From the NCBI RefSeq assembly GCF_016744155.1, contig NZ_JADGEW010000014.1, positions 1-64,000 of the forward strand: 64,000 bases of DNA. The letters run 5' to 3'. The notes below the pieces were generated by a model that saw only the letters and a program-made list of their open reading frames with translations, had not been told where the DNA came from and ran no database searches. The position numbers and the translations under genes are program-made. Below are positions 1 to 64,000 of the stretch, in pieces (within the stretch, counting starts at the first letter, position 1; each line of letters opens with the position of its first letter). The stretch is from Amphritea sp. (GTDB lineage Bacteria; Pseudomonadota; Gammaproteobacteria; Pseudomonadales; Balneatricaceae).

Positions 1-285
1 GCGAATGGTGTCCTGGCACTAACAAAAAACAGAGAGCTTTCATCAAAATCAGAGCAGATGAAAGACAGCATTAATCGAATAAAGAATCAGCCTAAGGAAG
101 TGTGGATGGTTAAATTATGTGACCGAATTACCAACCTACAGCCACCACCTAAGCATTGGGATAAAGCAAAAATAGCTAAATATCAAAATGAAGCCCGGTT
201 TATATTGGAGCAACTCGGCGAGTCTAGTCCGTTTCTTGCCGATCGTTTAAATATAAAAATTGCTAATTATGATCAGTATTTATAG
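1..285 (+). CDS. HD-domain phosphohydrolase, (p)ppGpp-hydrolase-like, C-terminal part
   Basis: The reading frame is open to the left edge of the window, so the gene starts upstream and only its last 94 codons are visible; the ATG at 58 is internal. The segment VWMVKLCDRITNLQ followed by PPP, HW and a helical tail with EARFIL and SPFLADRL matches the C-terminal half of HD-domain hydrolases of the guanosine polyphosphate pyrophosphohydrolase type, where the KLCDRITNL stretch carries the last metal-binding Asp of the HD site. Family role: hydrolysis of nucleotide phosphates, possibly (p)ppGpp. The metal-binding His residues lie outside the window, so activity cannot be judged. No operon partner is visible; a hairpin follows at 318-358. 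Confidence 0.7.
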   Translation, partial: ANGVLALTKNRELSSKSEQMKDSINRIKNQPKEVWMVKLCDRITNLQPPPKHWDKAKIAKYQNEARFILEQLGESSPFLADRLNIKIANYDQYL

Positions 286-317
286 AAAACACGTCCTAAA
301 AAATAGATCCAGCAGAC

Positions 318-358
318 GCGATAAAGGCGAACGCTAAGCCAGGCGTTAGCCTTGTCGC
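318..358. repeat. imperfect hairpin after the HD-domain gene
   Basis: GCGA (318-321), AAGGC (324-328) and AACGC (330-334) pair in order with GCGTT (343-347), GCCTT (349-353) and TCGC (355-358), leaving an 8-nt loop. There is no T-run, so this is not a typical terminator. It recalls the folded recombination site of an integron cassette, but the GTTRRRY core fails (it reads GTTAGCC), so that identity is not supported. Confidence 0.4.
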
Positions 359-395
359 TTATCTTTGACCCTACAAGAAATGTTTGAGTAAAGGT

Positions 396-800
396 ATGAA
401 TGAAAAAAAATTAGCCGGTGCGTGGTCGCTGTTTTCTTCGGTTCAATCTCGGAACGGTATTTCATCTAAAACATTTGGGGATCCGCCGTCAGGTCAAATT
501 CAGTATACGAATGAGGGCCGTATGTCTGCATTTCTAATGGACCCATGTTGGGAAAAAGTGGGCGTTAATGCATCAAAACAAGCCGACTTGTTCTTTTCGT
601 ATGCTGGCCAATGGGAAGTAAAGGGAGATGAAATACATCACTTTGTTGAATTTTGTTCTGCACCGTCAAAGATAGGGACGACTTTTGTTCGGCGTATTCG
701 ATTCAACAATGAAGATGAGATTGAGCTTTCTACAACACCTGAAACATCACCATCAGGAAATGTTTATGAAACAAAGCTCATCTGGAAAAAATTCTCATAA
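396..800 (+). CDS. lipocalin-like domain protein
   Basis: This is a 135-residue single-domain protein. The pattern LAGAWSLFS near the N terminus, then PSGQIQYTNEGRMSAFL, then a strand-rich C-terminal half, fits the lipocalin-like family PF13924, small beta-barrel proteins of unknown ligand. No signal peptide is visible, so it is probably cytoplasmic. I place the start at ATG 396, preceded closely by AAAGG; an in-frame TTG at 384 would add four residues. The gene stands alone between repeats and lacks an obvious promoter. Function is unknown. Confidence 0.6.
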   Translation: MNEKKLAGAWSLFSSVQSRNGISSKTFGDPPSGQIQYTNEGRMSAFLMDPCWEKVGVNASKQADLFFSYAGQWEVKGDEIHHFVEFCSAPSKIGTTFVRRIRFNNEDEIELSTTPETSPSGNVYETKLIWKKFS

Positions 801-825
801 GTATTGTCTCGAATTAATGGGGAAT

Positions 826-851
826 CAATGGGGTCAGAATAATTGATTTGG
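826..851. repeat. possible remnant of a dispersed GGGGTCAGAAT element
   Basis: The string GGGGTCAGAATAATTGATTT resembles a motif I recall as common beside small REP-type transposase genes in proteobacteria. No transposase is present here, so it would be at most a remnant. The identification rests on memory of the motif, not on a comparison. Confidence 0.25.
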
Positions 852-881
852 TGATTTGAATTGTTTCTTCGCTTCTGTCTT

Positions 882-912
882 GTCGGGATTCGTTCCTCAT
901 CCCAACCTACGG
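882..912. repeat. 31-nt REP-like repeat, copy A
   Basis: This copy matches 3863-3893 at 29 of 31 positions, in the same orientation. It contains a short palindrome (GGGAT ... ATCCC) followed by CAACCTACGG. It lies 36 nt before the FNR box of ubiT, so with copy B it brackets the ubiT-ubiVU module. Confidence 0.6.
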
Positions 913-948
913 GGCTCACCTACCCACTGAACCACTGCTCTTAAAAAA

Positions 949-962
949 TTGATAGTCATCAA
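949..962 (+). promoter_or_regulatory. FNR/Anr box and class II promoter of ubiT
   Basis: TTGATAGTCATCAA matches the FNR/Anr consensus TTGAT-N4-ATCAA at every defined position. A -10 element TACTAT lies at 985-990. The centre-to-centre distance from box to -10 is 32 nt, which is what a class II activator site at -41.5 requires, and it predicts a transcript start near 997. The ubiT ATG at 1015 is preceded by AAGGAG. This predicts induction of ubiT when oxygen is low. Confidence 0.8.
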
Positions 963-1014
963 AGGCTAAATAAAGATTTTCCTCTACTATCAGGCATCGA
1001 TTAAGGAGTCTCCC

Positions 1015-1515
1015 ATGACCTCGTTCACTCTGCCTGACCTGGCGCCATCTCGGCTGCTAAAATCTCTACCGACACCTAGTTTCTCTAAGTTTATTCAATT
1101 TACAGAGCCAAAGCTGCCATTTTCCTTGCGGAAAAAAGTGGCGGAGCAGCTGTTAAATTATCTATTCAAAGAGCAGCTTCAGGATGATGAGTTTTATTTT
1201 CTTGAAGGGCAGCAGTTAGGTCTGGAGGTCAGGGATTTAGGTATACAGGTGGCGTTTACCTGCGAGAACGAAAAGCTCGTGGTGCTGCCAGCACAACAAC
1301 CTGATGCCTGGATTAGAGGTGATTCACCCGACTTCATCAAAATGGCCTCTCAGGACGTTGACCCTGACACTTTGTTCTTTCAACGAAAACTGGTTATCGA
1401 AGGTAATACAGAACTCGGTTTAGCTATTAAGAATCTAATGGATAGCGTGGACTGGAGTGAAATGCCGGCGGTGTTCCAGCGTAGTATTCAGTTAGCACAG
1501 CGCTCAACGATTTAG
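1015..1515 (+). CDS. ubiT: UbiT, anaerobic ubiquinone biosynthesis accessory factor
   Basis: This 166-residue protein has an SCP2 sterol/lipid-carrier domain over roughly residues 35-155 (LPFSLRKKVAEQLLNYLF, then a strand-rich region with DPDTLFFQRKLVIEGNTELGL). In E. coli, UbiT (YhbT) binds isoprenoid intermediates and is needed, with UbiU and UbiV, to make ubiquinone without oxygen. Identification is strengthened by the tail-to-tail neighbours ubiV and ubiU. It has its own FNR-type promoter and a clear AAGGAG ribosome site. The length is normal for the family and nothing is missing. Confidence 0.9.
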   Translation: MTSFTLPDLAPSRLLKSLPTPSFSKFIQFTEPKLPFSLRKKVAEQLLNYLFKEQLQDDEFYFLEGQQLGLEVRDLGIQVAFTCENEKLVVLPAQQPDAWIRGDSPDFIKMASQDVDPDTLFFQRKLVIEGNTELGLAIKNLMDSVDWSEMPAVFQRSIQLAQRSTI

Positions 1516-1532
1516 TTGGGCTGGGTAACTCG

Positions 1533-1602
1533 AACAGGAATAAGCTGAAGGCCATACCTCATCTTATTCCTGTGGATTTATTCCTTTAAGCTTATTCCTG
1601 TT
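1533..1602. repeat. inverted and repeated AGGAATAAG motif between ubiT and ubiV
   Basis: AACAGGAATAAGCT (1533-1546) is a perfect 14-nt inverted match of AGCTTATTCCTGTT (1589-1602). A further CTTATTCCTGT lies between them at 1563-1573, and a shorter TTATTCCT follows. The cluster sits between convergent genes and lacks a T-run. It may stop or process both transcripts, or be a small mobile palindrome. Confidence 0.55.
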
Positions 1603-1653
1603 AAGTCGAATCCCATCACTTAGCCGTAATAGGTCGTAGCTGACAGTCGGTTA

Positions 1654-1668
1654 CGCGTCTTAGACGCG
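1654..1668. terminator. short GC-rich hairpin just after the ubiV stop
   Basis: CGCGTC and GACGCG form a perfect 6-bp stem with a 3-nt loop, two bases beyond the ubiV stop codon on the minus strand. There is no U-tract, so it may protect the 3' end of the transcript or assist termination together with the repeats at 1533-1602. Confidence 0.4.
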
Positions 1669-1670
1669 GC

Positions 1671-2621
1671 CTAATCTATCCACTTCATGCCAGGCTCGCC
1701 ATACCAATAGCCATTACACTGGGACTCATTCAGCAGCGGGATACTCGTTGATGAAGGCTTATGTAAACGCTTGGCGAAGCGTTGCACCACGTCAGCCATG
1801 CCTTCCCGCTGAGGGCTAAGGCGCACCAGATCTACCCCGATCTCACGCATCCGTTGTAACTCGTTTTCGAGGTTGTAGTGCTCTCCCGATAACGTCTGAA
1901 TGCCATTGATGATGAAAAGATTATCATCTTCCTGAGATTTCATCGGTATGCCATCGGGGTATTCGATACAGCAAAAATTGCAGTTATCTTTGGGTAGGTT
2001 CTTAAAGCGTGCGGTAAAGCAGCGGGCAGCGTAAGCCAGGGGTAAACAGCCATAAGCAAACACTTCTGTTTCGAGCTCTGGGAAACCACCATCAGCGGTG
2101 GCTTGCTGCAGCAACTCTTCAAGGGTTTGTGCGCCTAACTCTACAGGCATCACCCAGCGTCGCATGCCACTGCTATACAGCTGTTTCAGAACCGGTAAGT
2201 TATAAACGTTAATAGAAGGGCCGGTAACGAAGGGGATGCCTTGTTGACTCAGTAACTGCACGGCGGCCATATCATTGGCCTCGACCATCAGCTCGCCATT
2301 GCTGCAGATACGCCGCAGCATTTTTAGTTCTGATTCGGCTTCAAGCAAAGACAGGGTGGAGAGCACCACTTTTTTACCGCACTGGGTTAACTCCTGCGCT
2401 ATCTCTAACCAATCAGACAGTTTTAGTTCACGCCGTTTAGAGCAGACGGTTTCGCCCAGGTAAATTGTATCTAGTGGCAGCTCTGCCATTTCCGCATAGA
2501 AATTAAAGACATCTTGTTTTGGCCAAAAATATAACATGGGGCCTAATGACAGCTTCATGGCCTTATCGACGCTTTCATTCGCTTGTTGAGGTGCTTGCTT
2601 ATTCACAACCTGATTCATCAT
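1671..2621 (-). CDS. ubiV: UbiV, Fe-S protein of O2-independent ubiquinone hydroxylation
   Basis: This is a U32 peptidase-like protein of 316 residues. In E. coli, UbiU and UbiV form a complex that hydroxylates the ubiquinone ring without O2, taking the oxygen from prephenate. Cysteines 60, 201, 214 and 218 correspond, with a constant offset of 21, to the [4Fe-4S] ligands C39, C180, C193 and C197 of E. coli UbiV; the context ARCFTARF ... CNFCCIEYP is typical. The offset comes from an N-terminal extension: homology begins at Met22 (MKLSLGPML). The upstream start is kept because GGGAGA lies at good spacing before it, whereas Met22 would have a poorly placed site. It follows ubiU with an 11-bp gap, in one operon. 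Confidence 0.93.
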
Positions 2622-2632
2622 GCTATCTCCCG

Positions 2633-3628
2633 TTACTGCCAGCTGCGGTGATAAGCACCGATGGTCGTTGTTGAGCCTTCAGAGAGTTCCAACAGGCCGT
2701 TATTCCACTCAGGGTTTATGTCAAAGTGATCAGGGTTACGCGCCGCCGTATCCAGGGCTTCTCGCCATATACGCACAACCTTAGCGACATAGGCTGGGCT
2801 TCTCTGGCGTCCCTCAATTTTTAACGCCTTAATGCCCATTCGTTTTAACTCAGGAATCAAATTCAACGTATTTAAGCTAGTCGGTTCTTCCATGGCGTGA
2901 TAAACCGAGCCTTCCACATCAAAGCGACCTTTACACAGGGTGGGATAGCCTGCTTTTTCATCTGTTTTGTAGCGGTCAATCAGCACATCATTTAAACGCG
3001 ACTCAAGGCCTGATGCGGTCTCTTGCCAGCGCACCGCTTTTGCCGGAGAGCAGGCACCACAGGTATTAGGCGATTCATCAGTAATATACGAAGAAAGATA
3101 GCAGCGGCCCTCTACCATGATGCAAAGGCTACCAAAGGCAAATACTTCCAGTTCAATCGGGCTATGCTGGGCTAAGTGCTCGACTTGCGCGAGTGACAAT
3201 ACACGAGGTAGTACCGCGCGCTTAATACCGAACTGTTGGTGATAATAAGCGAGGGCTTCATAGTTGGTCGCTGAGCCTTGAACAGAAAGGTGTAGGTTAA
3301 GCGCTGAATGGGTATCCGATGCGTAGCCTAACACCCCCATATCTGCCGCTATTAAGGCATCAACCCCCATATCAGCGGCCAGATCAACCGCGCCTTGCCA
3401 GGCTTTCCACCCGGAAGGCTGCGGATAGGTATTCACAGCACAGAGCACTTTAACGCCATGCTTACGGGCATAATCTATACCTTTCTCAGCCTTGCGTCGG
3501 TCAAAATTAAGGCCTGCAAAATGGCGAGCATTGGTCGCATCTTTAAAACCAAAGTAAACAGCACTAGCACCGTTATCAACGGCTGCTTTTAAGGCAGGAT
3601 AACTTCCGGCAGGACAAATCAACTCCAC
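2633..3628 (-). CDS. ubiU: UbiU, Fe-S protein of O2-independent ubiquinone hydroxylation
   Basis: This U32 family protein of 331 residues partners UbiV. Cysteines 169, 176, 193 and 232 fall at the same residue numbers as the [4Fe-4S] ligands known for E. coli UbiU, and the signature [19 protein letters not shown] is present. The start is a GTG at 3626-3628 with GGAG about nine bases upstream, giving the N terminus MELICPAGS. It is the first gene of the ubiUV operon, whose promoter region holds a perfect FNR/Anr box at 3688-3701. This supports ubiquinone synthesis when O2-dependent hydroxylases cannot work. Confidence 0.95.
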
Positions 3629-3687
3629 GATCGCATCTCCAACATGTTTCAGAGACGCTAGCCTAACAACGCCAACGAGAGATGTAT

Positions 3688-3701
3688 TTGATAGCCATCA
3701 A
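3688..3701 (-). promoter_or_regulatory. FNR/Anr box of the ubiUV operon
   Basis: TTGATAGCCATCAA is a perfect TTGAT-N4-ATCAA palindrome 60 bp upstream of the ubiU start. At class II spacing the minus strand reads TAGGCT at 3660-3665, a weak -10 that keeps the conserved first, second and last bases, giving a start near 3653. Confidence 0.75.
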
Positions 3702-3862
3702 GCAAAAAATCAGATGAAGTGGTGCACCAGCGGTTTTGTAAAATTAGCCTTTTTTGGTACGCCGAAAATATAGGGGGAAATTGATGTGTTTGATAGTTTG
3801 AGGGGCTAGTGATGGTTTTAACATTAAGGGTTAGAAGAGCAATGACGGCTGTTGGGGCTATT
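3702..3862. other. gene-free stretch upstream of ubiU
   Basis: This 161-bp AT-rich spacer, between the FNR box and the repeat at 3863, has no open frame or structure that I can support. Together with the neighbouring elements it fills the 3629-3993 gap between ubiU and pabB. Confidence 0.5.
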
Positions 3863-3893
3863 GTTGGGATTCGTACCTCATCCCAACCTACGG
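3863..3893. repeat. 31-nt REP-like repeat, copy B
   Basis: An 8-bp palindrome (GTTGGGAT and ATCCCAAC around a 9-nt loop) is followed by CTACGG. It is the near-identical direct partner of copy A at 882-912, which lies on the other side of the ubi module. Confidence 0.65.
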
Positions 3894-3903
3894 AGTAATG
3901 CTT

Positions 3904-3990
3904 TTTCTAGCAAGCGACGCAGTCGCGTCGAGCAACGAGCGAGCGCGAAGCGCGTTCTAGCCACTTTCTTTTTAAGGCGGTCTAGCCACT
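3904..3990. repeat. GC-rich palindromic tract downstream of pabB
   Basis: The tract contains CGACGC/GCGTCG (3914-3919 and 3925-3930), a GAGCGCGAAGCGCG palindrome, and two copies of TCTAGCCACT (3956-3965 and 3981-3990). It is denser in CpG than its surroundings and looks like a small dispersed repeat inserted beside copy B. It lies just past the pabB stop and may take part in 3'-end formation. Confidence 0.45.
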
Positions 3991-3993
3991 GCT

Positions 3994-5385
3994 CTAATCG
4001 CTCTTCATCGTCTTTTCGAGCCCATGAAGCAGGTTGTTAACCTTGTTATAGGTTTCCTGATATTCGGCCGAGGTAATTGAATCTGCGACGATACCACCGC
4101 CAGCCCAGCAATGGATCTTGTCGTTCTGGCAGATCAGTGTACGGATGGTGATGCTGGTATCTAGCTTGCCTGAAAAACTCAGGTAGCCGATTGAACCGCA
4201 ATAAATAGAGCGGCGATGGGGTTCCAGTTCTTCAATGATTTCCATCGCACGGATCTTAGGTGCGCCGGTGATAGAGCCACCGGGGAAACTATGCTCCAAC
4301 AGGCTCAGAGGGTTCTGATCACTGGAAAGCTTACCGGTAATGGTGCTCACCAGATGATGAACATTGGCGTACGATTCAACGGCGAATAGCTTAGGCACTC
4401 TGACGCTGCCGTACTCGCAGGCTTTGCTCACATCGTTACGCATCAGATCGACGATCATCAGATTCTCTGAGCGATCTTTTTCGCTGTCATGCAGTGCAAG
4501 TTTTAGCTGCGCATCTTCTGCCGGATTAGCACCCCGAGGCAGGGTGCCTTTAATCGGCTTGGTGGTCACCCGTCCTTTGTTCACTTCCAGAAACTGTTCC
4601 GGTGAGTGCGACAAAATTGCACCTAACTCGGTTTCTATAAAAGCGGAATAGGGGGTCGGTGCATGTTCGCGCAATTGTTTATAGGCGCTCCAGGGGTCTC
4701 CCTGACAGTCTGCGGTAAAGCGTTGTGAAAAGTTAACCTGGTAGCAATCGCCACCCTGAATATAGTCACTGATACGACTGAGCGAGTGGTGGTACTCCGA
4801 TTCAGTCATATTGCTTTGGAATTTAGTTTTTAGCGTGAAATTGCCATTCTCTTTAACCGGAGGCGCTTGCATCAACTGCAGATAGTGCTGTGCTTCAGCT
4901 TCATCAACCAGGGGAGAAGTGACCAGTACCGTTGTTTGTCGTAGGTGATCGACTACCACTGCCCAGCTGTAGATGCCCACCTGCATATCAGGAAGGTCGA
5001 TATCCTTGGCGGTTTGTTCAGGCAGTGTTTCAAGGCAACGGCCCAGATCGTAAGCGAAGTAGCCTAACAGCCCACCGCAAAACGGCAGCGCTTTAATCTT
5101 CGGTTGTTGGGGAGGCGGGCACTGCTGCTGATACTGCTCAAACACCGTTTGCAGGTGACTGAAAGGATTGCCGCTTAAACTCTCATTACGGGAGCTGCTG
5201 GTAACCTGTGTGACTGTGTCACTGTAGCTGAGCTTGACGACTGGATTTGCTGCGATGATATCGTAACGACCATAGCGCCCAGCGGGTTTGCCGCTGTCGA
5301 GATATACCGGGGCAGAAAAGTGCCGGATACGTTCGAAATAGAGAGTGCTGTTTGCCAGATATAGGAGTGGGAAAAGTCTATACAC
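3994..5385 (-). CDS. pabB: aminodeoxychorismate synthase component I (PabB)
   Basis: PabB converts chorismate, with ammonia supplied by PabA, to 4-amino-4-deoxychorismate for folate synthesis. The N-terminal anthranilate-synthase-I-like region is followed by the chorismate-binding domain with TTKPIKGTLPRG (the Lys of PIKGT is the PabB-specific nucleophile), DLMRNDVSKACEYGSV and GGSITGAPKIRAMEII. I place the start at GTG 5383-5385, preceded by AAGGG at 7-nt spacing, giving 463 residues, close to the E. coli length of 453. An upstream in-frame ATG at 5502 would add 39 residues unlike the family. The gene is monocistronic; pabA is not nearby. Confidence 0.9.
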   Translation of the reverse strand: MYRLFPLLYLANSTLYFERIRHFSAPVYLDSGKPAGRYGRYDIIAANPVVKLSYSDTVTQVTSSSRNESLSGNPFSHLQTVFEQYQQQCPPPQQPKIKALPFCGGLLGYFAYDLGRCLETLPEQTAKDIDLPDMQVGIYSWAVVVDHLRQTTVLVTSPLVDEAEAQHYLQLMQAPPVKENGNFTLKTKFQSNMTESEYHHSLSRISDYIQGGDCYQVNFSQRFTADCQGDPWSAYKQLREHAPTPYSAFIETELGAILSHSPEQFLEVNKGRVTTKPIKGTLPRGANPAEDAQLKLALHDSEKDRSENLMIVDLMRNDVSKACEYGSVRVPKLFAVESYANVHHLVSTITGKLSSDQNPLSLLEHSFPGGSITGAPKIRAMEIIEELEPHRRSIYCGSIGYLSFSGKLDTSITIRTLICQNDKIHCWAGGGIVADSITSAEYQETYNKVNNLLHGLEKTMKSD

Positions 5386-5404
5386 CCGGTAACCCTTAAT
5401 GCTT

Positions 5405-5426
5405 GCCTTTATTAACGAATAAAGGC
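5405..5426. repeat. perfect 9-bp hairpin upstream of pabB
   Basis: GCCTTTATT and AATAAAGGC pair perfectly around the loop AACG, about 20 bp before the GTG start of pabB. In the pabB transcript it would form a leader hairpin close to the ribosome site. A regulatory role is possible but untested. Confidence 0.4.
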
Positions 5427-5617
5427 CGTTATAGATTGCTCGCCACGCTGATCTTAATAGCGGAATATCAGCTTGGCGGAAAAATCGATTGTAGCTAGCC
5501 AATAGACTTAAAGCGAGGTTGATCTCTGTTATTTCGCTCTTTCTCCGCTAGAGAGGGGAATTATCTTGTTCAACAGGATAATATCCACGTTTTAAATAGT
5601 AACCAGAACCATTCGTA

Positions 5618-6481
5618 ATGATGAAACATCCTTATAAGATTACTCAGCATCAGCTTAATCTATCTGACCAGCAGGTTAGTTATCAGTTATATAAGAAAGC
5701 TGGTGAGGGGGCGCCTCGTCGACTGGTGATGTTGCATGGCGCGGGCGTGGCCGGAGAATATACCTGGTCTGCGATAGCGATGATGTTAACCCAGTGGGAT
5801 GAAATTCTGATTCCCGATCAACGTGGTACCGGTAATACCCGCTATCCCGATGGTAAAGAGTATTCGTTTACGGTGAATGAACTGGTTAATGATATCAGTG
5901 CACTGGTGGACCATCTTGGCTGGTGGCAGTTTGATCTGGCAGGTTACTCCATGGGCGGAATGGTCTCGCTGCTTTATAAACAGCGCTATCATGATCGGGT
6001 CAAAAAGCAGTATCTATTGGAAGCGGCGGTACTTGATCGCCCCAGTTGGGAATCGACTGTGAATTTGCGTCATCAGTTTAGTACTGCCGCGGAGCAACTT
6101 AAAGGTAATCAGGCAGAAACGGGAATCAAAGGTTTTCTCGATACTATTTCGCCAAACCGAAAAGTCGCTCCTCAGGCCGAGTTGTTGACAATCCAGCGAC
6201 TTGCCGAGCGGCCCTTAGGTTTTGCAAACGCGCTTAATTGCGTCACTGATGCTATTAACAGCATCGATAGGGAAGCATTGGTGGCTGCTCAGGGTGATGT
6301 CAGCAGTTTTATTGGCGGGCATAGTGTTGACCTGATGCATCAGTATCAGCGAGACCTTGCAGAACGGCTGCCTAACTGGCATTACTTCCTGGTGGCTGGC
6401 ACGGATCACTCACTCCCATTTCAAAAACCGCGTCAGATCTCCCGTATTATGGACCAGGAACTGATACGTTTCCTCGCTTGA
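5618..6481 (+). CDS. alpha/beta-fold hydrolase
   Basis: This 287-residue hydrolase has the usual order of motifs: oxyanion-loop LHGAG at residues 39-43, PDQRGTGNT, nucleophile elbow GYSMGG with Ser111, and the catalytic His in GTDHSLPF near residue 267. No signal peptide is present. The substrate is unknown; the fold covers esterases, C-C hydrolases and prolyl iminopeptidases. It stands alone, divergent from pabB, and is closed by a strong terminator at 6504-6528. Confidence 0.75.
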   Translation: MMKHPYKITQHQLNLSDQQVSYQLYKKAGEGAPRRLVMLHGAGVAGEYTWSAIAMMLTQWDEILIPDQRGTGNTRYPDGKEYSFTVNELVNDISALVDHLGWWQFDLAGYSMGGMVSLLYKQRYHDRVKKQYLLEAAVLDRPSWESTVNLRHQFSTAAEQLKGNQAETGIKGFLDTISPNRKVAPQAELLTIQRLAERPLGFANALNCVTDAINSIDREALVAAQGDVSSFIGGHSVDLMHQYQRDLAERLPNWHYFLVAGTDHSLPFQKPRQISRIMDQELIRFLA

Positions 6482-6503
6482 ACCGTCTTAAACGACTAGA
6501 CTT

Positions 6504-6528
6504 AAAGCCCCGGTAACGGGGCTTTTTT
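6504..6528 (+). terminator. Rho-independent terminator of the hydrolase gene
   Basis: AAAGCCCCG and CGGGGCTTT pair perfectly around GTAA and are followed by a T-run. Confidence 0.85.
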
Positions 6529-6600
6529 GTATTCACAATGCCAATAAGGGCATACCCCTATACTTTTGTAGTATGTTGACAACTTTTGTCTTTAGTCGTG

Positions 6601-6629
6601 TTGACGATACGCTTATTGGGCTGTATTGT
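6601..6629 (+). promoter_or_regulatory. candidate sigma-70 promoter of the methylcitrate operon
   Basis: TTGACG (6601-6606) and TATTGT (6624-6629) are separated by exactly 17 bp. The predicted start, near 6636, lies just before the palindrome at 6644-6657. Confidence 0.5.
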
Positions 6630-6643
6630 TACTCTAAGATTCA

Positions 6644-6657
6644 GATTGTCGACAATC
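6644..6657. promoter_or_regulatory. palindromic operator for the GntR regulator
   Basis: GATTGTCGACAATC is a perfect 14-bp palindrome, 16 bp before the regulator's ATG and just downstream of the predicted transcript start. It resembles operators of FadR-subfamily GntR repressors (TTGTCGACAA-like cores), so autorepression of the operon is the simplest reading. A partial match, TGTCGACA, lies at 8360-8367 between prpB and prpC. Confidence 0.6.
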
Positions 6658-6673
6658 CAGAGAGAAGGTTGTA

Positions 6674-7378
6674 ATGACACAGATCATAGAAACAGCAGAT
6701 AGTCCGAGTGAGTTACGCACCCTTGCAGATAAAGTCTGTGAGCAGCTGGTAACAGCGATTGTTCGGGGTGATATCCCGCCGGGTCAGAAGATTAGTGAGC
6801 CAGAACTTGCGCGTACTTACGGTATTAGCCGAGGGCCTCTTCGCGAAGCTATTCGTCACCTTGAAGGTTTGCGTCTGGTTGTACGCATTCCTCATGTCGG
6901 TGCCCGGGTTGTATCGCTGACGCCAGAAGAGCTGGTTGAGATCTATCGTATTCGTGAAGCGCTTGAAGGCATGGCTTGTCGCCTGGCGGCTGAGAATATG
7001 TCGACAGCTGAGATACAAGGCTTACGTGAGCTGCTGTATCAACACGAAAAAAATATTGAAGAAATAGATGGTCGTGCCTACTTTCAGAAAGAGGGCGATC
7101 TGGATTTTCACTACCGAATTGTTCAATCCAGCAAGAACATCAAATTGTTTGAACTGCTGGGTGGCGAACTTTATCACTTGGTACGTATGTACCGATATCA
7201 ATTTAGCGTTGCCAAATCACGTCCGCAGCACGCCTTGAAGGAACATCATCGTATTCTTGATGCGATAGAAGAAAGGGATGGCGAGCTGGCGGAAATGTTG
7301 ATGCGTCGCCATATAGGCAGGGCGCGTCGAAATATTGAAGAACGTCTTAATCCAAAGAACAAAGAAGAGAGGGAGTAA
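6674..7378 (+). CDS. GntR-family (FadR subfamily) regulator of the methylcitrate operon
   Basis: This 234-residue protein has an N-terminal winged helix-turn-helix (LADKVCEQLVTAIVRGDIPPG, then LARTYGISRGPLREAIRHLE) and a C-terminal FCD ligand domain (EIYRIREALEGMACRLAA, DFHYRIVQSS, HHRILDAIEERD). It is the first gene of the operon, with prpB starting three bases after its stop. In many gammaproteobacteria a regulator of this type controls prpBC-acnD-prpF and senses a methylcitrate-cycle intermediate. The palindrome just upstream suggests autorepression. AGAGAAGG serves as ribosome site. Confidence 0.88.
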   Translation: MTQIIETADSPSELRTLADKVCEQLVTAIVRGDIPPGQKISEPELARTYGISRGPLREAIRHLEGLRLVVRIPHVGARVVSLTPEELVEIYRIREALEGMACRLAAENMSTAEIQGLRELLYQHEKNIEEIDGRAYFQKEGDLDFHYRIVQSSKNIKLFELLGGELYHLVRMYRYQFSVAKSRPQHALKEHHRILDAIEERDGELAEMLMRRHIGRARRNIEERLNPKNKEERE

Positions 7379-7381
7379 TCC

Positions 7382-8272
7382 ATGAGCAAATTAACCGCAG
7401 GCGGCCGTTTCCGCAAAGCGCTTGAAGAATCAAATCCACTACAGATCGTTGGTACTGTGAATGCCTACCACGCGATGATGGCTGAGCGTGTTGGCCATCG
7501 TGCGGTTTACCTGTCCGGTGGTGGTATTGCCAATGCTTCCTATGGTTTGCCTGATCTGGGTATGACCTCTATGAACGATGTTCTGGAAGATGTTCGCCGT
7601 GTATCCAGTGCTGTTGAAACGCCTCTGATCGTCGATATCGATACAGGTTGGGGTGGCGCATTCAATATTAGCCGTACTGTTAAAGAAACGATTAAGGCCG
7701 GTGCAGCAGGTTGTCACATCGAAGACCAGGTTGCTCAGAAGCGCTGTGGTCACCGTCCTAATAAAGAGATCGTCTCTGTTAACGAGATGGTTGACCGTGT
7801 TAAGGCAGCAGTAGACGCCAAGACCGATGATGACTTCTTCCTTATTGCCCGTACTGATGCGTTCCAGATGGATGGACTGAATGCTGCGGTTGACCGTGCT
7901 CAGGCATGTCTTGAAGCCGGTGCTGACGGTATCTTCGCAGAAGCTGTTCATACGCTGGATGACTATCAAGCCTTTGCTGATGGCATCAACGGTGCACAAC
8001 TGCTGGCTAACATCACTGAGTTTGGTGCGACTCCGCTGTTCAATACTTCAGAACTGGCAGATAACGGCGTAACCATGGTGCTGTACCCATTGTCAGCATT
8101 CCGCGCAGCTAACCTTGCTGCCCTGAACGTATTCGAAGCAATTCTGCGTGACGGTGACCAGAAGGCAGTCGTTGATACCATGCAGACGCGTATGGATCTG
8201 TACGACTTCCTGAACTACCACGATTTTGAGCAAAAGCTAGATGCACTGTTCAAAGAAGGTAAAAATAAGTAA
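7382..8272 (+). CDS. prpB: 2-methylisocitrate lyase (PrpB)
   Basis: PrpB cleaves 2-methylisocitrate to pyruvate and succinate, the last step of the methylcitrate cycle. The 296-residue protein has the catalytic KRCGH motif at residues 120-124 and the metal-binding region [12 protein letters not shown]. Start and length are normal. It is almost fused to the upstream regulator gene (3-bp gap) and is followed by a 232-bp spacer that holds a large palindrome. Confidence 0.95.
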
Positions 8273-8392
8273 TTAAAGCTATTGCGCTGGGAAAGAGGTC
8301 GTTAAAAATTTGATCGGCATACGCGCTTACTAAAGTAAGTGCCGCGGTCTCAGATGTTTTGTCGACACTTTCCTGCGCTCATAACGCTTTAA
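8273..8392. repeat. 120-nt interrupted palindrome between prpB and prpC
   Basis: The element begins at the base after the prpB stop. Nested pairs are 8273-8279/8386-8392 (TTAAAGC/GCTTTAA), 8284-8287/8375-8378 (GCGC), 8290-8295/8368-8373 (GGAAAG/CTTTCC), 8298-8301/8363-8366 (GTCG/CGAC), 8304-8307/8357-8360, 8315-8319/8340-8344 (CGGCA/TGCCG) and 8326-8331/8334-8339 (CTTACT/AGTAAG). That makes about 36 nested base pairs. It could be a MITE-like insertion, a structured RNA, or an mRNA-processing element. Confidence 0.65.
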
Positions 8393-8504
8393 ATCTATCG
8401 ATAGCTGTATTGAATCAGCCGATAGGTTTTAAAAAAGATAGATCAAAAAATACTGTAACGGGTAAACACACTAATCAGGCCCGAAAGCAGAGAGGAGAGA
8501 TAGG

Positions 8505-9635
8505 ATGGCTGAAGCTAAGAAATTAAGCGGTGCTGGTCTGCGTGGACAGTCCGCAGGTGAAACAGCACTTTGTACCGTAGGTCAGACCGGTGCAGGTCTT
8601 ACTTACCGTGGCTACGATATTAAAGAACTGGCTGATAAAGCGCAGTTTGAAGAAGTAGCTTATCTTTTGTTGTACGGGAAGTTGCCAAATCAGGGCGAAC
8701 TTACTGCCTACAAAGCTCGTCTTAAAGGCATGCGTGCTTTGCCAGAAGCACTGAAAACCGTGCTTGAGCAGATTCCTGCAGACGCTCATCCGATGGATGT
8801 TATGCGTACCGGTTGTTCTATGCTGGGTAACCTCGAAACTGAGATGGCATTTACCGAGCAGCACGATCATATCGATCGTATGCTGGCGGTGTTCCCAGGC
8901 ATGATCAACTACTGGTACAACTTCAGCCATAACGGCAAGCGTATCAATGTTGAAACTGATGCTGATTCTATCGGCGAACAGTTCCTCTGGACTCTGCATG
9001 ATAAGAAGCCAGAACCCCTTCATGTTGACGTAATGCATGCATCGCTGATTTTGTATGCTGAGCATGAGTTTAACGCTTCAACCTTCACTGCACGTGTGTG
9101 TGCTTCGACTTTGTCTGATATCCATAGCTGCGTAACTGCTGCTATCGGTTCTCTGCGTGGGCCACTGCATGGTGGTGCTAACGAAGCGGCTATGGCGATG
9201 ATTGAAAACTGGCGCTCACCTGAAGAAGCGGAAGCTGAAATCATGGGTATGCTGGAACGCAAAGATAAGATCATGGGCTTCGGTCATGCGATCTATCGTG
9301 ACTCTGATCCACGTAATGCGATCATCAAAGAGTGGTCTGAAAAGCTTTCAGCTCAAGCCGGTGATGAGTACCTATACGCCGTTTCTGAGCGTGTAGAAGC
9401 GGTTATGTGGCGTGAGAAGAAATTGTTCTGTAACGCGGACTTCTTCCATGCGTCGGCATACAACTTCATGGGTATTCCTACCGCACTCTTTACGCCGATC
9501 TTTGTATGTTCACGTGCCGCAGGCTGGACAGCGCATGTGATGGAACAGCGTGCTAATAACCGCATTATCCGCCCATCGGCTGATTATTCCGGCCCGGAAA
9601 GTGCTGAGTGGATCGATATTGCTGAGCGCCCTTAA
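8505..9635 (+). CDS. prpC: 2-methylcitrate synthase (PrpC)
   Basis: PrpC condenses propionyl-CoA with oxaloacetate to 2-methylcitrate and CoA. At 376 residues this is the short, type II citrate-synthase-fold form. Visible motifs are GLTYRGYDIKELA, LHGGANEAA with an active-site His, GFGHAIYRDSDPR with a second active-site His, and the C-terminal RIIRPSADYSGP typical of methylcitrate synthases. GAGAGGAGAGATAGG precedes the ATG. The promoter is probably shared with prpB, though the large spacer leaves room for one of its own. Confidence 0.95.
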   Translation: MAEAKKLSGAGLRGQSAGETALCTVGQTGAGLTYRGYDIKELADKAQFEEVAYLLLYGKLPNQGELTAYKARLKGMRALPEALKTVLEQIPADAHPMDVMRTGCSMLGNLETEMAFTEQHDHIDRMLAVFPGMINYWYNFSHNGKRINVETDADSIGEQFLWTLHDKKPEPLHVDVMHASLILYAEHEFNASTFTARVCASTLSDIHSCVTAAIGSLRGPLHGGANEAAMAMIENWRSPEEAEAEIMGMLERKDKIMGFGHAIYRDSDPRNAIIKEWSEKLSAQAGDEYLYAVSERVEAVMWREKKLFCNADFFHASAYNFMGIPTALFTPIFVCSRAAGWTAHVMEQRANNRIIRPSADYSGPESAEWIDIAERP

Positions 9636-9709
9636 TCGCGCATAGCAAAAGCAGGGAAGGGGTTATGCCCCTTCGCTCTGATGAAAATAACGACTAATAC
9701 AGGTGTTAT

Positions 9710-12319
9710 ATGAACACTGAATACCGCAAATCCTTAGCAGGTACCGGCCTGGATTACTTCGACACCCGTGCGGCTGTCGATGCGATCAAGCCAGGTGCTT
9801 ATGCGACTCTGCCTTATACCTCCCGTGTACTGGCTGAGCAGCTTGTGCGTCGCTGTGAGCCTACTGCGCTGACCGATTCATTGAAGCAGCTTATTGAACG
9901 TAAGCAAGATCTAGACTTTCCATGGTATCCGGCACGTGTTGTGTGCCACGACATCCTTGGTCAGACGGCATTAGTAGACCTGGCGGGTCTGCGTGATGCG
10001 ATTGCTGATCAGGGCGGTGATCCGGCTAAAGTTAATCCGGTTGTACCTACCCAGTTGATTGTTGACCACTCGCTGGCTGTTGAAGCCGCTGGTTTCGATC
10101 CGGATGCATTCCAGAAGAACCGTGATATTGAAGATCGTCGTAACGATGACCGATTCCACTTTATTGAATGGTGTAAGACAGCATTTGATAACGTTGACGT
10201 GATTCCTGCCGGTAACGGCATCATGCACCAGATTAACCTGGAGAAGATGTCTCCGGTGATTCAGGCGCGTGATGGTGTTGCTTATCCTGATACCTGTGTT
10301 GGTACTGACAGCCATACGCCACACGTTGATGCACTGGGTGTTATCGCGATTGGTGTCGGTGGTCTGGAAGCTGAAACCGTTATGCTGGGTCGCCCTTCAA
10401 TGATGCGCCTACCGGACATCATCGGCGTTAAGCTGGTTGGCAAGCGTCAGCCGGGTATCACCGCCACCGATATGGTGCTGGCGATTACTGAATTCCTGCG
10501 TAATCAGAAAGTGGTTTCATCCTATCTTGAGTTCTTCGGTGAAGGTGCTAAAGCGCTGACCATCGGTGACCGTGCCACTATCTCTAACATGACACCTGAG
10601 TTCGGTGCTTCTGCCGGTATGTTTTATATCGATGAGCAGACTATCGATTACTTGAAGCTGACCGGTCGTGAACCTGAACAGGTTGCACTGGTTGAGCAAT
10701 ACGCTAAAGAAACCGGCCTTTGGGCTGATGATCTGGTTGAAGCTGAGTATGGTCGAGTGCTGGAATTCGATCTGTCGACTGTTGTCCGCAACATGGCTGG
10801 CCCATCTAATCCGCACCGTCGTTTACCAACCTCAGCGTTGAATGAGCGTGGCATTGCGAGTGATGAAATGCTGGCCGCCGCTAAGGTAGAAGAGGCTGAT
10901 GGCCTGATGCCTGATGGCGCCGTGATTATCGCAGCTATTACCAGTTGTACTAATACATCTAACCCGCGCAACGTTGTTGCCGCTGGCCTGGTTGCCAAGA
11001 AAGCTAACGAGCTGGGACTGGTACGTAAGCCTTGGGTTAAGACCTCCTTTGCACCGGGCTCCAAGGTTGCCAAGTTGTATCTTGAAGAAGCGAACCTGTT
11101 GTCAGAGATGGAACAGCTGGGCTTCGGTATCGTTGGTTATGCCTGTACTACCTGTAACGGTATGAGTGGCGCGCTGGATCCTAAGATTCAGCAGGAGATC
11201 ATCGACCGTGACCTTTATTCGACTGCAGTATTGTCGGGTAACCGTAACTTTGATGGACGTATTCATCCGCATGCTAAGCAAGCGTTCCTGGCATCACCAC
11301 CTCTGGTTGTGGCCTATGCGATTGCCGGTACTATGCGTTTTGATATCGAAAAAGATGTTCTGGGTACTGATAAAAACGGTAATGCGGTAACTCTGAAAGA
11401 TATCTGGCCTAGTGATGAAGAGATCGATTCGATCGTTGCCAAGGCGGTTAAGCCTGAGCAGTTCAAGCAGGTTTATATTCCGATGTTTGACCTGGGCGAT
11501 GTAGCTAAATCAATAAGCCCACTGTACGACTGGCGTCCTGAGACGACTTACATTCGTCGTCCGCCTTATTGGGAAGGTGCACTGGCAGGGGAGCGTACCA
11601 TGAAGGGTATGGTGCCTCTGGCGGTTCTGGGTGACAACATCACCACTGACCACCTGTCGCCTTCAAATGCGATTCAGGCGTCTAGTGCGGCCGGTGAATA
11701 CTGCGCCAAGATGGGCTTGCCGGAAGAGGACTTCAACTCTTACGCAACACACCGGGGTGACCACCTAACAGCTCAGCGAGCGACTTTTGCTAACCCTAAA
11801 CTGCTTAACGAGATGTGTCGTGATGGCAGCGGTGAAGTGAAGCAGGGTTCTCTGGCGCGTATTGAGCCTGAAGGCCAGGAAAGCCGTATGTGGGAAGCGA
11901 TTGAGACCTACATGGAGCGTAAGCAACCGTTGATTATCATTGCCGGTGCGGATTATGGTCAGGGTTCTTCCCGTGACTGGGCTGCTAAAGGCGTACGTCT
12001 TGCGGGTGTTGAAACGATTGTTGCTGAAGGCTTCGAGCGTATTCACCGTACCAACCTGGTAGGCATGGGCGTGTTGCCACTGGAGTTTAAAGCCGGTGAT
12101 AACCGCAATACCTATGGTATCGACGGAACTGAAACCTACGATGTGACTGGCGATATCAGCCCGCGTAGTGATCTGACGGTTGTGATGACTCGCCGTAATG
12201 GTGAGGTTGTTGAGATCCCAGTGACCTGTCGTCTGGATACTGCTGAAGAGGTTCATGTGTACGGCGCCGGTGGTGTACTGCAGCGCTTTGCTCAGGACTT
12301 CCTGGAAGCTAACGCATAA
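9710..12319 (+). CDS. acnD: Fe-S 2-methylcitrate dehydratase (AcnD)
   Basis: AcnD is an aconitase-family enzyme that dehydrates 2-methylcitrate; with PrpF it replaces the iron-free PrpD. The 869-residue protein has the [4Fe-4S] ligand regions ITSCTNTSNP and YACTTCNG, the substrate loop GADYGQGSSRDWA and the swivelling C-terminal domain. Because prpF is present downstream and no prpD is seen, AcnD rather than a housekeeping AcnA is the right call. It lies 74 bp after prpC in the same operon. Confidence 0.94.
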   Translation: MNTEYRKSLAGTGLDYFDTRAAVDAIKPGAYATLPYTSRVLAEQLVRRCEPTALTDSLKQLIERKQDLDFPWYPARVVCHDILGQTALVDLAGLRDAIADQGGDPAKVNPVVPTQLIVDHSLAVEAAGFDPDAFQKNRDIEDRRNDDRFHFIEWCKTAFDNVDVIPAGNGIMHQINLEKMSPVIQARDGVAYPDTCVGTDSHTPHVDALGVIAIGVGGLEAETVMLGRPSMMRLPDIIGVKLVGKRQPGITATDMVLAITEFLRNQKVVSSYLEFFGEGAKALTIGDRATISNMTPEFGASAGMFYIDEQTIDYLKLTGREPEQVALVEQYAKETGLWADDLVEAEYGRVLEFDLSTVVRNMAGPSNPHRRLPTSALNERGIASDEMLAAAKVEEADGLMPDGAVIIAAITSCTNTSNPRNVVAAGLVAKKANELGLVRKPWVKTSFAPGSKVAKLYLEEANLLSEMEQLGFGIVGYACTTCNGMSGALDPKIQQEIIDRDLYSTAVLSGNRNFDGRIHPHAKQAFLASPPLVVAYAIAGTMRFDIEKDVLGTDKNGNAVTLKDIWPSDEEIDSIVAKAVKPEQFKQVYIPMFDLGDVAKSISPLYDWRPETTYIRRPPYWEGALAGERTMKGMVPLAVLGDNITTDHLSPSNAIQASSAAGEYCAKMGLPEEDFNSYATHRGDHLTAQRATFANPKLLNEMCRDGSGEVKQGSLARIEPEGQESRMWEAIETYMERKQPLIIIAGADYGQGSSRDWAAKGVRLAGVETIVAEGFERIHRTNLVGMGVLPLEFKAGDNRNTYGIDGTETYDVTGDISPRSDLTVVMTRRNGEVVEIPVTCRLDTAEEVHVYGAGGVLQRFAQDFLEANA

Positions 12320-12324
12320 TAGAT

Positions 12325-12398
12325 TTCCGGTGTATGCCGTCGGAAGTCCTTAGTGCCAGCCTGTAGGCTGGCACTAAGAGCGGGGGTGTACATCGGAA
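12325..12398. repeat. 74-nt hairpin between acnD and prpF
   Basis: The inner stem is 13 bp and perfect (12349-12361 with 12366-12378, loop TGTA). The outer stem pairs 12325-12338 with 12385-12398 over 14 positions, three of them G-U wobbles that pair only in RNA. A short TTTT follows at 12401-12404. prpF begins 125 bp later, so this may attenuate transcription between the genes or stabilise the upstream message. Confidence 0.7.
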
Positions 12399-12523
12399 CC
12401 TTTTACCGTTAAAGATAATTAATGAGAACTCTTAATACATTCATCTAGTCAGATGATTTTATTAAGGTTTTTCTGAACCAAAAGAGTGGCCGGTAGCTAC
12501 TCAGAGATACAGGATTAAATATT

Positions 12524-13705
12524 ATGGCTTTTGTACCTCAGATTAAAATTCCCGCGACCTACATGCGTGGCGGTACCAGTAAGGGTGTATTTTTCCGTCG
12601 TCAGGATTTTCCTGAAGCTGCGCAGCAGCCGGGTGAAGCGCGCGATAAAATTCTGATGCGGGTGATCGGTAGTCCTGATCCATACGGTCAGCAGATCGAT
12701 GGTATGGGTGGCGCGACTTCGAGTACCAGCAAGACAGTCACTCTGGACAAGAGTGAACAGCCTGATCACGATGTTGATTACTTGTTTGGTCAGGTAGCGA
12801 TCGACAAGGCGTTTGTCGACTGGTCTGGCAACTGCGGTAACCTGACAGGTGCTGTGGGTGCATTTGCGATCACCAATGGCCTGGTAGATCCTGAGCGCAT
12901 TCCTGAAAATGGTATCTGCATCGTTCGTATCTGGCAGAAGAATATTAAGAAAACCATTATCGCCCATGTCCCGATTACTAACGGTGAAGTTCAGGAAACC
13001 GGTGATTTTGAGTTGGATGGTGTTACGTTCCCAGCGGCTGAAGTCGTCATTGAGTTTATGGATCCGGCTGATGGTGAAGGTTCGATGTACCCGACCGGAA
13101 ATCTGGTCGATGATCTTGAGGTTCCGGGAGTAGGTACCTTCAAGGCAACAATGATCAATGCGGGTATCCCAACCATCTTCCTTAATGCTGCAGATATCGG
13201 TTATACCGGTACTGAGCTGCAAAAAGATATTAACTCTGATGCTGCTGCTCTGGAACGTTTTGAGACTATCCGTGCCTATGGCGCAGTAAAGATGGGCCTT
13301 ATCAGTGATATTTCAGAGGCTGTTGCCCGTCAGCATACCCCTAAGGTCGCTTTTGTTACGCCAGCGACCTCTTATGTCGCTTCAAGTGGCAAGCAGATCA
13401 ACGAATCTGATATCGATCTGTGTGTGCGCGCTCTGTCCATGGGCAAGCTGCATCACGCCATGATGGGTACTGCTTCGGTCGCGATTGCAACCGCAGCTGC
13501 AACATCTGGCACCTTGGTCAATCTTGCCGCCGGTGGTGGTGACCGAGATTCAGTAACCTTCGGTCATCCTTCAGGCACCCTGAAAGTAGGTGCTGCAGCA
13601 GAGCAAAAAGCCAATGGTGACTGGACAGCGACTAAAGCCGTTATGAGCCGTAGTGCCCGTGTCCTGATGGAAGGCTTTGTTCGCATTCCAGGGGATACTT
13701 TTTAA
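12524..13705 (+). CDS. prpF: 2-methylaconitate cis-trans isomerase (PrpF)
   Basis: PrpF isomerises the 2-methylaconitate made by AcnD so that aconitase can rehydrate it to 2-methylisocitrate. The 393-residue protein starts with the family signature IPATYMRGGTSKGVFF and contains MGGATSSTSKTV and GNCGNLTGAVGAFAI, from the two-domain diaminopimelate-epimerase-like fold. It is the last gene of the operon and is followed by a strong terminator at 13822-13853. The 204-bp gap before it holds the hairpin described above. Confidence 0.95.
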   Translation: MAFVPQIKIPATYMRGGTSKGVFFRRQDFPEAAQQPGEARDKILMRVIGSPDPYGQQIDGMGGATSSTSKTVTLDKSEQPDHDVDYLFGQVAIDKAFVDWSGNCGNLTGAVGAFAITNGLVDPERIPENGICIVRIWQKNIKKTIIAHVPITNGEVQETGDFELDGVTFPAAEVVIEFMDPADGEGSMYPTGNLVDDLEVPGVGTFKATMINAGIPTIFLNAADIGYTGTELQKDINSDAAALERFETIRAYGAVKMGLISDISEAVARQHTPKVAFVTPATSYVASSGKQINESDIDLCVRALSMGKLHHAMMGTASVAIATAAATSGTLVNLAAGGGDRDSVTFGHPSGTLKVGAAAEQKANGDWTATKAVMSRSARVLMEGFVRIPGDTF

Positions 13706-13821
13706 TCGAATTGTTTGTGTGAGAATTTGTTCCTGAGTGTTTCAGGATACTACCGATGTCGAAGTGGCAGTCAGGCGTTCAGACCTCCCTATCAAGGGCT
13801 GTGCGTTTCACTTCACACCTT

Positions 13822-13853
13822 AGGCCCCATATGAAAGTATGGGGCCTTTTTTT
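13822..13853 (+). terminator. terminator of the methylcitrate operon
   Basis: AGGCCCCATA and TATGGGGCCT pair around TGAAAG and are followed by a run of seven T. Confidence 0.9.
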
Positions 13854-13926
13854 ATCTTAAATTAGCACCGATAATGTAAGGGTTCTGGGAGCGTGCATCT
13901 CAGTTAAAAGAACAAGGAGGTATCCC

Positions 13927-14283
13927 ATGGATAAGCAGCATGAAAAGCTGAATTATGTAGAGTTTGGTTCAGTCAGTCTGGAAGGGTCTAAGTCTTTTTT
14001 TACATCGGTATTTGATTGGCGCTTTACCGATTACGGCCCTGAGTACAGCGCCTTTAATCAGCAGGGGTTGGAAGGTGGTTTCTTTGCTTCAGACCGAGTG
14101 GCGAGTCAGGGAATGGGTAGTGCACTGCTGGTGTTCTACAGCAATGACCTTGAATCAACACTGGCAAAAGTTGAAAGTAATGGCGGTGAGATCTGCAAAG
14201 GGGTATTTGATTTTCCCGGTGGCAGACGATTCCACTTCAAAGAGCCCGGCGGTAATGAGTTTGCTGTGTGGTCAGATACATAA
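13927..14283 (+). CDS. VOC (glyoxalase/bleomycin-resistance fold) family protein
   Basis: This 118-residue single-domain protein begins NYVEFGSVSLEGSKSFF and ends with GRRFHFKEPGGNEFAVWS, the pattern of the vicinal-oxygen-chelate superfamily, which includes glyoxalases and ring-cleaving dioxygenases. N-terminal Glu and C-terminal His/Glu positions could bind a metal. AAGGAGG lies ideally before the ATG, which suggests high translation. The substrate is unknown. It is convergent with the antiporter gene. Confidence 0.75.
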   Translation: MDKQHEKLNYVEFGSVSLEGSKSFFTSVFDWRFTDYGPEYSAFNQQGLEGGFFASDRVASQGMGSALLVFYSNDLESTLAKVESNGGEICKGVFDFPGGRRFHFKEPGGNEFAVWSDT

Positions 14284-14318
14284 GTGATCCGATCAATAAG
14301 CCGTCTGGCAGTATTAGG

Positions 14319-15923
14319 TTATTTCGATTTGTTGTGGCCTGATACTTCGGACGGATAATGTTGTGCTATCAACTGTAAGCTGTCTTCGGCAAAGCCGGTA
14401 CCGGCTTCTTTATAGAAGTTAAATACCTTATGGATGCCTGTATCCAGCAGTTTTTTCCGGTCATCTTCGTAGCGAGCAATAGCTGCGATACGGCCTTCGT
14501 AGCCTGCATTAATCAATTGCAGAGTGATATTCCGGCTGTCCTGAATTGAGGGGAGGGCCAACATTATCAGTTTGATTTCAGAGGTGTCGAAACTTTCCCA
14601 GAAATCGGCATCTTCTCCATCACCAAAACAGATGTTCATGCCTTTTTTCTGTAGATCAGAGGCGCGAAAGCGGTCGGAATCCAACCCCGCAACGCGATAG
14701 TCCAGCATGTTTTGCAGAGCCTTATAGGCACCCTTACCAACCCGGCCCATACCTATTACCAGTACTTCTGCATCCGGTAGTTGCTGAACCATGTCGGTTT
14801 GAAGACGATCGCTGCTCTCATAGCGTTTGAGCCGTTTTTTGTGCAGCATATAGAAGCGATGGGCAGCCGGGTACAAAACGCTGGTTAGAATAAATGAGAG
14901 CGATACTGCTAACGCGAGAATCACCAGCCATTCGCGGCTGAGCCAGCCGGAATCGACACTCAGGGCAGCAACAATGAGCCCAAACTCACTGAAATTGCTC
15001 AGAGCAAGTGATGCAAGGTAGGCGGTGCGGCTGCGCAGTTTAAGGCGGGTAAACAGCGCGAAAAACAAAACGAATTTAATACCGATCAGCAATGTGATCA
15101 GACTAGCGGTTGCTAACATTGACCAGGTAGGTAGTGCGGTAAAGCCGATCGACAAGAAAAAGCCGATAAGGAACAGGTCTTTAAAGCTGAGTAGAGACTT
15201 GGTTAGCTCTGTGGCTTTAGCATGCTGGCTAAGCAGGATGCCAAATACTAATGCCCCCAGGTCTCCTTTCACGCCGACCAGCTGAAAAAGCTCATAGCCG
15301 CCTAAGGCAAAGAAAAAGCCAGTCAGCGGCAGCATCTCACCGTGGCCGGCTTTATCCAACAGTTTGTATAGAACAGGGCGGGCAAAGATAAGGCCGAATA
15401 ACAGTAGGGCCCACAGCGAGGGCAGTTTTCCGGTAGCCACCACCAGGAAAAGCACCGCGACGATATCCTGCATAACCAGAACACCGATGGCCACCTGGCC
15501 ATGCCGGGTTTGCATCTCTCCATTTTCTTCCAGGAGTTTTACAATACATACGGTGCTGCTGAAGCTCAGCGCAAAGCCAATTAAGGCAGCGGTCGTCAGA
15601 TCGATATCTGTGTAATAGGGAACTGCCACAGCGGCCATGAGTAATGTGAAAGAGCCGAACAGTACGATCCACACTGCCATGTGGCTCAGCGTACTGGCCC
15701 ATACCTCGCGTCGAAGCAGGTCGTCGATATGCAGTTTGAGGCCGATGGTGAACAGCATCAGGGTGATGCCAAGATCGGCCAGGGTATCCAGGCTGGCACT
15801 GGGTTCAACGCCTAGGAAATGGAGCAGAAAGCCGGCTAATAAAAAACCGATAAGCGGTGGCATTCCTATCATTTTTACAGACAGGCCGCACAGATAGGCA
15901 AACAGGATCCAGATAAAGTCCAT
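14319..15923 (-). CDS. CPA2 cation:proton antiporter with TrkA-N domain (Kef/YbaL-like)
   Basis: The 534-residue membrane protein has about 12 hydrophobic segments in residues 1-360 (start MDFIWILFAYLCGLSVKMIG, then GFALSFSSTVCIVKLLEENGE and VLVMQDIVAVLFLV, the CPA2 core). A soluble TrkA-N domain follows from about residue 395, where VIGMGRVGKGAY is the nucleotide-binding GxGxxG loop. Such proteins exchange K+ or Na+ for protons across the inner membrane. No KefF/KefG partner is adjacent, so glutathione gating is not supported. The ion is unknown. Confidence 0.85.
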   Translation of the reverse strand: MDFIWILFAYLCGLSVKMIGMPPLIGFLLAGFLLHFLGVEPSASLDTLADLGITLMLFTIGLKLHIDDLLRREVWASTLSHMAVWIVLFGSFTLLMAAVAVPYYTDIDLTTAALIGFALSFSSTVCIVKLLEENGEMQTRHGQVAIGVLVMQDIVAVLFLVVATGKLPSLWALLLFGLIFARPVLYKLLDKAGHGEMLPLTGFFFALGGYELFQLVGVKGDLGALVFGILLSQHAKATELTKSLLSFKDLFLIGFFLSIGFTALPTWSMLATASLITLLIGIKFVLFFALFTRLKLRSRTAYLASLALSNFSEFGLIVAALSVDSGWLSREWLVILALAVSLSFILTSVLYPAAHRFYMLHKKRLKRYESSDRLQTDMVQQLPDAEVLVIGMGRVGKGAYKALQNMLDYRVAGLDSDRFRASDLQKKGMNICFGDGEDADFWESFDTSEIKLIMLALPSIQDSRNITLQLINAGYEGRIAAIARYEDDRKKLLDTGIHKVFNFYKEAGTGFAEDSLQLIAQHYPSEVSGHNKSK

Positions 15924-16137
15924 AATAAATAAGTGGCTGTTATTTCTAAGGTTTATTTGAAAATAATAAGGCTATGCTAACACTTATAAGATTTGAAACA
16001 CTATATGTGGTTTTCTTTATTCGCTAATTAAAGATCTATCAGGGTTGCGCGTTATTGATACAACTGCCTTAAGGCTAAGGCGGGGGCGTGAATGATATAT
16101 CAATACTGATTTTTGAATGTCTTATTGCGAGTGGTGA

Positions 16138-16854
16138 TTAGTTGAGATCAAACTCTACTAGCTTTTCACCCTGTTCTGATGCTTCCAGATACCATCCGGT
16201 CTTATCCCAATCACCCAGCACTATACGACGTTTATTAGTGTCTAGTTGATGAACAGCGGGGCGGTGGGTATGGCCGTGAATTAACAGATTGGTTGATGCG
16301 GCAGACATAGCCTCGTGAACGGCTTGTGGATTTACATCCATTATCGCCATCTCTTTGCCCGCAGTGTGGGTTTCACTAGCCATTCTCAGTTGTTTAGCCA
16401 TCTCCAGGCGTTCAGGGACCGATTTAGCCAGTACAGCTGCTTGCCACTGAGGGTTTCTAAGTTGCTGTCGCAGGGCCTGGTATTCCAAATCGTCGGTACA
16501 AAGTTGATCACCATGCATCAACAACGCAGGGCCAGAAGCTAGATTGATGATCTTGCTATCGCCCAGCAGCTTAGCGCCGGTGAGTTCTGCGAATTGATTG
16601 CCGATCAGAAAATCCCGATTGCCATGCTGAAAAAAGATTTCGCAGCCGGAATGAGACAGGCTGTTTAAGGCATCAATAACCGGTTTTAGATCGTCGGGAA
16701 TAAAATCATCGCCAATCCAGGCTTCAAACAGATCGCCCAGTATATAGAGCTGGTCGCAGTCTTGAGCCGTTGTAGAGAGGAAATGAAGCAACGCCCGGGT
16801 AAGATCCGGGCGTCCGCTATAGAGGTGAAGATCTGAAATAAACAGTATGCGCAT
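16138..16854 (-). CDS. lpxH: UDP-2,3-diacylglucosamine pyrophosphatase (LpxH)
   Basis: LpxH hydrolyses UDP-2,3-diacylglucosamine to lipid X and UMP in lipid A synthesis, at the inner face of the cytoplasmic membrane. The 238-residue protein has the metallophosphoesterase metal ligands in SDLHLYSG, LGDLFEAWIGDD, HGNRDFLIGN, MHGDQLCTDD and GHTHRPAVH, all intact. Its ATG overlaps the ppiB stop by one base (TAATG), so translation is coupled. Confidence 0.95.
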   Translation of the reverse strand: MRILFISDLHLYSGRPDLTRALLHFLSTTAQDCDQLYILGDLFEAWIGDDFIPDDLKPVIDALNSLSHSGCEIFFQHGNRDFLIGNQFAELTGAKLLGDSKIINLASGPALLMHGDQLCTDDLEYQALRQQLRNPQWQAAVLAKSVPERLEMAKQLRMASETHTAGKEMAIMDVNPQAVHEAMSAASTNLLIHGHTHRPAVHQLDTNKRRIVLGDWDKTGWYLEASEQGEKLVEFDLN

Positions 16855-17363
16855 TATTCAGCAGTATCTGCTTCCACAACCTCTGCAGAGGTGATGATTA
16901 CATCTTCAGCCGGTACGTCCTGATGTCCGCCACGGAAGGTGGTTGATACCGCTTTGATCTGGTCGACTATATCCATGCCATTGGTCACAGCTGCAAATAC
17001 TGCGTAGCCCCAGCCTTCAGTGGTTTTGGCTGTATGGTCAAGAAAAGTGTTATCACTTAGATTGATAAAGAACTGGGCTGAAGCGCTATGTGGATCCATA
17101 GTGCGTGCCATTGCCAGGGTGCCGCGCTTGTTACTCAGGCCGTTATCAGCTTCGTTTTCAATGTTGCCGCCGGTTTTTTTACTAACCATGCCAGGCTCAA
17201 AACCGCCACCCTGAATCATAAAGCCGTCGATTACACGGTGAAAGATAACGCCGTCGTAGAAGCCGTCTTTAACGTAATTTTCGAAATTAGCTGCGCTCCC
17301 CGGTGCTTTTTCAAAATCCAGTTCGATTGTGATATCGCCGAAGTTAGTGTGCAGTACGATCAT
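16854..17363 (-). CDS. ppiB: peptidyl-prolyl cis-trans isomerase (PpiB, cyclophilin)
   Basis: This 169-residue cytoplasmic cyclophilin catalyses Xaa-Pro isomerisation. Family motifs are [31 protein letters not shown] with the catalytic Arg, and [14 protein letters not shown] place the start at ATG 17361-17363 with AGAGGA eight bases upstream; a longer frame to 17462 adds 33 residues unlike the family. It is coupled to lpxH, as in many gammaproteobacteria. Confidence 0.93.
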
Positions 17364-17687
17364 ACTTACGGTTCCTCTGTTTCGGGAAGGTACGAATAAG
17401 TCCAATGTATTGGTGTCAAGTCTATCTGAAGGCCAATAACCAGAGGACATGTTAAAGCTCAAGGGAGTTGTTAGACGTTCTCTTGGCTTTTTATTAGCTG
17501 GCGGCGATTATACTAAAGAATCAGTGAAGGTGTAACAAGTCTAAGTGCTTCAGTGCCAATTCTTTAGTTTCTGAATGATTAGATATCAATCTGGTTAAAT
17601 TCTTGTCTCTCGTAATTTATTGCAGAAGCGGGATTTATCCAGTCTTCCCTAATTTCAATAACTAAAGCATTAATTTCAGCTTACTTA
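17364..17687. other. spacer between ppiB and the glnS promoter
   Basis: This divergent intergenic stretch must hold the ppiB promoter. I see no convincing open frame, RNA gene or repeat in it. Confidence 0.5.
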
Positions 17688-17716
17688 TGGTTGTCTTAAG
17701 GGCATCTGTCTATAAT
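17688..17716 (+). promoter_or_regulatory. candidate glnS promoter
   Basis: A perfect TATAAT lies at 17711-17716, 17 bp after a poor -35 (TGGTTG, 17688-17693). It is 41 bp before the glnS ATG. Confidence 0.5.
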
Positions 17717-17756
17717 ATTCGCCTATTCGATTTAAGACGGAAGTTAAGACGCCTCT

Positions 17757-19439
17757 ATGAGCAACAACGACGCCAGCAATACTGTTAAACAGCCTACCAA
17801 TTTCATTCACCAGGTTATCGAACAGGACTTGCAACAGGGATTGGAAAAAGTAGTTACTCGTTTTCCACCTGAGCCTAACGGTTACCTGCATATTGGTCAC
17901 GCTAAGTCGATCTGTGTGAACTTCGGTACCGCGGATAAGTACAACGGTGAATGTAACCTGCGTTTCGATGATACTAACCCGTCGAAAGAGGAACAGGAAT
18001 TTGTTGATGCGATAAAGGATGACGTGCGCTGGCTCGGTTTTAACTGGTCAGGTGATGTGCGTTACGCTTCTGATTACTTTGATACCTTCTATGCCTGGGC
18101 ACAGCACCTGATTCGTGAAGGTAACGCGTATGTCTGCGATCTGAGTCCGGAAGAGTCTAGCGAATACCGTGGCTGGGCGACTACACCAGGTAAAGACAGC
18201 CCATTTCGTAGCCGTACCGCAGAGGAGAGTCTTGATCTGTTGGAACGGATGAAAACCGGTGAGTTTGATGAAGGTAGCCGGGTATTGCGTGCCAAAATAG
18301 ATATGGCATCGCCGAACATGAATCTGCGAGACCCAATTCTTTACCGTATTCGTAAGGCGGTTCATCATCAGACGGGCAATAAATGGAGCATCTATCCGAG
18401 CTACGATTTTGCCCACGGACAGGAAGATGCGATTGAGGGCGTCACGCACTCTATCTGTACCCTGGAGTTTGCTGACCATCTGCCGCTGTATGAGTGGTTC
18501 CTGGCTAATCTTCCGGTACCGAGTACGCCGAGGCAGTACGAGTTTGGCCGCCTTAACATTAATTATACGGTAACCAGTAAGCGTAAATTGAAGCAGCTGG
18601 TTGATGAGAACCATGTAAGCGGTTGGGATGATCCACGTCTGCCAACTATTCAGGGTATGCGTCGCCGGGGTTACACCGCTGAAGCGGTACGTAATTTTTG
18701 TGACAGCCTGGCAGTCGCCAAGACCGATGGCGTTGTTGATATGGCGCAGTTTGAGTTCTTTATCCGTGAAGATCTCAACGAAAACTCTGCCCGGGCAATG
18801 TGTGTCATGAACCCACTGAAACTGGTCATAACTAACTTCCCTGAGGGTGAAGTTGAAATTTTGAGTGCGCCGGTTCATCCGCAGAAAGAGATTGGTACTC
18901 GTGAGTTGCCATTTACCCGTGAAATCTATATCGACCGATCTGATTTCAATGAAGATACCACGCTGTCACGTAAGAAATTCAAGGTATTAGTTCCGGGTGA
19001 TTTCATGCGCTTGCGCAGTGCCTATGTGATTAAAGCTGAAGAAGTAGTTAAAGACAGTAACGGCGAGATTATTGAAGTCCATGCTTCTTTTATCCCGGGT
19101 ACTGTTGGTGAAAATCCTCCGGAAGGAATGAAACCCCGCGGCGTAATGCATTGGGTATCAGCTACAGAGGGCAAGCAGGCGAAAGTACGAATCTATGATC
19201 GTCTGTTTAAAGTTGAGTCTCCGGATAAAGGCGAGGGTGATTTCCTCGACAATATCAATGCGGATTCTTTCTCCGTCATTGAAAACTGCTGGATAGAGCC
19301 TGGCCTGGTAAATGCTGCCCCTGAAACGGGTTTCCAGTTTGAACGTGAAGGTTACTTTGTTGCTGATCGTTATGAGCACTCTGTAGAGACGCCAGTGTTC
19401 AACAAGACGATTGGTCTGCGGGATACCTGGAAGAAGTAA
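17757..19439 (+). CDS. glnS: glutaminyl-tRNA synthetase
   Basis: GlnS charges tRNA-Gln with glutamine. The 560-residue class I synthetase has the HIGH signature in FPPEPNGYLHIGHAKS, the acceptor-binding domain, and the KMSKS-equivalent VTSKRKLKQL, followed by two beta-barrel anticodon-binding domains (PFTREIYIDRSDF onward). The length agrees with E. coli (about 554). The gene is monocistronic with a terminator at 19476-19506. ppiB upstream and divergent is a common arrangement. Confidence 0.97.
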   Translation: MSNNDASNTVKQPTNFIHQVIEQDLQQGLEKVVTRFPPEPNGYLHIGHAKSICVNFGTADKYNGECNLRFDDTNPSKEEQEFVDAIKDDVRWLGFNWSGDVRYASDYFDTFYAWAQHLIREGNAYVCDLSPEESSEYRGWATTPGKDSPFRSRTAEESLDLLERMKTGEFDEGSRVLRAKIDMASPNMNLRDPILYRIRKAVHHQTGNKWSIYPSYDFAHGQEDAIEGVTHSICTLEFADHLPLYEWFLANLPVPSTPRQYEFGRLNINYTVTSKRKLKQLVDENHVSGWDDPRLPTIQGMRRRGYTAEAVRNFCDSLAVAKTDGVVDMAQFEFFIREDLNENSARAMCVMNPLKLVITNFPEGEVEILSAPVHPQKEIGTRELPFTREIYIDRSDFNEDTTLSRKKFKVLVPGDFMRLRSAYVIKAEEVVKDSNGEIIEVHASFIPGTVGENPPEGMKPRGVMHWVSATEGKQAKVRIYDRLFKVESPDKGEGDFLDNINADSFSVIENCWIEPGLVNAAPETGFQFEREGYFVADRYEHSVETPVFNKTIGLRDTWKK

Positions 19440-19475
19440 GCTCAGAGCTTATGATTCGAGCTTCCTATTTAGGCA

Positions 19476-19506
19476 TAAAAAAGGTCACCTAGCGTGACCT
19501 TTTTTC
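19476..19506. terminator. bidirectional terminator between glnS and the hemerythrin gene
   Basis: AAAAAAGGTCAC and GTGACCTTTTTT pair around a 5-nt loop, with A- and T-runs that serve both strands. Confidence 0.88.
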
Positions 19507-19547
19507 GTTTTTGCTCAGCGTCGCTAGTAGCAACGTTCTATTACGCC

Positions 19548-20081
19548 TTACATATAACTTGGGATTTTATCCACGTTATGTCGGGTATGCAGGGTGAAAC
19601 CGAGTGACTCCAAACCAGTATCTTTGAGTATCACCGCTGACAGGGGGAGAAATTCTTGCTCTTCATAGTGTGCGTGGGCCAGATAGTTCTGGGCCATACT
19701 TACGGAAGCGTCTTTGTCCAGCTTGGAAAACTTGCCTTTAGATAGCTTTTTAATGTCGGCTTCTATCGTCTTCCACTGTTTTTCCAGGTTGCGGTGCTCT
19801 TTTGTCAATCGATCAACCATGCTCTTAGCTTCAGACTGCTCGGCACCCGGCTTGGCGCAGTCAAGAACCATATTAAACAGTTCCTGTTCTTCTTCCATGT
19901 GATGATTCAGCACCACTTCTTTGTAAAACTGAACCAGTTTTTTCGCGCTCTTTTGAATTTCAGGTTGCACCGGGTCAGATATGTCTGAATTTCCAAGGAC
20001 TTTTAAAGCCTCAAAGTTTTGGATAATGCCTACGTGACACTGGGAAAAGTCATCAACTGGGCTTTGCATCTCTGTACTCAT
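19548..20081 (-). CDS. hemerythrin HHE-domain protein
   Basis: This 177-residue four-helix-bundle protein carries the metal-ligand pattern of the hemerythrin/HHE family: His in DFSQCHVGII, HHMEEEQELF, EHRNLEKQW and AHAHYEEQEFLP (an HxxxE repeat). Such di-iron proteins bind O2 or react with NO, or protect iron-sulfur enzymes. It has no signal peptide or second domain, so it is a free cytoplasmic protein. An FNR-type promoter at 20148-20189 predicts low-oxygen induction. The upstream neighbour on the same strand is nifJ, but a terminator separates them. Confidence 0.82.
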   Translation of the reverse strand: MSTEMQSPVDDFSQCHVGIIQNFEALKVLGNSDISDPVQPEIQKSAKKLVQFYKEVVLNHHMEEEQELFNMVLDCAKPGAEQSEAKSMVDRLTKEHRNLEKQWKTIEADIKKLSKGKFSKLDKDASVSMAQNYLAHAHYEEQEFLPLSAVILKDTGLESLGFTLHTRHNVDKIPSYM

Positions 20082-20147
20082 ATAGTTACCTGCAGGCTAC
20101 GCGTTCATCGGCTATCGTTAAGATATCGCCGTGGAATTACTCTAACT

Positions 20148-20189
20148 ATAGTAGTACGCGTGCGATATAAGTTAACTGATATTGATCAA
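20148..20189 (-). promoter_or_regulatory. FNR/Anr-type class II promoter of the hemerythrin gene
   Basis: CTGATATTGATCAA (20176-20189) differs from the consensus palindrome at one defined base. On the minus strand a -10 element TACTAT lies at 20148-20153. The centre-to-centre distance is 32 nt, identical to that in front of ubiT, and the -10 sequence is also identical. The predicted start is near 20141, 60 bases before the ATG. Confidence 0.65.
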
Positions 20190-20230
20190 TAATCTCCCGG
20201 TATCGCGTTATAACGCAAAAGTAGCCACAT

Positions 20231-20257
20231 AAAAAAGCCCCATAGAGGGGCTTTAAA
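20231..20257 (-). terminator. terminator of nifJ
   Basis: Read on the minus strand, AAAGCCCC and GGGGCTTT pair around TCTAT and run into six T. It separates nifJ from the hemerythrin gene. Confidence 0.85.
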
Positions 20258-20281
20258 GTGATTACATTTTTCTGGTTGTGG

Positions 20282-23200
20282 TTACTTCGGTGTTGGTGCT
20301 TCCTCCCAGTCCATCTCTGCCATTTGCTGGTAACGTTTATAACGCTCGCTCACATCATGTTGCGCTTTATCCAGAAAAACAGCGGCTTCAACCGGATGAG
20401 CTTTTAACAGTGAGCTAAAGCGGGTCTCTTTACTGGCAAACTCAGCATAAGGAATAGAGGGCTGCTTAGAATCCAGTTTCAGTGGATTCTGATGCTGATC
20501 GGCACGACGGGGGTCATATCGGAACAGCGGCCAGTGACCGCTTTCAACCGCCAGTTTTTGGTGCAGATGGTTATCTTTCATTTCAAAGCCATGTGCGATA
20601 CAGGGGGAGTAGGCGATGATCAGAGAAGGTCCGTCATAGGATTCTGCTTCCAGGAATGCCCGCAGTGTTTGTACATCTTTAGCGGCGTAGGCTACATGAG
20701 CAACATAGACATGTTCATAATCCATAGCGATACGGGCCAGATCTTTCTTGGCGACAGATTTACCTGATGCTGAGAACTTAGCCACGGCTCCTATAGGTGT
20801 GGCTTTTGAAGTCTGACCTCCGGTATTGGAGTACACCTCGGTATCCAGTACCAGAATATTTACGTTTCGACCTGAAGCTAAGACGTGGTCAAGACCACCA
20901 AAGCCAATATCATAGGCCCAGCCATCACCTCCGATGATCCATACGCTCTTGCGGCTTAGTTGATCGGCGAGGTGACGCAGTTCAATCGCCTGAGAACCGA
21001 TATTAATAGCGTCACTCAAACCATCTAAGGCTAGTTTCAGTTTTTCGATGGATTGACGCTGCCGCTCAATACCGGCTTCATCGGTCTCTTTTTCGTTAGT
21101 AAGGTTACTGACTAATTGGGGGTCCAGATGATCCTGCAGCTCGAGCAGAAGACTGGCCGCATACTCTCTCTGTTTATCAAGTGCTACCCGCATACCCAGG
21201 CCGAACTCTGCATTATCCTCAAACAGTGAGTTGTTCCAGGCTGGCCCGCGACCATCGGCATTTTTAGTCCAGGGAGTGGTGGGCAGATTACCGCCATAGA
21301 TAGATGAGCAACCGGTGGCGTTTGCAACCAGCATCCGGTCACCGAACAGTTGACTGGCCAGTCGGATATAAGAAGTTTCACCACAACCTGAGCAGGCACC
21401 ACTGAATTCAAATAGCGGCTGGAATACCATTGAGCCTTTCAGGGTCGCGCTTTTTAGGCTGGTGCGATCGAATTCAGGCAGTGATAGGAAAAAGTCCCAG
21501 TTATCTTTCTCTACCTTAAAGGTTTGCTCTTTCGGCACCATGTTGATGGCTTTGTGCTCTGGATGCTCTTTGTCTGCAATGGGGCAGATATCGACGCAGA
21601 GTGTACAACCGGTACAGTCAGCAGGAGAAACCTGATAACTGATATAACTGTTTTCAGGGAAGTCCTTAGCACCTTTAACGGGCACAGCCCTGAATCCATC
21701 GGGCGCTTGTTGCAGTAAGGAAAGGTCAAAGATTTTGCTGCGAATGACGCTGTGGGGGCAGACCAATACGCATTTACCACAGTGAGTGCACAGATCTTCA
21801 TCCCACAGAGGCAGCTCGGTGGCCAGATCGCGCTTCTCAAATGCAGTGGTGCCGGTAGGCCAGGTGCCGTCAGCGGACAGTGCACTGACCGGTACGTTAT
21901 CTCCATGGCCTGATATCAGTTCGGCGGTTAACTGGCGAACAAAATCATTAGCGCTGTTAGCACTGAGTTCATGCATGGGAATCCGGCTAGTCGCTTGGGT
22001 GTGCAGAGTAATTGGATGAAGCTGACTCAGGCTGGCATCGATCGCTTTCAGGTTAAGCTCGACTACTTTCGGGTTGCTGCTATAGGATTTACGCACGGCA
22101 CCTTTGATCAATTCTATTGCCTGCTCTATAGGCAGGATACCGGAGATCTTAAAGAAACAGCTCTGCATAATAGTGTTGATCCGCTTACCCATACCGCACT
22201 CTAACGCTACTTTATAAGCGTCTATTGCGAATAGACGGATCTGCTTTTTTATCAGTGTCTGTTGTACCGGTTCTGGAAGCGTATCCCAAAGCTCATTGGG
22301 CAATGCGCTGCTGTTGAGTAGAAATACTGCGCCGATACGTGCTTTATCCAGCATCGGGTACAGATCTAGAAAGCGCGGTTGGTGGCAGGCGATAAAGTCG
22401 GCCTGATCTGCTTGTATCTCATAAGCCGAACGAATCTTCTGGGGGCCGAAGCGCAGGTGTGAAACCGTGACGGCACCGGATTTCTTTGAATCATAAACAA
22501 AGTGACCCTGGGCGTAATAGCCCTCCAGATCACCGATAATCTTAATACTGTTCTTGTTGGCACTGACAGTTCCATCGGCACCCAAGCCATAAAATACTGC
22601 CTGATAAGCGTCTTTGTGGACGTCGGTGATGAACTGTTCATCGTAGTCGATGCTGGTGTGGGTTAGATCATCGCTAATACCGACAGTAAACAGGTTTTTA
22701 CTTTGAGGTTTCATCAGTTCATCAAATACCCCCTTAATCATCGCCGGGGTAAATTCTTTAGATGACAGGCCAAAACGGCCACCAATCAGCTTAGGCAGGT
22801 CGTCTGCGGACAGTTGACCGGACAGGAGTGATTGCATGAAGGCGGTGGCGATATCTTTGTACAGGGGCTCGCCATCAGCACCCGGTTCTTTGGTGCGATC
22901 AAGTACAGCGATCTGTTTAACCGTGTCAGGCAGGGCGTTAAGTAAACGGGTCGCATCAAAGGGACGAAACAGCCTGACTTTCAGAACACCGGTTTTACCG
23001 CCTTGCCTATTTAAGTAGTTAACGGTCTCACTCGCAGTTTCAGCCCCGGACCCCATCAAAATAACCACCGACTCTGCGTCGGCCGCACCTTCATATTCGT
23101 AGAGTTGATATTGACGCCCGGTGACCTCAGCAAACTGGTTCATCGCCTGCTGGACTATTTCCGGGAACGCATCGTAATAGGGATTACAGGCTTCGCGGGC

Positions 23201-23884
23201 CTGGAAGAAAATATCAGGATTTTGTGATGTGCCTCGCACAACGGGATGGTCAGGGGATAGAGCTCGGTTGCGGCAATCCCGTACCAGCTCCATATCAATT
23301 AGTTCCCGCAGCATCTCCTCGGTAACGACTTCAACTTTACTGACTTCATGGCTGGTACGAAAACCGTCGAAAAAGTGCAGTACAGGTACACGGCCTTTGA
23401 GCGTAGCCATTTCTGAAATGGTAGCCATATCCATGGCTTCCTGTACTGAGTTTGATGATAGCATCGCAAAGCCGGTAGCCCGGGTGGCCATCACGTCACT
23501 GTGATCGCAGAAGATAGACAGGGCATGAGTAGCCAGTGAACGGGCGGCAATATGAAAAACGGTGGGGGAAAGTTCACCCGCGATCTTATACATATTTGGG
23601 ATTTTCAGCAGCAATCCCTGCGAAGCGGTGAAAGTAGTGGTCTTAGCGCCGGCCTGCAATGCGCCATGAACGGCACCTGCAGCACCGCCTTCACTTTGCA
23701 GCTCTACCACTTCCGGAACCACGCCCCAAAGATTTTTGACGCCTTCTGAGCTCCAGCTATCACTCATCTCACCCATCGGCGAGGCTGGGGTTATCGGGTA
23801 GATAGCGATAACATCATTTAAGTGGTGAGCGATATAAGCGGCGGCTTCATTGCCATCCATCATACGAAATTTGGCTATGCCCAT
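20282..23884 (-). CDS. nifJ: pyruvate:ferredoxin (flavodoxin) oxidoreductase
   Basis: This 1200-residue single-chain enzyme decarboxylates pyruvate to acetyl-CoA and CO2 and reduces ferredoxin or flavodoxin. The domain order is typical: N-terminal pyruvate domain (GNEAAAYIAHHLNDVIAIYP), domain II, CoA-binding domain, a two-cluster ferredoxin domain with CTHCGKCVLVCPHS and CTGCTLCVDICPI, and the TPP domain with SGACSGCGETSY and GGDGWAYDIGFGGLDHV. All cluster cysteines appear intact. The enzyme is oxygen-sensitive in most species, so its place in a probably aerobic genome is notable. It is monocistronic, divergent from cysS. Confidence 0.95.
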   Translation of the reverse strand: MGIAKFRMMDGNEAAAYIAHHLNDVIAIYPITPASPMGEMSDSWSSEGVKNLWGVVPEVVELQSEGGAAGAVHGALQAGAKTTTFTASQGLLLKIPNMYKIAGELSPTVFHIAARSLATHALSIFCDHSDVMATRATGFAMLSSNSVQEAMDMATISEMATLKGRVPVLHFFDGFRTSHEVSKVEVVTEEMLRELIDMELVRDCRNRALSPDHPVVRGTSQNPDIFFQAREACNPYYDAFPEIVQQAMNQFAEVTGRQYQLYEYEGAADAESVVILMGSGAETASETVNYLNRQGGKTGVLKVRLFRPFDATRLLNALPDTVKQIAVLDRTKEPGADGEPLYKDIATAFMQSLLSGQLSADDLPKLIGGRFGLSSKEFTPAMIKGVFDELMKPQSKNLFTVGISDDLTHTSIDYDEQFITDVHKDAYQAVFYGLGADGTVSANKNSIKIIGDLEGYYAQGHFVYDSKKSGAVTVSHLRFGPQKIRSAYEIQADQADFIACHQPRFLDLYPMLDKARIGAVFLLNSSALPNELWDTLPEPVQQTLIKKQIRLFAIDAYKVALECGMGKRINTIMQSCFFKISGILPIEQAIELIKGAVRKSYSSNPKVVELNLKAIDASLSQLHPITLHTQATSRIPMHELSANSANDFVRQLTAELISGHGDNVPVSALSADGTWPTGTTAFEKRDLATELPLWDEDLCTHCGKCVLVCPHSVIRSKIFDLSLLQQAPDGFRAVPVKGAKDFPENSYISYQVSPADCTGCTLCVDICPIADKEHPEHKAINMVPKEQTFKVEKDNWDFFLSLPEFDRTSLKSATLKGSMVFQPLFEFSGACSGCGETSYIRLASQLFGDRMLVANATGCSSIYGGNLPTTPWTKNADGRGPAWNNSLFEDNAEFGLGMRVALDKQREYAASLLLELQDHLDPQLVSNLTNEKETDEAGIERQRQSIEKLKLALDGLSDAINIGSQAIELRHLADQLSRKSVWIIGGDGWAYDIGFGGLDHVLASGRNVNILVLDTEVYSNTGGQTSKATPIGAVAKFSASGKSVAKKDLARIAMDYEHVYVAHVAYAAKDVQTLRAFLEAESYDGPSLIIAYSPCIAHGFEMKDNHLHQKLAVESGHWPLFRYDPRRADQHQNPLKLDSKQPSIPYAEFASKETRFSSLLKAHPVEAAVFLDKAQHDVSERYKRYQQMAEMDWEEAPTPK

Positions 23885-24156
23885 GATGATGCTCCTGAAC
23901 AGATAAACACTTTCGTGACATATAAAAACTATATGAATATTAGTTTATTCTTATAAAACTGCGATGAATTAACTTTTGCTGTAGAGACTGCTCCGGATCA
24001 AGGGTTTTAGCCTTCAACCTGAGCACCTGGCTAAATAGTTATCATCGTCTGAAAGTAATTTTCATCAGGTTGTTAACTCCTGCTCGGTTTCCTCTATAAT
24101 GGGCAGCTGATTTTTACTCTATTTTTCAACTTTGCCTGAGCCATAAGCGAATCCTG

Positions 24157-25542
24157 ATGCTGCAGATCTATAACACCCTGACCAAAGAGAAAGCCCCATT
24201 TCAGCCACTGGAAGAGGGCAAGATCAACATGTATGTGTGCGGCATCACCGTATACGATTTCTGTCATATCGGCCATGCACGGGTAATGGTGTCGTTTGAT
24301 GTAATAACTCGTTACCTGCGGGCGCGTGGCTGGGATGTTACTTACATCCGTAACATCACCGATGTTGATGATAAAATTATCAAACGTGCAACTGAGAATG
24401 GTGAACGACCTGATCAACTGACAGGGCGTATGATTGATGCGATGCACGAAGACGAGGATAAGCTTAGTGTGCTGCGTCCTGATCAGGAGCCCCGTGCTAC
24501 GGCTCATATGCAAGACATTATCGATATGATTCAGGTACTGATCGGTAAAGGCTTCGCTTATGCTGCCTCTAATGGTGATGTCTATTACCGGGTTGAGCGA
24601 TTTGCTGATTACGGCAAGCTAACCAATAAGAATGTTGATGAACTAAGATCCGGTTCTCGGGTTGAAGTGCAGGATGCTAAAGAAAGTCCATTGGATTTCG
24701 TTCTGTGGAAGGCTGCAAAAGAGGGTGAAGTGAGCTGGGAATCCCCTTGGGGAGCTGGCCGTCCGGGGTGGCATATTGAGTGTTCAGCTATGTCTAAATG
24801 CTGCCTGGGTGATACCTTTGATATCCATGGTGGTGGGCCGGATCTGCCGTTCCCACACCATGAAAACGAGATCGCTCAGTCTGAAGCCGCTAACGGTGTT
24901 AAATATGTAAACACCTGGATGCACGCTGGTGCGGTGCGGGTGAATGCTGAGAAGATGTCTAAGTCTCTGGGCAATTTCTTCACTATCCGTGATGTGTTAG
25001 AAAAGTACGATGCCGAAGTGGTCCGTTACTTCCTCTCATCCGTACACTACCGCAGCTATATCGACTATTCAGAAAACAGTCTTAAAGAAGCGCGTAGTGC
25101 GTTGGAACGTTTCTACCAGGCTCTCAATGGTGTAGACGCGGTTGCCGCCGAATTGGATAACGATTACGAAACACGCTTTTATGCAGCAATGGATAATGAT
25201 TTTAATACGCCGATGGCAATGGCTGTTCTATTTGATCTGGTGAATGAACTGAACTCTGCCAAACGCGCTGGTGATGCTAAAGCTTCTGCATTAGCGGCTC
25301 AATTAAAGCAACTAGGCGGTATTCTGGGGTTGCTACAACAGCAGCCAGAAGCCTTCCTACAAGGCGAAAGCAAAGCGGGTGAGATAACCCCTGAGCAAAT
25401 TGAAGCTCTGATTCAGCAGCGAGCTGATGCTAAGAAAGGCAAAGACTTTGCTGCGGCAGACCAGATACGTGAAGATCTGGTAGCGCAAGGGATTATCCTT
25501 AAAGATAGCCGTGAAGGGACCTCTTGGTTCCGGGAGAGCTAA
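24157..25542 (+). CDS. cysS: cysteinyl-tRNA synthetase
   Basis: CysS charges tRNA-Cys. The 461-residue class I synthetase shows the Zn-binding Cys and HIGH motif in CGITVYDFCHIGHARV, further zinc ligands in HIECSAMS, and the KMSKS loop in KMSKSLGNFF. Length and start are normal. The gene ends with a tandem repeat (25544-25591) and a terminator at 25611-25636, which part it from the next gene group. Confidence 0.97.
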   Translation: MLQIYNTLTKEKAPFQPLEEGKINMYVCGITVYDFCHIGHARVMVSFDVITRYLRARGWDVTYIRNITDVDDKIIKRATENGERPDQLTGRMIDAMHEDEDKLSVLRPDQEPRATAHMQDIIDMIQVLIGKGFAYAASNGDVYYRVERFADYGKLTNKNVDELRSGSRVEVQDAKESPLDFVLWKAAKEGEVSWESPWGAGRPGWHIECSAMSKCCLGDTFDIHGGGPDLPFPHHENEIAQSEAANGVKYVNTWMHAGAVRVNAEKMSKSLGNFFTIRDVLEKYDAEVVRYFLSSVHYRSYIDYSENSLKEARSALERFYQALNGVDAVAAELDNDYETRFYAAMDNDFNTPMAMAVLFDLVNELNSAKRAGDAKASALAAQLKQLGGILGLLQQQPEAFLQGESKAGEITPEQIEALIQQRADAKKGKDFAAADQIREDLVAQGIILKDSREGTSWFRES

Positions 25543-25543
25543 A

Positions 25544-25591
25544 GGCTTTTGGTTTGGAGAAAGCTAACGGCTTTTGGGTTTGGAGAAGGCT
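25544..25591 (+). repeat. tandem duplication after cysS
   Basis: GGCTTTTGGTTTGGAGAA (from 25544) recurs as GGCTTTTGGGTTTGGAGAA (from 25569), differing by one inserted G. It lies between the cysS stop and its terminator and is non-coding. Confidence 0.6.
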
Positions 25592-25610
25592 CAATTAATT
25601 TCGTTATATC

Positions 25611-25636
25611 AAGGCAGCTTGTGGCTGCCTTTTTTA
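25611..25636 (+). terminator. terminator of cysS
   Basis: GGCAGC and GCTGCC pair around TTGTG and are followed by a run of seven T. Confidence 0.85.
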
Positions 25637-25654
25637 TGTTTAAGGGATGAGTGA

Positions 25655-26332
25655 ATGAGTCAACAGACAACACTGGTTATCTTCTGTAAACGACCATTGT
25701 ACGGCCAGGGTAAACAACGGATCGCTGCAACCCTGGGTAAAGGTGCTGCCTATCAGATTGCCTGCGCGCTTTTAAATTGCGCCCTAGAGGACGCACGAAG
25801 CTGGCCAGGACTGGTGGTTCTTTCTCCGGGTAGTGAATCTGATCGAGAGTGGGCAGAAGATCTGTTGCTCTTTAACTACCAGGTGGTGCCTCAGTGCGAA
25901 GGAAACCTGGGGCTGAAACTTAATTATGTTGATCAGTTGCTGCGAAAGCAGGGGGCTTCCCGACTGTTGTTTGTTGGCACCGATGCTCCTGAGCATACAG
26001 AGCAATGTTACCTTCAGTTTGACCAGTTATTACAGCAGCATGATATTGTTCTTTCCCCTGCTGCTGATGGTGGCGTTACCGCAATGGGAGGGAGTTGTCC
26101 CTGGCCCCGGTTGGATAGCCTGCCTTGGAGTACACCACAATTAGGTGAACAGCTGGCAGGTGCCTGTAAAGACTCGGGTTTTCAGGTTGCTTTCAGCTCC
26201 GCTGGATACGATGTAGATACAGAGGCTGATCTGCGTCGTTTACGGGAATCTTTAACAAACGATCTCAGGCCGGCCAGAAGACAGCTGCTACAGCTAATAC
26301 AAGTACTATTTGATGGGAAGGTTAAGGATTGA
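25655..26332 (+). CDS. TIGR04282-like (DUF2064) glycosyltransferase/nucleotidyltransferase-fold protein
   Basis: This 225-residue protein starts TLVIFCKRPLYGQGKQRIAATLG, close to the family pattern in which a conserved Lys and Arg follow a hydrophobic strand, and continues with LLFVGTDAPEHTEQC and VLSPAADGGVTAMG, the GT-A-like nucleotide-binding core. The family is often labelled arsenosugar-biosynthesis glycosyltransferase, but that function is not shown here and no arsenic methyltransferase gene is present. It is the first gene of a group with a radical SAM enzyme; its TGA ends one base before the next ATG. Confidence 0.75.
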   Translation: MSQQTTLVIFCKRPLYGQGKQRIAATLGKGAAYQIACALLNCALEDARSWPGLVVLSPGSESDREWAEDLLLFNYQVVPQCEGNLGLKLNYVDQLLRKQGASRLLFVGTDAPEHTEQCYLQFDQLLQQHDIVLSPAADGGVTAMGGSCPWPRLDSLPWSTPQLGEQLAGACKDSGFQVAFSSAGYDVDTEADLRRLRESLTNDLRPARRQLLQLIQVLFDGKVKD

Positions 26333-26333
26333 T

Positions 26334-27245
26334 ATGGAACTGATTCGTAGTCGTGACTGGTATACAACAGGGGATGGTTCGGACCGTGGTTATATTCGTC
26401 CGCATCTGCTTAAAGAGTTGTGGTTTCATACCGGCACTGCCTGCAATCTAAGTTGCGACTTCTGCCTTGAGGGGGCAGGCCCCGGTGATCAGCGCCTCGG
26501 ATTGGTTAAACTAGAAGATGTTGAGCCGTTCATCCACCAAGCTCTTGAGTTAGGAGTGGAGCAGTTCTCTTTTACCGGGGGTGAACCATTCCTGGCTAAA
26601 GATCTGGTAAAAATTCTGCAGCTTGCTTCCGAGTATGCACCTTGTCTGGTGCTGACGAACGGTACTGATGCACTGCAGAAACGTCTGCATCAACTGGTTG
26701 TTCTTAAAGAGAGCAAGTACCCAGTCAACTTTCGCGTCAGTATTGATTCACCGGTTGCTGCGGATCACGATAAAGGCCGCGGTGAAGGGATGTTTGATCT
26801 TGCCTTAACTGGAATGAAAGCGCTGTCTGATATGGGGTTTAATGTGTCAGTGGCACGGCATATGGCCGAGGGTGAAGATACCCCTGTCGTGGAGCAACAG
26901 TATCGGGAGATATTTGGCTCTCGAGAGCTGCCTGCGGATATCAAATTTGTCGCCTTCCCGGATTTTCTGCCTCCTGGCAGCCATGGGCACGGGCCGGATA
27001 TCAGTACAAACTGTATGACGCAGTACCATACAGAAGAAACCCGAAATAGCTTCATGTGCGCTTTCAGTAAGATGGTTGTTAAGCACAATGGTCGAATGCG
27101 GGTATATGCCTGTACGCTGGTGGATGATGATCCAGAATATGATCTGGGTGGGGATTTGAGACAAGCGTTAGAACAACAGGTCAGTATGAAGCACCATCGT
27201 TGTTTTTCTTGTTTTAAGTATGGGGCCTCATGCAGCGAAACATAG
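26334..27245 (+). CDS. radical SAM enzyme with SPASM-like C-terminal cysteine cluster
   Basis: The 303-residue protein has the radical SAM CX3CX2C motif at Cys37, Cys41 and Cys44 (ACNLSCDFC), followed by SFTGGEPFL at residues 79-87, the GGEP SAM-binding motif. Cysteines 227, 242, 260, 290, 293 and 300 near the C terminus (MCAF, VYAC, RCFSC, ASC) could hold auxiliary Fe-S clusters. It lacks the DUF3641 C terminus expected of ArsS. The start is ATG 26334 after AAGG; an earlier in-frame ATG at 26310 lies inside the previous gene. Substrate unknown; the two sugar-transferase-like neighbours suggest glycoconjugate or small-metabolite chemistry. Confidence 0.85.
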   Translation: MELIRSRDWYTTGDGSDRGYIRPHLLKELWFHTGTACNLSCDFCLEGAGPGDQRLGLVKLEDVEPFIHQALELGVEQFSFTGGEPFLAKDLVKILQLASEYAPCLVLTNGTDALQKRLHQLVVLKESKYPVNFRVSIDSPVAADHDKGRGEGMFDLALTGMKALSDMGFNVSVARHMAEGEDTPVVEQQYREIFGSRELPADIKFVAFPDFLPPGSHGHGPDISTNCMTQYHTEETRNSFMCAFSKMVVKHNGRMRVYACTLVDDDPEYDLGGDLRQALEQQVSMKHHRCFSCFKYGASCSET

Positions 27246-27387
27246 TTGGATCAGCGTCTGGAACCGCTTTGGCTGCGTTAAAATCTCGATCTAAATGCTC
27301 ACTTATTCCAATAAGCTCCGCTTTTTCTCTCGATTTTGCCTTGCCAAAACGGCACCATCTCGCTGACTTAAGCACTGGAGTGGGTGT

Positions 27388-28080
27388 TTGAATAATATCT
27401 CTGTTGTTATTCCTGTGGGTCCGGCTGAAACTGATCTGCAGCCTTTTCTTTCTCAGTTGTCTTATCTGAAACTGGCACGACAGATCATCTTTGTTTTTTG
27501 CCCTGAGTCAGAATCACTAAAACAGCAATTACCGACTGATCATCAGATTCAGTACTTAACGGTTGAAGCAGGACGTGCAATCCAACTCAACGCCGGAGCA
27601 CAGCGGGTTGAGTCTGGCTTTATCTGGTTTTTGCATCTGGATAGCCTGATTACTAATACTCAGTGGCAAACACTTAACCAGAGTCTAAAACGTAAACCCA
27701 ATTGTCTGCACTATTTTGATCTGCGGTTTCAATCCGATGGAAACGGGCCGATGTGGCTCAACAGTCAGGGAGCGAATCTTCGCTCCCGCTGGTTAGGTTT
27801 GCCCTTTGGTGATCAGGGTTTTTGTCTGTCGGTTCATCAATTTGAAAACTTGGGTGGCTATCCTGTTGATGCGCTTTACGGCGAAGACCATCTGTTTGTC
27901 TGGCGTGCCCATCAAAAGCGTGTCAAATTAGCCAATACCGGCTCAGTGTTGACTACCAGTGCGCGAAAGTATGCAGTGACCGGTTGGGGCAGGTTGACGC
28001 TGATCTATCAGCTCTATTGGATTAAGCAGGCGTTGCCACCGTTTTGGCGGCTATTAAAAAGTAAAATAGTCTCTCTTTAA
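27388..28080 (+). CDS. TIGR04283-like family 2 glycosyltransferase
   Basis: This 230-residue protein begins ISVVIPVG and contains GRAIQLNAGAQ, FIWFLHLDS in the place of the usual DxD-type motif, GDQGFCLSVHQFENLGGYP, and TSARKYAVTGWGRLTLIYQLYW, all typical of the TIGR04283 glycosyltransferase family. That family commonly travels with TIGR04282, as here. The last 40 residues are hydrophobic and basic and may touch the membrane. A 142-bp gap without clear promoter or terminator separates it from the radical SAM gene. Confidence 0.78.
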   Translation: MNNISVVIPVGPAETDLQPFLSQLSYLKLARQIIFVFCPESESLKQQLPTDHQIQYLTVEAGRAIQLNAGAQRVESGFIWFLHLDSLITNTQWQTLNQSLKRKPNCLHYFDLRFQSDGNGPMWLNSQGANLRSRWLGLPFGDQGFCLSVHQFENLGGYPVDALYGEDHLFVWRAHQKRVKLANTGSVLTTSARKYAVTGWGRLTLIYQLYWIKQALPPFWRLLKSKIVSL

Positions 28081-28127
28081 TCATTCCTGCAACCGCCTTT
28101 AACGGCTGTCTCTATTGGATTTTACCG

Positions 28128-29918
28128 ATGAATAAGTTCTCTACCCTGACACAGCTATTGCGATTTATGTTGCCTTATCGGCGCTATTGGATCGGTGCAA
28201 TGATTGCGTTGCTATTTACTGCGGGTATTACCCTGGCAATAGGACAGGGAGTGCGTTTGGTGATCGATAATGGCTTTGTAGCCGGTTCGGTATCGCAGTT
28301 GAATCAAGCGATTTTTTTGCTGGTGGTGATGGCTATCCTGATGGCCTGCGGCACCTTTATCCGTTTTTATCTGGTTTCATGGCTTGGTGAGCGAGTGACT
28401 GCGGATATCCGTCAGGCGGTATTTGATAATGTAATCGGTCTGCATCCGAGTTTCTTTGAAAAGAACCGCAGTGGCGAGATCATGTCGCGCCTGACCACCG
28501 ATACCACCTTGTTGCAGTCTATCATCGGTAGTTCCTTTTCGATGGCGCTACGCAGTCTGGTCACCACGTCCGGTGCGCTGGTCATGTTGTTTGTCACTAA
28601 TATTAAGCTGTCTCTGATTATTGTTGCTGGTGTTCCGCTGATTCTCCTGCCGATTCTTATTTTCGGTCGCAGAGTGCGATCGCTGGCCCGTAAAAGTCAG
28701 GATAGTATCGCTGATGTTGGCAGCTATGCAGGAGAGGTTATTCAACAGATTAAAACCGTTCAGAGCTATACCCAGGAAGCCCAGGAGAGCAGTGCTTTTG
28801 GTGTAGGAGTTGATCGTGCATTCAGTGTTGCACAACACCGTATTCGTCAGCGGGCATTTTTGATGGCGATGGTCATATTACTAGTGTTTGGTGCGCTGTC
28901 AGGAATGCTCTGGGTTGGTGGTTATGATGTTATTACCGGCGCGATGTCTGCCGGTGAATTGGGAGCTTTTGTCTTTTATGCGCTAATAGTGGCCATGGGT
29001 GTAGGTACGTTGTCTGAGGTGTACGGTGAGTTACAGCGAGCTGTCGGAGCCACCGAACGCTTGATGGAGCTTCTGCATGCTGAGAGTGAGATAAAGTCCC
29101 CAGACGAACTGGTGAACAGACCTGAGAAGGCTGAGACAGCTACCGCATCTTTGAAGGCGGAACTCTCTTTCGATGAGGTTACCTTTAATTACCCTTCACG
29201 CCCGGATCAAGCGGCGCTTGAAGCCTTTTCGTTAACCCTGAAAGAAGGCTCTATAACCGCACTGGTTGGGCCATCAGGGGCAGGTAAATCAACAGTATTT
29301 GAGCTTTTGTTACGTTTTTACGACCCACTTAAAGGCCGAGTCTGTTTTGATTCCAGAGATCTGCGGGACTTTGACCCCCGAGAACTGAGGCGTCAGGTGG
29401 CGCTAGTATCACAACAGCCGGCGCTCTTTACCGCCAATGTCATAGATAATATCCGCTACGGTAGAGCCGATGCCAGTAAAGAGGAGGTGGTCGCTGCAGC
29501 AAAAGCTGCCTATGCCCATGAATTTATCGAGCGTCTGCCGGAGGGTTACAATAGCGACCTGGGTGAGCAGGGCGTACGTTTGTCCGGTGGTCAGAAGCAG
29601 CGTATCGCGATTGCTCGGGCCATCCTTAATGATCGTCGAATATTGCTACTGGATGAAGCGACCAGTGCTCTGGATACTGAGAGTGAGCATAAAGTGCAGT
29701 TGGCGCTGGATACGCTGATGCAGGGCCGAACAACGGTTATCATTGCTCACCGCCTGTCGACTATTTTGCACGCCGATCAAATAGTAGTGATGGACCAGGG
29801 ACGGGTTGTCGGGATGGGAAGCCATGAGGAGCTGCTACAAAGCTCCGATCTTTATTCCCGGTTAGCTAAACTGCAGTTCAAGCGTGACTCCGCTATTCAG
29901 GAGTCATCGCAGTCATAG
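28128..29918 (+). CDS. ABC exporter, MsbA-like fused permease/ATPase
   Basis: The 596-residue half-transporter has six membrane segments in about residues 1-310 and a C-terminal ATPase with Walker A GPSGAGKST, Q-loop VSQQPAL, signature LSGGQKQR, Walker B RILLLDEATSALD and H-loop IAHRLST. It resembles the lipid/multidrug exporter subfamily TIGR02204. It works as a homodimer in the inner membrane. It lies 47 bp after the glycosyltransferase gene and may export that group's product, which is inference. Confidence 0.88.
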   Translation: MNKFSTLTQLLRFMLPYRRYWIGAMIALLFTAGITLAIGQGVRLVIDNGFVAGSVSQLNQAIFLLVVMAILMACGTFIRFYLVSWLGERVTADIRQAVFDNVIGLHPSFFEKNRSGEIMSRLTTDTTLLQSIIGSSFSMALRSLVTTSGALVMLFVTNIKLSLIIVAGVPLILLPILIFGRRVRSLARKSQDSIADVGSYAGEVIQQIKTVQSYTQEAQESSAFGVGVDRAFSVAQHRIRQRAFLMAMVILLVFGALSGMLWVGGYDVITGAMSAGELGAFVFYALIVAMGVGTLSEVYGELQRAVGATERLMELLHAESEIKSPDELVNRPEKAETATASLKAELSFDEVTFNYPSRPDQAALEAFSLTLKEGSITALVGPSGAGKSTVFELLLRFYDPLKGRVCFDSRDLRDFDPRELRRQVALVSQQPALFTANVIDNIRYGRADASKEEVVAAAKAAYAHEFIERLPEGYNSDLGEQGVRLSGGQKQRIAIARAILNDRRILLLDEATSALDTESEHKVQLALDTLMQGRTTVIIAHRLSTILHADQIVVMDQGRVVGMGSHEELLQSSDLYSRLAKLQFKRDSAIQESSQS

Positions 29919-29942
29919 TGATGAAGCCGAAGCCTCTAAGGG

Positions 29943-30782
29943 TTATTTTCCTTGATAGTTTGGCGTGCGTTTTTCAACAAACGCGTTCACCGCTTCCAAA
30001 TGATCTTCGGTGTTGTGACAGATACCTTGCATCAGCGCACAGTGCTCTAAGAATTCAGGTAGTTCCATTTTCTGTGCGGTTTTTAACAGCCGCTTAGTCA
30101 TCCGCAGTGCCTGGGGTGGCTTCTCCGCCATTCGGCTAGCGAGTTCTATCGCTTTTTCCATCAGTTGATCAGGTTCTACTACCTCAAGAAGAATACCAAG
30201 CTCTTTCGCTTCATCGGCTCCGATTACACGGCCGGTAAGCGTGAGTTCCGCAGCCTTTTGATAGCCAATTAAACGTTGTAAAAACCAAGCTCCGCCATCG
30301 CCAGGAATTATTCCCAGGTTAACAAAAGTCTCGCCTAACAGCGCTTTAGAAGAACCGATACGCAGATCACACATGCAGGTCAGATCAAAGCCTGCACCAA
30401 TAGCCGGCCCATTTACCGCGGCAATCACCGGTATGTCGATCTTAGCCATCGCCAGTGGAATACGCTGGATTCCCAACCGATATTTGTTCTGTACGGTATA
30501 CACATCACCGGCAAACGCGCCGTTTTTGTGCTCACCGTCACGTTCACTCATCTCTTTAATGTTGCCGCCGGCAGAGAAAGCACTGCCATCACCGGTGATA
30601 ATAAGAACAGAAACTTCTGGCGTGTGATTGACCCATTCGGCAACACTGACCAGATCATCAATCAGGGTTGTACCCGTCAGGGCGTTGCGGACATCGTGGC
30701 GTTTGAAAGTAAGGGTGGCGATTCGATTCGACAGGGTTAATTCACTGTCAGTTAATGCAGGCAGTTTTACATTATCACTCAT
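29943..30782 (-). CDS. crotonase (enoyl-CoA hydratase/isomerase) family protein
   Basis: The 279-residue protein has the crotonase oxyanion motifs SAFSAGGNIKEM and AVNGPAIGAGFDLTCMCDLRI. In the second catalytic region (LGETFVNLGIIPGDGG) the position of Glu164 of classical hydratases holds Phe, so simple enoyl-CoA hydration is doubtful and an isomerase or other crotonase reaction is possible. The start is taken at the second ATG (30782), better spaced from GGA; the first ATG is at 30788. It lies convergent to the ABC exporter gene. Confidence 0.8.
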   Translation of the reverse strand: MSDNVKLPALTDSELTLSNRIATLTFKRHDVRNALTGTTLIDDLVSVAEWVNHTPEVSVLIITGDGSAFSAGGNIKEMSERDGEHKNGAFAGDVYTVQNKYRLGIQRIPLAMAKIDIPVIAAVNGPAIGAGFDLTCMCDLRIGSSKALLGETFVNLGIIPGDGGAWFLQRLIGYQKAAELTLTGRVIGADEAKELGILLEVVEPDQLMEKAIELASRMAEKPPQALRMTKRLLKTAQKMELPEFLEHCALMQGICHNTEDHLEAVNAFVEKRTPNYQGK

Positions 30783-30885
30783 GGGCATTCCGTTGTATTT
30801 GTGGTCTTTTTTATGATTGCAGAAATCTGTTTTCTTTCAGGTTTACAGTCTATCAGAGACGAGGCGGGTGAACTATTAGCGACGG

Positions 30886-31200
30886 TCAGCTGTAATGAAT
30901 AGCCAGCCAGATGGTGTCCTGGTTTTGTGATGTCCATTCAACCCGATGCCGCCTGTGCGCAGGAATATGGAGATAATCGCCGGTATTCAATTCGGTTGGC
31001 GGACTATCTGGGTAGCCAATACGTGCAGCCCCCTGAATAACCAGAATCCACTCATGCTGGTCCTGATCGTACCAATAGCTTTCAGGGGAGTGATGACCCC
31101 GGGAAACAATACGTTCTATTTTCAGATGGTTGTTTTCCAAAAGGGTGGTGAATAGTTCGCCGGGAAGCTGTGTTGGAATATTCGTTAATAGATTTTGCAT
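30886..31200 (-). CDS. small cupin-domain protein
   Basis: This 104-residue single cupin has motif 1 from about residue 37 (HHSPESYWYDQDQHEWILVIQG) and motif 2 in LNTGDYLHIPAHRRHRVEW. His and Glu residues that could bind a metal are present. It matches the small cupin family often annotated as cupin 2. No function can be assigned. It stands upstream of the crotonase gene on the same strand with a 98-bp gap. Confidence 0.75.
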   Translation of the reverse strand: MQNLLTNIPTQLPGELFTTLLENNHLKIERIVSRGHHSPESYWYDQDQHEWILVIQGAARIGYPDSPPTELNTGDYLHIPAHRRHRVEWTSQNQDTIWLAIHYS

Positions 31201-31385
31201 TGATTTGCCCGTTAACTTTTAAGATCAAGGGTAGACCATAAATGGCAAAGTTGATGGTTTGAGTCGATTCATCTACTCATACAGCTTCAAATTAACTCAG
31301 TAACACAACGCTGTAGATCAGCGAGGGGAGAAAGCGGGGTGACATTAGGTACAAAATTAGGGATAAGAGGGTGTTGAGTTGAATA

Positions 31386-31414
31386 ATGCTGAGATGAGTT
31401 TCTCACCCCAGCAT
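31386..31414 (-). terminator. hairpin downstream of ompW
   Basis: ATGCTG ... TGAG pairs with CTCA ... CAGCAT around a 3-nt loop, with a short internal mismatch. It lies 22 bp past the ompW stop on the minus strand and lacks a good U-tract. Confidence 0.45.
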
Positions 31415-31435
31415 CAGGACTGATTACTTTTTAAA

Positions 31436-32056
31436 TCAGAACTTGTAGCCCATGCCAATCATGAAAACGGTTGGATCAATTTCAAGGCCGCCCAAGTCTG
31501 CTCCATCGACTTCAACATTGGTATCGATATCCATTCTCCATACGGCAGCGTTGACTAACCACTGATCATTAATGGAATAATCGACGCCCAATTGAGCACT
31601 CAGTCCCCAGGAGTCCTCAAGTTCAAGTTTGGTACCGGCAAGTGCGCCTGTGGTGCTTTCTGAGAAGAATGCTGTGTAGTTTATACCAACGCCAATGTAA
31701 GGCTGGAAAGCTGAACCACTCTCCATTGGGTAATACTGCAAGGATAGGGTAGGCGGCAGATGTTTGGTTTCACCAACCTTAGCACCGTTTAGTGTAATGT
31801 CGTGCGTGAACGGGGTCGCTGCCAGCAGCTCAACACCTATATTGTTGGTTAACATGTAGGTTCCAGCTAAACCAACCTGAGTGTTGTCTTCAACATCTAA
31901 GCCAGCAACAACAGTATTATTTGATGTATTTGGATTAACGTTGGCTAGACCTACGCGTAAAACCATATCGCCTGATTCATATGCCATACAGTTTGCGGCG
32001 GTAACTAGTGAAGCACCCATTACTAGTGCTGAAATTACTTTTTTGTTCATGAACAT
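31436..32056 (-). CDS. ompW: outer-membrane protein OmpW
   Basis: OmpW is an eight-stranded outer-membrane beta-barrel with a hydrophobic channel. The 206-residue precursor has a signal peptide (SALVMGASLVTAANCMA, cleavage near residue 25), then GDMVLRVGLANVNP, typical LAGTYMLTNNIGVELLAATPF and SLQYYP strands, and the terminal Phe in IGMGYKF that marks outer-membrane insertion. An FNR-like box at 32171-32184 lies 115 bp upstream; OmpW is part of the anaerobic response in enterobacteria. Confidence 0.93.
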   Translation of the reverse strand: MFMNKKVISALVMGASLVTAANCMAYESGDMVLRVGLANVNPNTSNNTVVAGLDVEDNTQVGLAGTYMLTNNIGVELLAATPFTHDITLNGAKVGETKHLPPTLSLQYYPMESGSAFQPYIGVGINYTAFFSESTTGALAGTKLELEDSWGLSAQLGVDYSINDQWLVNAAVWRMDIDTNVEVDGADLGGLEIDPTVFMIGMGYKF

Positions 32057-32170
32057 TTTCCCTTGTTAAGCGTCAGTGATAAAGATTCAGCTATTTGACG
32101 TTATTTATCCTTAGGAAATATTGACTTAAGACAGTTTTAAAAACCCCAGGAATTGTATCTTGACTAAAAA

Positions 32171-32184
32171 TTGAGCTAAATCAA
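32171..32184 (-). promoter_or_regulatory. FNR/Anr-like box upstream of ompW
   Basis: TTGAGCTAAATCAA matches the consensus palindrome at nine of ten defined bases. No good -10 lies at class II spacing, so a class I position or a different start would be needed. Confidence 0.5.
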
Positions 32185-32295
32185 TTTTAACCATGCAATA
32201 AGTAAGGGAATTGAAAATATTAGGAGTTTAGGTTGTCGTTACGGGAGGGGAATAGCGTAAGTATCAGGTGCTTTAAGTGATATTTCGGCATGGCT

Positions 32296-33546
32296 TTATG
32301 CCTGGGTGCTACTTTTATATTTAAGGAAGGAGGTCAGCACAATGCCAGACAATGTTAATAGGGCGGCCAATAAATAGCCGGAAGCGAAGGTGCCACTCAA
32401 CTCAGCCATATATCCTGCCAGGGTAGGGCCGGCAATTTGCCCAACACCGAAAAAGAAGGTTACATACCCAAAGACTTTACCGGCTTCTGTGGCAGGCAGC
32501 ATATCACTGACCAGAGCAGCAATAATGGCTGGAATACTGAACGCGGTAAGGCCGAAGAGAAACATTGATAAAAGCAGACCAAATTCACCTGGGCTTAATG
32601 CCACCAAGAGATAGGAGACAGTTTGAATACTGTATACGGTGATAAGCCCTGTTTTGCGTCCGAAATGGTCTGAAACCCAGCCAAAGAGAGCCCCTGAAAA
32701 GACGCTAAGTACGCCAATAGCGGTCCACAACAGCCCGGCTTTTGCTTCACTGAATCCATACTCGGTCACCAGGGTAGTAACGATAAACGTTGCATAGATC
32801 ACATAGGTAAAACCAAACACGAAATAGATGGCGCCAATATGGGCTATCAGACGCGAAGGCTTATCACTCATTGGATGCGCTGCAGCGTTAATTGTTGAGT
32901 CAGCTGGATCGGTACCTAAAGGCTCAATAGAGAGCTGTTGAGGTTTGTTACGAATCAGTAACCCGATGAATACGGTTAACAATGCAATTACTATGGCAAA
33001 CGCGGCCCAGCCAATACGCCAGCCAATATCCGCCCATTCACTGTTTAACCAGGGGATAAGTAAACCGCTGGCCATAATCCCTGAACCGTTACCGACAATC
33101 ATATAACCGGCAGCCCGGCCACGGTATTTTTGTGTAAACCAGTGTGCCACCAGAGTCATAGCAGTAATGTTTGCCGCGCCGCTGCCAATACCGGTGATAA
33201 AATACATCAGGATAATCAACCACAGCTGTTCACTCAGGCTCACTATCAGCATGCTCACTGATATCAATATCAAACCAGTTACTATGGTTTTCCGCTCGCC
33301 CAGCCGGGTAATCATTTTACCGCAGAGGAACACCGAAACCAGGTAGCCGATAAAGTTCCCGGTACCGATAAACCCCATTTCGGAATAACTTAACTGTAGG
33401 CTTTCTCCCATAGAGGGCAGTAACATACCCAGTGCAAAGCGTCCAAGGCCCATGCAGCAAAAGAGAGTGAGCATGCCGGAAAAGACAATGACCCATGCAT
33501 AGTGCAGCTTTTTGCTAGAGGAGGGCGTTTGAGGTGCTGTCGACAT
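32296..33546 (-). CDS. MFS transporter
   Basis: This 416-residue protein has 12 predicted membrane segments, beginning HYAWVIVFSGMLTLFCCMGLG, with the loop motif RLGERKT after segment 2 and its half-repeat DHFGRKTG after segment 8. It resembles the oxalate/formate-antiporter and YbfB-like groups of the major facilitator superfamily. The substrate cannot be read from the sequence, and no enzyme gene is coupled to it. Confidence 0.85.
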   Translation of the reverse strand: MSTAPQTPSSSKKLHYAWVIVFSGMLTLFCCMGLGRFALGMLLPSMGESLQLSYSEMGFIGTGNFIGYLVSVFLCGKMITRLGERKTIVTGLILISVSMLIVSLSEQLWLIILMYFITGIGSGAANITAMTLVAHWFTQKYRGRAAGYMIVGNGSGIMASGLLIPWLNSEWADIGWRIGWAAFAIVIALLTVFIGLLIRNKPQQLSIEPLGTDPADSTINAAAHPMSDKPSRLIAHIGAIYFVFGFTYVIYATFIVTTLVTEYGFSEAKAGLLWTAIGVLSVFSGALFGWVSDHFGRKTGLITVYSIQTVSYLLVALSPGEFGLLLSMFLFGLTAFSIPAIIAALVSDMLPATEAGKVFGYVTFFFGVGQIAGPTLAGYMAELSGTFASGYLLAALLTLSGIVLTSFLKYKSSTQA

Positions 33547-33718
33547 ATGAGTTTTAGAGCCCCGGAACCATCAGTTATAAATAAAGATTAGTAAGTTCTG
33601 GTGAAGGGGCAAAAGTAACACACCTCTTTCAACAGCTTGATAATGCATTCAAATCTTATAAGCACAAACTGTTTCAGGTATATGAAATGCCTTTGAAGCC
33701 ATCATTCGACAGCTATCA

Positions 33719-34282
33719 TTAGCTTGTGATTATATCTAGGTATGAAGCATCAATATCAGCATTGAAATAAGCCATGCCCAGTTTACTTAAGTACTCTAAA
33801 CGATCTGCTTTCATCAAATCTATTTCAGGTGCACCGTAACCATGTGCCTGATAAATTCCCGCTAGATATGCCATAAAGTTTTCACCTTCTTTCACTAGCA
33901 GTAAGCTCGCGGCACCTACATCGGGTTTTACCTGGGCATTCAATTCTTCAGGTAGATTTACTGCAAAAACGACGGGCTGCTCATCACCCTCAACCCGCAC
34001 ACTGCGGTCTCTCACTGTTTGTTCAGCCCAGTAAAAGGCTAACTCTTTACTTTGTGTCAGAAAAACCGGCTCAATCGATTCTGTATAGTTATTACCGATA
34101 GTTGCCATGGTTTTTTTAGCGGCATCTTTTAACGCTTTATCACCGGAGCATTTCAAACCCTGCTCATTGATTGAGTCGACAAGGGCGGATGAAGTGCCGT
34201 GATACCAGGTATCGCTGGAAGTAAAACCTTGTTCGGTTAACAAATCTTTAGCATCTTGAAGAAAAGTAGGTGTATCAGTCAT
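33719..34282 (-). CDS. hypothetical protein, possible ADP-ribosyltransferase-fold
   Basis: I do not recognise this protein for certain. Near the N terminus TWYHGTSSALVDSINEQGLK has the H-G-T pattern that binds NAD in many ADP-ribosyltransferases and 2'-phosphotransferases, and PVFLTQSKELAFYWAEQT resembles the second strand-helix motif in which Tyr or Phe follows a YLT-like segment. A third strand (VVFAVNLPEELN) follows; a catalytic Glu is not evident. The start is ATG 34282; a GTG at 34294 is the alternative. It has no partner gene that would mark it as a toxin or immunity gene. Confidence 0.55.
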   Translation of the reverse strand: MTDTPTFLQDAKDLLTEQGFTSSDTWYHGTSSALVDSINEQGLKCSGDKALKDAAKKTMATIGNNYTESIEPVFLTQSKELAFYWAEQTVRDRSVRVEGDEQPVVFAVNLPEELNAQVKPDVGAASLLLVKEGENFMAYLAGIYQAHGYGAPEIDLMKADRLEYLSKLGMAYFNADIDASYLDIITS

Positions 34283-34385
34283 ATTCGAAATCACTTAATC
34301 AGTTTGCAGTAGAACGCAGGTTGGAATTCTAACGTAAAAAACCATTCGATTCCTCCCCGGGGCCTGTAGAACAAAACCTATTCAT

Positions 34386-34420
34386 AAAAAAAGCGACACC
34401 TTAATTTAAGGGGCCGCCTT
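34386..34420 (-). terminator. terminator of the first aceA copy
   Basis: On the minus strand a stem built from GCGGC, CCTTAA and its partners TTAAGG and GTCGC (one G-U pair) is followed by seven T. A second hairpin, CCCTGAT/ATCAGGG, lies at 34441-34469. Confidence 0.7.
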
Positions 34421-34493
34421 TATGTCCAGTATGGACTGTACCCTGATTATGCAGAAGCGGTCATCAGGGCACTTTAGGTAACGCTTATTCAGC

Positions 34494-36092
34494 TTAACCG
34501 AACTGGTTAGAAGTGTTCTTCGCGCCGCCAGCTTTCAGAGCGTTCTCACCAGCAAAGTATTCTTTGTGGTCGTCGCCCATGTCTGAACCAGACATGTTCT
34601 GGTGCTTAACACATGCGATACCCTGACGGATCTCCTGACGCTGTACGCCTTTAACGTAGCCCAGCATGCCTGCATCACCGAAGTACTCTTTAGCCAGGTT
34701 GTCAGTAGACAGCGCAGCAGTGTGGTAAGTCGGCAGAGTGATCAGGTGGTGGAAGATGTTCGCTTCACGAGCTGAGTCAGCCTGGAAGGTACGGATCTTA
34801 TCATCAGCAAGCTCAGCCAGAGCAGAGCTATCATAGTCAACACTCATCAGGTTGGCACGATCGTAAGCAGAAACGTCTTCACCAGCTTCTACCATGATGT
34901 CGAATGCTTGCTGACGGAAGTTCAGCGTCCAGTTGAACGATGGGCTGTTGTTGTAAACCAGCTTCGCATCAGGAATCTCTTTACGCACTTCGTTCATCAT
35001 ATCAGCGATATCTTGAACGTTTGGTGTGGCTGTTTCGATCCACAGCAGGTCAGCACCGGCTTTAATTGCTTCGATGCTGTCAAATACGCAACGCTCTTCA
35101 CCGGTACCCTGACGGAACTGGTACAGGCCAGAAGGCAGACGCTTAGGACGAACCAGCTTACCGTCACGGTTGAAGCATACGTCGCCTTCAGCCATGTCAG
35201 CAACGTCGATCTCTTCAACGTCCAGGTAAGAGTTGTAACGATCGCCCTGATCGCCTGGCTCTTTAACTACAGCGATCTCTTTAGTCAGACCAGCACCTTC
35301 AGAGTCGGTACGTGAAACGATAACACCGTTGTCGATACCCAGCTCTAGGAAAGCATAACGCAATGCGCGAATCTTAGTGTGGAAGTCAGCATGAGGTACG
35401 GTTACTTTACCGTCCTGGTGACCACATTGCTTCTCATCAGCAACCTGGTTTTCGATCTGCAGTGCACAAGCACCGGCTTCAATCATCTGCTTAGCCATCA
35501 GGTAAGTGGCTTCAGCGTTACCGAAACCGGCATCGATATCAGCAATAATTGGTACTACGTGAGTCACGTGGTTATCAATTTGATCCTGAATGTTAGCTTC
35601 TTCAGCAGCGTCGCCAGCTTCGCGAGCAGCATCCAGTGCGCGGAACAGGCCGCCCAGTTCACGTGCATCAGCTTGACGCAGGAAGGTGTAAAGCTCTTCA
35701 ACCAGGCTAGCAACAGTGGTCTTCTCGTGCATAGACTGGTCAGGTAGAGGACCGAAGTCAGAACGCAGTGCTGCAACCATCCAACCAGACAGGTAGAGGT
35801 AGCGGCGATCAGTCTGGCCATTGAAGTGCTTCTTAATAGAGATCATCTTCTGCTGGCCGATAAAACCATGCCAGCAACCCAGAGACTGAGTGTATTTAGT
35901 CTTGTCAGCGTCAAAGGCAGCCATGTCAGCGCGCATAACATCAGCGGTGTACTGAGCGATGTCCAGACCCGTTTTGAATTTGTTCTGAGCACGCATGCGA
36001 GCAGCAGATTCTGGGTTGATTGCATCCCAGGCAGAGCCGTGGGTTTCTTTCAGGCCTGCAACGGTTTGGATATCTTGATTCAGAGTAGACAT
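34494..36092 (-). CDS. aceA: isocitrate lyase, copy 1
   Basis: Isocitrate lyase splits isocitrate into glyoxylate and succinate, the first step of the glyoxylate shunt. At 532 residues this is the longer Pseudomonas-type enzyme, with the catalytic KQCGH motif at residues 221-225, the Mg-binding PIIADIDAGFGNAEAT and C-terminal LPTYHTAALSTDNLAKEYF. It is nearly identical in DNA to copy 2 at 37288-38886; I find only four differences (35967, 36036, 36069, 36085), all in the first 130 bases of the gene. A LysR gene is divergent from it. Upstream sequence is unrelated to that of copy 2. Confidence 0.96.
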   Translation of the reverse strand: MSTLNQDIQTVAGLKETHGSAWDAINPESAARMRAQNKFKTGLDIAQYTADVMRADMAAFDADKTKYTQSLGCWHGFIGQQKMISIKKHFNGQTDRRYLYLSGWMVAALRSDFGPLPDQSMHEKTTVASLVEELYTFLRQADARELGGLFRALDAAREAGDAAEEANIQDQIDNHVTHVVPIIADIDAGFGNAEATYLMAKQMIEAGACALQIENQVADEKQCGHQDGKVTVPHADFHTKIRALRYAFLELGIDNGVIVSRTDSEGAGLTKEIAVVKEPGDQGDRYNSYLDVEEIDVADMAEGDVCFNRDGKLVRPKRLPSGLYQFRQGTGEERCVFDSIEAIKAGADLLWIETATPNVQDIADMMNEVRKEIPDAKLVYNNSPSFNWTLNFRQQAFDIMVEAGEDVSAYDRANLMSVDYDSSALAELADDKIRTFQADSAREANIFHHLITLPTYHTAALSTDNLAKEYFGDAGMLGYVKGVQRQEIRQGIACVKHQNMSGSDMGDDHKEYFAGENALKAGGAKNTSNQFG

Positions 36093-36256
36093 GGACGTCT
36101 CCTTCTCTCATTAGCTTGGCAGCTGAATTGCCGCTCTGGTATTTAGTATGTGATCTATTCTATGTCTGCTATTAACATAAAGGAAATAAATGGCTATTAT
36201 ATAGACTATTCATTAAATAAATATTGCAGCTAATACTCTGTCATACGGGGCTTTGT
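36093..36256. promoter_or_regulatory. divergent promoter region of aceA copy 1 and the LysR gene
   Basis: This 164-bp AT-rich spacer should hold both promoters and LysR binding sites. I see several weak AT-rich inverted repeats around 36190-36225 but no single convincing T-N11-A operator. It shares nothing obvious with the region upstream of copy 2. Confidence 0.45.
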
Positions 36257-37189
36257 ATGAATCTAGATAAGATCGACTTAAACCTATTGGTATACCTTGA
36301 TGTGTTGCTTAGAGAGCGAAATGTAACCCGCTCGGCGAGTTTGTTGGGAATAACTCAACCTGCGATGAGTAACGGCCTACGCCGCCTGAGGGATACGTTC
36401 AGTGACCCATTATTGGTACGCACAGGTGAGGGCATGGCTCCGACTGAAAGAGCTCAGGCACTTCAGCCTTTGCTGCGACAGATCCTTTCATCGGTAGAGC
36501 AGGTGATAGAGCCCAGCAGTGCTTTTGATGCCAGCAGTAGTGATCGTGTGTTCCGAATTATGACCAGTGACTATGGTGAAGCGACATTACTGCCACGGTT
36601 GCTTAAACGGCTACGTAAAGAAGCGCCGGATATTGTACTGGATATTCTGACCCCCAGTGATATGAGCTTTACTGAAGTCGAGCAGGGACTGGTTGACCTG
36701 GTTATTAATCGTTTCGATACGATGCCCCAATCGTTTCATCAGAAAACTTTATGGCGGGACAGTTTTTCATGTCTGTTTGCGGTAGATAATCCCATCTCTC
36801 ATGATTTTAGCCTGGAAACTTATCTTCAGGCGAAGCATGTATGGGTTAGCAAGACGGGCATGGGCGCCGGGATGGGCATCACTCCAAAGGATGTGAAACG
36901 ACTAGGCTGGGTAGATGAAGCCCTGGAGAAGAGCGGCCATAAGCGCCAGATCAGGGTGTTTACCCGTCACTATCAGTCTGCCGCTCTGATTGCCGAGCAG
37001 AAAGGTTTGATAGCGACAATTCCAACCCGAGCGGCTACGGCACAATCGAACAACCCTCGTCTGGTAATTAAGCCTCCCCCATTTGATATTCCTGATTTTG
37101 AATTAAAAATGGCATGGAGCCCTTTGCTTCAACACAATGTAGCCCACCAGTGGTTGAGGAATTTGATTGCTGATGTGACAAAAGCTTAA
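36257..37189 (+). CDS. LysR-family transcriptional regulator
   Basis: The 310-residue protein has an N-terminal winged helix (LNLLVYLDVLLRERNVTRSASLLGITQPAMSNGLRRLRD) and a periplasmic-binding-like effector domain (FRIMTSDYGEATLLPRLLKRL, then MGITPKDVKRLGW). It resembles the NodD-like branch. The start is ATG 36257 after GGGG; a TTG at 36224 is possible but lacks a ribosome site. Its position between two isocitrate lyase genes, divergent from copy 1, suggests that it controls at least one of them. The inducer is unknown. Confidence 0.85.
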   Translation: MNLDKIDLNLLVYLDVLLRERNVTRSASLLGITQPAMSNGLRRLRDTFSDPLLVRTGEGMAPTERAQALQPLLRQILSSVEQVIEPSSAFDASSSDRVFRIMTSDYGEATLLPRLLKRLRKEAPDIVLDILTPSDMSFTEVEQGLVDLVINRFDTMPQSFHQKTLWRDSFSCLFAVDNPISHDFSLETYLQAKHVWVSKTGMGAGMGITPKDVKRLGWVDEALEKSGHKRQIRVFTRHYQSAALIAEQKGLIATIPTRAATAQSNNPRLVIKPPPFDIPDFELKMAWSPLLQHNVAHQWLRNLIADVTKA

Positions 37190-37246
37190 TTTAAAACGAA
37201 TCAACAACAGGAAGATAACTATTTTTTCAGGCTAGGCTGAAGACAA

Positions 37247-37275
37247 AAAAAAGGCAGCCAATTGGCTGCCTTTTT
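37247..37275. terminator. bidirectional terminator between the LysR gene and aceA copy 2
   Basis: AAAAAGGCAGCC and GGCTGCCTTTTT pair perfectly around AATT, with A- and T-runs on both sides; the flanking genes converge on it. Confidence 0.9.
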
Positions 37276-37287
37276 AGTGAGTAACTA

Positions 37288-38886
37288 TTAACCGAACTGG
37301 TTAGAAGTGTTCTTCGCGCCGCCAGCTTTCAGAGCGTTCTCACCAGCAAAGTATTCTTTGTGGTCGTCGCCCATGTCTGAACCAGACATGTTCTGGTGCT
37401 TAACACATGCGATACCCTGACGGATCTCCTGACGCTGTACGCCTTTAACGTAGCCCAGCATGCCTGCATCACCGAAGTACTCTTTAGCCAGGTTGTCAGT
37501 AGACAGCGCAGCAGTGTGGTAAGTCGGCAGAGTGATCAGGTGGTGGAAGATGTTCGCTTCACGAGCTGAGTCAGCCTGGAAGGTACGGATCTTATCATCA
37601 GCAAGCTCAGCCAGAGCAGAGCTATCATAGTCAACACTCATCAGGTTGGCACGATCGTAAGCAGAAACGTCTTCACCAGCTTCTACCATGATGTCGAATG
37701 CTTGCTGACGGAAGTTCAGCGTCCAGTTGAACGATGGGCTGTTGTTGTAAACCAGCTTCGCATCAGGAATCTCTTTACGCACTTCGTTCATCATATCAGC
37801 GATATCTTGAACGTTTGGTGTGGCTGTTTCGATCCACAGCAGGTCAGCACCGGCTTTAATTGCTTCGATGCTGTCAAATACGCAACGCTCTTCACCGGTA
37901 CCCTGACGGAACTGGTACAGGCCAGAAGGCAGACGCTTAGGACGAACCAGCTTACCGTCACGGTTGAAGCATACGTCGCCTTCAGCCATGTCAGCAACGT
38001 CGATCTCTTCAACGTCCAGGTAAGAGTTGTAACGATCGCCCTGATCGCCTGGCTCTTTAACTACAGCGATCTCTTTAGTCAGACCAGCACCTTCAGAGTC
38101 GGTACGTGAAACGATAACACCGTTGTCGATACCCAGCTCTAGGAAAGCATAACGCAATGCGCGAATCTTAGTGTGGAAGTCAGCATGAGGTACGGTTACT
38201 TTACCGTCCTGGTGACCACATTGCTTCTCATCAGCAACCTGGTTTTCGATCTGCAGTGCACAAGCACCGGCTTCAATCATCTGCTTAGCCATCAGGTAAG
38301 TGGCTTCAGCGTTACCGAAACCGGCATCGATATCAGCAATAATTGGTACTACGTGAGTCACGTGGTTATCAATTTGATCCTGAATGTTAGCTTCTTCAGC
38401 AGCGTCGCCAGCTTCGCGAGCAGCATCCAGTGCGCGGAACAGGCCGCCCAGTTCACGTGCATCAGCTTGACGCAGGAAGGTGTAAAGCTCTTCAACCAGG
38501 CTAGCAACAGTGGTCTTCTCGTGCATAGACTGGTCAGGTAGAGGACCGAAGTCAGAACGCAGTGCTGCAACCATCCAACCAGACAGGTAGAGGTAGCGGC
38601 GATCAGTCTGGCCATTGAAGTGCTTCTTAATAGAGATCATCTTCTGCTGGCCGATAAAACCATGCCAGCAACCCAGAGACTGAGTGTATTTAGTCTTGTC
38701 AGCGTCAAAGGCAGCCATGTCAGCGCGCATAACATCAGCGGTGTACTGAGCGATGTCCAGGCCCGTTTTGAATTTGTTCTGAGCACGCATGCGAGCAGCA
38801 GATTCTGGGTTGATTGCATCCCAGGCAGAACCGTGGGTTTCTTTCAGGCCTGCAACGGTTTGAATATCTTGATTCAGACTAGACAT
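37288..38886 (-). CDS. aceA: isocitrate lyase, copy 2
   Basis: This 532-residue isocitrate lyase differs from copy 1 at one residue that I can see (Ser for Thr at position 3). The block 37288-38760 appears base-for-base identical to 34494-35966, and identity stops at the stop codon, since the flanks are unrelated. Active-site motifs are the same and intact. It has its own long upstream region (38887-39470) with TGTAG/CTACA palindromes, so the two copies are likely to be expressed under different conditions. Confidence 0.96.
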   Translation of the reverse strand: MSSLNQDIQTVAGLKETHGSAWDAINPESAARMRAQNKFKTGLDIAQYTADVMRADMAAFDADKTKYTQSLGCWHGFIGQQKMISIKKHFNGQTDRRYLYLSGWMVAALRSDFGPLPDQSMHEKTTVASLVEELYTFLRQADARELGGLFRALDAAREAGDAAEEANIQDQIDNHVTHVVPIIADIDAGFGNAEATYLMAKQMIEAGACALQIENQVADEKQCGHQDGKVTVPHADFHTKIRALRYAFLELGIDNGVIVSRTDSEGAGLTKEIAVVKEPGDQGDRYNSYLDVEEIDVADMAEGDVCFNRDGKLVRPKRLPSGLYQFRQGTGEERCVFDSIEAIKAGADLLWIETATPNVQDIADMMNEVRKEIPDAKLVYNNSPSFNWTLNFRQQAFDIMVEAGEDVSAYDRANLMSVDYDSSALAELADDKIRTFQADSAREANIFHHLITLPTYHTAALSTDNLAKEYFGDAGMLGYVKGVQRQEIRQGIACVKHQNMSGSDMGDDHKEYFAGENALKAGGAKNTSNQFG

Positions 38887-39095
38887 AGTTAATCCTTCTG
38901 TTTGGTCGCTATTGTTAAGGCCGTTATATTTTAATAGGTGGCTTTGCTTATAGCGGTTTGCATCTTACGTCAGCAAATTGTCGAAGTGGCTGACACTTAA
39001 AAGAGATGCTAATAATCGGGCTTTATAGGGAGGCTGTCAAAGCCTTTTTGTGCAGAGCACAATTGCTGTAAATCTATTACAAGCCCTTATATGCT
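38887..39095. other. leader and near-promoter region of aceA copy 2
   Basis: No open frame is supported here. Going upstream it becomes increasingly AT-rich, and it should hold the transcript start of copy 2. I see no clear terminator or RNA gene in it. Confidence 0.45.
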
Positions 39096-39177
39096 GGTCT
39101 TTGTAGTCTAACTACATAAGGCGTGATCTGTTGCGTTGCAGCAAAGCCTTTAATCATCATGCCTCAGGTCTTTGTAG
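39096..39177. promoter_or_regulatory. repeated GGTCTTTGTAG and TGTAGT/ACTACA palindrome upstream of aceA copy 2
   Basis: GGTCTTTGTAG occurs at 39096-39106 and again at 39167-39177. The first copy runs into TGTAGTCTAACTACA (39102-39116), an inverted repeat. Half-sites of this kind resemble those I recall for RccR, an RpiR-family regulator of glyoxylate-shunt genes in Pseudomonas, but the spacing here may differ from that consensus. Confidence 0.5.
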
Positions 39178-39270
39178 ACGAAAGTCTAATAAGTTTATGG
39201 CCGTATGGAAAAAACGCTTTTTACAAAAAAATATAGTTATATATATAGGCATATATATTCTTAAAAATTA

Positions 39271-39290
39271 TATGTAGCCGTCACTACATA
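39271..39290. promoter_or_regulatory. TATGTAG/CTACATA inverted repeat
   Basis: TATGTAG and CTACATA flank six bases, repeating the TGTAG/CTACA half-sites seen at 39102-39116. An AT-rich run (39215-39270) lies between the two. Both could bind the same regulator. Confidence 0.45.
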
Positions 39291-39351
39291 AACAGCGAAA
39301 CGTTCGTTACGCATAAGATTTATAGCTGCATATAGCGAGTAGGCTGGATCT

Positions 39352-39380
39352 AAAAAAAAGACCACGGATAAGTGGTCTTC
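39352..39380 (-). terminator. terminator of roxA
   Basis: On the minus strand AAGACCAC and GTGGTCTT pair around a 6-nt loop and run into eight T. Confidence 0.85.
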
Positions 39381-39470
39381 TTGCGAGCTGAGCATAGGCG
39401 GCAATAAATAGGTATAGCGGAGCCCCGATTGAAACTGGCGGCTATAATGTTAGCCTATATCCTCTGCATT

Positions 39471-40631
39471 TCAGTCTTCCAGATAGATCGAGCCCTGGTT
39501 GAAGAGGTCTACCAATAGTTGCAGTTGTTGCTCGGACCACTCGCCTTGATTAATAACAATCGCAGGATTCCTGCAAAGATTTGCCGCTAATGCGCAGCTA
39601 GTATCAGAGAGCTGGAAGCTGCGACCATCGGCAAAGAATTGCAATGCGCTTTCGCTATTTAAACTATAAGAGAAACGTGCCCCCTCATTACGTACAAAAT
39701 ACAGGTCGCTTTCATTAAGCGCTGTCCGAAGTTGGTCTGTGGTGATTGCCTCTTCAGGTGCCTGGTCCAGATCCGGGTACTTAGGATCCGTTACATATTG
39801 CCCTAACCATTGTCCCAGCTTGGCATCGTCTGCCAGATAGTCGGTGAATATCTGGCGTACTTTATTAATGGCCTGAGGGGTAATTTCGCCTGAGTTATCC
39901 TGAAGGGTTAGATCTGGATCGGTATATCGTGATTCTGATGTTAGCTTTTCACCTACAAAATCGGTAAAGCTCCGCATAATTTCTGCGTGAGAAGGGGCGC
40001 GGAAACCAACTGAATAGGTCATGCAGTCATCGGATTCACCAATCCCGTTGTGACCAACCTGTGGTGGGATGTAGAGCATATCACCGGGCTCTAATACCCA
40101 GTTAAATTCGGGTTCCCACTCGGTCATTATCATTACCGGTGTATTGGGTCGGCGGGGTGAGTTCTGGTCAAAGAAACCACCGACTTCCCAGCGACGCTTA
40201 CCCTGGGTCTGGATAAGAAAGACATCGTAGTTGTCGTAATGGGGGCCAACGCCGCCACCCTGGCTAGCAAAGCTGACCATCAGATCATCAAAACGCCAGT
40301 TAGGTATAAAACGAAACTGCTCAACGATATCACTGGCTTCAGGTACCCAATGATCGACTGCCTGAACGAGTAGTGTCCAGTGAGTCTCAGGTAGGCTAGT
40401 GAAGGTCGCTTCGTCAAAGGGTCCGTGCTTAATATCAAAATCAGCACCATCAGGGCTCTGGACAACAAGGCGGGATTCAACATCCTCTTCCAGGGAGAGG
40501 CCTGCCAGCTCATCAGCACCTACGGGGGCTTCAAGATCAGGGAAAGCGTTGCGAACCAATAAAGGTTTTTTCTGCCAGTAGTCCCTTAGAAATTCTTCGA
40601 TCGAGATGTCGCCGAAAGGGGATTCGCTCAT
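39471..40631 (-). CDS. roxA: ribosomal protein uL16 arginine 3-hydroxylase (RoxA/YcfD)
   Basis: RoxA is a JmjC-type, Fe(II)/2-oxoglutarate-dependent oxygenase that hydroxylates an arginine of ribosomal protein uL16. The 386-residue protein has the iron ligands in VGPHYDNYDVFLIQTQGKRRW (HxD) and the distal His in MLYIPPQVGHNGIG, followed by the dimerisation and winged-helix regions. Length is slightly above E. coli (373). Its ATG overlaps the trmJ stop by four bases, so the two are translationally coupled. Confidence 0.92.
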   Translation of the reverse strand: MSESPFGDISIEEFLRDYWQKKPLLVRNAFPDLEAPVGADELAGLSLEEDVESRLVVQSPDGADFDIKHGPFDEATFTSLPETHWTLLVQAVDHWVPEASDIVEQFRFIPNWRFDDLMVSFASQGGGVGPHYDNYDVFLIQTQGKRRWEVGGFFDQNSPRRPNTPVMIMTEWEPEFNWVLEPGDMLYIPPQVGHNGIGESDDCMTYSVGFRAPSHAEIMRSFTDFVGEKLTSESRYTDPDLTLQDNSGEITPQAINKVRQIFTDYLADDAKLGQWLGQYVTDPKYPDLDQAPEEAITTDQLRTALNESDLYFVRNEGARFSYSLNSESALQFFADGRSFQLSDTSCALAANLCRNPAIVINQGEWSEQQLQLLVDLFNQGSIYLED

Positions 40632-41380
40632 GATTCTGATCCTTTATTGTCTGTCTCTGAAGTAACTGTTTTTGCTATGGTTTCATCAATTGATGTCAAA
40701 ATACCACGGAGCATGTTCAGTTCTGTTCGCTCCGGGCGGGAGCGATTGAAATAGCGTCGCAGCTTATCCATAACCTTGCCCTGGTGTTGTGGAATGATGA
40801 AATTTGTTCCACGCAGAGCGTTTTCAAGATGCTCATAAAACAGCTCCATGTCCCGGGTTAGAGGGTAGGGCTGTTCATGTTCTTCATAGTCCTGCTTATT
40901 ATGTGCCTGCCAGATCTCATAACAAACAAGCTGAATAGCAGCGGATACGTTTAGTACCGGATATTCAGGGTTTGCCGGGATATAGACATGGTAATTACAT
41001 TTCTGTAACTCTGAGTTATGCAGTCCCATCGTCTCACGGCCAAACACAATCGCCACTTTGCCCAGCTTGGCTTCGCCAACAATTTTTTTAGCACAGTCGT
41101 GGGCATCAAAGATTGGTAGATCAAAAGTGCGGTTGCGTGCGCTGGTGCCTATTACTAACTGACAGTCAGAAATCGCTTCATCCATTGTGCCTACCACCAC
41201 AGCTTTTTCGAGCAGATCTTTTGCTCCGGCGGCTCTGGAGTCGGCTTCTTCATCAGGAAATACACGGGGATCGACCAGGTAAAGCTGGCTCAGACCCATA
41301 TTTTTCATGGCCCGGGCGGCGGCACCTATATTGCCCGGATGAAAGGTATTGATCAGTACGATGCGAATATTTTCAAGCAT
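40628..41380 (-). CDS. trmJ: tRNA Cm32/Um32 2'-O-methyltransferase (TrmJ)
   Basis: TrmJ methylates the ribose of nucleotide 32 in tRNA. The 250-residue SPOUT-fold protein begins IRIVLINTFHPGNIGAAARAMKNMGL, and contains AIVFGRETMGLHNSEL and IPANPEYPVLNVSAAIQLVCYE, the residues of the trefoil knot that binds SAM. Its length matches the family. It is coupled to roxA by an ATGA overlap. Confidence 0.92.
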   Translation of the reverse strand: MLENIRIVLINTFHPGNIGAAARAMKNMGLSQLYLVDPRVFPDEEADSRAAGAKDLLEKAVVVGTMDEAISDCQLVIGTSARNRTFDLPIFDAHDCAKKIVGEAKLGKVAIVFGRETMGLHNSELQKCNYHVYIPANPEYPVLNVSAAIQLVCYEIWQAHNKQDYEEHEQPYPLTRDMELFYEHLENALRGTNFIIPQHQGKVMDKLRRYFNRSRPERTELNMLRGILTSIDETIAKTVTSETDNKGSES

Positions 41381-41511
41381 GTCAGCGCTGTATCCGTTTA
41401 TATATTCTGTCAGCCTGAAGTAACAGGCGGCGATTGTATCGCTAATAGTGTTGAGAAAACTTGTTCTTTATCAGGCTATGTAAAAACTCTGACACCATTT
41501 GTGGATGTCAG

Positions 41512-42354
41512 TTAGCAGTCCTGTAATTTTGCAATGAAAGTCCGTAAATCATAGATAAACCGTTCCCGGTGCCAGAGCTGCGGCGAGTGATCTGAGTTCT
41601 CATAGGTATGGAGCTCGGAGAGTCTGATGTTATCTCTGACATAGTCTGCAACCTTAGAGCTGTAGAACTGGCTTTCATCACCGTAGATCAGCAGCGCGGG
41701 GATATCCATCTGTGGCAGTACGTCACGGTAATCAGCTTCGGTCAGGCTTTCCCAGCAACGCACCAGAGGGTCACCTTTGAGAGTCTGCAGGTGTTCACGC
41801 ATCTGCTGAAATCCACGGGAATTTCGCTGATAACTTTCATAAGATTTACGGTTATAGCCATTAGCGACTAGCTGTAGCAGACCCTCGGCAAAATCCTCTT
41901 TGAGCTTACTGATCAGACGGTTGCTGGCTGCCTGATTGAAATTCCCATAGATTCCATTGTGCCAGTTATCATCAGTCACTAGCTTTGGTGACTGATCGAT
42001 AATGCAAACTCCGGCTAATTTGTCACAACCGAAATCACGAATATATTGCCAAAGAGTCAGGGCTCCCATTGAGTGGCCGACAAGTGTAACGTTGCTTAAT
42101 TGATGGTGTTCGATCAACTGTTGGAGGTCGCTGGCCATATCGCGGACATGGGTGCTGGCGGAATCAGCTATTGGGTGACCGCCGTGTCCCCGAGCGTCCC
42201 AGCAGAAGACTTCATGCTGATCGGCCAGTTCAGATGCAAAAGGTAACCAGTCTCTGGCACCGGCACTCCAGCCGTGCAGGAAGATAACAGGGCTACCCTT
42301 ACCAAGTCTTAAATAACGTATTTCAACATTATCAGATGATATTATTTTTTCCAT
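41512..42354 (-). CDS. alpha/beta-fold hydrolase
   Basis: The 280-residue protein has oxyanion motif FLHGWSAG, CWDARGHGGH, nucleophile elbow VGHSMGA with Ser95, an Asp in LIYGDESQFYS and the catalytic His in YENSDHSPQLWH, a complete triad. It resembles enol-lactone hydrolases and epoxide-hydrolase-like enzymes, but its substrate is unknown. It lies between purB and trmJ with its own spacer on each side. No signal peptide. Confidence 0.77.
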   Translation of the reverse strand: MEKIISSDNVEIRYLRLGKGSPVIFLHGWSAGARDWLPFASELADQHEVFCWDARGHGGHPIADSASTHVRDMASDLQQLIEHHQLSNVTLVGHSMGALTLWQYIRDFGCDKLAGVCIIDQSPKLVTDDNWHNGIYGNFNQAASNRLISKLKEDFAEGLLQLVANGYNRKSYESYQRNSRGFQQMREHLQTLKGDPLVRCWESLTEADYRDVLPQMDIPALLIYGDESQFYSSKVADYVRDNIRLSELHTYENSDHSPQLWHRERFIYDLRTFIAKLQDC

Positions 42355-42401
42355 AATAACAAATGGTTACCATTGATTCTTAATGTGTTTATTAGAGCAA
42401 T

Positions 42402-42429
42402 AAAAAAGCAGAGCCAATGCTCTGCTTTT
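42402..42429 (-). terminator. terminator of purB
   Basis: AAGCAGAGC and GCTCTGCTT pair around a 4-nt loop, with T-run on the minus strand. Confidence 0.85.
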
Positions 42430-42447
42430 ACGATAAAAACTGAATAA

Positions 42448-44609
<2,162 letters not shown>

Positions 44610-44626
44610 ACTGTTTACCTGTATCC

Positions 44627-45724
44627 CTATGCTTTGCCAGTGGTTTCTATTACACCACCGCCGAGGCAAATTTCGTCACTGTAGATAACAACAGACTGGC
44701 CTGGAGTGACGGCCCGCTGTGGTTCTTCAAACTCAATTCTGTAACCCTCGCCATCAGCTATCACCGTACAAGCCTGGTCAGCCTGACGGTAACGTACCTT
44801 TGCTCTGCAGCTCATCGGCAGTGCCGGCTTTTCACCATTGATCCAGAAGATGTCACTGGCGTTCAGCCAGTTACTGAACAGCAGCTCATGCTGTTGTCCC
44901 TGTACGGCGATTAATACATTTCGCTCAAGGTCCTTTTCTGCAACAAACCAGGGCTCTTCGGGGTAGTTTTTCAAACCTCCGATGCCTAAGCCCTGTCGCT
45001 GACCGATGGTGTGGTACATCAGCCCCTGATGCTGACCAATGGCGTCGCCACCAGGGGTTTCAATTTTACCTGGCTGAGCGGGCAGGTATTGCTTAAGGAA
45101 ATCGGTAAACCTGCGTTCGCCAATAAAGCAGATACCCGTGCTGTCTTTTTTGTCATGGGTTATCAAATCATACTGTTCAGCCAATCGACGTACTTCAGGT
45201 TTTTCCAGCTCACCCACGGGAAACAGGGTGAGGGCAAGCTCATTACAGCCTACCTGATGGAGGAAATAGCTTTGATCTTTATTGTTATCCAGGCCTTTGA
45301 ATAGGGCGGTTTTGCCGTTAAGTTCTGCCCGGCGGACATAATGCCCGGTGGCGATCATATCGGCGCCAAGTACTTTGGCGTAGTCGAGAAACGCTTTGAA
45401 TTTAATCTCTCGGTTACAGAGAATGTCCGGGTTTGGGGTGCGTCCCGCTTTATACTCTTCAAGAAAGTGCTCAAAGACATTATCCCAGTACTCTGAAGCG
45501 AAATTCGCTGTATGTAGCTTGATACCCAACTTATCGCTAACGGCCTGGGCATCAGCCAGATCATCCATGGCGGTACAGTAATCTGTACCATCATCTTCGT
45601 CCCAGTTTTTCATAAACAGGCCTTCAACCTGATATCCCTGCTGTTGAAGCAGGAGAGCTGAGACTGATGAATCAACGCCGCCGGACATGCCGACGATAAC
45701 TTTAATATTTGCTGGATCTGACAT
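44627..45724 (-). CDS. mnmA: tRNA-specific 2-thiouridylase (MnmA)
   Basis: MnmA puts sulfur at position 2 of the wobble uridine in tRNAs for Lys, Glu and Gln. The 365-residue protein has the PP-loop [13 protein letters not shown] for adenylation, the catalytic Cys in [15 protein letters not shown] and the second active-site Cys in [13 protein letters not shown]. All residues are intact. It lies between nudJ and hflD as in E. coli. Confidence 0.96.
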
Positions 45725-45815
45725 AGGGCGTCTGAATGACCTTAAAACTGTTAAGTGCTTCTAATTAATATGCGACCAGAGTCGCCGATTTCAATGCTGT
45801 GTAGATAGAATTAGG

Positions 45816-46274
45816 TTAAACCGTATCATCTTCTACAATTAACTCCAGCGGATATCGTATGCCGCTAAGGTAGTCGTCGATGCATCGGATCACCATAGGG
45901 CTGCGTAGCTGCTTTTCTCGTTGTTCCAGCTCTTCCCGGCTAAGCCATAATGCGCGCTCAATGCCTGTATCCAGAGGGCTGTCTGCATCATAGCTATCTG
46001 CCTGAGCAACAAAACAGTAACGATGATAGGTGATGCCGTTTGCCGGGGCTGTATAGGTATAGATGCCCACCAGTGCGGTCGGCGTTACTGTCCAGCCGGT
46101 TTCTTCAAGGGTTTCACGAATGGCCGCCTGGATAAAAGTTTCGCCTGCTTCTAAATGACCTGCAGGTTGATTAATAACCAGCTCTCCGCGTGAAACTGAT
46201 TGTTCTTCTACGCAAAGAAACTTTTCATCCTTTTCAATTATCGTTGCCACAGTGGCGTGGGGTGTCCAACGCAT
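45816..46274 (-). CDS. nudJ: Nudix hydrolase NudJ
   Basis: NudJ hydrolyses nucleotide pyrophosphates, including the thiamine precursor HMP-PP in E. coli. The 152-residue protein has a complete Nudix box in GHLEAGETFIQAAIRETLEE followed by TGW. The start is ATG 46272-46274, giving MRWTPHATVATI; a TTG two codons earlier is less likely. It heads the minus-strand series nudJ-mnmA-hflD-purB. Confidence 0.92.
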   Translation of the reverse strand: MRWTPHATVATIIEKDEKFLCVEEQSVSRGELVINQPAGHLEAGETFIQAAIRETLEETGWTVTPTALVGIYTYTAPANGITYHRYCFVAQADSYDADSPLDTGIERALWLSREELEQREKQLRSPMVIRCIDDYLSGIRYPLELIVEDDTV

Positions 46275-46434
46275 TCGCAATTCCGTATATTAAAAGCTTG
46301 GGACTAAGTCTGCTATGACAGAGTCATGAATTTCTGTAACCGCGCCATCTTTTATGGCTGTTTAGCAGACTGCTCAGGTTGGCAACTTTATCATTTATGA
46401 CCGCTTTTGGCTGTAGTTTAAGGAGTAGTTTGGA

Positions 46435-46896
46435 GTGAGTTTGTTTAAAGATAGTATTTCGATTCAGAATGATGACTTTTCGATTGCAGAATTGTCTGAA
46501 CAGGTACGGGCAAACGATGCAAGTAATGGGGCGATAGTCACCTTTACCGGCATTGTGCGGGAGCTTGAAGGGGATGTGTCGCTTGAAGCTATGTATTTGG
46601 AGCATTACCCAGGGATGACTGAAAAAGCTCTAGCCAAAATAGCATCGCAGGCTCGTGCACGCTGGTCCTTGGGTAATATAGTTATTGTTCATCGTATTGG
46701 TCGGCTGACGTTGAATGAAAATATTGTTTTTGTTGGCGTAGGTAGTGCTCACCGGGGTGAGGGGTTTGAAGCGGCAGAGTTCATTATGGACTTCCTTAAA
46801 CGTGACGCACCATTCTGGAAAAAAGAGATTACCACTGAGGGCGAGCACTGGGTAGAAGCTAAGCAAACGGATCTGGATGCTGCTGATAATTGGTAA
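46435..46896 (+). CDS. moaE: molybdopterin synthase catalytic subunit (MoaE)
   Basis: MoaE, with thiocarboxylated MoaD, inserts the dithiolene sulfurs of molybdopterin. The 153-residue protein has ASNGAIVTFTGIVRE, LEHYPGMTEKAL, VIVHRIGRLTLNE, the catalytic RDAPFWKKE region and the Lys of the active site. The start is GTG 46435, preceded by AAGGAG. None of its usual partners (moaD, moaA, moaC) is beside it; it sits between nudJ and rluE, which are adjacent in E. coli. Confidence 0.92.
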   Translation: MSLFKDSISIQNDDFSIAELSEQVRANDASNGAIVTFTGIVRELEGDVSLEAMYLEHYPGMTEKALAKIASQARARWSLGNIVIVHRIGRLTLNENIVFVGVGSAHRGEGFEAAEFIMDFLKRDAPFWKKEITTEGEHWVEAKQTDLDAADNW

Positions 46897-46898
46897 TC

Positions 46899-47522
46899 TT
46901 AGCGGGTTCTTCGTTCAGGCTTTCTTCTGGTTTTTTTGACTGCTTCTGGCCTGGGTCTTGGTTTAGATTTGGATACAGGAATATTGACCTGTTCTGTTCG
47001 AAACGCTCCAGGCGCTAATCCATCCACTGTCCAGTTCCCGATCGCTACTCGTATCAATCGAAGAGTAGGGAAGCCCACTGCCGCCGTCATCCGCCTGACC
47101 TGGCGGTTTTTCCCTTCACTGATTTTTAGTTCAATCCAGCTGGTTGGCTGATTTTTACGCTCACGAATAGGTGGGTTACGCGGCCAGACTGATGGTGAAG
47201 ATAGTTTTTTTGTGCGCGCGGGGCGAGTTATGCCGTCTTTAAGTTCAACGCCCTTGCGTAGCTGTTCCAGCGCGCTATCGCTAATCTCGCCCTCAACCTG
47301 GGCCCAGTATGTTTTTTCTAGTTTAAACTTGGGGTCGGCAAGCTGATGCTGAAGCTTGCCGTCGTCGGTGAGAATTAAGAGGCCTTCTGAATCATAATCT
47401 AATCTGCCAGCAGCATAGACTCCCTTACGCTTTATAAAGTCGCTAAGAGTGCTTCTGCCTTCAGTGTCAGTGAACTGCGTAAGTACCTGAAAAGGCTTAT
47501 TAAATACAATTATTTCAGACAT
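46899..47522 (-). CDS. rluE: 23S rRNA pseudouridine 2457 synthase (RluE)
   Basis: RluE makes one pseudouridine in the peptidyl-transferase region of 23S rRNA. The 207-residue protein lacks an S4 domain, as expected, and has FNKPFQVLTQF, the catalytic Asp in GRLDYDSEGLLILTDDG and GKNRQVRRMTAAVGFPTLRLIRVAIG. The last 20 residues are very basic (RPRPEAVKKTRRKPERRTR). It is convergent with moaE, two bases apart. Confidence 0.93.
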   Translation of the reverse strand: MSEIIVFNKPFQVLTQFTDTEGRSTLSDFIKRKGVYAAGRLDYDSEGLLILTDDGKLQHQLADPKFKLEKTYWAQVEGEISDSALEQLRKGVELKDGITRPARTKKLSSPSVWPRNPPIRERKNQPTSWIELKISEGKNRQVRRMTAAVGFPTLRLIRVAIGNWTVDGLAPGAFRTEQVNIPVSKSKPRPRPEAVKKTRRKPERRTR

Positions 47523-47639
47523 TGTTCTGGCCTACTTAACCGGCTTGGCTGATAAGCAGGGCAGATTAACAGTGTCTATAGAGGTCTTGCAAGATTAATC
47601 AGATTGAAACGAGAAAATCTAAAGGTAGATGTATAAGAA

Positions 47640-47656
47640 AGGCAGTATTTCTGCCT
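47640..47656 (-). terminator. weak terminator-like hairpin after cspD
   Basis: AGGCAG and CTGCCT pair around a 5-nt loop, about 70 bp past the cspD stop; the U-tract is poor. Confidence 0.4.
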
Positions 47657-47726
47657 CTCTTACTATCCAGGGGATATAGAACTGCGATTATAACGTCTTG
47701 TTTGTATTGCCAATATTATCTGGCTG

Positions 47727-47954
47727 CTAAGCTTCCTCCGTTTCGGTTAGCATTATTGGTTTAATGTTTACCGCATGCGTTCCTTTAGGCCCTGGTGTTG
47801 TTTCAAACTCGACTTCCTGACCTGCTTTGAGACTTTTGTAGCCATCGGTCTGTATAACAGAAAAATGAGCAAATAAATCTTCGTCAAAATCCGGCGAAAC
47901 GATAAAACCAAATCCTTTCGCGTTGTTAAACCATTTGACTTTCCCTGTGTGCAT
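47727..47954 (-). CDS. cspD: cold-shock-like protein CspD
   Basis: CspD binds single-stranded nucleic acid and in E. coli slows replication in stationary phase. The 75-residue cold-shock domain has RNP1 KGFGFI and RNP2 LFAHFS, and an acidic C-terminal tail (TETEEA). It is divergent from clpS-clpA, the usual arrangement. In Pseudomonas the isocitrate dehydrogenase gene icd lies beyond it; here rluE does. Confidence 0.93.
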
Positions 47955-48196
47955 TGGTGTCCCCCAATATCCGAATTACCAAGGCCTGTATTTACCTTTA
48001 GGCCTGTTACCGCAACAAACTCTCTTGCTACAATGATGCAACATGAGCGAAAGTTCCTTGTCAAACGCAGGGACAACCGATACTACTTATACTCTTACTC
48101 CTGCAATATTGAGTATAACATTCGCCCGTAACCCCCATGCAATAAGGGGTGCCCAAAATGGGTTGTAAATTTTTGTACATTTTTTTGAGATATGAT

Positions 48197-48553
48197 ATGC
48201 AAACAGGGCTTTATGCAATAAATATGTCAGGAGATTCAGACGAGTCTCCTGACCATCATAATACCGGACTAGTCACGGAAGAAGCCAAACCGGAGCTTAA
48301 ACGCCCCTCTATGTATAGAGTCGTTTTATTGAATGATGACTATACCCCTATGGACTTTGTGATACAGATTTTGATGGGTTTTTTCGCAATGAATCAGGAA
48401 AAAGCTACACAAGTGATGCTGGCGGTCCATACTAAAGGGAAGGGTGTATGTGGAGTCTTTACCCGAGACATCGCTGAAACCAAGGCCACACAAGTGAATC
48501 AATATGCCAGAGAGAGTAATCATCCTCTCCTGTGTGAAGTAGAAAAAGCGTAG
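48197..48553 (+). CDS. clpS: ClpS, N-degron adaptor for ClpA
   Basis: ClpS binds proteins with N-terminal Leu, Phe, Tyr or Trp and hands them to ClpAP. The core [42 protein letters not shown] and [11 protein letters not shown] is fully conserved. I choose ATG 48197 (118 residues) because the N-terminal length then matches Pseudomonas ClpS; ATG 48224 is an alternative and an upstream ATG at 48149 is unlikely. It lies 13 bp before clpA. Confidence 0.93.
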
Positions 48554-48566
48554 CGGAGCGTTAGGT

Positions 48567-50825
48567 ATGTTAAATAAAGAGCTTGAAGATACGCTTAGCG
48601 TCGCCTTTAAAAGTGCGCGCGCTAGACGCCACGAATTTATGACAGTTGAGCACCTGCTACTGGCGCTGCTCGATAACTCTGAAGCACGAGCTGTACTCGA
48701 TGCTTGCGGTGTTGATCTCAATAAAATGCGCAGCTTGCTCAGCACCTTTATTGAAGATACGACACCTTTGTTGCCTGAAGATATTCCTGATGTTGAAACG
48801 CAGCCAACTCTGGGTTTCCAGCGGGTTCTACAACGGGCTGTCTTTCATGTTCAATCATCCGGTAGAGGCGAAGTAAACGGTGCTAATGTTCTGGTTGCCA
48901 TCTTTAGCGAGCAGGAGAGTCAGGCTGTCTATGTGCTGAACCAGCAGGGTATTGAGAGGATTGATATCGTCAACTACATCTCTCATGGTATCTCGAAAAT
49001 TGAAGAAAATGATGGTCATACCAGCGAAGAAGGGCTGTTGGAAGGCGATACTGCAACCGAAAAAGACAAAAGCCCACTGGCTAACTTCTCGGTTAATCTA
49101 AATGAACAGGCAATGTCTGGTCGCATCGATCCTTTAGTGGGTCGGGATGATGAGGTTGAGCGCGTTATTCAAATCCTCTCTCGACGCCGCAAGAATAATC
49201 CATTGCTTGTTGGTGAGGCAGGCGTGGGTAAAACAGCTATAGCGGAAGGTTTGGCTAAGCATATTGTTGAGGGGCTCGTGCCCGATGTAATCGCCTCCAG
49301 TATTGTGTATTCCCTTGATCTAGGCGCATTGTTGGCGGGCACAAAGTATCGCGGTGACTTTGAGAAACGCCTCAAAGGCCTGCTGAATGAAATAAAAAAC
49401 CAGGAGCATGCAATCCTGTTCATCGATGAGATTCATACGATTATCGGTGCTGGCGCGGCTTCTGGCGGTTCAATGGATGCCTCGAATCTACTGAAGCCCT
49501 TACTAAGCTCTGGCCAGTTACGCTGTATTGGCTCTACGACTTACCAGGAATTTCGCGGTATTTTTGAAAAAGATCGAGCGTTAGCGCGACGCTTCCAGAA
49601 GGTGGATATTCTGGAGCCTTCGGTTGAGGATACTTACAAAATCCTGCAGGGCCTTAAGAGTCGATTTGAGTCTCATCATGGCGTTAAGTACACAGACGAA
49701 GCTTTGCGTGTCGCGTCGGAGATGGCTGATCGTTACATTAATGATAAGCATATGCCCGATAAGGCAATCGATGTGATTGATGAGGCAGGCGCTTATCAGC
49801 AGCTTCTGAAAGAGAGTGAGCGCAGCACTATTATTGATGTCCGTGATGTTGAGATTGTAGTGGCTAAGATAGCGCGCATCCCAGCTAAAAGCGTGACGGC
49901 CTCGGATAAAGAACAGCTTAAAAAGCTTGATAGCAATCTTAAAATGGTTGTTTTAGGTCAGGACGAGGCGATTAATACGCTGTCAGCAGCGATTAAGCTG
50001 TCCCGCGCCGGCCTGAATGAGCCAAACAAGCCTGTAGGATCGTTCCTGTTTTCCGGCCCAACAGGGGTTGGTAAGACTGAGGTAACGACTCAATTAGCAC
50101 GCATTATGGGTATTGAGCTAATTCGCTTCGATATGTCTGAATATATGGAACGTCACACTGTCTCTCGTCTTATCGGCGCGCCTCCTGGTTACGTTGGTTA
50201 TGATCAGGGTGGATTGTTGACTGAAGCGGTTACCAAGTCTCCCCATGCGGTTCTTCTGCTGGATGAGATAGAGAAGGCTCACCCTGAAGTATTCAATTTG
50301 CTGCTACAGGTGATGGATAACGGTACTCTGACTGATAACAATGGGCGTAAAGCTGACTTTAGAAATGTCATATTAGTTATGACAACTAATGCGGGTGCAG
50401 AGCAGATGGCCCGGACCTCGATCGGTTTTAGTAAGCAAGATAATACGACGGATGGTATGGAAGCGATTAAAAAGCTATTCACTCCCGAGTTCCGTAACCG
50501 CATGGATGGAATTATTCAGTTCAAGGCGCTGTCGCCTAAAGTTATCACCGGTGTTGTAGATAAATTCCTGACGGAGCTTCAGGCTCAGCTGGATGATAAA
50601 AGCGTGGTGTTGAATATTGATGATGATGTGCGTCAGTGGTTTGCCGAAAAAGGTTATGATGCCACTATGGGGGCGCGACCTATGAAGCGCTTGATTCAGG
50701 AGGAGTTGAAGAAGCCGTTAGCCGAGATGATTCTATTTGGCGAGCTGTCTGAGGGTGGAGGCGAAGTGGATATCACCGTTAATGCTGATAATGAAATAGA
50801 GATTTATGCGGTGGTTGCTGCTTAA
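48567..50825 (+). CDS. clpA: ATP-dependent Clp protease ATP-binding subunit ClpA
   Basis: ClpA unfolds substrates and feeds them to ClpP. The 752-residue protein has the Clp-N repeat domain (residues 1-140), AAA module 1 with Walker A GEAGVGKT and DEIHTIIGAG, and AAA module 2 with Walker A GPTGVGKTE, LLDEIEKAH and the C-terminal D2 small domain. It lacks the long middle coiled coil of ClpB. It is co-transcribed with clpS and ends at a bidirectional terminator. Confidence 0.97.
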   Translation: MLNKELEDTLSVAFKSARARRHEFMTVEHLLLALLDNSEARAVLDACGVDLNKMRSLLSTFIEDTTPLLPEDIPDVETQPTLGFQRVLQRAVFHVQSSGRGEVNGANVLVAIFSEQESQAVYVLNQQGIERIDIVNYISHGISKIEENDGHTSEEGLLEGDTATEKDKSPLANFSVNLNEQAMSGRIDPLVGRDDEVERVIQILSRRRKNNPLLVGEAGVGKTAIAEGLAKHIVEGLVPDVIASSIVYSLDLGALLAGTKYRGDFEKRLKGLLNEIKNQEHAILFIDEIHTIIGAGAASGGSMDASNLLKPLLSSGQLRCIGSTTYQEFRGIFEKDRALARRFQKVDILEPSVEDTYKILQGLKSRFESHHGVKYTDEALRVASEMADRYINDKHMPDKAIDVIDEAGAYQQLLKESERSTIIDVRDVEIVVAKIARIPAKSVTASDKEQLKKLDSNLKMVVLGQDEAINTLSAAIKLSRAGLNEPNKPVGSFLFSGPTGVGKTEVTTQLARIMGIELIRFDMSEYMERHTVSRLIGAPPGYVGYDQGGLLTEAVTKSPHAVLLLDEIEKAHPEVFNLLLQVMDNGTLTDNNGRKADFRNVILVMTTNAGAEQMARTSIGFSKQDNTTDGMEAIKKLFTPEFRNRMDGIIQFKALSPKVITGVVDKFLTELQAQLDDKSVVLNIDDDVRQWFAEKGYDATMGARPMKRLIQEELKKPLAEMILFGELSEGGGEVDITVNADNEIEIYAVVAA

Positions 50826-50861
50826 TTCACCGAGCTTTCAATATTTCTTAAAATTAGATAT

Positions 50862-50889
50862 AAAAAAACGGCCCGTAGGCCGTTTTTTT
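50862..50889. terminator. bidirectional terminator between clpA and infA
   Basis: ACGGCC and GGCCGT pair around CGTA, with seven A before and seven T after. Confidence 0.9.
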
Positions 50890-50890
50890 A

Positions 50891-51109
50891 TTAGCGTGCG
50901 CGGTAGGTGATGCGCCCTTTACTAAGGTCGTAAGGCGTCAACTCAACCTTTACTTTGTCGCCGGTCAGGATGCGGATGTAATTTTTGCGCATCTTACCTG
51001 AGATGTGCGCGGTTACAACGTGACCATTCTCGAGTTCTACCCGAAACATTGTGTTAGGCAGAGTGTCGGTCACAACGCCTTCCATTTCAAAGCTGTCTTC
51101 TTTAGCCAT
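50891..51109 (-). CDS. infA: translation initiation factor IF-1
   Basis: IF-1 occupies the ribosomal A site during initiation. The 72-residue protein is an S1/OB fold beginning [29 protein letters not shown] and ending GRITYRAR, matching the family along its whole length. It lies convergent to clpA, as in Pseudomonas, with no serine tRNA gene behind it as found in E. coli. Confidence 0.97.
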
Positions 51110-51207
51110 TCTACCTACCCAATTAAATTAATTGCAAACTCTACATTTTGCAGCGCAGTATTTTGCCTTACTTTTCTATAATTATCAAAGAGATTTGACG
51201 GATTTTA

Positions 51208-51918
51208 CTAATCAACAACAATCCACTGACCATGAAGTAGCATCTCGAGGGGGTTGTAGGCGACTTTATAGGACATCTTCTGGCATTCTCTGATCCAGTA
51301 GCCCAGATATAGATACTCAAGTTCCAGGCGTTTGACCTCTTGAAGCTGCCAGAGAATAGCATAGCTACCTAAACTACGGCGACTCTCAGTTGGGTCAAAG
51401 AAAGTATAGATTGCTGAAAGCCCCTGAGTGAGATAGTCGGTTACCGCCAAGGCTACCAGCTTTCCCTGTGAGTCTCTGAACTCGTAGAAACAGCCCTGTT
51501 GACCCCCTTCAATTAGAAATGCACTAAATTGTTCCGGGGTAGGAGGGTACATATCTCCGTCGCTATGGCGGGTATTTATGTAGTTTGCATAAAGCTCATA
51601 GTACTCGTCAGTAAATTGAGGGGGTACAGCGATAGCTGTCAGGTCCTTGTTTTTACTGATTACACGCTTTTGGCTTTTGCTCGGCACAAATTCACGACCG
51701 TTAACCCGAACAGAAATGCACGCCTGACAACTACTGCAGTAGGGTCGGTAGATATGCTTACCACTACGACGAAAGCCAAGATCGGACAGCTGGCTGTATG
51801 CGTCGGTACAGATAATCTCCTGAGGATCAACAAATAGCGTCTTTGCTTCGAATCCTTCAAGGTAGCTACACTCATGTTCCGGTGTAGCGTAAAAGTGGAG
51901 GGTTTTCAGGTTGGTCAC
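51208..51918 (-). CDS. bpt: aminoacyl-tRNA-protein transferase of the Ate/Bpt family
   Basis: Bpt adds Leu from leucyl-tRNA to proteins with N-terminal Asp or Glu, making them ClpS substrates (shown for the Vibrio homologue). The 236-residue protein has the N-terminal Cys pair region HECSYLEG and [16 protein letters not shown], then the acetyltransferase-like core with [21 protein letters not shown] and [14 protein letters not shown]. Its ATG overlaps the aat stop by four bases, so both tagging enzymes are made together. Confidence 0.92.
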
Positions 51919-52628
51919 TCAGTTCTCACCACATCTTCTTTATCTATATCAAAACACCAGCTATGGCTGCTTTCCGGTGCTAAGTTCTGCTTTAGGTAGT
52001 GCTGAAACTCTGCTCTGGAAATAGCGCCTGCTCCCAGACTGCTCAGATGATCATTTTCAATCTGGCAATCAATTAAAGCATAGCCCCATTTTTCTAATTG
52101 TCTGGCAAAGAATACAAATGCGATTTTAGAGGCATTAGTTGCTCTGCTAAACATAGATTCACCAAAAAAAAGCTGCCCCATCGCTATCCCGTATAATCCA
52201 CCGACAAGCTCGCCATTTTGCCAAAACTCTACCGAGTGTGCGTATCCCCGGCGATGCAGGTCTGAATAGGCTTGTAACATTTGATCGCTAATCCAGGTGT
52301 CATCACTATAGCTTCTGGGGGCTGCGCAGGCCTCGACAACCTCAGTAAAGGCCTGATCAAAGGTAATTTCAAACTCAGCTTTACGGATCGCCTTACGAAG
52401 GCTGCGGGAGATATGAATCTCGGCTGGAACCAGCGTGCAGCGAGGATCTGGCGACCACCATAAAATAGGCTCGCCGGCATTAAACCAGGGGAAAATTCCC
52501 CGTCGATATGCCTCGATCAGACGCTGTGCGCTGAGATCACCGCCGGCAGCGAGTAACCCATTAGGTTCATCTAATGCATCGCCAACAGGAGGGAAGTCGG
52601 TACTGTATGGATCAAGCCAGGGAATCAT
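51915..52628 (-). CDS. aat: leucyl/phenylalanyl-tRNA-protein transferase (Aat)
   Basis: Aat attaches Leu or Phe to proteins with N-terminal Lys or Arg. The 237-residue protein has [62 protein letters not shown] and [20 protein letters not shown], the complete family pattern. It lies 12 bp after trxB and overlaps bpt. Confidence 0.96.
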
Positions 52629-52640
52629 AGGAGGCCAGTA

Positions 52641-53621
<981 letters not shown>

Positions 53622-53824
53622 TTATTGGCGCCTATTATGCCCGTTTCCTGTAAAGGACAAAATAGAGATTAACTCTGAATTTTTTATTATTGCGCTGGTC
53701 ACACAGTCAGCCCGTGTTTAGCGTTGTAAATATGCTCGATTGTTCAGTTTCTGCTCAGACATTGCAGGTATGCTGCATAAAGGGCGTAAAAGTCGGCTTT
53801 GTGGCTGGGGAGCTGGGCTGAAAT

Positions 53825-56557
53825 ATGTTATTTTTGAAGGAATTTTTATGGATAGGCGTAAGGATATTTTTCTTGGCTCATAGTAGCGATACAAACAATA
53901 CGGAAGCGGGCACCAAAGACATCAAAGATGCTTCTTTTTCTGATCTTCTCGGCCGGATAGCAAAAGAGGGTGGCCTCATTGTTATTATCGGCTTTGCGGT
54001 GCTCCTGTTACTGGCACTCGCAGGTTACGATAATCGTGATCCGGGTTGGTCTCATCTAGGGTACCAACCAGAAGCGCGCAACTTTACCGGTTATGCTGGT
54101 GCATGGCTGGCCGATCTGGCTTTCTCAGTTTTTGGTCTGGCGGCCTGGCTAATACCTCTGATGCTGTTTCTTCCGGCGCTGCGTTTTATGCTGCGCAGTC
54201 AAGTCTCTTTGCTTGATGGCATACCGTTCATGATGCTGAGGATTACCGGCGCTCTGTTGGTGTTGTTAAGCCTGGCAACTCTGGCGGCTACCCATCTATC
54301 GAATGCTGACGGTCAACTGCCATTTAGCATGGGGGGGCTGGTAGGCCAGGCGGTGTCGGATCTGGCGGTTTCTCTATTTAGTTTGATTGGTAGCTCTGTT
54401 GTTCTTTGGACAGCTCTGTTATTTGGCTTTACGTTGCTGCTTGAGCTGTCCTGGTCTCAACTACTGGAGAAGCTTGGTAAAGCTGTATTTGGTCTGGGGG
54501 CCAAGTTGAAGCCTACTCCGCGTGAGAAACCACAACCCGAAGCAATAAATCCTTATGCTGCTGAAGATGAAGAGAAACGTAACCTGCTTAGAGCAGCCGC
54601 ACGTCATGGCCCGTCAGACAGTTTAACCCAGGAAGAGCCTGCAGCAATGACAAAAAGACCGGTACGCAGAGAGCCTGTTTTCTCCGCGCCTACCGATCAG
54701 GAAAGCGAATATCAGGACTTTAATGATCCGTTGCCAGATTTCCAACCAGAATCAGCTCCAATGGTCGCTCACTCCGAGAAGGTAGAATCGAGATCGCCGC
54801 GACCCTCGACAATAACATCTACCTCGATGGACATGGCTCCTGAAGATGTTTTTGAATCAGACGTACAGGCTATTCCACTGGTTTCGGATATTGTAGAGCC
54901 GAGTCCTGGCCAAGCGTTTGATCCACTTGCTGATATTGATTCTGAATCCCTTGATCGGAAAAGTCTCAGGGTAGTCCCTCTCTCTGAGGCACATACCCCG
55001 ATGAAAGACAGTGAACTGGGGCTAGATCATATCTCGCCTGCTGCCCGAAAACGTCAGCCGCGCAGAAAAATTCCATCTATGGATCTTCTTGATGCTCCTG
55101 AGCTTAAGCAGGGGCATTGCTACACCGATGAACAGCTAGAACAGATGTCACGGTTGTTGGAAAGTAAATTGAAGGATTTCGGCATCGTTGCTGAAGTTGT
55201 TGAAGTAAACCCAGGGCCGGTAATCACTCGATTCGAAATGCAGCCTGCACCGGGTGTCAAAGCCAGCCGAATTACTAATCTATCAAGGGATCTGGCCCGT
55301 TCTATGGCGGTCATGAGTGTTCGTGTCGTTGAGGTTATTCCCGGTAAATCTGTCATTGGTATTGAGATTCCAAATGAAGAGAGACAGATGGTTCGCCTTA
55401 GTGAGGTGCTCAACTCTAAACCCTACAAAGAGGCCTCATCTAAGCTAACGCTAGGACTGGGTAATGATATTGCGGGTAACCCGGTTGTTACTAACCTGGC
55501 TAAGATGCCGCACTTGTTGGTCGCCGGCACCACCGGCTCTGGTAAGTCAGTCGGTGTAAATGCCATGCTGTTAAGCCTGTTGTTCAAGGCAACCCCGGAT
55601 GAAGTCCGCTTGATGCTGGTTGACCCGAAAATGCTGGAACTTTCTATCTACGAGGGCATTCCACATCTGTTGGCGCCGGTTATCACTGATATGAAAGAGG
55701 CCGCCGGTGGGTTGCGCTGGTGCGTTGCAGAGATGGAGCGACGTTATAAACTGATGTCCAAAATGGGCGTGCGGAATATCGCCGGTTATAACGATAAAGT
55801 TACTGAAGCCCGTGATCGGGGGACGCCATTGGTAGATCCTCTTTGGAATCCAGAAGAGGAGGGCTTGCCCTCTGATGCGCCGGCTCCTTATTTGGAAACG
55901 CTGCCTTATATCGTCGTTTGTATCGATGAGTTTGCCGACATGATGATGGTGGTTGGTAAAAAAGTAGAAGAGTTGATTGCCCGTATTGCACAGAAAGCAC
56001 GTGCTGCGGGTATTCACCTCATTCTAGCGACTCAGCGCCCCTCTGTGGACGTCATCACCGGCTTGATTAAGGCCAACATACCCACACGTATCGGCTTCCA
56101 GGTGTCCTCTAAGATCGATTCTCGTACAGTACTTGATCAGAGTGGCGCAGAGCATCTGCTGGGTAATGGTGACATGCTTTACCTGCCCGCAGGTAGCAGT
56201 CTGCCAAATCGAGTGCATGGTGCATTTGTCAGTGATGATGAAGTTCACCGGGTCGTTGAAGCTTGGAAGAAAATCGGTGCGCCGGATTACTTGATTACCG
56301 ACCTGTCTGAAGTTGTTGAGGGTGGAGGTATGGCTGGCGGAGATATGGATGATGAGCAGGACGTTTTGTACGATGAAGCGGTAGCTTTTGTCACTCAAAC
56401 CCGTAAAGCATCTATCTCATCAGTACAACGCAAGCTTAAAATCGGCTACAACCGGGCTGCCCGGATGATTGAAACAATGGAAGCGGCAGGAGTCATTACT
56501 CAGGCTGGTCATAATGGTGCCCGGGAAGTTCTGGCACCACCGCCACCAAAGGATTAG
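53825..56557 (+). CDS. ftsK: DNA translocase FtsK
   Basis: FtsK pumps DNA at the septum and activates XerCD at dif. The protein of about 910 residues has four to five membrane segments in the first 210 residues ([19 protein letters not shown] and others), an acidic/proline-rich linker (about 240-420), the motor with Walker [13 protein letters not shown] and Walker [13 protein letters not shown], and a C-terminal winged-helix gamma domain that reads KOPS sites. The linker is shorter than in E. coli. A TTG at 53873, preceded by AAGGA, may be the true start and would give MAHSSDTNN. Confidence 0.95.
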
Positions 56558-56559
56558 AG

Positions 56560-57213
56560 ATGTTGTTAAAGAAAATAGCCCTCGCACTGTTGGGTTGTAC
56601 GCTGAGTATTTCAGTCCTGGCTGATATTCAGGAGAACGCAGGCCCTCAGCTTAATAGTCTGTTAGCAGGTTTTGAAAGTTTCAAGGCCGACTTTGATCAG
56701 GTTTCTGGTAGTGAGGGTTCTCGCCGTATGGAAGAGTCCCGAGGGACTTTGCTGCTGGCTAAACCTAATCGTTTCAGCTGGATAGCGTTAGAGCCGTTTC
56801 CCCAGACGCTCATCAGTGATGGTGAAACCCTATGGATCTACGATCCTGATCTTGAGCAAGCAACTCGACGTCAAGTTTCCGAAAATGATGCCGGTGTACC
56901 GGCTTTGATTCTTAATGGTCAAATTGATGAGCTTGAGGCTCAATATAAGATACGCTTGATACAGGAAAAGGGGATTAATCAGCTGTTTGAGCTTCTGCCA
57001 TTTGATGAAACAAGTGTCTTTACACGAATTCGCTTACTCTTTACCGATGGTCTTATCAAAGAACTACAACTGGAAGATTCTCTGGGCCAAAGAACATCGA
57101 TACTGTTTACAAATCAGGAGCTTAATCCATCCTATTCTGATGATGACTTTCGTTTTAATCCGCCAGAAGGGACCGATGTCATTGTTGAGAATCAAGCGGA
57201 GAGTGCCAGTTAA
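56560..57213 (+). CDS. lolA: outer-membrane lipoprotein carrier protein LolA
   Basis: LolA carries lipoproteins across the periplasm from LolCDE to LolB. The 217-residue precursor has a signal peptide ([18 protein letters not shown], cleavage after residue 21) and the family pattern [27 protein letters not shown], and [19 protein letters not shown]. It lies two bases after ftsK and its stop overlaps the rarA start (TAATG). Confidence 0.95.
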
Positions 57214-58556
57214 TGGCTGATCTATTTGATGATCTCCAGCCCAGTTATGAACCACTGGCCGCCCGGATGCGACCCCGGAGTCTCGAAGAATATTGCGGTC
57301 AGCAGCACCTGCTCGGTGCTGATAAACCCCTGCGTAAAGCGTTGGAACTGGGTGCGATTCACTCAATGATACTCTGGGGGCCTCCTGGAGTTGGAAAGAC
57401 CACGTTGGCCCGCTTACTGGCTCATCAGGTTGATGCACACTTTATTAGCCTCTCTGCGGTCCTATCCGGTGTTAAGGATATTCGTGCTGCAGTGGATCAG
57501 GCCTTACAGGTTAAAGCTCAATCGGGACGTAAAACCATCCTCTTTGTTGATGAGGTGCATAGATTTAATAAGTCCCAACAGGATGCGTTTCTTCCTTTTA
57601 TCGAAGATGGCACATTCCTGTTTGTCGGTGCGACGACTGAAAACCCCTCTTTTGAGCTAAATAATGCGTTACTTTCCAGGGCCAGGGTGTATTTGTTACG
57701 CAGCCTTGAGCTTGAAGATATTCAATCGCTGCTACTGCGAGCGCTCAATGACCAGGAGCAGGGTATAACCCAACAGCCCTTGGTCTTTGAAGACGGTGCG
57801 CTTGAAAAACTGGCATCGGCCGCCGATGGCGATGGCAGACGGGGGCTGAATCTACTGGAGATTGCTGCTGATCTGGCCGACTATGATGGCTCTGAATATA
57901 GAATCGGACCACAGATAATTGAGGAAGTGCTCAAGTCCAGTGCCCGACGTTACGATAAACAGGGTGATCTGTTTTACGATATGATCTCGGCATTCCATAA
58001 GTCGGTTAGGGGGTCATCCCCTGATGGTGCCTTATATTGGTACTGCCGGATGTTAGATGGGGGGTGCGATCCGCTTTATATCGCACGTCGCCTGGTAGCA
58101 ATCGCATCCGAAGATATCGGCAATGCCGATCCCCGTGCGATGCAGGTTGCACTGTCGGCCTGGGATGTTTTTGAACGGGTAGGGCCCGCAGAAGGTGAAC
58201 GGGCAATCGCTCAAGCAGCCATCTATTGTGCCAGCGCGCCTAAGAGTTATGCGGTTTACCAGGCGTTTAATCAAGCTATGGCCGATGTACGCAGCGATCC
58301 AGGCTATGAAGTGCCCGAGCATCTTCGTAATGCACCGACCAGTCTTATGAAGGATTTGGGTTATGGTGCAGAATACCGTTATGCCCATAATGAACCCGAT
58401 GCTTATGCGGCAGGTGAGTCATATCTGCCTGAAGAGATTGCTGATCGAAAATATTACCAGCCGGAACCTCGCGGCTTAGAAATTCGCATAGGTGAAAAGC
58501 TAAAGCGCTTAGAAGCGCTGGACCTCTCCAGCCATAAACAACGATATAAGGAATAG
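57213..58556 (+). CDS. rarA: replication-associated recombination protein RarA
   Basis: RarA (MgsA) is an AAA+ ATPase related to clamp loaders that acts at stalled replication forks. The 447-residue protein has [18 protein letters not shown], Walker [12 protein letters not shown], Walker [17 protein letters not shown], and sensor [18 protein letters not shown], followed by the tetramerisation domain. Translation is coupled to lolA by a one-base overlap, and crcB begins three bases after its stop. Confidence 0.96.
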
Positions 58557-58559
58557 TTC

Positions 58560-60234
<1,675 letters not shown>

Positions 60235-60271
60235 TACTCTCAGGTTAAGCTCTTTTATTGAATTTAAAACT

Positions 60272-60296
60272 AAAAAAGCGCCTAGGGCGCTTTTTT
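60272..60296. terminator. bidirectional terminator after serS
   Basis: AAAAAAGCGCC and GGCGCTTTTTT pair around a 3-nt loop; it also serves the convergent HDOD gene. Confidence 0.9.
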
Positions 60297-60320
60297 AATA
60301 TCTATTCATAATTGATTTAA

Positions 60321-61589
60321 TTACTCATGCATCGCCTGCATCGAACTTTCAGTCCAGTTAATGCTGTGGCGATACGCCGGCTTAAATAGCATCATCGGAA
60401 TACCACTACGTTTTACAATGCCCCATTCGCCATTTTCAAAGCTGATAACCGCATGAAGCAGCTGACCAAGGGGTCCATGATGATTCAAAACAGCCTCTCT
60501 GACTTCATCATCTATGGAGATTTGGTCCAGAATAACCTCAAGTCGTGTCTCTAATAGCAGATCAAGTTGTGAGAGCATACCCACCAAAAAAGCGATCTCT
60601 GGTTTGCCTGTATTAGTGAGTTCTGCCAGTAGTTCACACATGCGCGCCCGTGCGATCAGGTTACGTGACCACTCTTCAGGCTTGCCGTCTTGATTACTGA
60701 GCATAATGATCATCGCCCAGCTGCGAATCTGATCCAGCCCCAACATTACAACAGCCTGCTGTAAGGATTCAATTTTCGTTTCTAAGTTGTACGCTGCTGA
60801 ATTAATAACCCTGAGCATTTTAAAACTGAGGATAGGGTCCAGAATCACCATCCCTTCGATCTGTTGTGCAGTGATATCAGGTTTTTGTAATGCCTGAACC
60901 AACTGAAGTAACGCCGCACTTTTAGTTGATATTGAGTCCCTTTCGACCACGGTTGGCTTACTGATAAAGCCTCCCTGGAAGAGTTTAAATCCGGCGCTTT
61001 TACAGAGCTGTAGAGTTTTAAAGTCGGGTATGTTTTGAGCCAGCAGGGTGCTTTTAAGCTTCCTTAAAACTTTTAACATTCCTATTAACTTATTCCGGGG
61101 AGTTCGCGACATGTCGACTTTGATAATATTGACGAAACGAAGCAGCGGGAATAGTTCCTTTTGCAATGCAAAACCATCCAACACAATACGATAGCCATGC
61201 TGGCGCAATGAAGTCAGGCTGAATAACAAGCTGCGGGTAACTTTAGTGGTAGCGGGAAGCTCTATCAGCATGCTTCTCTTCGGTAGTTGAGGCAGCTCAG
61301 TTTCTGTCAGGAGTTCTGCTGAAAAGGGTAAAAACAGGGGGACTTTTCGGACGGTTCCGTCCTGGCTGAGACTGGCATAAGTGCTGAGTAGGATAGTGGC
61401 TGTAGATGGCCCATCAGAGAGTATAGCGTTTCCGGGCTCTAAGCTGTCTTCGTAGCGTAATTGATAAGAAACAACCTTCAACTGTTCGTTAAAGATAGGC
61501 TGCCTGACAATCAGGCCACCGCTTGTTTCCCTGGATGTATCTATTTGTTGTTCTGAATTCAATTGATCATGCCTAATGATTCGTTTCAC
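60321..61589 (-). CDS. HDOD-domain protein with degenerate EAL domain
   Basis: The 422-residue protein starts with an EAL-like half (VRQPIFNEQLKVVSYQLRYED, residues 28-48; KVDMSR near 158; KLFQGGFISKP near 200) and ends with an HDOD domain (QQIEGMVILDPILSFKMLRVINSAAY through MIIMLSNQ, residues 245-305, and HHGPLG near 370). The EAL motif itself is replaced (IELPATT), and the catalytic Glu and metal ligands are not seen, so c-di-GMP hydrolysis is unlikely. The layout matches the YuxH/CdgJ class, linked in other bacteria to motility and biofilm control. Confidence 0.85.
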   Translation of the reverse strand: MKRIIRHDQLNSEQQIDTSRETSGGLIVRQPIFNEQLKVVSYQLRYEDSLEPGNAILSDGPSTATILLSTYASLSQDGTVRKVPLFLPFSAELLTETELPQLPKRSMLIELPATTKVTRSLLFSLTSLRQHGYRIVLDGFALQKELFPLLRFVNIIKVDMSRTPRNKLIGMLKVLRKLKSTLLAQNIPDFKTLQLCKSAGFKLFQGGFISKPTVVERDSISTKSAALLQLVQALQKPDITAQQIEGMVILDPILSFKMLRVINSAAYNLETKIESLQQAVVMLGLDQIRSWAMIIMLSNQDGKPEEWSRNLIARARMCELLAELTNTGKPEIAFLVGMLSQLDLLLETRLEVILDQISIDDEVREAVLNHHGPLGQLLHAVISFENGEWGIVKRSGIPMMLFKPAYRHSINWTESSMQAMHE

Positions 61590-62050
61590 TCAGCGAGTAC
61601 AGCAAACACCACGCCCCATCTATTCACAAATAACACAGAAACCCCAATCTTGCATGAATACATTCCCCGATTCAGGTAACTGAGGGCGATTCAAACAAGT
61701 CCATGCCGTCTTAGCATACCCTGTGGATACAGGCTTTCAAAGTGGCTGAAGATCAAAGCAGCAATTAAAAGTATGTTCATTGCTTATCTCTGATTGATAA
61801 AGCTGAGACTAGGTTGTTTCTGCCAGCCTCTAAGAGCAACCATAGAGCGTCAAATAGCTTTGACAGTGCTTGGTAATCGATCGGGTTATTCAGTGGTGAT
61901 ATATTTTACTCAGTAGCATGCATTGCAATTATTCGCTCCTTTACTTAATGAAGTATTTCTTTAGGCTTACCTAAATCTCTTTAGAAAGCTAAGGGGCAAA
62001 GGTACAATTCCAAACGATCAAAAAAGCTATATAGCTGCTGCGGAGATAAA
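61590..62050. other. 461-bp gene-free region between the HDOD gene and the flavin hydroxylase gene
   Basis: The region separates two divergent genes and should hold both promoters. I see no open frame, hairpin with T-run, or repeat that I can support. A possible -35 TTGACA lies at 61861-61866 without a clear -10. The ubiF-like start is preceded by GGAG (62041-62044). Confidence 0.5.
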
Positions 62051-63271
62051 ATGAAAAATCGGTATGATCTGTTAATCATTGGGGGAGGTATGGTCGGCTC
62101 AACCATCGCTGCAGCCCTGGGTAATACAGACCTTAAAATTGCCGTAGTTGAGCAACAGTATCCCGTTGAATTCCAGCAAGGTTCAGAACACGATTTACGG
62201 GTATCTGCACTGAGCATTGCCTCGGAACAGATCCTGAAAAACCTTGAGATTTGGGACAGTATTAAGGCTCGACGTAGTTGCCTCTATCGTCGCATGAAGA
62301 TATGGGAGAGCAATGAAAATCAGGCCTCTACCGAGTTTAATAGTGATGATATCGGCGCTGAACATCTTGGTTATATTGTCGAAAACAGAGTTATACAGCT
62401 GTCTTTATTAGAAAAGTTAAAACAGTTTAATAACGTAGAATTGATCTGTCCAGGCGATACTATTTCAATTGATTACTCGCCTGGTTGTAGCTTGGTTCAA
62501 CTGGCCGATGGTAGGGAGTTAATTGGTAAGTTGCTAGTGGCTGCTGATGGCGGCATGTCTAAAGTCAGAGCAGCAGCCGGTATTGGTGTGCATAGCTGGG
62601 ATTACGATCAACATGCTTTAGTTGCTTCAGTAGTAACTGAACTGCCACAACAGGACATCACTTGGCAGCAGTTTACACCGAATGGCCCATTAGCCTTTCT
62701 GCCTCTCTCAGGAAATCGGGCATCGCTGGTATGGTATAACCGTCCAGCTGAGGTTAAACGCCTCTTACAGCTGGATGACCAGCAATTTACCAATGAGTTG
62801 GTTAAGGCCTTTCCGGATCGTCTTGGCAAGATTGAGTCTATTCTGGAACGAGGCGCTTTTCCGCTTCGCAGACAGCATGCTCAGGAATATGTGAAGGAGG
62901 GCGTTGCTCTGGCAGGGGACTCTGCGCATATGATTAATCCATTAGCTGGCCAGGGCGTTAACATCGGGCTTTTAGATGCTGCAGTACTTGCTGAAACTAT
63001 TTTGGCTGGGCATAAAGAAGGGACCGACATCAGCGACCTTAGACTATTGAAGCGCTATGAGCAGCAGCGACGTAATCATAATCTGATGATGATGCAGCTA
63101 ATGGACGGTTTCTATCGAATCTTTTCTAATGACCTGCTGCCATTGAAATTGTTGCGTAATCTGGGACTGGGGGCGGCTGAAAGGTTGAAGCCTGCTAAAA
63201 ACAGAGTGATGCGTTTTGCCATGGGGCTGGAGGGGCGATTACCAGCCCTTGCCAAAAGCGAGAAGCGTTAA
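62051..63271 (+). CDS. ubiF: UbiH/UbiF/UbiI-family FAD monooxygenase, closest to UbiF
   Basis: This family hydroxylates the ubiquinone ring using O2. The 406-residue protein has the FAD motif IIGGGMVGSTIAAAL, the DLRVSALSIAS segment, ADGGMSKVRAAAGI, and GDSAHMINPLAGQGVNIGL. The stretch TWQQFTPNGPLAFLPLSG with ASLVWYNRPAEV and GAFPLRRQHAQEYV follows E. coli UbiF more closely than UbiI, as far as memory allows, which would mean hydroxylation at C6. UbiI or a broad-specificity relative remains possible. It is monocistronic, ended by the hairpin at 63306-63340. Confidence 0.75.
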   Translation: MKNRYDLLIIGGGMVGSTIAAALGNTDLKIAVVEQQYPVEFQQGSEHDLRVSALSIASEQILKNLEIWDSIKARRSCLYRRMKIWESNENQASTEFNSDDIGAEHLGYIVENRVIQLSLLEKLKQFNNVELICPGDTISIDYSPGCSLVQLADGRELIGKLLVAADGGMSKVRAAAGIGVHSWDYDQHALVASVVTELPQQDITWQQFTPNGPLAFLPLSGNRASLVWYNRPAEVKRLLQLDDQQFTNELVKAFPDRLGKIESILERGAFPLRRQHAQEYVKEGVALAGDSAHMINPLAGQGVNIGLLDAAVLAETILAGHKEGTDISDLRLLKRYEQQRRNHNLMMMQLMDGFYRIFSNDLLPLKLLRNLGLGAAERLKPAKNRVMRFAMGLEGRLPALAKSEKR

Positions 63272-63305
63272 CTTATGAGTAATTCCTACATACCGATCTA
63301 GTAAA

Positions 63306-63340
63306 ACAAAAAAACGGAGCCAAATGGCTCCGTTTTTTTT
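63306..63340. terminator. bidirectional terminator between the hydroxylase and phasin genes
   Basis: AAAAACGGAGCC and GGCTCCGTTTTT pair around AAAT, with long A- and T-runs; the flanking genes converge. Confidence 0.92.
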
Positions 63341-63367
63341 CCTATAAACCTATGTTTATAAGATTGT

Positions 63368-64000
63368 TTACTTAGCTTTTGGTGCTGCTGGCTTAGCTTT
63401 AGGAGCTGCTGCTTTAGGAGCTGCTGCTTTAGGAGCTGCTGCTTTAGGTGCCGCTGCTTTAGGTGCCGCTGCTTTAGGTGCCGCTGCTTTAGGTGCCGCT
63501 TTCTTAGGAGCTGCTGCTGCTTTAGGAGCTGCTTTCTTAGGAGCTGCTGCTGCTTTAGGAGCTGCTTTCTTAGCAGGTGCTGCTGCTGGCTTAGCTTTTG
63601 GCGCAGCCTTAGGTGCTGCTTTAGCTTCAGTAGCAGGAGTCATGAACTTGCTAAGGTCTTCAAAGTAGTTCATGTCTTTAAGGCCTAAACCTTCAAAGCT
63701 CTTATCGATTACAGCCTTCAGCTCTACTTTAGCAGAACTCAATGCAGCCATCTCTTCTTCCGCAACGCTGGTCAATCTTGTCTCTAGCTGCTTTACGTAC
63801 TCAACCTGAAGGTCAATTGCTTCTTTAGGATCTTTGATAGAAGACAGAGCCTGCATCTGCGCCATGGTGGCATTTACAAAGTCGGAAACATAACGAGATT
63901 GCAGTTCAATTAATTTCTCTGCAGCTTTCTTGTTAATTTCAGCCATATCAACAACTGGCTTCATGTTTTCCTGAACGTCCTTCATCATATCTTCGTACAT
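63368..64000 (-). CDS. phasin-family protein with Lys/Ala/Pro-rich PhaF-like tail
   Basis: Residues 1-120 form a helical phasin domain (AAEKLIELQSRYVSDFVNATMAQMQAL, then YVKQLETRLTS), the kind that coats polyhydroxyalkanoate granules. Residues 126-210 are a low-complexity tail of repeated KAAPKAAA units, rich in Lys, like the DNA-binding tail of Pseudomonas PhaF that ties granules to the nucleoid. The ATG lies on the last three bases of the window, so an upstream start cannot be excluded. The tail is encoded by tandem 9-18-nt repeats (about 63370-63620). Confidence 0.8.
   Translation of the reverse strand: MYEDMMKDVQENMKPVVDMAEINKKAAEKLIELQSRYVSDFVNATMAQMQALSSIKDPKEAIDLQVEYVKQLETRLTSVAEEEMAALSSAKVELKAVIDKSFEGLGLKDMNYFEDLSKFMTPATEAKAAPKAAPKAKPAAAPAKKAAPKAAAAPKKAAPKAAAAPKKAAPKAAAPKAAAPKAAAPKAAAPKAAAPKAAAPKAKPAAPKAK
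63370..63620. repeat. tandem coding repeats of the phasin tail
   Basis: Units such as GCTGCTTTAGGAGCT and GCCGCTTTAGGTGCC recur in frame. Their near identity suggests recent expansion and likely length variation between strains. Confidence 0.75.

Follow-up and report, generated by a model that had tools for sequence, protein, structure and literature searches.

A radical SAM gene cluster of Amphritea as a candidate arsenosugar-type cassette

The question raised by this locus is whether a radical SAM gene lying between two sugar-transfer genes belongs to an arsenosugar-type pathway, and what its product has in common with ArsS. Arsenosugars are common marine arsenic compounds. The locus is found in the window, the 64,000-nucleotide stretch of Amphritea sp. 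(contig NZ_JADGEW010000014.1, positions 1 to 64,000) analysed here.

The locus and its radical SAM protein

The locus comprises four genes in tandem on the forward strand. The first (25655..26332, 225 aa) encodes a TIGR04282-like protein, a CofC-like nucleotidyltransferase of DUF2064 (TIGR04282, 109.6 bits; PF09837, 54.5 bits); the second (26334..27245, 303 aa) a radical SAM protein, hereafter rSAM (PF04055, 51.2 bits); the third (27388..28080, 230 aa) a TIGR04283-like GT2 glycosyltransferase (140.9 bits); and the fourth (28128..29918, 596 aa) an MsbA-related ABC exporter (TIGR02204, MsbA_rel). The gene order, coordinates and strand given in a preliminary description of this DNA were right, as was the spacer of a single base (26333) between the first two genes. 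Its TIGR04282-like and TIGR04283-like calls also stand, both proteins being divergent with scores below the curated cut-offs (134 and 182 bits, respectively); the exporter is above its own (862.7 vs 780.4 bits). A terminator-like stem-loop with a T run, found 3' of cysS on the forward strand (25611..25631, 9 pairs, consensus scan), is a possible upstream edge of the unit and is suggestive only, the 6 terminator-like sites of the region not exceeding those of shuffled sequences (mean 4.8).

The rSAM protein carries the CX3CX2C motif (C37, C41 and C44) and six further cysteines towards the C terminus (C227, C242, C260, C290, C293 and C300). The six had been noted earlier and are conserved in an alignment of 43 sequences (window plus 42 relatives), where five are invariant and C300 is conserved in at least 90%. 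The gene is kept in all 17 genomes of the genus at 75-100% identity, and the trio formed by rSAM and the two sugar-transfer genes is under purifying selection within the genus, with dS near saturation: dN/dS was 0.036 for rSAM (a single comparison, two others having no usable dS), 0.08 and 0.12 for the TIGR04282-like gene and 0.09 and 0.10 for the TIGR04283-like gene (two comparisons each).

By family test rSAM is not ArsS: the TIGR04167 model, whose cut-off is 300, gave 45.1 bits and matched only profile positions 5-150 of 303, in the N-terminal half. Two motifs that do not vary among 14 aligned ArsS proteins, DCDFNQ and HCYGCTAG-GSSCGG, were not found in the window rSAM, which has YACTLVDDD and HHRCFSCFKYGASCSE with a similar cysteine spacing. 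The claim that rSAM lacks the ArsS C terminus is borne out by the HMM and qualified by the cysteine layout, which resembles that of ArsS, the statistics for the C-terminal halves alone being weak (P 0.0034). A profile alignment of rSAM with ArsS was full-length (E 6.5e-13), and for a MoaA-like control protein encoded in the same genome E was 2.2e-12, with the alignment covering the N-terminal half. With a score far below the cut-off and a control aligning nearly as well, rSAM was rejected as a true ArsS, and as far as these sequences go it is not placed as a sister of ArsS. In viral contigs, the search for ArsS gave one fragment only, and the rSAM profile gave 49 loci, all distant radical SAM matches (23-38% identity), which were not used.

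Partner genes and the distribution of ArsS

Partners were counted in 80 named loci that carry a close rSAM relative and rank as the best 80 of 449 matches. The sample is rich in Oceanospirillaceae, with 11 loci forming an Amphritea block (L084-L094), and several of its contigs are short, so that the figures for absences are too high. For TIGR04282 and TIGR04283 the count covers distances of up to 6 kb from rSAM, for the other partners the entire locus. TIGR04282 was identified in 62 of these best 80 loci and a TIGR04283-type gene in 56, of which 40 have the subtype of the window; the other 16 match that subtype weakly (38-99 bits), two of them being cut fragments. This second subtype was tested by NCBIfam in 11 loci, and 9 of the 11 exceeded the curated cut-off of the TIGR04283 arsenosugar transferase. 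Conservation of the trio, proposed earlier as a check, is seen in 52 of the best 80 loci, where both partners lie within 6 kb, more than expected by chance.

The other partners in the same 80 best matches were ArsM in 33 loci (31 of them with the gene at most 3.5 kb away), an MTAP-like phosphorylase (>100 bits) in 29, and an ArsC-like reductase in 10, each 0.9-1.2 kb from the rSAM start; an eleventh ArsC-like match (37 bits, 5.4 kb away) was dropped. Locus L122 combines six genes (TIGR04282, ArsM, rSAM, ArsC-like, MTAP-like and TIGR04283), and Endozoicomonas arenosclerae is one of the species whose cluster includes ArsM. A MerA-like oxidoreductase was identified in 34 of the 80, a count made with one query from a broad enzyme family at E 1e-15 and taking in copies as distant as 8 kb. 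ArsS was found in none of the 80, and 5 loci show none of TIGR04282, TIGR04283, ArsM and the MTAP-like gene. The rSAM-linked ArsM has arsenic methyltransferases of known structure among its matches (5evj, E 7e-109; 4kw7) and keeps the four arsenite-binding-type cysteines in all 28 full-length copies. TIGR02691 was the best model for the ArsC-like partner in the 4 copies tested, each below cut-off. One MTAP-like copy (locus L043) is just above the TIGR01694 MTAP cut-off (276.6 vs 274.85), and by sequence the phosphorylase at rSAM loci may be ordinary MTAP. The exporter (>1000 bits to a single-sequence HMM) was present in 9 of the best 80 loci, all from Amphritea or an Amphritea-like MAG (L089). 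Confined in this way, it was rejected as part of the pathway; it is a lineage-specific neighbour outside the conserved cluster.

For comparison, a set of 19 ArsS loci was selected manually from the ArsS matches in the two genome samples described below. TIGR04282 was identified in 14, TIGR04283 in 14 and the MerA-like gene in 10. MTAP-like and ArsM genes were found in 4 each, counts that are not rates because four loci had been picked for a known MTAP-like gene and two for ArsM next to ArsS. The MTAP-like proteins beside rSAM and beside ArsS are 42-45% identical. The TIGR04282 partners of the two enzymes fall on opposite sides of one branch (94/86, with a long-branch warning), and their products may therefore differ.

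No sampled genome has both enzymes, which together with the gene identities and the shared partners is read directly from the sequences. The two genome samples contain 40 genomes with rSAM (one with a 36% relative only), and ArsS is present in 0 of the 40. Among relatives (n=95), rSAM occurs in 33, ArsS in 25 and both in 0; in the class sample (n=369) the figures are 8, 182 and 0. Within a single genus (g8), two genomes (G023 and G037) carry rSAM and one (G049) ArsS. The exclusion among relatives has P 2.7e-6 by genome, 0.010 by genus and 0.08 with one shared genus allowed, and in the class sample P 0.004. Apart from the genus-level figures, these values take no account of kinship, and the same holds for the Fisher tests for ArsM. 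ArsM was identified in 5/8 rSAM genomes, 108/182 ArsS genomes and 19/179 genomes with neither in the class sample (Fisher P 5.7e-24), and among relatives, at >100 bits, in 9/33, 10/25 and 1/37 (Fisher P 0.00025), the last figure omitting two matches below 100 bits (G083 and G086). It is absent from 24 of the 33 rSAM genomes among relatives and from 74 of the 182 ArsS genomes of the class sample.

A candidate pathway and its alternatives

The reading to which we give a probability of about 0.7 is that the trio forms the centre of an arsenosugar-type cassette, with an unnamed, non-orthologous rSAM family taking the place of ArsS in the formation of the C-As bond. The chemistry that follows, as well as the source of methylated arsenic in the species of the window, we infer from gene content. 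ArsC would reduce arsenate and ArsM would methylate arsenite, both genes adjoining rSAM in relatives; rSAM would form a 5'-deoxyadenosyl radical and join it to trivalent methylated arsenic; the MTAP-like phosphorylase would exchange adenine for phosphate; the TIGR04282 protein would activate the arsenoribose-1-phosphate; and the TIGR04283 enzyme would move the arsenoribosyl group to an acceptor such as glycerol.

The genome of the window has part of this set. ArsM was not found in it at E 1e-20, nor at E 1e-5 (the latter with no positive control), which upholds the earlier remark that no arsM is present. ArsS was not found either, nor was an MTAP-like relative at E 1e-40, the sole PF01048 protein being an MtnN-type nucleosidase and not the phosphorylase. 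The pathway there would therefore be incomplete or fed by imported methylarsenicals. Across the genus, ArsM is present in 5 of 17 genomes and the MTAP-like relative in none of the 17. It could also be that the rSAM family was recruited apart from ArsS to make C-As bonds and, in Amphritea, acts on arsenic not methylated by the cell itself (imported methylarsenicals or arsenite), giving an undescribed arsenonucleoside or arsenosugar; this more specific proposal is tentative and somewhat unlikely.

The preliminary description held that the arsenosugar label does not fit well and suggested a route, taken here as arsenic-free, to an unknown metabolite that is glycosylated or modified. The negative searches for arsM and ArsS in the genome of the window, the sub-threshold scores of its TIGR04282 and TIGR04283 proteins and a relative (G294, 35-36% identical) found without any partner gene, arsenic-related ones included, agree with such a pathway. 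It is nevertheless very unlikely, given the ArsM and ArsC-like genes inside the cluster in many relatives, the full cysteine set of the linked ArsM and the exclusion of ArsS from rSAM genomes. Its objection to the label does not hold against the counts of ArsM, MTAP-like and ArsC-like genes in the best 80 of 449 loci or against the 0/40 genomes with ArsS, and the absence of arsM carries little weight, as so many ArsS genomes (74/182) are without it too. A cassette for another organoarsenical, with rSAM transferring another group or using other arsenic (for example inorganic or monomethyl) and not simply replacing ArsS, would share the ArsM and ArsC-like partners and would suit both the split of the TIGR04282 tree and a trio kept under purifying selection although the searches gave no ArsM for the genome of the window, nor for 12 of the 17 in its genus. 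Against it are the related MTAP-like proteins beside both enzymes, which point to a 5'-substituted adenosine in both, the TIGR04283 transferases above the curated cut-off that adjoin rSAM, and ArsL, which transfers another group and in the available part of its description has only three conserved cysteines, unlike rSAM (PMC8552651); we regard it as unlikely.

In Amphritea alone, the cluster may have been repurposed for another substrate, or be a leftover, once ArsM and the phosphorylase had been lost, in keeping with the gene absences in the genus. This would be compatible with the arsenosugar-type cassette and is unlikely: rSAM is retained in all 17 genomes, dN/dS is low for all three genes, and ArsM is wanting in many ArsS genomes as well.

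If the arsenosugar-type cassette is real, some marine bacteria that lack ArsS would join the possible arsenosugar makers, the formation of C-As bonds could be compared between two very different enzymes, and a testable order of the later steps would follow from the genes that both have as partners (MTAP-like, TIGR04282 and TIGR04283).

Comparison with known systems

In the part of the literature available, bacterial arsenosugar making is described through the ArsM and ArsS steps only. ArsS and rSAM are alike in length, in the CX3CX2C motif, in an RGxGxF stretch, in a C-terminal layout ending H(x)CxxC...SC and in homologous neighbours (TIGR04282, TIGR04283, MTAP-like, ArsM and MerA-like); they differ in the family score (45 vs 300, N-terminal half) and were not found together in a genome (0/40). 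The predicted structure of rSAM (pLDDT 88.5) has its best PDB matches in SkfB, BlsE, SuiB and MoaA, which we take to be SPASM/twitch-type radical SAM enzymes. These matches have query TM-scores of about 0.5-0.6 and rmsd of 7-11, and the enzymes belong to different pathways. Among the 25 listed of 55 matched NCBIfam models, none had its cut-off reached by rSAM; the best listed was the Rv1681 family (NF049973, 105.6 bits), far from its cut-off of 380 and matched in the N-terminal half only. Rv1681 was set aside as a clue to function, the papers found for it being on tuberculosis. ArsL, of arsinothricin biosynthesis, is a radical SAM enzyme that forms a C-As bond and is encoded beside an ArsM, as rSAM is in the loci of its relatives; in the portion of the source available it has three conserved cysteines, against the six further C-terminal ones of rSAM (PMC8552651), and the rSAM clusters, unlike that of ArsL, hold sugar-transfer genes.

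Gene cluster and radical SAM family

The cluster comprises four genes in a row on the forward strand, as the preliminary description had them: a TIGR04282-like gene (25655-26332; 109.6 bits against a cut-off of 134), the radical SAM gene (rSAM, 26334-27245), a TIGR04283-like gene (27388-28080; 140.9 bits against 182) and an ABC exporter (28128-29918; TIGR02204, above cut-off). Upstream lies cysS (24157-25542), with a terminator-like stem (25611-25631) between it and the first gene; the frequency of such stems in the region is not above that of shuffled sequence. A small cupin protein (30886-31200) scores 87.2 bits (cut-off 159.45) against TIGR03890, a Nif11/cupin model, matching its cupin half. 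In G008, a genome of the same genus, a 230-aa ORF (L056:6398-7090) with no Pfam match at E 0.01 separates the TIGR04283-like gene from the ABC exporter. The nearest named match to the window's genome is an Amphritea MAG, 99% identical.

In the NCBIfam scan rSAM matched 55 models and none of the 25 listed attained its cut-off, the top one among these being the Rv1681 family (105.6 bits, cut-off 380, N-terminal half). The model of ArsS, the known arsenosugar radical SAM enzyme (TIGR04167), gave 45.1 bits (cut-off 300, N-terminal half); this family test rules out rSAM as an ArsS and upholds the separation of the two proposed before. The six extra C-terminal cysteines previously noted are also borne out: C37, C41, C44, C104, C227, C242, C260, C290 and C293 are invariant in a 43-sequence alignment and C300 is at least 90% conserved. 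The AlphaFold model (mean pLDDT 88.5) has as top PDB matches SkfB, BlsE, SuiB and MoaA, which we take to be SPASM/twitch-type radical SAM enzymes. Of 95 related genomes 33 encode a relative, as do 8 of the 369 sampled across the class (40 genomes overall, with G000 counted once and G294 included); identities are 53-100% except in G294 (35-36%). The G294 relative (L194, contig C11) lacks any arsenic partner and may be ancestral or have another function. No description of the family was found in that part of the literature under open licence, which is not proof of its being unpublished; the same literature gave nothing for radical SAM together with DUF2064 or for ArsS, arsenosugar and glycosyltransferase combined.

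Neighbours of rSAM and their identity

Neighbours were counted by scanning 80 named loci (the best 80 of 449 matches) in six frames with HMMs; rSAM itself was detected in all 80 and ArsS in none. Most frequent were TIGR04282 (62/80) and a TIGR04283-type transferase (56/80; 40 of the window's subtype and 16 weaker); the conservation of the trio was checked here, and both partners accompany rSAM in 52 loci. Other elements were the arsenite methyltransferase ArsM (33/80, 31 of them within 3.5 kb), an MTAP-like phosphorylase above 100 bits (29/80), an ArsC-like gene at a distance of about 1 kb (10/80, omitting an eleventh match of 37 bits at 5.4 kb) and the ABC exporter above 1000 bits (9/80). Five loci have none of TIGR04282, TIGR04283, ArsM and MTAP-like. 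Without the Amphritea block (L084-L094) the 69 remaining loci contain TIGR04282 in 51, TIGR04283-type in 46, ArsM in 33 and MTAP-like in 29. In Endozoicomonas arenosclerae (L122) six genes are consecutive, in the order TIGR04282, ArsM, rSAM, ArsC-like, MTAP-like and TIGR04283. Seven further loci from the class sample include ArsM in five (L195, L196, L197, L199 and L200) and, in G294, no partner gene. In an Emcibacter-like MAG the cluster is directly preceded by genes for an ECF sigma factor and for an anti-sigma-like protein (L154:6373-7290), and a sigma-factor relative is found within 7 kb in 8/80 loci; stress control of the cluster is possible.

The partner genes match their apparent identities. 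ArsM of L042/L122 is matched to arsenic methyltransferases of known structure (5evj, E 7e-109; 4kw7, E 3.7e-91), and its cysteines 48, 76, 171 and 221 (L042/L122 numbering), presumably arsenite-binding, align with 4kw7 cysteines and are kept in 28/28 rSAM-linked ArsMs longer than 300 residues. The top model of the ArsC-like proteins was TIGR02691 in 4/4 scored (132-148 bits, under the cut-off of 174). The phosphorylase has MTAP models and structures as top matches and may be an ordinary MTAP, because one of three scored exceeds the TIGR01694 MTAP cut-off (276.6 vs 274.85). Eleven of the 16 weaker TIGR04283-type proteins were scored and nine exceed the curated cut-off (183.8-202.5 vs 182), so the standard arsenosugar transferase family does adjoin rSAM in some loci.

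ArsM and the proposed pathway

The preliminary description doubted an arsenosugar label, citing the lack of arsM. On the lack itself the searches agree: in the window's genome the family model, which detects ArsM in 3/14 control genomes, gave no match at E 1e-20, and an rSAM-linked ArsM query, used without positive control, gave none at E 1e-5. As an argument against the label the lack is weak, ArsM being present in only 108 of 182 ArsS genomes of the class sample (5/8 with rSAM, 19/179 with neither). Among the relatives, ArsM above 100 bits occurs in 9/33 rSAM genomes, 10/25 ArsS genomes and 1/37 with neither. From these counts ArsM goes with rSAM or ArsS alike, and ArsS genomes often lack it as well. 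A poor fit of the label is not supported: rSAM loci share ArsS-cassette partners including ArsM and TIGR04283 above cut-off.

The ArsS reaction is adenosylation of arsenic, according to PMC12159101. From this reaction and the neighbour genes we infer all the chemistry of a pathway whose most likely order is rSAM, phosphorylase, TIGR04282 and TIGR04283. The rSAM enzyme would couple trivalent methylarsenic with 5'-deoxyadenosine, after which phosphate would take the place of adenine through the phosphorylase, and the TIGR04282 protein would activate the sugar for transfer by the TIGR04283 enzyme. No MTAP-like gene was found in the window's genome, only an MtnN-type nucleosidase, which would leave C1 without phosphate; that neither ArsM nor MTAP-like was found is the weakest point of the pathway reading there. 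The rSAM, TIGR04282 and TIGR04283 genes are nevertheless retained. Their dN/dS values, all with dS near saturation, are 0.036 (one comparison), 0.08-0.12 and 0.09-0.10, respectively.

Comparison with ArsS cassettes

ArsS and rSAM were found together in no genome, either among the 95 relatives (rSAM in 33, ArsS in 25) or among the 369 of the class (8 and 182). The chance of zero overlap is 2.7e-6 by genome in the relatives (0.010 at genus level, 0.08 allowing one shared genus, g8) and 0.004 in the class sample. On the evidence, rSAM would fill the place of ArsS in the pathway though it is not ArsS by family.

In the TIGR04282 tree one branch separates ArsS partners from rSAM partners (94/86, not starred and with a long-branch warning); the TIGR04283 tree needs two changes between them. 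There, 13 of 14 ArsS-linked partners form one clade, sister to a second rSAM-linked subtype (19 rows; 100/100 together), and the window's subtype is separate and includes one ArsS-linked member (L211). We read these topologies as pointing to two parallel, ancient cassettes between which some transferases have been exchanged, rather than to a recent one-gene swap.

Among 19 hand-picked ArsS loci, TIGR04282 and TIGR04283, also neighbours of rSAM, were each identified in 14; MTAP-like and ArsM were each present in 4, six loci having been chosen knowing of such a neighbour. A MerA-like FAD oxidoreductase gene is common to both cassette types, in 10/19 ArsS loci (e.g. L202 and L209) and 34/80 rSAM loci (e.g. 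L138:3852-5315); a VTT membrane domain is fused to it in L041 and encoded by a separate gene nearby in L143. Because neighbours are common to both, ArsS and rSAM occupy one kind of cassette.
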